From positions 1-35,553 of the forward strand of contig NZ_JALZ01000028.1 of assembly GCF_000521785.1 (NCBI RefSeq): a DNA stretch of 35,553 nucleotides. Direction: 5' to 3'. This document shows positions 1 to 35,553 of the stretch, in pieces. This DNA comes from Roseivivax halodurans JCM 10272. Lineage in GTDB: Bacteria; Pseudomonadota; Alphaproteobacteria; Rhodobacterales; Rhodobacteraceae. A program made the position numbers and the translations under genes. Under the pieces are notes generated by a model. It did no database searches. It was given only the letters and a program-made list of their open reading frames with translations, and was not told where the DNA came from. The number at the start of each line of letters is the position of its first letter. The stretch's first letter is position 1.

Positions 1-21
1 TGGATGAAGATTGGGGGTCAC
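1..21. repeat. Left copy of a 21-bp near-identical direct repeat
   Basis: Bases 1-21 match bases 27576-27596 at 19 of 21 positions in the same orientation; the shared core TGAAGATTGGG-N-GTCAC has one mismatch. The match runs to the window edge, so the true repeat may be longer. The distal copy lies directly beside an IS21/IstB tail. This suggests both are leftovers of the same insertion-sequence junction, though a 21-bp match alone does not prove it. Confidence 0.5.
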
Positions 22-625
22 AGAGTCCAAAAAAATCGGCGATCGAGATGTGGAAAACCTCGGTAGGCGGCGCCTGAAGTAGAATCGCCCGCGGTGACAG
101 TAAAGATATGGGCTGGACATATGATGCGTCTCTCCATGGGAGCCGGATCACCTCGGAGCGGCATGGGTATGCCCACGGTGTGCGACCACATGTGCAACGT
201 CTGTGCAAAATTTTCGCCTAAACCGCCTTTGACCATCGGAGCCAACTTCCGAAAGTGTGCGGCTTCAGTAGCTTATAGAAGATTTGGCTCCGGCGGTAGG
301 GGCGGGTGCCAACCAGCAAACGCCTCAGTAATAAAAGGAAGATTTGCTTCGAGTCCGGACCGAATCCGGCGGTGTGTAATCAGATGTGCCGTACCCCGTG
401 CACATCGTCAACAGATGAACATGTCGGTCGGAAGACTGTCGAAAGTTTGGGGATAGGCTACGGCTTTCAGACGTTCACATTCGCGAGGAGACGACAGCCG
501 TGAGAATCCCGAGCATGGCTGGGCGCATGCGCGGAGCAGGCTCGTCTGGCAAGAACCGTGACCTATGAAGGGATCTTCCGTTCCAGGTCCCGACTGTCGT
601 CGACTGCCATACGAGAGAAGCTTTC

Positions 626-868
626 GTGGCGGCTGAGAGGACGAACCTCAGGTCCCATCAGGTCATCGAGGAGCTGGACCGGGTCGCTCGGCGGCGAGGC
701 AAGCTTCGAAGCATCCGGGGTGATAACGTCCAATGTCGGGAAAGCATGGCTGCTTGGGTCAGCAGGTCATGCGGCCTCCGGGTTCCCGGACAAGCCGGCC
801 GGAGAGGCGCTGGCGGGATCCTCGAAGCGCTGGATCAGTTGCGCCGCGATCCGGACGCTGCATCCTGA
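626..868 (+). pseudogene. Relic of an IS3-family transposase OrfB (integrase core)
   Basis: Codons reading VIEELDRVARRRGKLRSIRG followed by DN (bases about 665-730) resemble the segment around the second catalytic Asp of the IS3/IS407-type DDE integrase core, where families typically read R-G-x-P-x-S-I-x-x-D-N-G-P-E. The tail then becomes unlike the family: the expected G-P-E after D-N is missing, the downstream P-G-K-P motif is only vaguely present, and the frame stops at 868. There is no upstream HTH half (OrfA), no DDE Glu and no terminal repeat that I could find. I read it as an old, decayed insertion-sequence fragment; chance resemblance cannot be excluded. Confidence 0.35.
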
Positions 869-1305
869 GATCTGCGGGAGCTGCTCGAGGAGACCAGAGG
901 CGGCCTCTCGGCGTTGCTCGAGGCAGTGAGCGCCATGCCGACCCTGTGCCGGCTTGAAACGGCTTGTGGCCCACCGTGGCCGGATACGTTTGAGTGACTT
1001 CTGCGCTGGTGCTGAGCGCGCTTCACGGACATCGTCGCGAGACTTGACAGTGCGCTTGCAGCCTGAGGTGGGGCAGGGGCCGCATGTCGCCTCGCCCCTT
1101 AACGAAATTGCCCGTAGCAAATTTCCGTGCCATCACCGCAATAACGTTGGAGGAGGAGGCGGGCGGCCGGACGTTCATGACAGCCGCCTCATCAGGCACC
1201 GCCAATGCAGATTGAGACTCCGGCTTGGCCGTGGTCGACTACGCTGTAGCGGGGCGTGCCTGAGGCAGTTCAGCCGCGCTCGATCGGACAGGCGAAGGAG
1301 GCGGC

Positions 1306-2244
1306 GTGACGCAGAAATTCGGTGATCGTGACTGGCACCCGGAGATTCGGGCGTTGCGCTATTTCGTTGCCGTCGCCGAGGAGAAGAGCATCACAAAGGC
1401 CGCTGCCCGGCTGCGCATTGCCCAGCCAGCCGTCAGTCGTCAGATTGCAACGCTGGAAGAAGAACTGGGCACCGCTGTATTTCTACGGCTGCCGCGCGGG
1501 GTGGAACTGACCGAGGCAGGGGAGATTCTGCTCGATCGTTGCTACGACACCTTCTCGCTGCTGGCGCAGGGGTACCGCGAGATCACTGCGCATTCACTCG
1601 CACCCAAGGGAACCGTTGTTGTCGGGATGCCGCCGACGCCGGGTGAATTCATTCTGCCGCCGCTTTTGGCGCGGATTAAGACACGCTACCCAGATATCGA
1701 GCTGCACTCCGTAGAAGGGTTCAGCCGAGAACTGGAAAGAGCACTCCTGCGTGGCGATATCGCTCTGGCCGTCATGCATGACCCTCCCGAACGCAGTGAC
1801 ATCCTGCGCCGCGACTTACTGGTGGAGAACCTGAACCTCGTGGGCTCGCTCGGTAGTCTTTGTGCCGCGCAGTTTACGCTGGCGGAAGTGGCGCGGCTGC
1901 CTCTGGTGATGCCCTCGCGACCTAATTTTCTCCGTATCATCTTCGATCGCGCATGTGACGAGCGTGGACTGGAACCCCGCGTGGTGCAGCGAGTGGACGG
2001 CATGTGGCATCTCAAGGCTTTGGTTCGGGCGGGCCACGGCTTTACCGTACTCACTTACGGTGGGGTTCTGACCGAGATCACTGCCGGTACATTGGAATGC
2101 CGACCCATCGTGGCTCCGCAGATCGGCTGGCACCTGTGCATTGCAACCCGCGCCGAGCAGCGGCCTAAGGTGGCTGTAACGGTGGTCGAGGACGCGATCC
2201 ATGACATCGTTACCGATCTCGTTGCGCGCGGCGTTTGGAAGTGA
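1306..2244 (+). CDS. LysR-family transcriptional regulator
   Basis: This is a 312-residue LysR-type regulator, the usual family length. The N-terminal winged helix-turn-helix spans about residues 14-75 and contains the pattern ITKAAARLRIAQPAVSRQIA followed by the Leu/Glu-rich recognition and dimer helix. The rest is a periplasmic-binding-like effector domain (about residues 90-305). The GTG start at 1306 is chosen because a strong AAGGAGG lies four bases upstream. The gene is on the same strand as the TRAP operon that follows 121 bases later, so it probably senses the imported acid or a pathway intermediate. This placement is co-directional rather than the divergent arrangement more common for LysR genes. 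The effector is unknown. Confidence 0.93.
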   Translation: MTQKFGDRDWHPEIRALRYFVAVAEEKSITKAAARLRIAQPAVSRQIATLEEELGTAVFLRLPRGVELTEAGEILLDRCYDTFSLLAQGYREITAHSLAPKGTVVVGMPPTPGEFILPPLLARIKTRYPDIELHSVEGFSRELERALLRGDIALAVMHDPPERSDILRRDLLVENLNLVGSLGSLCAAQFTLAEVARLPLVMPSRPNFLRIIFDRACDERGLEPRVVQRVDGMWHLKALVRAGHGFTVLTYGGVLTEITAGTLECRPIVAPQIGWHLCIATRAEQRPKVAVTVVEDAIHDIVTDLVARGVWK

Positions 2245-2258
2245 AGCTCCAGAATGTG

Positions 2259-2277
2259 CCATGCCGCATCGGCATGG
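2259..2277. terminator. Perfect 8-bp inverted repeat after the LysR gene
   Basis: CCATGCCG, a three-base loop and CGGCATGG form a perfect hairpin 14 bases after the LysR stop, followed by an A/T-rich stretch (ATTAATAAAAAATAG). The downstream tract is A-rich rather than a clean T-run, so it could be a weak terminator for the regulator gene. It could equally be a protein-binding palindrome. Confidence 0.45.
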
Positions 2278-2292
2278 ATTAATAAAAAATAG

Positions 2293-2305
2293 ATATTTGA
2301 AATAT
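2293..2305. promoter_or_regulatory. A/T-rich palindrome, candidate LysR operator upstream of dctP
   Basis: ATATTT-G-AAATAT is a perfect dyad in an A/T-rich island inside otherwise G+C-rich DNA, 61 bases before the dctP start. It fits the T-N11-A style of LysR recognition sites. The neighbouring TTGAAA (2297-2302) could act as a -35 element. Binding by the adjacent LysR protein is inferred from position only. Confidence 0.4.
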
Positions 2306-2365
2306 ACCATGATACGCTGGAATGTTCCGCCGCATGTCCCCGCGAGTGGGACGGTGGAGGAGAAC

Positions 2366-3376
2366 ATGATGACCCGAACAACAACGTCGGCCCTGACGCT
2401 GGCCTTTGCCCTCATCGCAGGCACGGCTCATGCGGATACCCTAACCTACATCACCTACAAGCCACAGGGCGCGAACGACGCTCATTCGCGCAGCCTTCAG
2501 TGGTTTGTGGACAAATTTGCTGAGCGCACCGGCGGCAAACACACGATCGAAGTGTTCTGGGGCGGTTCTGTCGCCGCCGTGGGCGAAACCCCCGAGGCGC
2601 TGGCCAATGGTGTGGGGGATATGGGCGACATTGTGACGCCGTACTTTCCCGATCAGTTCCCGCTGAACAACGCGATCGGCTTCTTCATCCCGCAGCCGAT
2701 GGACAGCCGCGAGGTCGGACAGGCGATGGTCGACTGGCATGCCGAGTACCCGGAATTCGTCGAGGAGCTGTCCAGCCAGAACCTGCACGCTGTTTCTTTC
2801 CGCCCCTTGGAGAACTACGGGCTACTCTGCAAGGATCCCGTGGAAAACATGGCGGATCTGGAGGGCAAGCGCGTACGCTCCTACGGCTTCGCCTATCCCG
2901 CCCTGATCGAGGCGATGGGGGCCACGCCGGTGTCGATCACCACCTCGGACACCTACGAGGCGCTGGAGCGGTCGATCGTCGACTGCGCACCGATCGGCCC
3001 AGTGTTGGCGCGCGGGTTCAAGTATGACGAGGTCGCGAAGTACTATATCGAAATGCCGTTCGGCGCGTCCTTCGGGCACATCCTGACAATGAATCTCGAC
3101 AGCTATAAGGCGCTCGACGACGACACGCGCGCGGTCCTCGACCAGTTGGGTGAGGATTACATGGTCGAGTATGCCTCCATGCTGGAGGCGGAAGAGACCC
3201 GCGTACTCGAACTCTGGCAAGAAGAATTGGGAGTTAGCGTGCTTCCCTTCCCCGATGAGGAACTGACGGCACTCATCGACCACCAAGGCGTGCAGGCGGT
3301 GCGGGCGGAATGGGAAGATAAGGCTGAGGCCACCGGGCTGGAAATCGAGGGCATTCTCGCCAAGCTGCGCTTCTGA
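2366..3376 (+). CDS. dctP: TRAP transporter substrate-binding protein (DctP family)
   Basis: This is the periplasmic solute receptor of a TRAP transporter, about 336 residues, the family norm. Residues 1-23 form a Sec signal peptide (MMTRTTTSALTLAFALIAGT then AHA), with cleavage expected after AHA. The mature part has the TRAP receptor layout: a strand-rich start (LTYITYKPQG), a helix-plus-gate segment (SLQWFVDKFAERTGGKHTIE) and the GKRVRSYG region whose Arg typically contacts the ligand carboxylate. I chose the start at 2366 because GGAGG lies five bases upstream and the signal peptide begins there; the open frame extends further upstream without such features. Its neighbours are dctQ and dctM. 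The ligand is most likely an organic acid but cannot be named. Confidence 0.93.
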   Translation: MMTRTTTSALTLAFALIAGTAHADTLTYITYKPQGANDAHSRSLQWFVDKFAERTGGKHTIEVFWGGSVAAVGETPEALANGVGDMGDIVTPYFPDQFPLNNAIGFFIPQPMDSREVGQAMVDWHAEYPEFVEELSSQNLHAVSFRPLENYGLLCKDPVENMADLEGKRVRSYGFAYPALIEAMGATPVSITTSDTYEALERSIVDCAPIGPVLARGFKYDEVAKYYIEMPFGASFGHILTMNLDSYKALDDDTRAVLDQLGEDYMVEYASMLEAEETRVLELWQEELGVSVLPFPDEELTALIDHQGVQAVRAEWEDKAEATGLEIEGILAKLRF

Positions 3377-3382
3377 TCCGTT

Positions 3383-3413
3383 GGCGGGCCGCAGGGAAGA
3401 TCCGGGGCCCGCC
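3383..3413 (+). promoter_or_regulatory. Intercistronic stem-loop between dctP and dctQ
   Basis: GGCGGGCC and GGCCCGCC can pair as a perfect 8-bp G+C stem around a 15-base loop in the 64-base gap between dctP and dctQ. No T-run follows, so it is unlikely to be a full terminator. Such hairpins commonly protect the receptor mRNA or partly terminate transcription, giving more receptor than membrane subunits. That role is inferred here. Confidence 0.5.
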
Positions 3414-3440
3414 TCCCCAACTCCTGTCAGGAGCAATGCA

Positions 3441-3965
3441 ATGACCACCCTTTTCTTGGTCAGATCCGTCTATGGACGGTTCCTGACCCTTTGCGGCTGG
3501 GTCGCCGGTGTCGCGACCTTTGCCATGATGTGCCTCGTCACGGTGAATGTCGTCACCCGCTACGCGTTCAATCGCCCTATCGCGGGCACGCTGGAGCTGA
3601 CGGAAGGGGCGCTTCCCTTGATCATCTTCTTGTCGCTGGCGCTGACGCAGTTTCATGGCGGGCATATCCGCGTGACCCTGCTGACGGATCGTCTGCCGCA
3701 GGGCTTGGCGCGGGGCCTGTCGGTTCTGGCGATGCTGGCTGGCGCGGTGCTGTTCGCGTGGGCCGCCTGGGCGGGTTGGCTGTCGGCAGAGAAGTCGTTT
3801 GCCATCGGCGAGATGAAGCGCGGGTCCATCCGTTACCCCATTTGGCCGATAAAGTACGCAGTCAGCTTCGGCATGGCGTTGCTCACACTGCAATTCCTGC
3901 TGGATGCGCTCTGTACCGCGGTCGGCATGACCCCGGCCAGTCCTGACCCGGAGGAGGTCGAATGA
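3441..3965 (+). CDS. dctQ: TRAP transporter small membrane subunit (DctQ family)
   Basis: This 174-residue protein has four hydrophobic segments, typical of the DctQ subunit that pairs with the large permease. The usual sequence NVVTRYAFNRPIAGTLELTE follows the first membrane helix. Later helices include LIIFLSLALTQFHGGHIRV and a Trp/Ala-rich segment. ATG at 3441 is favoured over the out-of-frame ATG at 3436, with an AGGAG just upstream. The stop overlaps the dctM start in an ATGA, which indicates translational coupling. Confidence 0.92.
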   Translation: MTTLFLVRSVYGRFLTLCGWVAGVATFAMMCLVTVNVVTRYAFNRPIAGTLELTEGALPLIIFLSLALTQFHGGHIRVTLLTDRLPQGLARGLSVLAMLAGAVLFAWAAWAGWLSAEKSFAIGEMKRGSIRYPIWPIKYAVSFGMALLTLQFLLDALCTAVGMTPASPDPEEVE

Positions 3966-5269
3966 GCAACCTTGTCATTGGCATGATCGGCACCGCTTGC
4001 CTGTTTGTGGGGATCCTTATGGGGATCAACGTCATGGTAGTGCTGGGCCTGGTCGGCGCCTTCGGTCTGGCTGCCCTCGTGGGGATGAACGCGGCGACGG
4101 CGCTCTTGTCCACGGTGTTCTTCGAGACCACTCATTCCTTTCATTTCTCGGTCATCCCGCTTTTCCTACTTATGGGTTTTTTCGCCATGCGGGCCGGGCT
4201 GGGCGAGGATCTGTTCGAGGCGACGAGCCGCTGGATGGGTAACTTGCGTGGCGGCCTGGCGATTTCGACTACCATGGGTGCCGCGGCTTTCGGCGCAGCC
4301 TCGGGCTCATCGGTGGGAACGGCCACGGTGTTCACCAAGCTGGCGCTGCCGCAGATGCTGGACCGCGGGTACGACAAAAGTCTTGCCTCGGCATCTATCG
4401 CTATCGCGGGCACTCTGGCGGTAATGATCCCGCCCTCTGCGCTGGTGGTGGTTTATGGCATCCTGACAGACAGCTCTATCGGCGCGCTACTGATCGCGGG
4501 CTTCATTCCCGGCATCATCTTTGCCTTGTTGCTCTGCGTCGCGATCTGGCTGACCGTGCTGCGCCACCCGGAGCGGGCGCCGCTGGACGCCACGTACTAC
4601 ACCTTGCGCGAAAAGCTGGCTTCACTACGGCTGGCGGGGCCATTGGTGCTGATAATCCTATGCATCGTTTCAGGGCTCTACATCGGTATCTTCACCCCGA
4701 CCGAGGCGGGCGCGGTTGGAGCTGCTCTGACCCTGCTTCTTGCGGTGATCCGGCACCGGGGGATTGCAAAGGTGCAGATCGGCGCCACGCTGATCGAAAC
4801 CATACGTACTTCGGCGATGATTTTCGGTATCCTGATCTCGGCGCTGCTGTTCTCCAAGTTTCTTGCGCTGTCGGGTATGGCCAACGCAGTTGGTGACTTT
4901 CTTACCGGGCTCGACGTGGAGCCCTGGGTGATAGTGGTGCTGGTGTCGGTCATCTACCTGGTGCTTGGGATGATGATGGACGCGCCCGCACTGCTGGCCA
5001 TAACGCTGCCCATAACCCACCCGGTGATGATGAGCCTTGGCTTCGACCCGGTCTGGTTCGGCATCTTCGTGGTGTTGCTTGTGGAAATCGGCGCGGTCAC
5101 GCCGCCGGTGGGCATCAACTGCTTCGTCGTGCAGGCAGCCTCGGAAGGCAGGGTGCGCCTGGAGGATGTGTTCAAGGGGCTACTCCCCTTCATTATGGCA
5201 GGGTTTGCCATGTTGGTTCTGCTGTACCTCTTCCCGCAGATCGTGCTGTTCCTGCCGTCGAGGATGTAG
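3962..5269 (+). CDS. dctM: TRAP transporter large permease (DctM family)
   Basis: This is the ion-coupled permease of the TRAP system: 435 residues and roughly 11-12 membrane helices. Recognisable conserved stretches are the Gly/Ala/Ser-rich GAAAFGAASGSSVGTATVF near residue 105, the IPPS motif near 155, FTPTEAGAVGA near 245, and the PPVGINCFV segment near 382. ATGA overlap with dctQ. The gene is two bases from the GST-like gene, so transporter and catabolic enzymes are probably one transcript. Confidence 0.95.
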   Translation: MSNLVIGMIGTACLFVGILMGINVMVVLGLVGAFGLAALVGMNAATALLSTVFFETTHSFHFSVIPLFLLMGFFAMRAGLGEDLFEATSRWMGNLRGGLAISTTMGAAAFGAASGSSVGTATVFTKLALPQMLDRGYDKSLASASIAIAGTLAVMIPPSALVVVYGILTDSSIGALLIAGFIPGIIFALLLCVAIWLTVLRHPERAPLDATYYTLREKLASLRLAGPLVLIILCIVSGLYIGIFTPTEAGAVGAALTLLLAVIRHRGIAKVQIGATLIETIRTSAMIFGILISALLFSKFLALSGMANAVGDFLTGLDVEPWVIVVLVSVIYLVLGMMMDAPALLAITLPITHPVMMSLGFDPVWFGIFVVLLVEIGAVTPPVGINCFVVQAASEGRVRLEDVFKGLLPFIMAGFAMLVLLYLFPQIVLFLPSRM

Positions 5270-5271
5270 GA

Positions 5272-5922
5272 ATGCCGCATTTTTACGAACGATGGCAGGA
5301 TCCGGCAACGCAGCTGATCCTGCGCACCACCACCACCTCGCCTTTCGGGCGCAAAGTGCGGATCGCGGCTAAGGTGTTGGGGCTGGACGCGCAGCTGCGC
5401 CTCAGCCCCGCCGACACCCGCGATCCCGACGATCCGTTGCGCAGGCAGAACCCGCTCGGCAAGATGCCCTGCCTGCTGATTGATGGGGAGGCATTCTACG
5501 ACAGCGGAGTGATCCTCGATCTACTCGATCTGCTGGCCGGCGGCGGGCGGCTGCTGCCTCCCCCCTCAGACTCGCTGCCCAGGTTGCGCGCCCTGACCCG
5601 TGCCCGGCTGGCCGACGGCATCACCGAGGCCGCGCTGCTCATGATCTACGAGCACCGGTTCCGCGCGCCAGAGCAGGTGTCGGAGATCTGGCTGGAGCAT
5701 CTGCGCGGGAAGGTGCTGCGCGGCCTGGACGCGTTCGAACAGGTCCCGCCCGATCCAGCCCGCGCCTGCCTCGTTAGCATCGGATTGGCATGTGCGCTTG
5801 GCTATCTGGACTGGCGCAGGCCGGTCGACTGGCGGTGCACAAATCCCGCGCTGGCGGACTGGCTTGCCAGGTTCGCCGCGGCGGTTCCCGCCTTCTCCGC
5901 TACAGAAAGTGACCCCGTATGA
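5272..5922 (+). CDS. Glutathione S-transferase-like protein
   Basis: This 216-residue protein has a GST fold. The thioredoxin-like N-terminal domain (about residues 14-90) contains SPFGRKVR near residue 23, where zeta- and beta-like GSTs carry the thiol-activating Ser. It also has NPLGKMPCLL with the cis-Pro and YDSGVILDLL in the glutathione gamma-glutamyl site, where DS replaces the common ES. The C-terminal part is all helical. GSTs in aromatic-degradation operons often isomerise a maleyl-type intermediate or remove a leaving group. Here that role is only suggested by its place between the transporter and a carboxymuconolactone-decarboxylase-like gene. It overlaps the next start in ATGA. 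Confidence 0.85.
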   Translation: MPHFYERWQDPATQLILRTTTTSPFGRKVRIAAKVLGLDAQLRLSPADTRDPDDPLRRQNPLGKMPCLLIDGEAFYDSGVILDLLDLLAGGGRLLPPPSDSLPRLRALTRARLADGITEAALLMIYEHRFRAPEQVSEIWLEHLRGKVLRGLDAFEQVPPDPARACLVSIGLACALGYLDWRRPVDWRCTNPALADWLARFAAAVPAFSATESDPV

Positions 5923-6485
5923 GACATTCTTCCCAGCGGCTTGCCGCCCCCAATCCCGCCACCTACACCCCCCGTCAGCAGGCGATCCACGACGAGATCG
6001 CCAGCGGTCCCCGCGGCGGCGTGCGCGGGCCTCTGGCGGTGTGGCTGCACCGCCCCGATCTTGCCGCCCACGCGCAGGACCTTGGGCGCTATTGCCGCTA
6101 TGACAGCAGCTTGGACCAGCGGCTGTCGGAACTGGCGATCCTCGTGACCGGACGCGTGTTTGGCTCGGAGTATGAATGGCAGATCCATAAGGGGCACGCG
6201 TTGAAGGCCGGGTTGGACGAGGGGCTGATCGAAGAGATCCGCTGCAATCGGCGCCCCGAATTCACCGATCCAGAGCTCGAGGTCGTCCACGACGTCGCCC
6301 GCGCCGCGCACGAGGCGCGTAACGTCGACGACGCGCTCTATGCCCGTGCGGTCCAGGTTCTGGGCGAGGCGCGCATGGTCGATCTTGTGGGGCTTCTGGG
6401 TTATTACACGCTGATTTCTCTGACCATCAACGTTTTCAAGATCCCTCCTTTGGGCGACGGCGCCTCGGAGCTTGCCGATGGCTGA
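5919..6485 (+). CDS. Carboxymuconolactone decarboxylase (CMD) family protein
   Basis: This 188-residue all-helical protein belongs to the CMD/AhpD superfamily. The family core runs from RLSELAILVTGRVFGSEYEW into QIHKGHALKAGL (about residues 68-99), matching the E-W-x-x-H-x-x-x-A signature of the lactone-decarboxylase branch. There is no CxxC pair, so AhpD-like disulfide reductase activity is unlikely. CMD proteins act on gamma-lactones in beta-ketoadipate-type pathways, but many relatives have other or unknown substrates. The immediately following lactonase-like amidohydrolase overlaps this gene by eight bases. That strengthens a joint role on a lactone or carboxylated ring intermediate, though the exact reaction is unknown. 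Confidence 0.85.
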   Translation: MRHSSQRLAAPNPATYTPRQQAIHDEIASGPRGGVRGPLAVWLHRPDLAAHAQDLGRYCRYDSSLDQRLSELAILVTGRVFGSEYEWQIHKGHALKAGLDEGLIEEIRCNRRPEFTDPELEVVHDVARAAHEARNVDDALYARAVQVLGEARMVDLVGLLGYYTLISLTINVFKIPPLGDGASELADG

Positions 6486-7356
6486 ACGCGAACTCACCTG
6501 GCATCAGAGCCCCCACACCACGACCGTCGCCCTGCCCAGGGGGGCCGCCGACTGCCATTGCCACGTCTTCGGCCCCGCGGCGGTGTTCCCGTTCGCACCA
6601 GAAAGCAAGTTCAAGCCTGCCGACGCCCCCTGCGAGGCGTTGTTCGCCCTGCATGACCAGATGGGGATCGACCGCTGCGTGATCGTGCAGTCAGGATGTC
6701 ACGGCTTCGACAACCGCGTCGTGGCCGATGCCATGGCGCGCCGTCCGGGCCGCTACCTGGGCATCGCCTTGGCGCCCCCGGACGTGCGGGAGGCCACGAT
6801 CCGCGACCTCGACGCCCAGGGGTTTCGCGGCGTGCGCTTCAATTACATGAGCCATCTTGCACCGGGCGCCTCGCCCGACGAGTTGCGCGCCCTGGCCCCG
6901 CGCCTGGCTGCGCAGGGCTGGCATCTTCAGGTTCACATGGAAGACGCGCTGATCGCGGAACTCGCTCCGGTCCTGGCGGCGCTGCCCGTCACGGTGGTGA
7001 TCGACCACATCGGCCGCATAGACGCCTCGCGCGGGCGCGACCAGCCGGAATTCGAGGCGCTGATGCGGTTGCTGGAGCATGACCACGTCTGGTGCAAGGT
7101 GTCGGGGAGCGAGCGTGCCTCGCGGCAGGATGCCCCCTACGCCGATGCCACGCCATTCGCGCGCGAGATTGTGGAAACCTATCCCGACCGCGTGGTCTGG
7201 GGCACGGATTGGCCACATCCAAATTTCCGCAGCGATCCCCCAGACGATGGCGACCTGTTCGACCTTCTGCCGCAGATCGCACCGACCGACGCGCTTCTGG
7301 CGGCGCTGCTGGTTGACAACCCCCCAAAGCTTTACGGATTCAAGGAGATCGCATGA
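6478..7356 (+). CDS. Amidohydrolase, 2-pyrone-4,6-dicarboxylate lactonase-like
   Basis: This 292-residue TIM-barrel hydrolase belongs to the amidohydrolase-2/LigI-like group. The first strand carries D-C-H-C-H followed by VFGP (residues 25-33), the HxH typical of this group. Later come GVRFNYMSH, the VVIDHIGRID strand, CKVSGSERAS, and GTDWPHPN with the conserved active-site Asp at about residue 244. LigI hydrolyses the cyclic ester 2-pyrone-4,6-dicarboxylate; relatives hydrolyse other lactones or decarboxylate ring acids. ATG 6478 overlaps the end of the CMD gene; a TTG two codons earlier is possible. The context suggests hydrolysis of a lactone or cyclic intermediate derived from the TRAP substrate. 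The substrate is not proven. Confidence 0.85.
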   Translation: MAERELTWHQSPHTTTVALPRGAADCHCHVFGPAAVFPFAPESKFKPADAPCEALFALHDQMGIDRCVIVQSGCHGFDNRVVADAMARRPGRYLGIALAPPDVREATIRDLDAQGFRGVRFNYMSHLAPGASPDELRALAPRLAAQGWHLQVHMEDALIAELAPVLAALPVTVVIDHIGRIDASRGRDQPEFEALMRLLEHDHVWCKVSGSERASRQDAPYADATPFAREIVETYPDRVVWGTDWPHPNFRSDPPDDGDLFDLLPQIAPTDALLAALLVDNPPKLYGFKEIA

Positions 7357-8156
7357 TGTCGGATCGTCTCAAGGGAAAGGTCGCGATCGTGACGGGCGCG
7401 GGATGTGTCGGCCCGGGCTGGGGCAACGGGCGCGCGACCTGCGTGCGGTTCGCCGAAGAGGGCGCGAAGATATTCGCCGTCGATATGCGCGCCGACACGA
7501 TGGAAGAGACGCTGACCCGCGTGCGCGATGCGGGAGGTGAGATAGAGCCGTATCTCTGCGACGTCACCAACCGCGCCGCCGTCGAGGCGATGGTCGCGGC
7601 CTGCATCGACCGGTTCGGCACGATCGACATCCTCGTCAACAACGTGGGCGGCTCGACCAAGGGCGGCCCGACCAACCTGGACGAGGAGGGCTGGGACCGC
7701 CAGATGGACTTCAATCTGAAGAGCGTCTATCTGACCTGCCGGTCCGTCCTGCCGCACATGGAGGCCAAGGGCGGCGGCGCGATCGTCAACACCTCGTCCA
7801 CCTCCGGCACGCGCTATACCGGAGCCGCCCAGGTGGCCTATGCCTCGGCCAAGGCGGCGATCATCCAGTTCTCTAAGGTAACGGCGGTCGAATTCGCACC
7901 CAAGGGGGTGCGGGTCAACACCGTAGTGCCGGGGCAACTGCACACCCCGATGGTGGAAACCCGGCTTGCCGGCCAGCGCATGGGCGGCGACGTGGATGCG
8001 CTGTTGCAGTCCCGGATCAAGCGAATCCCGCTGGGCTGGATGGGTGACGGGCGCGACACGGCCAATGCCGCGCTGTTTCTCTGCTCGGACGAGGCGCGTT
8101 TCATCACCGCGACTGAGATCGTGGTGGACGGCGGCATGAGCGCGCGATGCGACTGA
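7353..8156 (+). CDS. Short-chain dehydrogenase/reductase (SDR), first copy
   Basis: This 267-residue classical SDR shows the cofactor loop near residues 14-27, NNVG at 96-99, Ser near 149, and the YxxxK pair Y163/K167, so the catalytic residues are present. The glycine-rich loop is longer than the usual TGxxxGxG, reading TGAGCVGPGWGNGRA. The same elongated form occurs in the second SDR at 24056. An Asp at the end of the second strand (FAVD) suggests NAD(H) preference. It probably oxidises a hydroxy-acid or hydroxyacyl-CoA of the pathway. AAGGAG lies upstream; the ATG at 7356 is an alternative start. It overlaps the amidohydrolase gene. Confidence 0.92.
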   Translation: MMSDRLKGKVAIVTGAGCVGPGWGNGRATCVRFAEEGAKIFAVDMRADTMEETLTRVRDAGGEIEPYLCDVTNRAAVEAMVAACIDRFGTIDILVNNVGGSTKGGPTNLDEEGWDRQMDFNLKSVYLTCRSVLPHMEAKGGGAIVNTSSTSGTRYTGAAQVAYASAKAAIIQFSKVTAVEFAPKGVRVNTVVPGQLHTPMVETRLAGQRMGGDVDALLQSRIKRIPLGWMGDGRDTANAALFLCSDEARFITATEIVVDGGMSARCD

Positions 8157-8175
8157 GACAATCACGGATGGCATC

Positions 8176-9387
8176 ATGAAGCCAGCATTCGCAGGTCTGC
8201 GCGTCATCGATACCACGCATGTCCTCGCCGGCCCGTTCGCCAGCTATCAGCTCGGCCTGCTGGGGGCCGAGGTGATCAAGGTCGAGAACCCCTCCGATCC
8301 CGACCAGGCGCGCTTTCAGGGGACGGACCAGGACCTCGTGAGAGCCGGCATGGGCACGTCATTCCTCGCCCAGGGAGCAGGAAAGCGATGCTTGGCGCTG
8401 GACCTGAAGACGCCGGCCGGGCGCGACGCGATGGTGAGGCTGGCCGCCTCGGCAGACGTGTTCGTCGAAAACTATCGACCCGGGGCGTTCGAGGAGATCG
8501 GCCTTGGCTATGACAGGCTGTCCGCAGCCAATCCGCGTCTGATTTACTGCTCGGTCTCGGCCTTCGGGGCGAGTGGCCCCAGGCGGGAGGAAACCGGGTA
8601 TGACAATGTCATACAGGCATTCTCCGGAATCATGGACCTGACCGGGTTCGGGGATGGTCGTGCCTTGAAGTGCGGTGCGCCGGTAATAGATTACGCGACC
8701 GGGCTGACGGCGGCCTTCGCCATTTCGGGGGCGCTGTTCCAGCGCGAGCGAGAGGGGCAGGGGCAGCACATCGACGTGTCGATGCTGGACGTGGCGATGA
8801 CCCTCATGACGTCGCACTGCACAGATTTCCTGCAAAGCGGCACGCATCCGCGCCCGAACGGCAACGAGTTCGGCTTTGCCACGCTCGGCATGTATCGCGC
8901 CGCCGATGCCGACCTGATGATTGCGGCGTCGAACCTGCGTCAGGAACGGCGCCTGTGGACCGCGCTTGGGCGCGAAGACCGGGCGAAGCCGGACAACTTC
9001 GCCCGGATCGAGGCGTATGCCGAAGACCGTGCCATTCTGGCCGGGATCATCGGCGCCAGGCCGGCCGCCCATTGGGAGGACTTTCTGCGCAAGAACCGGG
9101 TGCCCGCGTCGCGCGTCCGGCGGATGGAAGAGGCTCTGTACGACGATCAGCTCCGCGACAGGGAGCAGAACCTTACGCTGAGCGATCCTTCTGGGCGGCT
9201 GGATGGCCTGCAGGTTGTCGGTCCGGCCTTCCGAATGTCTGGCCGCCGCGCAGAACCGCCCCTGCCGCCGCAGCCCGTCGGCGCGCAGAACGCCGAAATT
9301 TTGCGAGACCTCGGCCTGAGCGATGCCGAAGTCGAGGCACTATGTGTGGCGGGCGTCGTCAGGACAACAGCGAACGCGGAACCCTGA
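8176..9387 (+). CDS. CaiB/BaiF family (family III) CoA-transferase
   Basis: This 403-residue protein is of family III CoA-transferase length. It has the N-terminal RVIDTTHVLAGPFASYQLGL, the LLGAEVIKVE segment, and ENYRPGAFEEIGLGYD. The VIDYATG motif places the catalytic Asp at residue 172, the position that forms the acyl anhydride with the incoming acid in formyl-CoA transferase relatives. It would move CoA from a donor thioester to a pathway carboxylate without ATP. It follows the SDR by 19 bases and sits upstream of thiolase and acyl-CoA dehydrogenase genes. It is therefore one of three candidate acid activators in the cluster, with the two ADP-forming ligases. Confidence 0.93.
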   Translation: MKPAFAGLRVIDTTHVLAGPFASYQLGLLGAEVIKVENPSDPDQARFQGTDQDLVRAGMGTSFLAQGAGKRCLALDLKTPAGRDAMVRLAASADVFVENYRPGAFEEIGLGYDRLSAANPRLIYCSVSAFGASGPRREETGYDNVIQAFSGIMDLTGFGDGRALKCGAPVIDYATGLTAAFAISGALFQREREGQGQHIDVSMLDVAMTLMTSHCTDFLQSGTHPRPNGNEFGFATLGMYRAADADLMIAASNLRQERRLWTALGREDRAKPDNFARIEAYAEDRAILAGIIGARPAAHWEDFLRKNRVPASRVRRMEEALYDDQLRDREQNLTLSDPSGRLDGLQVVGPAFRMSGRRAEPPLPPQPVGAQNAEILRDLGLSDAEVEALCVAGVVRTTANAEP

Positions 9388-9474
9388 CGCTTTGTCAGGC
9401 AGGGCTTAGCGAAGCTCGCTGCCCGGGCCAGAGCCGGACGATGTAAGCCAATTAAAAAGTGGAGCTTGATTGCC

Positions 9475-10671
9475 ATGCCGGACGCCTTCATTTGTGACTA
9501 CATCCGAACGCCCATCGGGCGATATGGCGGCGCGCTTTCCTCGGTCAGAGCCGATGACCTGGGGTCGGTGCCTATCCGCGCCCTTATTGAGCGCAACCCG
9601 CTGGAGTGGTGCAGTCTGGATGAGGTTTTCTTCGGCTGCGCCAACCAGGCGGGGGAGGACAACCGAAATGTCGGGAGGATGTCGGCGCTTTTGGCGGGCC
9701 TGCCGGACAGCGTTCCGGGGACGACGATAAACCGGCTGTGTGGGTCAGGCATGGATGCCGTGATGACCGCGGCAAGGGCAATCCGCGCCGGCGAGATCGG
9801 GCTCGCGATCGCAGGCGGCGTTGAGTCGATGTCCCGCGCGCCCTTCGTCATGCCCAAAGCCGGCGCCGCATTCTCGCGCGCGGCCGACATACACGACACG
9901 ACCATTGGCTGGCGGTTCGTCAACCCGCAGATGAAGGCGCAATACGGTGTGGATTCCATGCCGGAAACCGCCGAGAACGTGGCTGAGGATTTCGACATCT
10001 CTCGGGAGGACCAGGACGCCTTCGCCCTGCGGTCGCAACAAAAGGCGGCTGCGGCTATGCGCAATGGACGTCTGGCGCGCGAGATCACGCCGGTTGCGAT
10101 CCCGCAGCGCAAGGGCGGCGACCGGATCGTCGACACCGACGAACACCCGCGTGCCGGTACGAACCTCGAGGCGCTGGCCGCACTGAAGGCCCCATTCCGG
10201 CAAGGCGGGTCGGTGACGGCGGGCAATGCATCGGGCGTCAATGACGGGGCTGCCGCGCTAATCGTCGCCTCTGAGGCAGCGGCCACCCAGCAGGGGCTTA
10301 CTCCCATCGCCCGCATTCTTGGCGGGGCCACCGCCGGGGTAGCGCCCCGCATCATGGGCTTCGGCCCCGCTCCCGCATCGCAAAAGCTGATGGACCGGCT
10401 TGGCTTGTCGGTGGATGATTTTGCGGTCATCGAGCTGAATGAGGCCTTTGCCTCGCAAGGGCTGGCGACGCTGCGGGCGCTGCGAATCGATGACGATGAC
10501 CCGCGCGTAAACCGCAATGGCGGCGCCATCGCGCTTGGTCACCCGTTGGGTATGTCCGGTGCAAGGATCACCGGCACTGCGATGCTCGACCTCGAGCCGG
10601 GAGAGAAAAGTCTGTCGACCATGTGCATCGGGGTCGGACAGGGCATTGCCGTTGCCCTTGAATGTGTTTGA
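9475..10671 (+). CDS. Thiolase (acetyl-CoA/beta-ketoadipyl-CoA acyltransferase family)
   Basis: This 398-residue degradative-type thiolase has all catalytic residues: the nucleophile C89 in NRLCGSGMDAV, H356 in the NGGAIALGHPLGMSGAR signature, and C384 in MCIGVGQG. It would cleave a 3-oxoacyl-CoA to acetyl-CoA plus a shortened acyl-CoA. Sequence style is closest to the PcaF/PaaJ (3-oxoadipyl-CoA) branch, but that specificity is inference. I chose ATG 9475 with GGAG ten bases upstream; an earlier TTG at 9466 sits too close to that site. It probably provides the final carbon-carbon cleavage of the pathway. Confidence 0.93.
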   Translation: MPDAFICDYIRTPIGRYGGALSSVRADDLGSVPIRALIERNPLEWCSLDEVFFGCANQAGEDNRNVGRMSALLAGLPDSVPGTTINRLCGSGMDAVMTAARAIRAGEIGLAIAGGVESMSRAPFVMPKAGAAFSRAADIHDTTIGWRFVNPQMKAQYGVDSMPETAENVAEDFDISREDQDAFALRSQQKAAAAMRNGRLAREITPVAIPQRKGGDRIVDTDEHPRAGTNLEALAALKAPFRQGGSVTAGNASGVNDGAAALIVASEAAATQQGLTPIARILGGATAGVAPRIMGFGPAPASQKLMDRLGLSVDDFAVIELNEAFASQGLATLRALRIDDDDPRVNRNGGAIALGHPLGMSGARITGTAMLDLEPGEKSLSTMCIGVGQGIAVALECV

Positions 10672-10692
10672 CTTTCTTCGGCTTGAAGACTG

Positions 10693-10733
10693 ACCGGAAG
10701 TTATGCAATCAACACGTTTGGTCACTTTCCGGT
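10693..10733. repeat. Inverted repeat between thiolase and acyl-CoA dehydrogenase genes
   Basis: ACCGGAAGT (10693-10701) and ACTTTCCGGT (10724-10733) are near-perfect inverted copies with one bulged base and a 22-base spacer. They lie in the 137-base gap that breaks the otherwise tightly packed operon. It could be an operator for a second promoter or an RNA stem. No T-run follows. Confidence 0.3.
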
Positions 10734-10808
10734 ACGGCTCCTTTGGCTCGATAACGAGGTCCAAGCGCAGGGGACGCCTCTGCATATTGGCAAGGAGGAG
10801 CGAAGCCA

Positions 10809-11960
10809 GTGACATTCGGACTTACACCCGAGCAGACCGAATTGGCCCGCGCCGTGCGTCGCTTCGCTGAAGGCGAACTGGCCGCGGGTGCGCTGGACCG
10901 TGCCCATTCACGCGAATATCCATGGGCCTTGGCGGCGCAGTTGTCCGACATGGGGATGTTGGGCATCACGATCCCCGAAGCGGATGGCGGCGTCGGCGGA
11001 ACCTTGATGGATGCCGTCATAACGATCCAAGAACTTGCCATGGTTTGCCCCAAAAGCGCGGACGTGGTGCAGGCCGGCAATTTCGGACCGATCCGCACTT
11101 TCGCCGAGTTCGCGTCCCCTGCACAGAAGAAACGCTGGTTGCCGGACCTGCTTGCTGGCAAGAAACTGATCGCGCTGGGCATGAGCGAGCCCGATGCAGG
11201 TTCCGCCGTCACAGAACTGAAATCCACTGCGCGCGAGGACGGCGATGGCTATCTTGTCAACGGCTCCAAGGTGTTTTCCACCCATAGCCCGCATGCCGAC
11301 CTGTTCCTGATCTACGTGCGGTTCGGGCCTGGCATAAACGGCATAGGGTCCGTTCTGGTGGAACGCGGAACGCCCGGCTTCACGGTGGGTAACCCGGCGC
11401 CCTTCATGAGCGGCGAGGAATGGTGTCCGCTTTACTTCGAGGACTGCCGCATTCCGGCCGAGAACCTCTTGCTGGGTGAAGGCGGGTTCAAGAAGCAGAT
11501 CTCGGGCTTCAACGTCGAACGGATCGGCAATGCGTCACGGGCGCTGGCGCTTGGGCGTCACGCCTACGAGGTCGCCCGGCGCCACACGATGGAGCGGACA
11601 CAATTCGGGCGGCCGCTGTGTGAATTCCAGGGCTTGCAGTGGAAGTTCTCGGAAATGATCGTGAAGCTCGAAAGCGCACAGATGCTGCTGTACCGTGCGG
11701 CGCGGGACGGTGACGAGAACGGCTTGCCGTCGGCATTCAACACCGCCGCGGCCAAACTGGCGTGCAACGAGGCTGGGTTCGATGTGGCCAACGCCGCAAT
11801 GCAGGCGATGGGCGCCTACGGCTATTCCAGCGAGAGCCTCGTGGAGTACTGCGTCAAGCGCACGCGAGGCTGGCAGATCGCGGGTGGATCGATCGAAATG
11901 CTTAAGAACCGTATTGCCGAACACGTGTTCGAGCGCCGATTCAGCCAGCGGCCGTGCTGA
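10809..11960 (+). CDS. Acyl-CoA dehydrogenase
   Basis: This 383-residue flavoenzyme of the acyl-CoA dehydrogenase family introduces a 2,3 double bond into an acyl-CoA. N-terminal helical domain about residues 5-115; beta domain with LGMSEPDAGSAVTELKSTA (123-141); C-terminal helical domain from about 225 with RTQFGRPLCEFQGLQWKFSE. At the position where MCAD-type enzymes carry catalytic Glu in IYEGT this protein reads IAGGS, so that residue is Gly359. A Glu is instead present at 237 in GFNVERIGNAS, the helix position used as base by isovaleryl-CoA and long-chain dehydrogenases. The protein is therefore probably active with the alternative base. GTG start with AGGAGG upstream. It overlaps the next gene in TGATG. 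Confidence 0.92.
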   Translation: MTFGLTPEQTELARAVRRFAEGELAAGALDRAHSREYPWALAAQLSDMGMLGITIPEADGGVGGTLMDAVITIQELAMVCPKSADVVQAGNFGPIRTFAEFASPAQKKRWLPDLLAGKKLIALGMSEPDAGSAVTELKSTAREDGDGYLVNGSKVFSTHSPHADLFLIYVRFGPGINGIGSVLVERGTPGFTVGNPAPFMSGEEWCPLYFEDCRIPAENLLLGEGGFKKQISGFNVERIGNASRALALGRHAYEVARRHTMERTQFGRPLCEFQGLQWKFSEMIVKLESAQMLLYRAARDGDENGLPSAFNTAAAKLACNEAGFDVANAAMQAMGAYGYSSESLVEYCVKRTRGWQIAGGSIEMLKNRIAEHVFERRFSQRPC

Positions 11961-14026
11961 TGACCGGGCGCACATGGCAAGAGGCCCTTCTCAGCCCGGC
12001 CAGCATTGCGCTTGTGGGCGTGTCGGACGATGAAGGAAAAACCTCGGGTCGTCCGCTGCGGTTCCTTCGGGCAGCAGGCTATGGCGGCAGAGTCTATGCC
12101 ATCAATCCGACACGCGAGACGGTGCAGGGTGAACGCGCCTTAGCGTCTCTCTCGGACGTGCCGGAGGTGCCGGATCATGTCTTCATCCTAACCAGCGCGC
12201 AGCGCGCGTTGGACGCTTTGGAAGAGTGCGAGACGCTCGGCGTTCCGGTGGCGACGATCCTCGCCTCGGGTTTTGCCGAGGTGGGGCAGGCAGGCGAGGC
12301 CAACGCCGCACGCCTCCAAATGCTGGTGTCGCGAGGCAAGCTCCGGGTAATGGGGCCGTCCTCGATCGGTCTCGCTAATCTGCACAACGGCACGACGCTG
12401 ACGGCCAATGCGGCCTTTGCGGAGACTGACTTGCCCAAAGGCGGATTGTTCGTGGCCTCTCACAGTGGCAGCCTGATCGGGGCGCTGATGTCGCGCGGCA
12501 AGCGCAAAGGACTCGGCTTCGCCGGTCTGGTCTCGGTCGGGGGCGAAGCCGACCTAACCATCGGCGATGTCTGCTCGGCAGCGCTCGATGATCCCGCCGT
12601 GACCGGATTTCTACTGTTTCTCGAACACATGCGTCATGCGGACAAGCTGCGTGCCTTTGCGGAAGAAGCCGCCCGGCGCGGCAAGCCCGTCGCCGTGTTC
12701 AAGCTGGGTCGGTCCGACGAGGCGGCCGAGTTGGCGCAGTCCCATACCGGCTCCCTTGCCGGCGCGGATGAGGTTGCGGATGTCTTCTTGAGGGCCTGCG
12801 GCATCGCGCGTGTGGCCTCATTCGAAGGGCTGCTCGAGGTCACACCGCTGCTGGCCCGAGTCCCCGCTGCTCAAAAACCGCGACGCGGGCGGGTCGGGAT
12901 CATTACGACCACGGGCGGCGGTGCCGCCATGGCGGTCGATCATCTGGCCGGGCTGGGGGTCGAGATCGTGGCGCCAAGCGCCGAAACGCGCGCGCGGCTG
13001 GCGGAAAACGGAATCGAAGCCGGACACAACCGCATCCTCGATCTGACCCTTGCGGGAACACGCTACGATGTCATGCGCGGCGCGATCGAGGTTCTGCGCG
13101 AGTCGCCCGAGTTCGACATGGTTCTGGTCTGTGTAGGCTCGTCCGCGCGGTTCAATCCGGATCTCGCGGTGCAGCCCGCGCTCGATCTGATCGACGCGCC
13201 GGGTCATCCCTTCGCGGTGTTCATCGTTCCAGATGCTCCGGATGCGACCCGACGTCTGGCCGGTGCCAGTGTGCCCGTGTTCGAGGATCCCGAAACCTGC
13301 GCCGACGCTGTGGCCGCGGCGCTGCAACGGAGGGTGCCGGCCCTTCCACCGCTTTCGCCGGCCAGTGCCGCCACTACCGGCCGATTCTTGGACGAGGCAG
13401 AGGCCTATGCGCGGATCCCGTCCGTGCCTGTGGCCGACTGGGTCGCGCTGGATGTGGGTGCACCGGTGTCGGACCTTCCGTTCGGCTACCCCGTGGTCGC
13501 AAAGGTGCTGGACCCCGCGATCCCCCACAAGAGCGATGCCGGCGGCGTCATTGTCGGTATCGATAGCCGCAAGGCGCTGGCAAAGGCAGTGGGACAGATC
13601 CGAACCAATGTCCAAGAGGCTCTGCCAGGTCACTTCGTATCCCGCGTGCTGGTCCAGCGCATGCAGAAGGCCATCGGCGAGGTGCTTATCGGCATCCGCC
13701 GGGACCCGCAGGTCGGTCCGATCGTGGTGCTGGCCGCTGGGGGCGTTTTTACGGAGATTTACCGCGACTCTGTCATGCGGTTAGCCCCCGTCGATCTCGA
13801 TATCGCGCACGAGATGATCGGATCGCTGAAGTTGTCCCAGATCCTCGCCGGGGCGCGCGGGCGTCCGCTGGGCGATCTCGACGCACTGGCGGAGGCCCTC
13901 GTGGCGGTGTCGAGACTGGCCGAACAGAAGGACATCGTAGAGGCTGAAATCAATCCGCTCCTGGTGCTGCCCAAAGGGGACGGTGTCGTCGCAGTGGATG
14001 CGCTGATCCGCGTGAGCGGCAGGTGA
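11960..14026 (+). CDS. Fused ADP-forming acyl-CoA ligase, copy 1
   Basis: This 688-residue protein has the fused alpha-beta layout of ADP-forming acetyl-CoA synthetase. It contains an N-terminal CoA-binding Rossmann domain (about 10-105), succinyl-CoA-ligase-like domains (about 150-450), and a C-terminal ATP-grasp domain (about 470-688) with PHKSDAGGVIVGI. H262 in the SHTGSLAGAD motif is the expected phospho-histidine. It would interconvert an acid, CoA and ATP with acyl-CoA, ADP and phosphate. It starts at the ATG overlapping the dehydrogenase stop (a GTG two codons earlier is possible). Its paralogue lies at 15059. Either it activates the substrate, or it conserves energy from a CoA thioester by running backwards. 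Confidence 0.92.
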   Translation: MTGRTWQEALLSPASIALVGVSDDEGKTSGRPLRFLRAAGYGGRVYAINPTRETVQGERALASLSDVPEVPDHVFILTSAQRALDALEECETLGVPVATILASGFAEVGQAGEANAARLQMLVSRGKLRVMGPSSIGLANLHNGTTLTANAAFAETDLPKGGLFVASHSGSLIGALMSRGKRKGLGFAGLVSVGGEADLTIGDVCSAALDDPAVTGFLLFLEHMRHADKLRAFAEEAARRGKPVAVFKLGRSDEAAELAQSHTGSLAGADEVADVFLRACGIARVASFEGLLEVTPLLARVPAAQKPRRGRVGIITTTGGGAAMAVDHLAGLGVEIVAPSAETRARLAENGIEAGHNRILDLTLAGTRYDVMRGAIEVLRESPEFDMVLVCVGSSARFNPDLAVQPALDLIDAPGHPFAVFIVPDAPDATRRLAGASVPVFEDPETCADAVAAALQRRVPALPPLSPASAATTGRFLDEAEAYARIPSVPVADWVALDVGAPVSDLPFGYPVVAKVLDPAIPHKSDAGGVIVGIDSRKALAKAVGQIRTNVQEALPGHFVSRVLVQRMQKAIGEVLIGIRRDPQVGPIVVLAAGGVFTEIYRDSVMRLAPVDLDIAHEMIGSLKLSQILAGARGRPLGDLDALAEALVAVSRLAEQKDIVEAEINPLLVLPKGDGVVAVDALIRVSGR

Positions 14027-15062
14027 TGGTGGGCGAGGTTCATGTCGTCCATAACGGCGACATCGCCGTTACGGCCACATACAACCCCCCAGTAAACGCA
14101 GGGTCACGCGATATCCGCAGAGAACTTCTGGCCGCGATCGAAGCGACCGACGTCGATGACGCCCTCATTGGAGCGTTGCTGATGGGGGCGGGCGCAGCTT
14201 CATCTCCGGATCCGACATCCGGGAATTCGACCTGGCGCTTGACCCGCTTCAGATGCCGCAAGTGATCGCGGCGATCGAGGGGACCGCGAAACCCTTCATT
14301 GCAGCCCTGCACGGTGCGGCACTTGGCGGAGGCTGCGAACTGGCTCTGGGGTGCGACGCGTACATCGCCTCTCCGGACGCGGTGGTCGGGCTGCCTGAAA
14401 GCGCGCTCGGGATCATACTGGCCGCTGGTGGAACCCACACTCTGCCCCGGCTCGTCGGCAGGGCCGAGGCGATCCGTCTGATCGCGGGCGCCACCCGCGT
14501 GCGCCCCGATGCCGCGCCGAAGTTTGGGGTGATCGACGCAGTCGAAGCCGGTGACGCACGACAGGCGGCGATAGCGATGACTTGCCGGCTGTCCGGAACG
14601 AAACAGCGCGTGATTGACCGGCCCGTGCCGTATGCGGACGATGCAGAGACTGTGTCTGAAAGGGCATCGCGCCGAGTGCGGCCCCACGTGCTCGCATCGG
14701 TCTACCATATGATGCAGGGTGATGCAGGCTGGAACGCTTCCGACTCTCGATGGACTGCATGCCGAACGCGAGACCTTCGAGAAGTTGCGCACCGCCCCCT
14801 TGGGCAGCAGGAGATCCAGCGACGCGCGCTTGCCTCGATCATTAAACAAGCCGCCGCTATCGTTGCTGAAGGCGTCGCCTTGCGGCCTTCGGACATCGAT
14901 GTGGTTCGGGTGAACGGATACGGGGTCCCTCGCTGGATTGGTGGTCCGGTGCACTGTGCGCGCCAGCAGGACGCAGATTCACTGTCCGCGGACGTGGCCA
15001 GACCGAGCCGGAAGATTGGAGACCTTCGCCTGCTTGGCGTGGACATGGGAGGAAACGAATGA
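14026..15062 (+). pseudogene. Decayed FadB/FadJ-like enoyl-CoA hydratase/3-hydroxyacyl-CoA dehydrogenase
   Basis: Three frame segments add up to a shrunken multifunctional beta-oxidation protein. The first 55 or so codons (DIAVTATYNPPVNAGSRDIR) are the crotonase start. Near 14191-14195 one base is missing, probably a C, because the expected G-R-S-F-I-S-G-S-D-I-R-E-F continues in the next frame. The hydratase core GAALGGGCELALGCD and GLPESALGIILAAGGTHTLP follows. At about 14735-14805 another frame carries DGLHAERETFEKLRTA, the linker that normally precedes the dehydrogenase domain. It is followed directly by the extreme C-terminal part (ASIIKQAAAIVAEGVALRPS, then NGYGVPRWIGGP). The whole NAD-binding dehydrogenase domain, about 300 or more residues, is absent. 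Start TGATG and end ATGA overlaps with both ligase genes remain intact. Confidence 0.82.
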
Positions 15063-17140
15063 CCAATCCGGAAACAGCGCTGGATGCCCTTTGGGCTCCG
15101 GAAAGCGTCGCGATCGTAGGCGCATCGGCGGATCCGACCAAGCCCGGTGGACGGCCCGTGGCCTACCTTTCGAAACACGGCTTCCACGGGGACATCTGGC
15201 CGGTAAACCCGCGTGTCGATGAAATCGCCGGTCGGCCCTGCTTTGCCAGTGTCGCCGATCTTCCCGGTGCACCCGACGTCGCCATCGTGCTGCTTGGCGT
15301 CGCGCGCGCCGAGGCGGCGGTGCGTGACCTGGCGGCCAAGGGATGCAAAGTTGCCATCGTTCTCGCGAGTGGCTTTGGCGAAGCAGGTGACGAAGGCCGC
15401 GCACGCCAAGATGCCTTGCGCGAGGCCGCGGGCGACAAGATGCGCCTGCTGGGGCCCAATACGATCGGCGCGATGGACCTTTCAAAGGGCATCGTGCTGT
15501 CCGCCAGCGGTGCGCTGGAATGCGATGACATCCCGAGGGGCGGGATATCTGTCGCCTCGCAAAGCGGCGGGATCCTCGGTGCGCTCCTGTCGCGGGGCTC
15601 GGCGGGGGGCATCGGGTTCTGCAAGCTGGCCTCGACAGGCAACGAGGCCGACCTCGACATCGCCGACTTTATTGCGGCCTATGCCGCTGACGAGGCGACC
15701 ACCGTGATTGCGGCCTATATCGAGGGCATCCGCTCAGTCGACAAATTTCGAGCCGCAGCCGAATCCGCGCGCTGCGCCGGAAAACCGCTCGTGATTTATA
15801 AGGTCGGGCGATCCGAATCCGGAGCGCGGGCTGCGGTGTCGCACACTGGCGCGATGGCGGGCGAAGACAGGGCTTACGATGCTCTGTTCCGTCAGGTCGG
15901 CGCGATCCGCGCCCGGACCTTCAGTGACCTGCTGGATCTTCCCGCCATGTTGGCCAGCTGTCGTACGATGTGCGGAAACCGGGTGGCGATCCTGACATCC
16001 ACGGGTGGCGCGGGCAGCCTCGTGGCGGACAACTGCGGTATACTTGGGTTGGACGTGCCCGAACTTGATCCGGCAACGGGCAAGACTTTGGCGGACCTTC
16101 TTGGCCAGGACCAACCGATGACAGGCAATCCGGTCGACGTGACACTGGCCGGGGTCGAGCCGACAATCATGACAGCCGCGACGGAGGCCTTGCTGCGCTC
16201 TGACGGGATCGATGCGGTTGCGGTGGTTGTCGGGTCCTCGGCACTGGCGCGTCCCGACGTGGCAGCCGGTGCAATCCGCGCCGGCGCCGCGGCCAGTAAC
16301 AAGCCGTTGATCGCCTATGTCAGTCCGCACGCACCCCACATCCTCGATCTTCTGAATCGGGAGGGCGTACCTGCGTTTTCTGCCCCGGAAGCTTGTGCCA
16401 CCGTCTTGAAGGGAGCGCTGCCGATGCCGCCGGCCGGTCGGCTGTTGAGGCCGGGGTCCGCTGTGGTGCCTGCCGGTCTCCCCAATGGCACTTTGAACGA
16501 AGCGGAAGCGCGTGCCCTCTTCGATGCTTTTGGCCTGACTGGAGCCAAAAGCTTCGTAGTCCAGACGGCTGATGAAGCGGCAATGGCTGCTGGCGAGCTG
16601 GATGGCCCCGTCGTCCTTAAGGTCCTGTCGCGTGAGATAGCGCACAAATCCGACGTCGGTGGTGTCCGTGTGGGCCTGGCTCCCGAAGCTGCGGGAGCCG
16701 CTCTGACCGCGATGGCGGAAAGACTCGCGGCGCAGGAGCTTCCCAAGCCCGAGGGATACCTCGTGCAGGCTATGGTGCACGGCGGGATCGAGATGATCTT
16801 GGGCTTGCGCCAGGACCCGCAACTGGGGCTCTTGATCCTGCTGGGTGCGGGCGGTGTTCAGGCCGAGCTGTCCAACGACAGCACCCTCCGGCTGCTTCCG
16901 TTGCGCGAAGGCGAGGCGCGTGAAATGGTGAACGAACTGACGATCACGCGCCTGCTCGAGGGATATCGGGGGGCACCGGCGCACGATATTGACGCGCTGA
17001 TCGAAGCGATCGAGGCCTTGGCGTGCATGGGAGATGCGCTTGGAGATCGCCTGCTGGAGGCTGAAATAAATCCGATCTTCGTATTGGAAGACGGGCAGGG
17101 CGTCGCGGCGGCAGACGGCTTGGTGGTGCTGGGGCCGTGA
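15059..17140 (+). CDS. Fused ADP-forming acyl-CoA ligase, copy 2
   Basis: This 693-residue paralogue of the gene at 11960 has the same domain order: CoA-binding Rossmann domain with VAIVGASADPTKPGGRPVAY, succinyl-CoA-ligase-like domains, and C-terminal ATP-grasp with HKSDVGGVRVGL near residue 535. The predicted phospho-histidine is again H262, in SHTGAMAGED. The N-terminal half contains LLGPNTIGAMDLSKGI, typical of the family. AGGAAACG precedes the start, which overlaps the pseudogene end in ATGA. The two copies are clearly diverged rather than a recent duplication, so they probably handle different acids. This is the last gene of the long plus-strand operon. Confidence 0.92.
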   Translation: MTNPETALDALWAPESVAIVGASADPTKPGGRPVAYLSKHGFHGDIWPVNPRVDEIAGRPCFASVADLPGAPDVAIVLLGVARAEAAVRDLAAKGCKVAIVLASGFGEAGDEGRARQDALREAAGDKMRLLGPNTIGAMDLSKGIVLSASGALECDDIPRGGISVASQSGGILGALLSRGSAGGIGFCKLASTGNEADLDIADFIAAYAADEATTVIAAYIEGIRSVDKFRAAAESARCAGKPLVIYKVGRSESGARAAVSHTGAMAGEDRAYDALFRQVGAIRARTFSDLLDLPAMLASCRTMCGNRVAILTSTGGAGSLVADNCGILGLDVPELDPATGKTLADLLGQDQPMTGNPVDVTLAGVEPTIMTAATEALLRSDGIDAVAVVVGSSALARPDVAAGAIRAGAAASNKPLIAYVSPHAPHILDLLNREGVPAFSAPEACATVLKGALPMPPAGRLLRPGSAVVPAGLPNGTLNEAEARALFDAFGLTGAKSFVVQTADEAAMAAGELDGPVVLKVLSREIAHKSDVGGVRVGLAPEAAGAALTAMAERLAAQELPKPEGYLVQAMVHGGIEMILGLRQDPQLGLLILLGAGGVQAELSNDSTLRLLPLREGEAREMVNELTITRLLEGYRGAPAHDIDALIEAIEALACMGDALGDRLLEAEINPIFVLEDGQGVAAADGLVVLGP

Positions 17141-17147
17141 ATGGCTC

Positions 17148-17561
17148 TCACCCCCGGGAATGCGTGACCCGCCAGACTCCCTGGGCGGAAACGACTGGGG
17201 CTTCACCCACGAATGCAGTGGCTGTCAGAAAAACCATGCGTGCACTTTTCCGAGTAACTTGCGGCGTCATCTCAATAAGGTCGCCTATCCGTACCGGTGC
17301 GAGGAACTGATGGGTTAAGCTGATGGTCGCGCCGCGGATGGCGCCTGCCGCGTGACGCGCGGTATGGCCAAGTGCACGATCAGCGAAGGTCATCAGCATC
17401 CCACCATGCACAACGCCATTTCGGTTGGCATGTATGCCGCGCGCGATAAAGGCGAACTGCGTCTGGCCATCCACGACGCGCCGCCAAAGCCCGCCGACAT
17501 GGCCGACAAATCCATCGTCGGGGTCGAGCGTCCAGCCTGCAGTTTGCAGATCGTGTTCCAT
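17148..17561 (-). CDS. PaaI-family hotdog acyl-CoA thioesterase
   Basis: This 137-residue single hotdog-fold protein has the PaaI pattern H-x-N-x-x-G-x-x-H-G-G with Asp seven residues after the last Gly (HANRNGVVHGG at 44-54, D61), the expected catalytic and oxyanion region. It would hydrolyse stalled or toxic acyl-CoA esters to free acid and CoA, a housekeeping role typical near CoA-dependent catabolic operons. ATG 17561 is preferred; a TTG five codons upstream would also be in frame. It converges on the ligase gene with a seven-base gap and is divergent from the tct operon, with which it shares a regulatory region. Confidence 0.87.
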   Translation of the reverse strand: MEHDLQTAGWTLDPDDGFVGHVGGLWRRVVDGQTQFAFIARGIHANRNGVVHGGMLMTFADRALGHTARHAAGAIRGATISLTHQFLAPVRIGDLIEMTPQVTRKSARMVFLTATAFVGEAPVVSAQGVWRVTHSRG

Positions 17562-17627
17562 GAATTGGTTGTGCAACGCCCTGACCGGACTGGCAAGTTG
17601 ATTGCAAAAGGGTTCGAGACTGACTGT

Positions 17628-17660
17628 TTGTTATGCTCGCCCGATATATAACAAGTTGTT
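17628..17660. promoter_or_regulatory. Nested inverted repeats in the thioesterase/tctB divergent region
   Basis: TTGTTAT (17628-17634) and ATAACAA (17648-17654) form a perfect 7-bp inverted repeat with a 13-base spacer. The right arm overlaps a second perfect dyad, AACAAGTTGTT (17650-17660). They sit in the 165-base intergenic space between the divergent thioesterase and tctB genes, as an operator for a dimeric regulator would. Which regulator binds is unknown; neither LysR gene is adjacent. Confidence 0.45.
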
Positions 17661-17726
17661 CGAGAGGGGCACGGCAGCGACCGTGGGCCCGAGGAGAAAA
17701 GCATTTCGGACCAGAGGAGGGGGAAA

Positions 17727-18176
17727 ATGCTTGATCGCGATTACCGGGACATCGTCGCCGGGCTGGGTCTGACTGCGATCGGCGCCGCTGCCGCCCTCTA
17801 CGCGCTGTTCAATTACAACCTTGGAACGTTCACCCGGATGGGACCCGGGATGATGCCGGTCTCTCTCGGCATCATCCTTGCCGTGTTCGGCTTGTTGATC
17901 GCCTTCCCAGCGTTGTCTCGCAGCGGCGACCTGCCTCCCCTTAAAATCAGGCCGATGATCGTGATGTCGATCAGCATATTCAGCTTTGCGCTGATGATCG
18001 AGTCAGTGGGTCTTGTGCCGGCCGTGTTCTTCACGACAGTGATCGCGACCTTTTCCGAGACGCGTGTGCCCTTGGTCTCGGCGCTGGTTCTTGGAGCCGG
18101 CATGACCTTGCTCACCTGGAGCCTCTTTATCCTCGGGCTCGGTCTTCCAATTTCATCGTTCGATTGGCCCTTCTAA
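17727..18176 (+). CDS. tctB: Tripartite tricarboxylate transporter small membrane subunit (TctB family)
   Basis: This 149-residue membrane protein has four predicted helices and the TctB-style start (DRDYRDIVAGLGLTAIGAAA followed by a short loop and GTFTRMGPGMMPVSLGIIL). It partners with TctA in proton- or sodium-driven uptake of carboxylates. AGGAGGGGG lies upstream of the ATG. The TAA stop overlaps the next start as TAATG. Confidence 0.9.
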   Translation: MLDRDYRDIVAGLGLTAIGAAAALYALFNYNLGTFTRMGPGMMPVSLGIILAVFGLLIAFPALSRSGDLPPLKIRPMIVMSISIFSFALMIESVGLVPAVFFTTVIATFSETRVPLVSALVLGAGMTLLTWSLFILGLGLPISSFDWPF

Positions 18177-19699
18177 TGGAGCTGCTTGCGAACCTTGCTC
18201 TGGGCCTGGAAACGGCGGTCACGCCGACCAACCTGCTTTTCTGTTTTGCCGGCGTGTTCCTCGGGACCTTCGTCGGCGTCATCCCCGGCGTTGGCCCGCT
18301 GGCCGCGATCTCGATGCTGTTTCCGATCACTTTCTACCTCGACCCGACGGCAGCCCTGATCATGCTGGCCGGTATCTATTACGGCACGACCTATGGCGGT
18401 TCGACGGCATCGATCCTGCTGAACATCCCCGGTGCAACTTCGTCCGCGGTAACCTGTCTCGACGGCCATCCGATGGCGAAACAGGGCCGCGCCGGAGTGG
18501 CTCTCTTCATGACGACGATCGCGTCCTTCGTCGGCGGTTCGTTCGGAATCATCATTCTCAGCCTTTTCTCGCCGTTGATCGCAGAATACGCGCTGACATT
18601 TGGACCGGCCGAATACTTCGCGCTAATGGTGCTGGGTTTGATTGCGGCGTCGACGATTTCGAATGCATCGCCGTCGAAAGGCCTCGCCATGGTGGTTTTT
18701 GGGATGCTTTTCGCGACGGTCGGCACGGATAGTCAGAGCGGTGTCGGTCGTTTTACCTTCGGCTCGATGAGCCTGCTGGAGGGCTTCGGCATCAGCGCAA
18801 TGGCCATGGGCCTTTTCGGAGTTGGAGAAATCCTGTCCTCGGTTGGGGCCACGCGAATCGCAAAAATCGACAGTTCCAGCGCCAAACTACTCAACATGTT
18901 GCCGAGTAAGGATGATTGGCGGCGATCCTGGCTGCCCGGTTTGCGCGGCTCGTCCATCGGATCCTTCATTGGCGCGTTGCCTGGAACCGGGCCCTCGATC
19001 GCGGTGTTCATGGCCTACGCGTTTGAAAAGCGGGTGTCGAAGACCCCCGAACGCTTCGGCCATGGCGCGATTGAGGGAGTCGTGGCCCCGGAGACTGCGA
19101 ATAACGCGGCGGACCAGACCGCTTTCATCCCAACTTTGACGCTCGGCATTCCGGGCAGCGCCACGATGGCGCTGATGCTCGGCGCACTGATGATCCACGG
19201 CATCCAGCCCGGCCCGACGCTGATCGTAGAGCAGCCGTCCCTCTTCTGGGGCCTGGTCATGAGCTTTTGGATCGGAAACCTGCTGCTGCTGATCCTCAAC
19301 CTGCCGCTCATCGGTCTGTGGGTGCGTCTGCTGCTCATCCCGTATCACTACCTCTACCCGGCAATTCTCGTGTTTCTGTGCATCGGCGCTTACAGTGTAA
19401 GGGCGAATCCGGCAGATGTGCTAATAATCCTCGGATTTGGTTTCGTCGGATATGCGATGCGCCTTGCGGATCTGCCGGCTGCCCCGCTGCTTCTTGGCTT
19501 TGTTCTTGGACCGCTTGTCGAGACCCAGTTCCGTCGGGCCATGGTTCTGGCCCGTGGCGACTTCACCGACGTAGTCACGCGACCGATCGCGGGAACGGTA
19601 CTGGCTCTGGCCGCGGCGATCCTGGTCTGGACGCTTGTCAGTGCGATCATGCGGTATCGCAGGGGAATGAAAGCGTTGACGCGAAATCCCACCGGTTGA
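18176..19699 (+). CDS. tctA: Tripartite tricarboxylate transporter permease (TctA family)
   Basis: This 507-residue permease has around 10-12 hydrophobic helices. TctA hallmarks are GVIPGVGPLAAISMLFPITF near residue 40, STASILLNIPGATSSAVTCL followed by DGHPMAKQGRAG near 85-105, and GSFIGALPGTGPSIAVFMAY near 265. These are followed by ETANNAADQTAFIPTLTLGI. ATG 18176 is chosen over a TTG four codons earlier because it overlaps the tctB stop. It works with TctC (19808) as the receptor. Confidence 0.94.
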   Translation: MELLANLALGLETAVTPTNLLFCFAGVFLGTFVGVIPGVGPLAAISMLFPITFYLDPTAALIMLAGIYYGTTYGGSTASILLNIPGATSSAVTCLDGHPMAKQGRAGVALFMTTIASFVGGSFGIIILSLFSPLIAEYALTFGPAEYFALMVLGLIAASTISNASPSKGLAMVVFGMLFATVGTDSQSGVGRFTFGSMSLLEGFGISAMAMGLFGVGEILSSVGATRIAKIDSSSAKLLNMLPSKDDWRRSWLPGLRGSSIGSFIGALPGTGPSIAVFMAYAFEKRVSKTPERFGHGAIEGVVAPETANNAADQTAFIPTLTLGIPGSATMALMLGALMIHGIQPGPTLIVEQPSLFWGLVMSFWIGNLLLLILNLPLIGLWVRLLLIPYHYLYPAILVFLCIGAYSVRANPADVLIILGFGFVGYAMRLADLPAAPLLLGFVLGPLVETQFRRAMVLARGDFTDVVTRPIAGTVLALAAAILVWTLVSAIMRYRRGMKALTRNPTG

Positions 19700-19745
19700 T
19701 GCCAACAACGAGATGGGCGCACGACCCTTGAACCGGAGTCGCGCA

Positions 19746-19785
19746 GTGGTCGCCCCGAGACCACCACGACCTGCCGAACCGGCAG
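19746..19785 (+). promoter_or_regulatory. Two small stem-loops between tctA and tctC
   Basis: GTGGTC/GACCAC (19746-19751 with 19759-19764) and CTGCCG/CGGCAG (19771-19776 with 19780-19785) are two perfect 6-bp stems in the 108-base gap before tctC. No T-run follows. As with the dctP-dctQ hairpin, a role in raising receptor mRNA relative to permease mRNA is plausible, but inferred. Confidence 0.4.
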
Positions 19786-19807
19786 CTTAAAATGAGGAGG
19801 AGACGAC

Positions 19808-20761
19808 ATGAACAAGACCTTTGCAGCCACACTTGCCGTCACGCTGAGCGCGACCGCTGTCTTTGCACAGGACAGCTTCCCGTCGGGGCCGGTTACGATC
19901 ATCGTCCCGTATGGCACGGGTGGATCGACTGACATGACGGCGCGACCGCTCGCCATCGAGCTGGAAAATATCTGGGGCCAGCCGGTCGTGATTGAGAACA
20001 AGCCCGGCGCAGGCTCGATGATAGGCACGACGGAAATGACGCAGGCCGATCCGGATGGTCACACTCTGCTGATCAATACCGCAGCGATTTCCACCGCGCC
20101 CGCGATCCAGACCGATCTGCAGTTCGATCCCGAAGCTGATGTCACGCCGATTTCGCTTCTGGTCACGAGCCCGTACGTGTTGGCTGCCGGCTCGAACGTG
20201 AAATCTGATGATCTTTCAGCCTTCCTCGAAGAGGCCGAGGAGCGCCCGATGTTCTTGGGCACAGCAGGACCCGGTAGTTCCAGCCATTTCATGTCCGAAC
20301 TGTTGATCGAGGCGACGGATATCCCGGCGGATATCATTCATTTCTCGGGCGGTGGCGAGGCGCAGACAAACATGATGGGCGGCCACTCGGATACGTACAT
20401 TTCCACCACCGCGAGCGTGATGCCCTACGTCAATGACGGGCGCACCAAGGCGCTGGCGGTTCTGGCGCCGGAGCGCTTCGAATTGCTGCCCGATGTCCCC
20501 TCAAGCGGCGAAGCGGGCGTGACCGGTGTGGACATCAACGGCTGGGTCGCACTGTTCGGGCCAGGTGGCATGGATCCCGAGCTTGTCGACCAGATCAACG
20601 CGGATTTTGCCGAAGCCATGGCGACCGACCGGATGCAGGAGCAGCTGGAAGCGAACTATGCCGTCGCCGGTGATCTAACACCGGAGGAATTCCGCGAAAT
20701 CTACCTGCGGGATATTGAAACTTGGAAGCGTCTTGCCGAGTCGCGCAATATCGGCCAATAG
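19808..20761 (+). CDS. tctC: Tripartite tricarboxylate transporter receptor (TctC/BugT family)
   Basis: This 317-residue periplasmic receptor has a signal peptide in residues 1-20 (MNKTFAATLAVTLSATAVFA, cleavage before QD). The mature protein starts with the Bug-family PSGPVTIIVPYGTGGSTDMT and continues with VVIENKPGAGSMIGTTEM, both framing the carboxylate-binding loops. AGGAGGAGA lies upstream of the ATG. The order tctB-tctA-tctC is complete and followed by a strong terminator. Bug receptors bind diverse carboxylates, including aromatic acids, so the ligand cannot be named. Confidence 0.94.
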   Translation: MNKTFAATLAVTLSATAVFAQDSFPSGPVTIIVPYGTGGSTDMTARPLAIELENIWGQPVVIENKPGAGSMIGTTEMTQADPDGHTLLINTAAISTAPAIQTDLQFDPEADVTPISLLVTSPYVLAAGSNVKSDDLSAFLEEAEERPMFLGTAGPGSSSHFMSELLIEATDIPADIIHFSGGGEAQTNMMGGHSDTYISTTASVMPYVNDGRTKALAVLAPERFELLPDVPSSGEAGVTGVDINGWVALFGPGGMDPELVDQINADFAEAMATDRMQEQLEANYAVAGDLTPEEFREIYLRDIETWKRLAESRNIGQ

Positions 20762-20776
20762 GGCCTGCGCTCGGCA

Positions 20777-20801
20777 GCCGGCCCCGACGGGGCCGGCTTT
20801 T
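20777..20801 (+). terminator. Rho-independent terminator after tctC
   Basis: GCCGGCCCC, loop GAC, GGGGCCGGC and then TTTT: a perfect 9-bp G+C-rich stem with a T-run, 15 bases after the tctC stop. It separates the plus-strand tct operon from the convergent minus-strand dehydrogenase gene that ends at 20807. Confidence 0.9.
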
Positions 20802-20806
20802 CCGGT

Positions 20807-21796
20807 TCACGCAAGCAAGCGCTTTGGATTGCCGCTCAACCATCCGTCGAGATTCTCAACCGTCTGGCAGTAAAAACTCTCGAAGGTTTCCTGCACCGAG
20901 TATCCCAGATGAGGTGTCAGAAGTGCGTTGGGCATAGTGCGGATACGGGCGTCCGCAGCAAGCGGTTCTAAGTCATAGACATCCACGCCCGCACCGCCGA
21001 TCTTCCCCTTCGACAGAGCATCGACCAGCGCGTCATGATCGACCAGAGGACCTCGGGCAGTGTTGATCAACAGGGCGTGCGGTTTCAGCCGTTCGAGATC
21101 GTCGGCTCCGACGATTCCTCTTGTGGATTCGCCGAGAACCAGATGCAGAGAGATGATATCGGCGGTACGGAACACCGTGTCCTTGTCGGCGAAGGTGGCA
21201 CCGCCGGCCGTTGCGCGGGAAGGCGTCAGGTTTGGGCTCCATGCGATCACGTTCATCCCGAATGCCTGGGCGATCGAAGCCATGCGCGACCCAAGCCGTC
21301 CCAAACCGATAAGACCCAGGGTGCGGCCATATAGTGAGCTGCCAAGCCGCGTTTGCCACGCACCATCGCGCATCGCGGCCGACTCTTCTGGAATATGACG
21401 CAAAAGGCTTATGATCAGCCCCCAGGCAAGCTCGACCGTCGCATAGACTCCATTGCCGCTGCCGTCGGTCATCATGATCGGAATTCCCAGTTCTGCCGCG
21501 GTTTGGCTGTCGAGCGTGCGGTTTCGCCGACCTGTTGCAGCGATTGCCTTCAGGTTCGGAAGGCTTGCAAGGATGTCGCCGGGGATGTCGGATCGTTCCC
21601 GCAGCAGGCAGATCGCATCATAAGGCTCCAATTCCTTGACCAGTTGGTCTTGTGGAATTGCTCGGCGCAAGAAGCTGATCTCAGCTCGATCTTCCAGTAC
21701 GGACCAGTCGGCGAGGCGGTGCGCCACACCCATGTAGTCGTCCAGCACGGCGATGCGGGCCTTCCGGCCGGTGGGCAGAGGGCGGAACGCGGTCAT
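20807..21796 (-). CDS. D-isomer-specific 2-hydroxyacid dehydrogenase
   Basis: This 329-residue NAD(P)-dependent dehydrogenase has the catalytic triad of the family: R248 in LINTARGPLVD, E277 in VDVYDLEPL, and H296 in LLTPHLGYS. The nucleotide loop is GLIGLGRLGSRMASIA (about 161-176). Substrate-side residues near 85-115 follow the phosphoglycerate-dehydrogenase-like branch. It would reduce a 2-oxoacid or oxidise a D-2-hydroxyacid. ATG 21796 is chosen because it overlaps the upstream gene stop (ATGA) and the folded domain begins within 15 residues. The frame extends upstream only through sequence antisense to the AbrB frame. Operon with the AbrB-family gene. Confidence 0.92.
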   Translation of the reverse strand: MTAFRPLPTGRKARIAVLDDYMGVAHRLADWSVLEDRAEISFLRRAIPQDQLVKELEPYDAICLLRERSDIPGDILASLPNLKAIAATGRRNRTLDSQTAAELGIPIMMTDGSGNGVYATVELAWGLIISLLRHIPEESAAMRDGAWQTRLGSSLYGRTLGLIGLGRLGSRMASIAQAFGMNVIAWSPNLTPSRATAGGATFADKDTVFRTADIISLHLVLGESTRGIVGADDLERLKPHALLINTARGPLVDHDALVDALSKGKIGGAGVDVYDLEPLAADARIRTMPNALLTPHLGYSVQETFESFYCQTVENLDGWLSGNPKRLLA

Positions 21797-22911
21797 GGTG
21801 GGATATCCTTTCCTTCCTTGCGGCGGTCGTGGCGCAGGATCAGCTTCACGATCCATGGGATGTTGGGCATGAATATGAAAATACGAACGAGGTGAAATGT
21901 CGTGATCAGGACGACGCTTTGGCCCAGAAACTCTGCGGTCAATGCCATTTCGACCGCGCCACCCGGCGCCGCCCCCAGAACGAGCGTCTTCCAATCGAAA
22001 TCCGACAAGGCGGCTATGCCAACGGCGCTCAGACTGCAAAGCATCAGCAGAAGTAACGCCGTCGCCACGCTGAGCAGAGACGACTTCAACGACGATGTGA
22101 CAATCTCTCGCTTGAACGTGGCGCCCAGCCAGGTGCCAAGCACGATCTGCGCGATGGCAAGGACCACGGGCGGATAGGGGGCGGGTCCAACACCGCTGGC
22201 TGCGAGCGCGGCGGAAACTGACATCGGGCCCAAAAAGTTCGGGTTAGGAACACGCAAGGCATGAAAGGCCCAAGCACTTGTCGTACCTATTCCGGCGAGA
22301 ACGAGGATAGATAGCGGGTCGCTGAAATTGAACGTGATCGGCGCACGTGTCACGTCGGGCCATCCGTCGAGCGCATACATCGCGAAGGGCAGAATGACGA
22401 CAACCATGCCAAGTCGGATGGTTTGGCCGAAAATCACGGGCGTCGGGTCGATGCCTGCTTCTGTGGCCATTGTCGCGGCCTCGACCGGGCTTGTCGGGGC
22501 ACAGGATAAGAAAGCCTGCGCCAGCCCCATTCCGGCCAGCCGCGCCAAAACCAGTGCGACAATGAAGATGCAGGCACCGGTCGCCAGGGCGGTGCCGACG
22601 ATCACTAACGCCAGGTCAGCCAACATGTTGAACGCAGCCGGCGAAAAGGCCAGTCCGACCTGGGTCGCCACGACTATCTGTCCGATGGGCCGCATCCTGT
22701 TTGGTACCGTCAGACGCGGCGCCGGCCCCATGAAAACTCCCGCGGTCAGCATGAGCGGTCCGATCATCCACGGCAGCGGTGCGCCGATGCGTTCGAAAGC
22801 CCAGCCCGCGCATGCAGAGATTGCGAATAGAAGAGCCAGCCCCACCATGGCTTTCGCGCCCTGCGCAGCGGGCGGGTGCGGTGATCCTGGTGCGGGAGGA
22901 GGAACGTTCAT
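21793..22911 (-). CDS. AbrB-family membrane protein (putative transporter or regulator)
   Basis: This 372-residue polytopic protein has two repeated halves of four or five helices, the layout of the membrane AbrB/AbrB-duplication family. That family is often mislabelled as ammonia monooxygenase and is unrelated to the DNA-binding AbrB. Typical stretches are GAPLPWMIGPLM near residue 45, SCAPTSPVEAATMATEAGID near 135, LGPMSVSAALAASG in the second half, and APGGAVEMALTAEFLG near 315. The function of this family is unsettled. Pairing with a 2-hydroxyacid dehydrogenase and divergence from a LysR gene argues for carriage of a small organic acid. Confidence 0.85.
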   Translation of the reverse strand: MNVPPPAPGSPHPPAAQGAKAMVGLALLFAISACAGWAFERIGAPLPWMIGPLMLTAGVFMGPAPRLTVPNRMRPIGQIVVATQVGLAFSPAAFNMLADLALVIVGTALATGACIFIVALVLARLAGMGLAQAFLSCAPTSPVEAATMATEAGIDPTPVIFGQTIRLGMVVVILPFAMYALDGWPDVTRAPITFNFSDPLSILVLAGIGTTSAWAFHALRVPNPNFLGPMSVSAALAASGVGPAPYPPVVLAIAQIVLGTWLGATFKREIVTSSLKSSLLSVATALLLLMLCSLSAVGIAALSDFDWKTLVLGAAPGGAVEMALTAEFLGQSVVLITTFHLVRIFIFMPNIPWIVKLILRHDRRKEGKDIPP

Positions 22912-23021
22912 ATACTAATTTCGGGCATCCGATGCCGCTGCCGGGCTGTCTCTCGCCTCAGGTTAGGCTAAGCTCAGCGGGTGTTAAGTGCCCTTTGATC
23001 GCGCAAGGCTAATCAGAAATC
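22912..23021. promoter_or_regulatory. Divergent promoter region, AbrB-family gene / LysR gene 2
   Basis: This 110-base intergenic spacer lies between divergently transcribed genes, the classical LysR arrangement in which the regulator controls its neighbour and itself. A short imperfect dyad TTAG-G-CTAA lies at 22963-22971. I see no stronger palindrome or clear -35/-10 pair. Confidence 0.45.
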
Positions 23022-24068
23022 ATGCAAAATCGCCGGATCAACCTTCCGCTGAACCCTCTTCGTTCCTTCGCGGTTGCGTCCCGTCACAAGACCTTCACAG
23101 CCGCCGCGAAGGAGCTTGGCGTGAGCCAAGTCGCCATCAGCCGGCAGATATCAATCCTCGAAGATTATCTGAATGTAAGCCTGTTCGAACGTGGCGTTCG
23201 GTCTGCAAAACTGACCGAGGTTGGGCGGGCTTTCGGGATTGAGGTTGCAGGTCTTTTCGACGAGTTGGAACGTGCCACGCAACGGATGATTAGCCACGAG
23301 ACGGAAAGCGCGGTTAATTTGCGCGTGCATCCGACGGTCGCTCATCACTGGTTGATGCCAAAGCTCATGGATTTTACCCGCCGGTATCCCGACATCCGTG
23401 TCCGGTTCGATACGCGGGTCGAGCCGCTCGATTTTCGCGGCACGCATCTTGATGTGGCGCTGCAGCTTGGCAATGGGGACTGGCGCGACACACGAACCCG
23501 CATGCTGTGGGAGGAGCATGTCGATGTGGTGTGCTGCCGATCGTATCTCGAATCGATAGGCGGACTTGAGAAGCCCGAGGATGTGACCAAGGGAGAGCTG
23601 CTGCATTCACGCTATCGGCGACGTGCGTGGGAATTTTGGGCGCGCTCTCTTGAATTGGATATCGATTTCCATCGGGGCATGGATTTCGAGACTTCGCTGC
23701 TCAGTTATTCGGCAGCGCAGCAAGGGTTCGGTCTGGCCATCGGACAACTCGGGCTTCTGGACGACCTGATCGCCGAGGGCCATCTTGTCCGGCCGCTTGG
23801 CATGGGCATCCCCACCGGCGCCGCGTTTTACGTAATCTGGCCCACGACAGTTTCGGTCAGTGTGAAGACGAAACGTTTCATTGACTGGCTGCTGGACCAA
23901 GTTGGCCAACCGCGTGAATTCTTTAAGTCCGTCCCCCCCCCCAAACAGAACCTGAATTTGTCAGACCGTCGCTTTGCCGAGCCTGATCTCTACTTAGGTC
24001 AATGTTCGAACTCTGATGTTATGCTGACATCAGTTTTGGGAGGGAATGCGTCATCATGGCGAGATTGA
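23022..24068 (+). CDS. LysR-family transcriptional regulator (GcvA-like), second copy
   Basis: LysR regulator of 348 residues. The HTH lies at about residues 24-45 (TFTAAAKELGVSQVAISRQI). The effector domain from about 95 has HPTVAHHWLMPKLMDFTRRY, RTHLDVALQL-like spacing, and the GcvA-branch ending around KTKRFIDWLLDQ (near residue 293). It is about 40 residues longer than most relatives, because the frame passes a ten-C run at 23933-23942 (residue 304) and continues until it overlaps the next gene start by 13 bases. Loss of one C would stop the protein about seven codons later at a normal length. The tail may be non-native, variable or a sequencing artefact. Divergent from the AbrB-family gene. 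Confidence 0.9.
   Translation: MQNRRINLPLNPLRSFAVASRHKTFTAAAKELGVSQVAISRQISILEDYLNVSLFERGVRSAKLTEVGRAFGIEVAGLFDELERATQRMISHETESAVNLRVHPTVAHHWLMPKLMDFTRRYPDIRVRFDTRVEPLDFRGTHLDVALQLGNGDWRDTRTRMLWEEHVDVVCCRSYLESIGGLEKPEDVTKGELLHSRYRRRAWEFWARSLELDIDFHRGMDFETSLLSYSAAQQGFGLAIGQLGLLDDLIAEGHLVRPLGMGIPTGAAFYVIWPTTVSVSVKTKRFIDWLLDQVGQPREFFKSVPPPKQNLNLSDRRFAEPDLYLGQCSNSDVMLTSVLGGNASSWRD
23933..23942 (+). repeat. Ten-C homopolymer near the end of LysR gene 2
   Basis: An uninterrupted C10 run lies inside the coding frame. With nine C the frame terminates within about seven codons; with eleven it terminates after about 18. With ten it reads on for about 44 codons into the SDR start. Such tracts are prone to slippage in replication and to miscounting in sequencing. 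Confidence 0.9.
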
Positions 24069-24844
24069 GCGGAAAGGTCGCAATCATCACGGGAGCGGGG
24101 CAACAGCCTGGCGCGACACCGGGCAATGGTCGCGCTACGGCACTCCGCTTTGCCGAGGAAGGTGCAATCTGCCTCTTGGTCGACATCAACCGCGACTGGG
24201 CAGAGGAAACCCGCGACATGATCGGCGGCGGCGACTCGATGGTCGTGACGGCCGACGTGACTGAAGAGGCATCCTGCCGGGACATTGTTCGGCAGGCGCT
24301 GGACCGGTTCGGTCGGATCGACGTGCTGCACAACAACGTCGGACTGTCCAAGGGCGATCGCGCAACTCCAGACCTCGGGGCGGATATTTGGGACCGTATC
24401 ATGACGCTGAACCTCAAAAGCATGTTCATGCTGTGCAAGGCGGCGTTGCCCTCGATGCGCGAGCGTCGGTCAGGATCCATCATTACGATCTCCTCGACAT
24501 CGTCTTTGTCGATGCGGCCGACTGTCGCCTACAAGACGTCGAAAGGCGCGATCAACACTTTCACGCAGCATGTGGCCGCGGAGAACGCGGCCTTCGGCGT
24601 GCGCGCCAACGTGATCCTGCCCGGCCTGATCAACACACCGATGGCGATCGAGCGGCGTGCGGAAGAATCTGGCCGTTCGCGTAACGAGATCCGCGCGGAA
24701 CGCGACGCCTTGGTGCCGATGGGCAAGATGGGCGAGGCTCGCGACGTGGCCAATGCCGCAGTCTTCCTCGCATCGGACGAGGCGAAGTACATCACCGGCG
24801 CGCTTCTGCCGGTCGATGGCGGCCTGCTGTTGAAGCGGGGGTAG
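24056..24844 (+). CDS. Short-chain dehydrogenase/reductase (SDR), second copy
   Basis: This 262-residue classical SDR has NNVG at 93-96, Ser at 146/147 and Y159/K163, so it is catalytically complete. The cofactor loop is elongated and reads TGAGQQPGATPGNGRATALR. It shares the P-G-N/W-G-N-G-R-A form with the SDR at 7353, and both have the following RFAEEGA, so the pair look like diverged paralogues. LVD at the second strand end suggests NAD(H). GGGAGGG lies upstream. The start overlaps the LysR tail. It probably belongs to the same transcript as the MmgE/PrpD and crotonase genes. Confidence 0.92.
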   Translation: MARLSGKVAIITGAGQQPGATPGNGRATALRFAEEGAICLLVDINRDWAEETRDMIGGGDSMVVTADVTEEASCRDIVRQALDRFGRIDVLHNNVGLSKGDRATPDLGADIWDRIMTLNLKSMFMLCKAALPSMRERRSGSIITISSTSSLSMRPTVAYKTSKGAINTFTQHVAAENAAFGVRANVILPGLINTPMAIERRAEESGRSRNEIRAERDALVPMGKMGEARDVANAAVFLASDEAKYITGALLPVDGGLLLKRG

Positions 24845-24850
24845 CACATT

Positions 24851-26215
24851 TTGAATAATCCTTTGATGAATCTGGCGTGTGCTGCGGAACGATGGCGGTC
24901 CCGGCCATTGACCGATGCCGTTGCTCATGATGCCCGTCGCGCAGTCCTTGATTGGTTCGGCGCGCTTCTGCCGGGTTGCGTCGAAGGTCCGTCGGTTGCT
25001 CTGTCGCGTGCCTTGGTCGGTGCGCGGGGGGAAGGCAGCGCGGTGACCTATGTGGACGGAGCCTCGGGATCGCCGCGCCACGCGGCATTGCTGAACGGTA
25101 CAGCAAGCCATACGATCGAGTTCGACGACATCTTTCGCGACGGCGGATACCATCCCGGCAGCCCGACGATTTCCGCGGCACTTGCGGTCGCGCAGGCCGA
25201 AGGCTCCAGTGTCGAGGCATTTCATCGCGCTGTGATCGGTGGGTACGAGGTGGGCTGCCGGATCGCCATCGCTCTGCAACCGAGCCATTACCGTAACTGG
25301 CACATTACCGCTACCGTGGGCACCATGGGCGCCGCCGTTTCCACCGCGATGCTCAAGGGCTGCAGCGCCGAAGGGATCGCCCACGCTATTGCCATTGCCA
25401 GTAGCTTTGCCGGCGGGCACCAGGAAAACCTGCAAGGGCAGGGGCAGACCAAGCCCATGCATTGCGGCCACGCCGCCGAGGCCGGTGTGTTGGCCGGGCT
25501 GGCGGCCGCCGAAGGCGTGACCGGGTCTCCGGGCAGCCTCGACGCGCCGCATGGCTATGCGGCCGCCACGAGCGACGGCACGGGCAACTGGCAGGCCGGG
25601 CTGGAGGGGCTGAACGAATGGACGTCGATCTCGCGGATGACGTTCAAGAATTACGGCTGCTGCGGCCATATCTTCCCGGCCCTCGACGGGATCAATGCCA
25701 TGCGCGTCGAACACGGATTCGACCCCGGCGACATCGCCGAGGTCGAGATTCACGGCTATGGCCCCACCGTTTCCATCTGCGACCGGATGGACGTGCAATC
25801 GGCCCGCGATGCCCGATTCAGCTTGCAATATTGCGCCGCCGCTCTGCTTCACACCGGGGCAGTGCGGATGGCGGCCTTCAGCCCAGAGACGCTTGGCCGG
25901 GACGACATACGCGCGTTCATGGACAGGGTGATTGTTACCGAGGATGCCACGATCGCCGCCGCCTATCCGGCGAGACGTCAGGCTCGACTTGTCATCACGC
26001 TAAATTCGGGTGTGGTGATCGAGCATTTTCAGCCGACGCGGAAGGGCGATCCCGACGATCCCCTTACGGACGCCGAACTTTTCGAGAAATACGATGAGCT
26101 GACGGCCGGCGTGCTCGATGCTGGAGCTGCAGAACGCCTCCGCGACGTCATCATGACTGGCGACGAGCTTCCCGGCCTGGTCTTGATAAAGACCCGCCAA
26201 CTTTCCGCTGCATGA
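24851..26215 (+). CDS. MmgE/PrpD family protein
   Basis: 454 residues, the family length. The helical N-terminal domain contains ARRAVLDWFGALLPG near 27, LLNGTASHTIEFDDIF near 78, and HPGSPTISAALAVAQAEG near 100. It also has FKNYGCCGHIFPALDG near 265, at the start of the smaller C-terminal domain. Characterised relatives include 2-methylcitrate dehydratase and cis-aconitate decarboxylase, so dehydration, decarboxylation or isomerisation of a branched di- or tricarboxylate is plausible. The TTG start at 24851 has a GGGGG nine bases upstream; the ATG five codons later lacks a site. The start is uncertain. Confidence 0.88.
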   Translation: MNNPLMNLACAAERWRSRPLTDAVAHDARRAVLDWFGALLPGCVEGPSVALSRALVGARGEGSAVTYVDGASGSPRHAALLNGTASHTIEFDDIFRDGGYHPGSPTISAALAVAQAEGSSVEAFHRAVIGGYEVGCRIAIALQPSHYRNWHITATVGTMGAAVSTAMLKGCSAEGIAHAIAIASSFAGGHQENLQGQGQTKPMHCGHAAEAGVLAGLAAAEGVTGSPGSLDAPHGYAAATSDGTGNWQAGLEGLNEWTSISRMTFKNYGCCGHIFPALDGINAMRVEHGFDPGDIAEVEIHGYGPTVSICDRMDVQSARDARFSLQYCAAALLHTGAVRMAAFSPETLGRDDIRAFMDRVIVTEDATIAAAYPARRQARLVITLNSGVVIEHFQPTRKGDPDDPLTDAELFEKYDELTAGVLDAGAAERLRDVIMTGDELPGLVLIKTRQLSAA

Positions 26216-26243
26216 CCACGACAAGTTAAGGATTGGGACGACC

Positions 26244-27059
26244 ATGAAGGATATTTCGGCAACGGCTCCCACTGCGGAGTTCATCGACGTTGAAATGCAG
26301 GGCAGGTCGGCAATCATCCGTCTCAACCGGCCCGAACTTCGCAACGCCATGAACGATCAGATGCGGCAGGAGTTGATCGCCGCCTTCGAATGGGCGGACA
26401 GGAGCCCGGAGGTGCGCGCGGTGGTTTTGACCGGTGCAGGAAAGGGGTTTTGCTCAGGGGGCGATATCGGGGGCATGCGGGAACGGCTCAACGTGCCGCA
26501 AGGCGACGTGGCCTACAACGGCTGGAACCGTCAGAAACAGACGCACCGCGGCGTTGCCGCGATCCACGGCTGTACCAAGCCGGTCATCGCAGCCGTCAAT
26601 GGGGCAGCCTTCGGACTGGGCCTCGACATGGCGATGGCCTGCGATTTCGTCGTGGCCGTGGATGGCGCCAAACTCTCGATGAGTTTCCTCAAGCGCGGGC
26701 TCGTGTCCGACGGCGGGGGCATGTATTTTCTGCCGCGCCGCGTCGGTCTGTCTCGTGCGAAGGAGCTGATCCTATCGAGCCGCGTGGTGCTTGCGGATGA
26801 AGCGCTGTCGATCGGTCTTGTCGATCGCGTCACGTCAGCTGACGACCTGATCAATACTTGCATGGCTTGGGCAGAAGAACTGACGCAGGGGTCGCCCGCG
26901 GCCGTGGCTCTGACTAAGTCCATACTCGACAAGACGTTCGAGAGCTCGGACGATGAGGTCTTTGCCCTTGGTCGCCAAGCCCAGGCGATTTGCTACACGA
27001 CGAAAGAGCATCGCGAGTCGATCGAAGAATTCTTGAACAAGGCGGACAGCAAGGCATAG
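26244..27059 (+). CDS. Enoyl-CoA hydratase/isomerase (crotonase) family, PaaG-like
   Basis: 271-residue crotonase. The oxyanion-hole strand is GKGFCSGGDIGGM (66-78), and the second is VNGAAFGLGLDMAMACD (118-134). The two glutamates of classical enoyl-CoA hydratase are not kept: Asp128 replaces the first, and the second position is occupied by a hydrophobic residue in LSMSFLKRG. Instead the loop GLVSDGGG supplies Asp156, the arrangement seen in PaaG-type ring isomerases and delta-3,2-enoyl-CoA isomerases. Isomerisation or another proton transfer is therefore more likely than plain hydration. AAGGA lies upstream of ATG 26244. It is the last gene of the catabolic region. Confidence 0.9.
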   Translation: MKDISATAPTAEFIDVEMQGRSAIIRLNRPELRNAMNDQMRQELIAAFEWADRSPEVRAVVLTGAGKGFCSGGDIGGMRERLNVPQGDVAYNGWNRQKQTHRGVAAIHGCTKPVIAAVNGAAFGLGLDMAMACDFVVAVDGAKLSMSFLKRGLVSDGGGMYFLPRRVGLSRAKELILSSRVVLADEALSIGLVDRVTSADDLINTCMAWAEELTQGSPAAVALTKSILDKTFESSDDEVFALGRQAQAICYTTKEHRESIEEFLNKADSKA

Positions 27060-27491
27060 GCGACGCTTTGGTGCCGGTGAGCCGACTGGGGCGGCGGTGT
27101 CTCCTGTGGCATTCTGAGTTCGAGGTTGCCCCAGACGGCCCCGCGGGAGGTCGAAGAACCGTTCCGGGCTCATTCAATCTGCACGCAGCGGCTCTACGGA
27201 ATGTTCTCGGTCTGTGGCGCCCTTTCGCAGGCGGCGATTTACCGATACAGCGCTGCGGGCAGCCCGTCGCGAGTGAGTTGCCGAACCGTATGGCCGCGCC
27301 AACATCGCGCGTCTGAAGGCGTGTTTGGTCGCAGCATCAGGAGGCAAGAAGTGCACCAACTTTGATACAGAGCGCAATCCTGACCCAATATGCTTACAAA
27401 AATGAACCCCTTGGAGCGCACGAGTAGCTGGCTGGATCCGTCGTAGCTCGCATACAGCGCAGCCGTATCGGGCCATCGGGGTCTTGGTCAT
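27060..27491. other. Noncoding spacer after the catabolic region
   Basis: No supported gene. A minus-strand A/T-richer patch (about 27370-27405) carries GGGTTCATTTTTG followed by GGGTCAGGATTG when read on the minus strand. It lies downstream of the IstB tail, where IS21-type elements often have repeated terminal motifs of this style. I take it as probable insertion-sequence end DNA, not proven. Confidence 0.4.
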
Positions 27492-27557
27492 TCATGGGTT
27501 GAAGCGCCAGCTTTCGTTGCCGGTTTCGACGATGTCGCCGTGATGGCGCTCTGACCG
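27492..27557 (-). pseudogene. istB: C-terminal relic of IS21-family IstB helper ATPase
   Basis: The minus-strand codons read HHGDIVETGNESWRFNP then stop at 27492. This matches the conserved C-terminal ending of IstB-type transposition helpers (a consensus like HRCDIVETGNDSWRFKS). Only about 20 codons remain. The expected Walker motifs and the rest of IstB and IstA are absent upstream, so this is a truncated remnant of an IS21-like element. The 21-bp repeat starts 19 bases beyond the recognisable tail. Confidence 0.55.
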
Positions 27558-27575
27558 CCGGACTCTGGCTTCGGG

Positions 27576-27596
27576 TGGCTGAAGATTGGGTGTCAC
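27576..27596. repeat. Right copy of the 21-bp near-identical direct repeat
   Basis: Matches window bases 1-21 at 19 of 21 positions in the same orientation. It abuts the point where recognisable IstB sequence ends. The two copies bracket the whole catabolic region. Confidence 0.5.
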
Positions 27597-27678
27597 TGCA
27601 GACGAATGTCGCCCGACACCGCGTCAGCCATGCCCTTTCGAACCTCGTAGCCGGCAACCGAGAGCGGCAATCGGTAGG

Positions 27679-27936
27679 TCACAGACTTGGCTTGCCTCGT
27701 TCGAGGCGCACGCTGATACGGTAAGGCCCTGTTTGGGAAAAGACGACAACGTCTCCTTCCGTCGCTTCAGCTGTTGCGAAGAAGCGCCTGACCCATCCTC
27801 TGGCGCGGAAGATCGACTTCGTCCGGTCGATGTCTGTCTTGGCAGGCTTGGGCCCGCCCCAATCGATTTCCAGATGGCGCAGTGCGGCCTCCTTCTTGCT
27901 GGAGCCCCCAATCACTTCTCGAGGAAATGCATGCAT
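27679..27936 (-). CDS. Small hypothetical protein, possibly B3-like
   Basis: This 85-codon frame begins at an ATG two codons after an in-frame stop, so it is not a longer gene read partially. Its second half, IFRARGWVRRFFATAEATEG followed by DVVVFSQTGPYRISVRLE, alternates as in a small beta-barrel with an acidic G-D-x-V turn. This shape is reminiscent of B3-type DNA-binding or related modules found with restriction-modification genes. I do not recognise the family with certainty. No good ribosome-binding site is visible. It may be an intact small gene or the surviving 3' end of a larger one, among other degraded genes. Confidence 0.4.
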   Translation of the reverse strand: MHAFPREVIGGSSKKEAALRHLEIDWGGPKPAKTDIDRTKSIFRARGWVRRFFATAEATEGDVVVFSQTGPYRISVRLERGKPSL

Positions 27937-28229
27937 TAAGGGGTGACAACTTTATATGGTTGTTGCGGATATTTCCGCCGCTCAGGACGCTCTGCCCGAG
28001 AACCTTGTGCTTGCCCTCCGGCAATGGCGAAGCCTGTTCAGTTACCGCCGGGGTCCAACGAACAGGATTGGCAGACAGGTCGATGGCGGCGGACAAAGGT
28101 TTGAAATGGTCGACCGAGCAGCTCTGGGGCGGCGGGGTGAGGTCCCGCCTGATCTTGGCGGGCGACGTAGGGCGCGAGGGCCTGACTGACATCAGGCGAC
28201 AGGGTGACCCATGTGACAGCACCGGACCT

Positions 28230-28664
28230 GTGCTCGTATGGGACAGAAGGTGCCAGCGGGATGTGGTCCGGTCGGGCAAGGATGCCTACGAAGTCGAGCA
28301 TATCTGGGCCAATCACTACGAACGCTTCGAGGCATTTTTCCCGCAGCGGTCCGAGTTTGACAGCACTCGCAACTAAATCGGCGGACTCATCCTGCTACCC
28401 CAGAAGATCAATGCCAGTCTGAGCGACATGACATACGCCCAGAAACGACCGCACTACCTCAAGCAGAACCCCCTGGCGCAGTCGCTGCACGAGGACTTCT
28501 ACCGCAATAATCCCGGGGCTCGGCGTGCAATCAAGGACACCGGTCTGCCGTTCGCGTCAGTGGAGGAGTTCATGCCAGAGGACCTTCGCAAGCGATCGAA
28601 GCTTTATTGCCAACTGGCGGATCATATTTGGTCGCCGTCGCGCCTATCGGCGAATACCTGCTAA
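28230..28664 (+). pseudogene. C-terminal relic of a DUF262/DUF1524 (GmrSD-like) restriction protein
   Basis: One frame reads VVRSGKDAYEVEHIWANHYE, a stop (TAA at 28374-28376), then IGGLILLPQKINASLSDMTY and NPLAQSLHEDFYRNNPGARR through LADHIWSPSRL to the stop at 28664. This is the HNH/DUF1524-type C-terminal region of DUF262 proteins, where E-x-E-H-I-W carries the nuclease His and where intact members read an uninterrupted R-N-R-I-G-G-L. The TAA therefore appears to be a nonsense mutation inside the domain. The N-terminal DUF262 (ParB-like NTPase) half is missing upstream. GmrSD-type systems cleave modified phage DNA. This copy is dead unless read through. Confidence 0.75.
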
Positions 28665-28911
28665 GTAACGGCGAAACCGATGCGCGAGTTTTGACCCGAA
28701 AAACTTGGCAAAGCTCAACGCGGATTTTCGGACAGAGCAATGGCGGCATTGCACGCGACCCTCCGCACCAATCCCAGCATCACCTTGGATGGTTTTGGAC
28801 AGCCCGTCCGGCGTTAGATACATGGCATCTATCTCTCTCGGCCGATCCGCAAGATGATGTTGATGGTAGCTACAAAAGGGACGAAAAATTGCACGCGTGC
28901 AGTTTGTGGCG
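28665..28911. other. Short spacer between the DUF262 relic and the helicase gene end
   Basis: No gene supported. A perfect 12-bp palindrome TGCACGCGTGCA (28890-28901) lies just after the helicase stop. Read on the minus strand it is followed by AATTTTTCG, so it could act as a weak terminator for the helicase gene, although the usable stem is only four or five pairs. Confidence 0.35.
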
Positions 28912-31900
28912 TTACTCAGCGATGAGCCGCCATTCGGGGATGACGGTAAACCATTGATCGAGGAAGATCTTACCGTGCTGATCTTCGTCGCTGTCGGTCT
29001 TGCGCCAAGAAACGAGGGCAAACACCTCGGCATAGAACTCCTCTCCAGCCACACCCGGCGAGAAGCCTCTCTGCATCTTGCCGATCTGATGCAGCCCATT
29101 CTCGATCGGCGCAAAGACATGCCAAGGGTTTTGATCCCGCTGGTTCTCCGTTCTCTTGATCATGATGCGATCTCCGGGCTTCAGCCCGGAGATGACGGCC
29201 TTGGTTTTTTGCCGGCCCCTCTCGTCGGAATAGCACCACGGCCCATTCCAAGCCGGGAAAGACAGAAAGACATCTCGGACTGAGCAGGGGATCAGTGGGG
29301 CCTTGGCTTGAGATTTCAGTGAAGTTCGGCGCGGCTCAAGATCCAGCGGCGCGAGATGCTCAGACCTCTGAGCTGAGATCAACCGTCTCGTCGGCGCCAT
29401 GAAGCCCCCGGTTGTCAGGCTCAGGCTGTATCGGGCCCGGGTGGCAGCAACATAGAAGAGCCGTCGATCTGCGCCAGTAATCGACAAGCTGTGAAGCCAG
29501 TCGCAATCGCAAACGACGACATTGTCGAACTCGAGGCCCTTGGAGCTGTGCGCGGTGAGCACCATCACGCCGTTCTGCTCGGGCCGCCAGCCATGCGCCC
29601 ATTCGACGAACTCCTCGAGCGTCAGGCGCGGCGAGATCTCCACCGGCTGATCCTCAGCGGCCTCGCTTGTCTCGGAACTACCCTTGGGGTCTTCATCGGC
29701 CGCATCCATCTGGTCGCGCAGGTAGTCCCTCAGCCATTGTGCCACGGCACGCGCCCAGAGGCTTCCGTAATGCCCTTCCAGCCACCCGGCGACCCGCTCG
29801 ATGTCCTCCGGCAGGAGCACTTGGCCGACGCGTTCCTTCTTCTCCAGCCACTCCCTGACCCGGACCGCTTCCTTCACGCGTGCCATGGGCACGAGCCCCT
29901 GGAGATCGCGCGAGACTTCGATCCCGGCACCCAGCAGCGCGCGCTCGACCACCGGGATATGCGCGCGTCGGCGCACCAGCACGGCGGTGGATGCCCAGCG
30001 CCATCTCTCCTTGCCTACCGCTGCGCGCAGGCGGAGCAGCTCGACTGTCGCGAGGGCCGCGTGGCTTTCGATGGTTCGATCGGCATTCCCAAGGATCGTA
30101 ACCCGTCCGAGGTCGGGATCGCGCGGTCGGTGATAGCGGCCTTGCAGTGGATCATGGACCCGGTCTGGATCGATTTCGATCTCCCGGGTCTTCAGGCGAT
30201 CGGAGCAATGGGAGATAATCTCAGCGGCACAGCGCAAGATGGCTCCGCTCGAGCGGTAGTTCCATGTCAGCTCGGGCATCTTTTTTGGCGTGTTGAACAG
30301 CCGATCGAAGGCGCGGATATGCTGCCCGCTGGCGCCGCCGAAGTCATAGATGTTCTGGTCATCGTCTCCGACCGCGATGAAGCGGACATCGACGAGATCG
30401 GCCGCACTGCGCGCTTCACTCGCGGCCTTCTTCTGGCTCTGCTGCGAGATCTCCTTGATCAGCGCGAAGGAGTCCTCGGTCACGTCCTGAAACTCGTCGA
30501 CGAAGACCCAGCGGAAGCGCCGCAGGATGAGGTCCGAGAGATTGCCGCCGTCATCGCGTTGCTGGGTCAGCCGCGCGCTGGCTTGCGACAGTATGCGATT
30601 GAAGGCACTGGCCTTGCGCCCGTTATCGGCCTCGGTGTCGGTGAGTTCGACTTCTTCGCCGACCGCCTCATCCGAGAGCTCGGCGAAGGACTGGCCGAGC
30701 ACCTGCAAGGCAAAGGAGTGATAGGTGTAGACCGAGACGACCGCGCCGCGTCGGCCCAGCGCCGACTTTGCGCGCAGGCGCGAGCGGATCTCTTCCGCGG
30801 CACGTCGGTTGTAGCACAAAGCCAGGATCTGGTCTGGCGGCACGCGCTCGACGCCGACGAGCCAGACGATGCGTTCCACCAGCACCCGCGTCTTGCCGGC
30901 GCCCGGGCCGGCCAGGACCAGCAGATCTTTCAGGCTTGTGTCGTCATGCACGATTTTAGATTGCTCAGGGTCGAGCCTGCTGCGTAGCTCGATCTGCCGC
31001 TGGACCGGGGCAGGGCGGTTTTCACGAACCACCTTCAACTCTTCGCTCTCGAAGAAGGTCGCGAGGCTCTCCTTGGATGGTGTCGCGAAGTAGGATTTGA
31101 GAAGCTCGGGCCCTTCATCCGGCGCCTCGAGCACCCGCCGGGCATAGCCGTCCATGAGGTGCAGCTGGCGGATCTCTTCCTCTTGGAAGGCCTCAACCCC
31201 GGTGCGGAACATATCCTGAGTGTAGGAGCGGACGGTCAGGTTGGTATCGCGCCGTGCGATCTCGACGCGGACGGCCTCGCTCTTGGTGTAGAGTCCGGCT
31301 GAGATGTCGAGCGCCTTGATCCGTGTCAGTAGCCGCAGGTGGCGTCGCACGAGACGCTCTGATGCGCCCGCCGCGAGCCCGGAGCCGTCCGGAGCGCGCC
31401 AAGTCCCTTCGACATCCATGTCGAAACTTGTCACCTCTTCAGCGAGGCGATCCGTTTCGATACGCAGGTGGCGCTCGTCGTCAGCGAGATTTTCGAGCAC
31501 TTCGAACACGCGGGCGGTCTGTGCACGGTGCTGTTTGAGCCGAGCCCGAAGGTCGTCAGGCTCGAGCTCGGGTGCGAAGATCGTGAGCTGCTTCGTCAGA
31601 TTGGCCGGAGCCACCTTGACGCCGATGAGTTTCAGCCGACGCAGTTCCTCGAGAAGCTGAAGAGCCTCTTTGGCGGTAAGGCGCACACCGTCCTCAAGCT
31701 CATTCTGAGCTTTCTGAAGAAGCGACGCGAGCGTGATCTGGAATGGCCGCGGCGCCTGCTTGGCGGGTTTCTCGTCTTCCTCGACCTCTTGGGTGTCGTC
31801 GAAGGTATCCTCCTCCGCCGCGGCCCGGGCTTCGAACAGGGCGATGATGACTTCGACCACTGCGTTGCTCTTCTCCGCCCAGGTCGAGACGAGGCGCGGC

Positions 31901-34455
31901 GCAATCCGTGCGCCGCCCAGCTTGATGTCGACGCTTGTATCGGCGTGCAGGAGATCGCGATGCTTTCGCAGGGCGGTTACGGCTTTGCGCACGATCTTCA
32001 GTCGGCCGGTCTTTCGCAGGCCGCAGATATCCGCGAGCTCTTCGAGATCGTCGGGGAGCTGGGGCTCCTCGCCTCTGGCGGCCTGCGAGAAGAGATGCTG
32101 GACGATCCGGGTCTGGATACGGGTGAGGCCCTTGGGATCGCGCTGTAGCGCCTCCAGAACCTGCCTTTTGACCCGGAGATGGGGAAATCCGGATTGGGCC
32201 CCCACCTTGCGAATGAGGCCATGGGCCTCGAGTTCATCGACGATGCGATCGACCCGTGATCTTTGTAGCTCCTCGGCGCGCTCGTAGGTCGAGTCCTTCA
32301 GAAACCCCAGCACATCTTCAGCGACCACTTGGTAGGGCAGTGAGATCGATGGGAAGCGGTTGGCCTTGCGCTGCACGCGGCGTTGGATGTCGAGCACATA
32401 GGCCAGAACAGCATCGATGTCTTCCTTATGGAGATGCCCCTGGGCGCAAAGACCAAGGCGGCGGTCATGCTCCTCGGTGTCGTGCAGGAGAATGCAGTTA
32501 GCTGGCTTCTTGTCGCGCCCCGCGCGCCCTGCTTCCTGGGCATAGGTCTCGAGAGAAGCAGAGGGTCCGGTATGGAGAACCAGCCGCACCCGCGGGCAGT
32601 CGACCCCCATGCCGAAAGCAATGGTTGAGACAATGACCTGTAGGCGCCCCTCGGCGAAGTCGCGTTCGACTCGCGCCTTGTCCTCCGGGCTGCGGTCGGC
32701 GTGGTAGAACTCTACGCTGTGGCCGAGGGCGTCGAGACTGGACGCGATCTGCTGAGTGTCTTTTCGGCTGTAGGTATAGATGATTGCCTGGCCACCTTCG
32801 GGCAACAGCTCCGGATCGCGAAGCATGGCGCTCAGCTGCTCGTGCGTTTCGCCATCACGGGGTAGCACGCGGTAGGTGAGGTTGGGACGTTCGGCCCCAC
32901 CGTCGATCACCGCGAGCGACCGGCCCATGCCGGTCTTGAAGGCTTTCTGTATGTCTTTCTGGGTCTCTGGCCGGGCGGTGGCGGTCAGGCACAGGATGGC
33001 GGCCTTGTCGCTGCCACGGGCGCCGCACTCGGCGAGCCACTTTGGCGCGCGCCGATAGTCGCCGCGAAAGCCATTGCCCCAAGCTGGAATGCAATGCGCC
33101 TCGTCGAAGACCCACATGCCGATGCGCCGACTCTCGAGCGCTGAGCGTGTCGATTTGGAGCCGAGGCTTTCCGGTGCGAGGTAGAGCAGGGCGATGCGCC
33201 CCTCGCGGATGTCCGAGAGGATCTCATCGCGGTTTACGACATCAAGATCGCTGTGCAGCCGCGCGACGCCCGGCAGACCTTCCTCTTCTGCCTTGGCGGC
33301 TTGGTCCTCCATCAGCGCCTTTAGAGGCGAAACCACCACGGTGAGATCGCCAGTGCGCTCATGGTGCTCGAGGGCGGTCACTTGGAAGCAGCGCGACTTG
33401 CCGGTGCCGGTAGGGAGAATACCCAGCGCGGAGCGCCGGGCCAGGGCTGCGTCCATCACGCGCTGTTGGTAGGCGATGCCCTTCTCGTCGAAGGGCGGCT
33501 GAAAGCGCGGGGTCTCTCCCTCGGCCGGCGGAAACCACCGGTTCATGCTGTGAAGCGATGTCTCGTGATCTTGGCAGCGGCGGCAGCTGGGTTGGCTACA
33601 TCGCCGCCTGCCCAGATCATCCAGCGCCTCCTGGAAACCCAGCTCCCCCTTCATCAACCACTCGGCCGGCGCCGGACGCTGGTCGCGATGGCGCACCCAG
33701 CTCAGGACCCAGGCCAGTGGCCAGCCGTTCTTCGTCTCAAAGGCGTGGAGAAGCTGGCCGTGCAGCCCGCGTATGCAGACCTCGCCCTGGAACATCCGGA
33801 CGATCGTGTCGATGATCGGCTTGGCCCCCTCCAGATTATCACCTGAAGGAGTAGAAGCTCGCCCCAAGACGGCATCGAAGAAGGCTGCGTAGCCATTGTG
33901 GCTTGCGCCGAGCCCGCACAGCCACCGCAGGACCTTGATCCACTCGCGATCCATCGTCTCGAAAGCCAAGACCTCGGAACGAAGGAGGGCGATGGTCTCC
34001 AGTGTGTCCTGAACGGGATCTGCCAAGCCGGTCTGGGCAAGGTAGGGCTTGTTCAGCGCATGCGACTTGAGGGCGGGAAAGGCGAGAGGGCTGAGCCAGA
34101 TCGTATCGACGAGCTGAAGGTCATCGAATGACCTCCCTGTCAGCGCTTCGAGCTCAGGGAGATCGTGGATTGCTGCATTGTGGCCGATCGCGAAGCGATG
34201 ACGGCGCAGCTCGACCTCGATTTTCGTGGCCGGCAGTCCGCGCTTGTTAGAGGCCACCTCCGGCTCAGTGCTGGCAGGAAATGCGGCGGCATCACGAAGG
34301 CGAGCCAGACCCTTGGCGTCATCGATGATTTCGAGATCGAAGCCAACCGAGGCAGAAAGCAAGTCGTCGATAGATCGAATTGGCGGCGCCCATGTGGCGG
34401 CGCCACCTTTCTTACTGACTTCTTGAACGCCGTCGCGGAACAAACGCTTTAGCAA
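28912..34455 (-). CDS. Giant RecQ-UvrD double helicase with DEDD-exonuclease-like N-terminus
   Basis: About 1,847 residues from a TTG at 34455, chosen because GGAGG lies six bases upstream. The frame runs 60 codons further up with no domain. Order: (1) DEDD-exonuclease-like, D40/E42 in FDLE, D98 in GHNAAIHD, VDTIWLSPLAF near 116, H132 and D150. (2) Cys/His cluster C286, C291, C294, H297. (3) RecQ-type SF2 helicase: PTGTGKS near 348, DEAHCIPAWGNGFRGDYRR from 451, LTATA 490, IAFGMGVD near 612, QEAGRAGRD 640; winged-helix-like region about 710-830. (4) Charged linker about 880-905 and helical region. (5) UvrD-type SF1 helicase: AGPGAGKT 1182, VFVDEFQDV 1317, GDDDQNIYDFGGA near 1363, WNYRS 1398, TAHSSKGLEF near 1634, YVAATRAR 1668. 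(6) A tail (about 1755-1820) resembling HIRAN. All helicase motifs look intact. Likely acts on DNA in repair or phage defence. Confidence 0.93.
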   Translation of the reverse strand: MLKRLFRDGVQEVSKKGGAATWAPPIRSIDDLLSASVGFDLEIIDDAKGLARLRDAAAFPASTEPEVASNKRGLPATKIEVELRRHRFAIGHNAAIHDLPELEALTGRSFDDLQLVDTIWLSPLAFPALKSHALNKPYLAQTGLADPVQDTLETIALLRSEVLAFETMDREWIKVLRWLCGLGASHNGYAAFFDAVLGRASTPSGDNLEGAKPIIDTIVRMFQGEVCIRGLHGQLLHAFETKNGWPLAWVLSWVRHRDQRPAPAEWLMKGELGFQEALDDLGRRRCSQPSCRRCQDHETSLHSMNRWFPPAEGETPRFQPPFDEKGIAYQQRVMDAALARRSALGILPTGTGKSRCFQVTALEHHERTGDLTVVVSPLKALMEDQAAKAEEEGLPGVARLHSDLDVVNRDEILSDIREGRIALLYLAPESLGSKSTRSALESRRIGMWVFDEAHCIPAWGNGFRGDYRRAPKWLAECGARGSDKAAILCLTATARPETQKDIQKAFKTGMGRSLAVIDGGAERPNLTYRVLPRDGETHEQLSAMLRDPELLPEGGQAIIYTYSRKDTQQIASSLDALGHSVEFYHADRSPEDKARVERDFAEGRLQVIVSTIAFGMGVDCPRVRLVLHTGPSASLETYAQEAGRAGRDKKPANCILLHDTEEHDRRLGLCAQGHLHKEDIDAVLAYVLDIQRRVQRKANRFPSISLPYQVVAEDVLGFLKDSTYERAEELQRSRVDRIVDELEAHGLIRKVGAQSGFPHLRVKRQVLEALQRDPKGLTRIQTRIVQHLFSQAARGEEPQLPDDLEELADICGLRKTGRLKIVRKAVTALRKHRDLLHADTSVDIKLGGARIAPRLVSTWAEKSNAVVEVIIALFEARAAAEEDTFDDTQEVEEDEKPAKQAPRPFQITLASLLQKAQNELEDGVRLTAKEALQLLEELRRLKLIGVKVAPANLTKQLTIFAPELEPDDLRARLKQHRAQTARVFEVLENLADDERHLRIETDRLAEEVTSFDMDVEGTWRAPDGSGLAAGASERLVRRHLRLLTRIKALDISAGLYTKSEAVRVEIARRDTNLTVRSYTQDMFRTGVEAFQEEEIRQLHLMDGYARRVLEAPDEGPELLKSYFATPSKESLATFFESEELKVVRENRPAPVQRQIELRSRLDPEQSKIVHDDTSLKDLLVLAGPGAGKTRVLVERIVWLVGVERVPPDQILALCYNRRAAEEIRSRLRAKSALGRRGAVVSVYTYHSFALQVLGQSFAELSDEAVGEEVELTDTEADNGRKASAFNRILSQASARLTQQRDDGGNLSDLILRRFRWVFVDEFQDVTEDSFALIKEISQQSQKKAASEARSAADLVDVRFIAVGDDDQNIYDFGGASGQHIRAFDRLFNTPKKMPELTWNYRSSGAILRCAAEIISHCSDRLKTREIEIDPDRVHDPLQGRYHRPRDPDLGRVTILGNADRTIESHAALATVELLRLRAAVGKERWRWASTAVLVRRRAHIPVVERALLGAGIEVSRDLQGLVPMARVKEAVRVREWLEKKERVGQVLLPEDIERVAGWLEGHYGSLWARAVAQWLRDYLRDQMDAADEDPKGSSETSEAAEDQPVEISPRLTLEEFVEWAHGWRPEQNGVMVLTAHSSKGLEFDNVVVCDCDWLHSLSITGADRRLFYVAATRARYSLSLTTGGFMAPTRRLISAQRSEHLAPLDLEPRRTSLKSQAKAPLIPCSVRDVFLSFPAWNGPWCYSDERGRQKTKAVISGLKPGDRIMIKRTENQRDQNPWHVFAPIENGLHQIGKMQRGFSPGVAGEEFYAEVFALVSWRKTDSDEDQHGKIFLDQWFTVIPEWRLIAE

Positions 34456-34778
34456 ATGATACCTCCGGGGCGGGAGGAGACAGAAACTCCATTGCGAAAT
34501 CAATCGAAAAGGTGTTTGCGACCAAACATTGCCAAGTCCCTGAGGAGGAGATGAAAGCACATAACAGCCTGCCGAAGAAGAGCGGACTCGGACGGCAGTC
34601 ATGCAAGCCCGTGCGATCGAGGAGCGCAAGGCCATGGATCAGATAATCGCAAGCTTCTTTACGGAAGGCGGGACGCGTCCGGTGCAGTTGAACCACGAGG
34701 GCTTTGATGCTGTAACCGCCCCCCGACGGCATCGACGTGCCATGGTGGGATCGCAACAATCCATTTTGGGAGGCGGTC
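34456..34778. other. Spacer between the helicase gene and the IS110 transposase
   Basis: It holds the helicase promoter side and the presumed left end of the insertion sequence. On the plus strand, ATG 34551 is preceded by GAGGAGG but the frame closes after 31 codons (34646). A second frame from ATG 34601 starts with a charged helix-like stretch (MQARAIEERKAMDQIIASFF) and then turns into sequence antisense or upstream to the transposase. It could be the 5' end of a gene cut by the element. I cannot place the exact insertion-sequence end. For IS110-group elements this 5' noncoding stretch may include the bridge RNA. Confidence 0.4.
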
Positions 34779-35553
34779 ATGTCGGAGATTACCACGGTCG
34801 GATTGGATCTCGCGAAGAATGTGTTCCAGGTCCACGGTGCTGACGCCAGAGGCGGCGTGGTCTTTCGCAAGAAGCTCAGAAGGTCCGCGGTGCTGGAGTT
34901 CTTCAGTAAGCTGCCGCCCTGCCTGGTGGCGATGGAGGCCTGCGGCGGCGCCCATTTCTGGGGGCGGGAGCTGGCACGGCTCGGCCATGACATCAGGCTC
35001 ATCCCGCCCGCCTACGTGAAGCCGTTCGTCAAGCGGCAAAAGAACGATGCGGCTGACGCGGAGGCGATCTGCGAAGCTGCGCAGAGACCGAACATGCGCT
35101 TCGTGCCCGTGAAGAGCGAAGAAACGCAGGGGGCGGCCAGCGTCTTCCGCGTCCGGGAATTGCTCATCCGGCAGCGCACCCAGGCCATCAACGCGCTCCG
35201 CGGTCACCTCACCGAATACGGTCAGGTCGTGCCGCAGGGCGCGACGAATGCCCGGCGCCTGATTGCGTTGGTCGCGGACGACGAGTCGGATCTGCCAGCG
35301 ACGGCACGGGCTTCCCTGCAGGTCCTGACCGCAACGCTCGCCCAGCTCGACGATCAAATCGCGATCTTGGATGCCGAGATCACCCGCCGAGCCAAGGAGA
35401 ACGAAGTGGCGCGGCGTCTGATGACCATTCCGGGCGTCGGTCCACTGATCGCCACGGCCATCGCCACGTTGGCGCCGCCGCCGGAAACGTTCCGCAAGGC
35501 TCGAGACTTCGCGGCATGGCTTGGCCTCACACCGCGGCAGCATTCGACAGGCG
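34779..35553 (+). CDS. IS110-family transposase, cut by the window edge
   Basis: 258 codons are visible, open to the last base. The N-terminal DEDD (RuvC-like) domain shows VGLDLAKNVFQVHG with the first Asp, VAMEACGGAHFWGREL with the Glu, and KRQKNDAADAEAICEA with the paired Asp residues. The C-terminal transposase-20 domain has begun: IPGVGPLIATAIATLAP and FAAWLGLTPRQHSTG, with the active-site Ser of IS110 recombinases expected just about here. GGGAGG lies five bases before the ATG. No frameshift is seen, so the element may be functional. It lies beyond the helicase gene, in divergent orientation. Confidence 0.93.
   Translation, partial: MSEITTVGLDLAKNVFQVHGADARGGVVFRKKLRRSAVLEFFSKLPPCLVAMEACGGAHFWGRELARLGHDIRLIPPAYVKPFVKRQKNDAADAEAICEAAQRPNMRFVPVKSEETQGAASVFRVRELLIRQRTQAINALRGHLTEYGQVVPQGATNARRLIALVADDESDLPATARASLQVLTATLAQLDDQIAILDAEITRRAKENEVARRLMTIPGVGPLIATAIATLAPPPETFRKARDFAAWLGLTPRQHSTG

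What the first reader, a model, noticed from the sequence alone, without database searches (positions are those of the whole stretch)
28912..34455. Single protein fusing an exonuclease-like domain, a RecQ helicase and a UvrD helicase
Two complete ATP-dependent 3'-5'-type helicase engines from different superfamilies (SF2 RecQ and SF1 UvrD), each with intact Walker A, Walker B and arginine-finger motifs, lie in one chain behind a DEDD-like nuclease. Individually these are repair enzymes. In one polypeptide they resemble a self-contained end-processing machine in the spirit of RecBCD or AddAB, but built from other parts. It sits next to a dead GmrSD-like restriction gene and insertion sequences, the usual setting of phage-defence genes. 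I do not recall a named defence system of this architecture.
Basis: partly seen in the sequence, partly recalled or inferred. Interest (0 to 1): 0.82.

Follow-up and report, generated by a model that had tools for sequence, protein, structure and literature searches.

The report
Exonuclease–RecQ–UvrD defence-island fusion protein
One very large bacterial protein joins a DNA-trimming enzyme and two DNA-unwinding motors; relatives in many bacteria keep the same layout and often sit beside known anti-phage genes, so it is probably an unnamed single-gene defence or DNA-end processing system.

Summary
The fusion is real. One frame (28912-34455, minus strand, TTG start behind GGAGG, 1847 aa) holds a DEDD-type exonuclease, a CxxxxCxxC cluster, a RecQ core, a poorly modelled middle, a UvrD-type helicase and a beta-rich tail. 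It is not a one-off: an N-terminal scan of one-genome-per-species contigs found 570 related stretches, and 88 of 105 candidate ORFs carry exonuclease, RecQ and UvrD in one frame. In 91 long homologues the exonuclease acids and both helicases' Walker and arginine residues are almost invariant. Annotated plasmid copies are called RecQ helicases. The gene is sporadic and has no conserved neighbours but often lies beside defence genes: type I, III and IV restriction, DISARM, Zorya, Lamassu (control). PADLOC's best 25 of 85 matches hold no full-length model; ten paper searches listed nothing on it. Best reading: an unnamed single-gene anti-invader enzyme that unwinds DNA from 3' ends, gaps or forks and trims 3' strands, closer to WRN-plus-UvrD than to RecBCD. 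Function is inferred; nothing was assayed.

The parts
28912..34455 (-). whole gene, TTG start, 1847 aa, exonuclease-RecQ-UvrD fusion
34462..34466 (-). GGAGG ribosome-binding site, six bases before the TTG
   Evidence: read
33946..34401 (-). DEDD-type exonuclease domain (about residues 19-170)
   Evidence: profile matches to DinG and T7 DNA polymerase exonucleases; model
34330..34344 (-). ExoI motif GFDLE (D and E in 90 of 91 homologues, one gap)
34162..34185 (-). ExoII motif GHNxxxHD (N and D in 90 of 91, one gap)
34006..34023 (-). ExoIII motif ADPVQD; the final D is conserved, the first residue is A here and N in 90 of 91 homologues
33574..33600 (-). CxxxxCxxC cluster, a possible metal site, in 88-89 of 91
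32464..33471 (-). RecQ helicase core (DEAD plus Helicase_C)
31006..32388 (-). middle region, mostly helical, perhaps winged-helix; low model confidence
   Evidence: weak
29401..30981 (-). UvrD-type SF1 helicase
28915..29283 (-). small beta-rich C-terminal domain of unknown family
28377..28631 (+). possible remnant of a GmrSD-type gene (weak match), after an in-frame stop at 28374-28376
34779..35552 (+). IS110-family transposase, cut by the contig end; the repeated element begins near 34696-34705, leaving about 240 bases of other DNA before the start codon

Best explanation
This is a member of a widespread, mobile, unnamed family of single-gene anti-invader enzymes. Shown: one chain with a DEDD 3'-5'-exonuclease-type domain, a RecQ helicase and a UvrD helicase; catalytic residues conserved; gene sporadic, without a conserved partner gene and often beside defence genes. 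Inferred: the enzyme loads where foreign DNA shows a 3' end, gap or fork (phage replication and recombination intermediates, or incoming plasmid strands). Both motors should run 3'-5' on single strands, so they open the duplex while the exonuclease, coupled to the RecQ motor as in WRN, eats the 3' strand. Removing 3' ends would block recombination-dependent replication, circularisation or plasmid establishment. Self-protection probably comes from host proteins covering host ends, not from a partner gene.
For: Architecture: 88 of 105 candidate ORFs (the window gene counts twice, as window and L001; 3 of the other 17 are cut by a contig end, 14 are pieces of frames that stop inside the gene). 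Residue conservation in 91 homologues. Sporadic: 0 of 8 other genomes of the genus, 6 of 101 relatives including itself, 15 of 398 genomes of the phylum, itself included and one cut short. The genome has separate RecQ-like and UvrD-like ORFs. Neighbours not conserved: 29 of 2451 pairs under 85% identity share one. By my simple gene caller 0 of 69 upstream and 2 of 64 downstream neighbours lie on the same strand within 100 bp. Defence neighbours: 13 of 19 hand-picked, mostly large adjacent proteins match PADLOC at 1e-20 or better, one only as a generic subtilase (6 of 9; 7 of 10); 141 PADLOC families hit by 128 adjacent proteins, 63 by 131 proteins more than 5.5 kb upstream, 2 by 131 proteins from 20 arbitrary stretches of the window's genome; Fisher p 0.003 taking 13 of 128 as a lower bound against at most 2 of 131. 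Plasmid copies: type I restriction next door but one in Allochromatium, type I-D CRISPR genes a few kb away in Thiothrix.
Against: No phage assay. 6 of the 19 adjacent proteins had no PADLOC match at 1e-20; a 1021-aa cellulase-annotated neighbour in Thiothrix was not among the 19; Bacteroides, Microvirga and Calothrix plasmid copies show no named defence gene. The control is one genome, the loci are the closest 80 of 570 plus plasmids, and related loci are not independent. In the window itself defence context is weak. My gene caller misses short genes: annotated records show a same-strand small gene 101 bp upstream in Cereibacter and genes within 100 bp on both sides in Scytonema, so a small partner is not excluded. 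The window's copy is divergent (31% to its nearest homologue, end branch 2.08) and has A for N in ExoIII, so its exonuclease could be weakened. Plasmid carriage also fits plasmid maintenance.
Confidence: 0.55

Rival explanations
1. An accessory DNA repair or replication-fork helper carried by plasmids and islands: a WRN-like exonuclease-helicase with a UvrD motor that clears or remodels forks; its presence in defence islands is hitch-hiking.
For: All recognised parts are repair-enzyme families; present on many large replicons and near plasmid partition or replication genes, for example in Aliarcobacter and Bacteroides.
Against: Sporadic, absent from 8 of 8 congeners; no conserved neighbours; more defence genes nearby than in the control.
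Confidence: 0.25
2. A helicase toxin or abortive-infection effector, like PsyrT of PsyrTA, that attacks host DNA when triggered.
For: The RecQ part matches the PADLOC PsyrT model (2.5e-69), but only as a RecQ helicase.
Against: No conserved partner gene and few close same-strand neighbours, though my caller misses short genes.
Confidence: 0.1
3. A defence-island gene directed mainly against plasmids and conjugation rather than phages.
For: Conjugating DNA enters as a single strand (recalled); copies occur on large replicons.
Against: Nothing found here separates the two targets.
Confidence: 0.1

Closest known systems
WRN (Werner syndrome protein)
   Same: exonuclease and RecQ helicase in one chain (PDB name 'bifunctional 3'-5' exonuclease/ATP-dependent helicase WRN'); its RecQ core is among the relatives
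   Different: no UvrD half; exonuclease of DEDDy type (recalled); eukaryotic genome maintenance (recalled)
Gabija (GajA-GajB)
   Same: UvrD-type helicase in a nuclease-helicase defence system linked to DNA ends (passages of PMC12407980 and PMC10952713); the UvrD part matches GajB structures
   Different: GajB is a separate gene with an OLD-type nuclease partner (recalled); no RecQ and no DEDD exonuclease (recalled)
RecBCD / AddAB / AdnAB
   Same: helicase-nuclease machines; the UvrD part aligns with RecB, AddA and AdnB
   Different: no PD-(D/E)xK nuclease seen here; one chain; one motor is RecQ
DpdF of the Dpd system
   Same: PADLOC DpdF models match the RecQ core
   Different: match limited to the helicase core; Dpd partner genes were not looked for
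DinG-type exonuclease-helicase (PDB 8zef; organism not shown by the tool)
   Same: DEDD exonuclease fused to a DNA helicase; best PDB match of the N-terminal profile
   Different: helicase is XPD-like (abstract start of PMC12525004), no RecQ or UvrD
Distant exonuclease/RecQ/UvrD proteins in Deinococcus and Hymenobacter, and a RecQ/UvrD protein near a cold-shock-domain gene in Rhodobacter CZR27
   Same: RecQ-type and UvrD-type engines together
   Different: Hymenobacter spreads it over two overlapping genes with a long extra N-terminus; CZR27 has no detectable exonuclease; a link to TOTE conflict systems is only a lead

Membership tests
RecQ helicase family | RecQ_fam model above curated cut-off | tested here: met
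   TIGR00614 255 bits, cut-off 219.8
RecQ helicase family | equivalog of housekeeping RecQ | tested here: not met
   TIGR01389 261.7 bits, cut-off 640.2; a separate RecQ-like ORF in the same genome
UvrD/Rep family | UvrD N- and C-terminal helicase domains with Walker A/B | tested here: met
DEDD exonuclease superfamily | four acidic residues in ExoI, ExoII, ExoIII | tested here: met
   D, E, D, D in the window and in 90 of 91 homologues, one gap; profile matches; Pfam found nothing
DEDDh subgroup | histidine five residues before the last acid (recalled) | tested here: not met
   A in the window, N in 90 of 91 homologues
RecBCD / AddAB | PD-(D/E)xK nuclease domain | tested here: not met
   12 Pfam families at E up to 1, none of that kind; weakly folded middle and tail could hide a divergent one
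RecBCD / AddAB | Chi-regulated degradation from blunt ends | not testable with these tools
   needs purified protein
Gabija | gajA-type nuclease gene beside the helicase gene | tested here: not met
   no gene called between 27059 and 28912, IS110 and contig end on the other side; no partner conserved among 74 loci
HIRAN domain | Pfam or structural match in the C-terminal domain | tested here: inconclusive
   no match in the window, one Cereibacter tail or nine other homologue tails nor by PDB profile
PADLOC defence systems (2023) | full-length model | tested here: not met
   partial RecQ-core or UvrD-part matches only, best 25 of 85 seen
Anti-phage defence system | protects cells from phage | not testable with these tools
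   needs plaque assays

The most novel reading that the evidence does not exclude
A single-protein immune machine with three DNA engines that senses unprotected 3' ends or forks and erases 3' strands, so that invaders cannot use recombination-dependent replication or circularise: a bacterial WRN-UvrD hybrid, unnamed although found in at least Pseudomonadota, Bacteroidota, Cyanobacteriota and Campylobacterota.
Probability: 0.3. Interest if true: 0.82.

Novelty: new variant of a known kind. Interest (0 to 1): 0.62.

Why it matters
If it is a defence enzyme, a widespread class of one-gene immunity is hidden under the annotation 'RecQ helicase' and lacks a model in a 2023 defence-gene library. It would show how two helicases of different superfamilies are coupled in one chain to a 3'-exonuclease, and offers a simple test bed: one gene, three catalytic sites, no known partner.

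Tried and rejected
HIRAN in the tail: not found by Pfam or PDB profile. Pfam for the exonuclease: nothing, so that assignment rests on PDB profiles, motifs and the model. Origin in phages: with the Cereibacter copy (L015) as query, 108 phage records match and none covers 80% of it. Viral contigs: 15 loci with the L027 query, 11 of them spanning at least 1300 of 1705 residues, one with the window query; IMG/VR contigs may be proviruses, and I did not read their neighbours. Housekeeping locus: rejected. The PDB fold lists of the N-half show RecQ only and say nothing about the exonuclease. The middle region has no convincing relative. Cold-shock relatives as TOTE systems: a lead only (E 0.01; nothing); the TOTE paper was not read, only mentions in PMC12458937. 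PMC3194920, on defence islands, is not held. Rows dropped or chosen: three proteins of about 1950 aa out of 131 adjacent ones were left out to fit the size limit; 131 of 155 far proteins and 131 of 146 control proteins were used; the 19 proteins scanned singly were picked by hand, mainly for size, and are not the 19 largest; the 91 homologues were required to have ORFs of 1400 aa or more and E up to 1e-200, and a few rows are identical (92 rows with the window, 89 different); six plasmid rows were dropped from the structure alignments. The C-half model is weak (mean pLDDT 67.6).

Full report
Observation. The minus-strand frame 28912-34635 is open. Homology starts after a TTG at 34455 preceded by GGAGG, so the protein is most likely 1847 aa. 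An open run of that length has a chance of about 2e-24 at the window's composition. The window is a whole contig of a draft genome of 4.49 Mb. Pfam and NCBIfam find a RecQ core and a UvrD helicase.

Exonuclease. Pfam misses it. A seven-sequence profile of the N-terminal region matches DinG at 2e-7, and a 40-sequence profile of the domain alone matches the T7 DNA polymerase exonuclease at 0.0009 and DinG at 0.0036. The AlphaFold model of residues 19-700 has mean pLDDT 84.6 and pTM 0.83; its N-terminal order of strands and helices fits a DEDD exonuclease (my reading; the fold searches did not test that part). Four acids are present in the window and in 90 of 91 homologues, with one gap. The residue five before the last acid, histidine in DEDDh enzymes (recalled), is N in 90 of 91 and A in the window. 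A CxxxxCxxC cluster between exonuclease and RecQ is present in 88-89 of 91.

Helicases and other parts. RecQ structures, bacterial and human, lead the fold list of the N-half; UvrD, PcrA and Rep, then AdnAB, AddAB and RecB, lead that of the C-half. The C-half model has mean pLDDT 67.6. The tail is beta-rich and conserved at few positions; HIRAN could not be shown.

Relatives. The best plasmid copies cover 71-82% of the protein at 29-34% identity in Cereibacter, Sulfitobacter, Rhizobium, Microvirga, Thiothrix, Calothrix and others, named as RecQ helicases where annotated (424 plasmid records match in all, most by a helicase part only). Copies in Aliarcobacter and Bacteroides align over the whole length at 23-25%. 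A scan of one genome per species with the N-terminal region gave 570 related stretches, of which the best 80 were kept, nearly all alphaproteobacterial. With segment profiles 88 of 105 candidate ORFs have exonuclease, RecQ and UvrD in one frame; of the other 17, three are cut by a contig end and 14 are pieces of frames that stop inside the gene, so some copies are decaying or carry sequencing errors. Some Rhodobacterales and Hyphomicrobiales copies intermix in a quick tree, in which the window's branch is long and its place unsure. More distant proteins in Deinococcus and Hymenobacter keep exonuclease, RecQ and UvrD; Rhodobacter CZR27 has RecQ and UvrD without a detectable exonuclease, two genes after a cold-shock-domain gene.

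Distribution and context. Absent from 8 of 8 congeners, present in 6 of 101 relatives including itself, 7 of 385 genomes of the class including itself and 15 of 398 of the phylum, itself included and one of them cut short (89 of 398 pass the E-value limit, the rest by an ordinary RecQ core). By my simple gene caller the gene has a same-strand neighbour within 100 bp in 0 of 69 loci upstream and 2 of 64 downstream. That caller misses short genes: annotated records show a small same-strand gene 101 bp upstream in Cereibacter and close genes on both sides in Scytonema. At helicase identity under 85% only 29 of 2451 locus pairs share any homologous neighbour, against 36 of 223 at 85-95% and 12 of 27 at 95% or more.

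Defence neighbours. Among 128 of 131 adjacent proteins 141 PADLOC families are hit at 1e-20; among 131 of 155 proteins more than 5.5 kb upstream 63; among 131 of 146 proteins from 20 arbitrary stretches of the window's own genome 2, one member each. Family counts are not protein counts, since one protein can hit many models. Looked at singly, 13 of 19 hand-picked, mostly large adjacent proteins match: type III, I and IV restriction enzymes, a type I methyltransferase, two ZorD, two DrmD-like, LmuA, an Orf5/HEC-06/SspE-like protein, two PADLOC candidates and one generic subtilase. These lie at 12 loci. In annotated plasmid records Allochromatium has type I restriction genes one gene away, Thiothrix type I-D CRISPR genes a few kb away but also a cellulase upstream, Scytonema a helicase and a phospholipase D that look DISARM-like to me, and four plasmids toxin-antitoxin type genes within the fetched flanks. 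Bacteroides, Microvirga and Calothrix show no named defence gene. Two of the plasmid regions fetched had no annotation.

Literature. I ran ten paper searches; no listed title or abstract start concerns this fusion, and one search listed only 15 of 247. I saw passages of PMC5512222, PMC12407980, PMC10952713 and PMC12458937. The Gabija preprint proposes that DNA without RecBCD activity marks foreign DNA, which is the model for self-protection that I borrow. Most subscription papers and current DefenseFinder models were not available.

Verdict. Fusion confirmed, defence likely but unproven, RecBCD analogy loose, WRN-plus-UvrD a better picture. Shown: anatomy, conservation, sporadic spread, neighbours. 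Inferred: polarity, substrate, 3'-strand removal, self-protection.

Noticed in passing
window 34696-35553: An IS110-family element runs off the contig end; similar stretches lie on several other contigs of the genome, which may explain the assembly break.
   Followed up: partly
window 23022-27059: LysR-type regulator, SDR dehydrogenase, MmgE/PrpD-like and enoyl-CoA hydratase-like ORFs, a catabolic-looking cluster, judged by eye from the translations.
   Followed up: no
L157:1326-9483: Hymenobacter swuensis plasmid: exonuclease, RecQ and UvrD parts spread over two overlapping genes, the RecQ core itself divided between them, with a long extra N-terminus.
   Followed up: partly
L159:5051-12452: Rhodobacter sp. 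CZR27 plasmid: RecQ-UvrD protein two genes after a cold-shock-domain protein, possibly a TOTE-like conflict system.
   Followed up: partly
L093:4008-9860, L103:4008-9860, L100:177-6029: A very large (about 1950 aa) related gene directly upstream of the fusion in three Rhodobacterales; left out of the neighbour scans for size, never identified.
   Followed up: no
L030:15128-18577, L062:15851-19804: Large neighbours (1149 and 1317 aa) without PADLOC matches at 1e-20; not searched further.
   Followed up: no
L160-L174: Predicted viral contigs; 11 of these 15 loci carry near full-length relatives, suggesting carriage on proviruses or similar elements.
   Followed up: no
L043, L046, L068, L081, L094: The fusion is split into two ORFs in these copies, by frame breaks or sequencing errors.
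   Followed up: no
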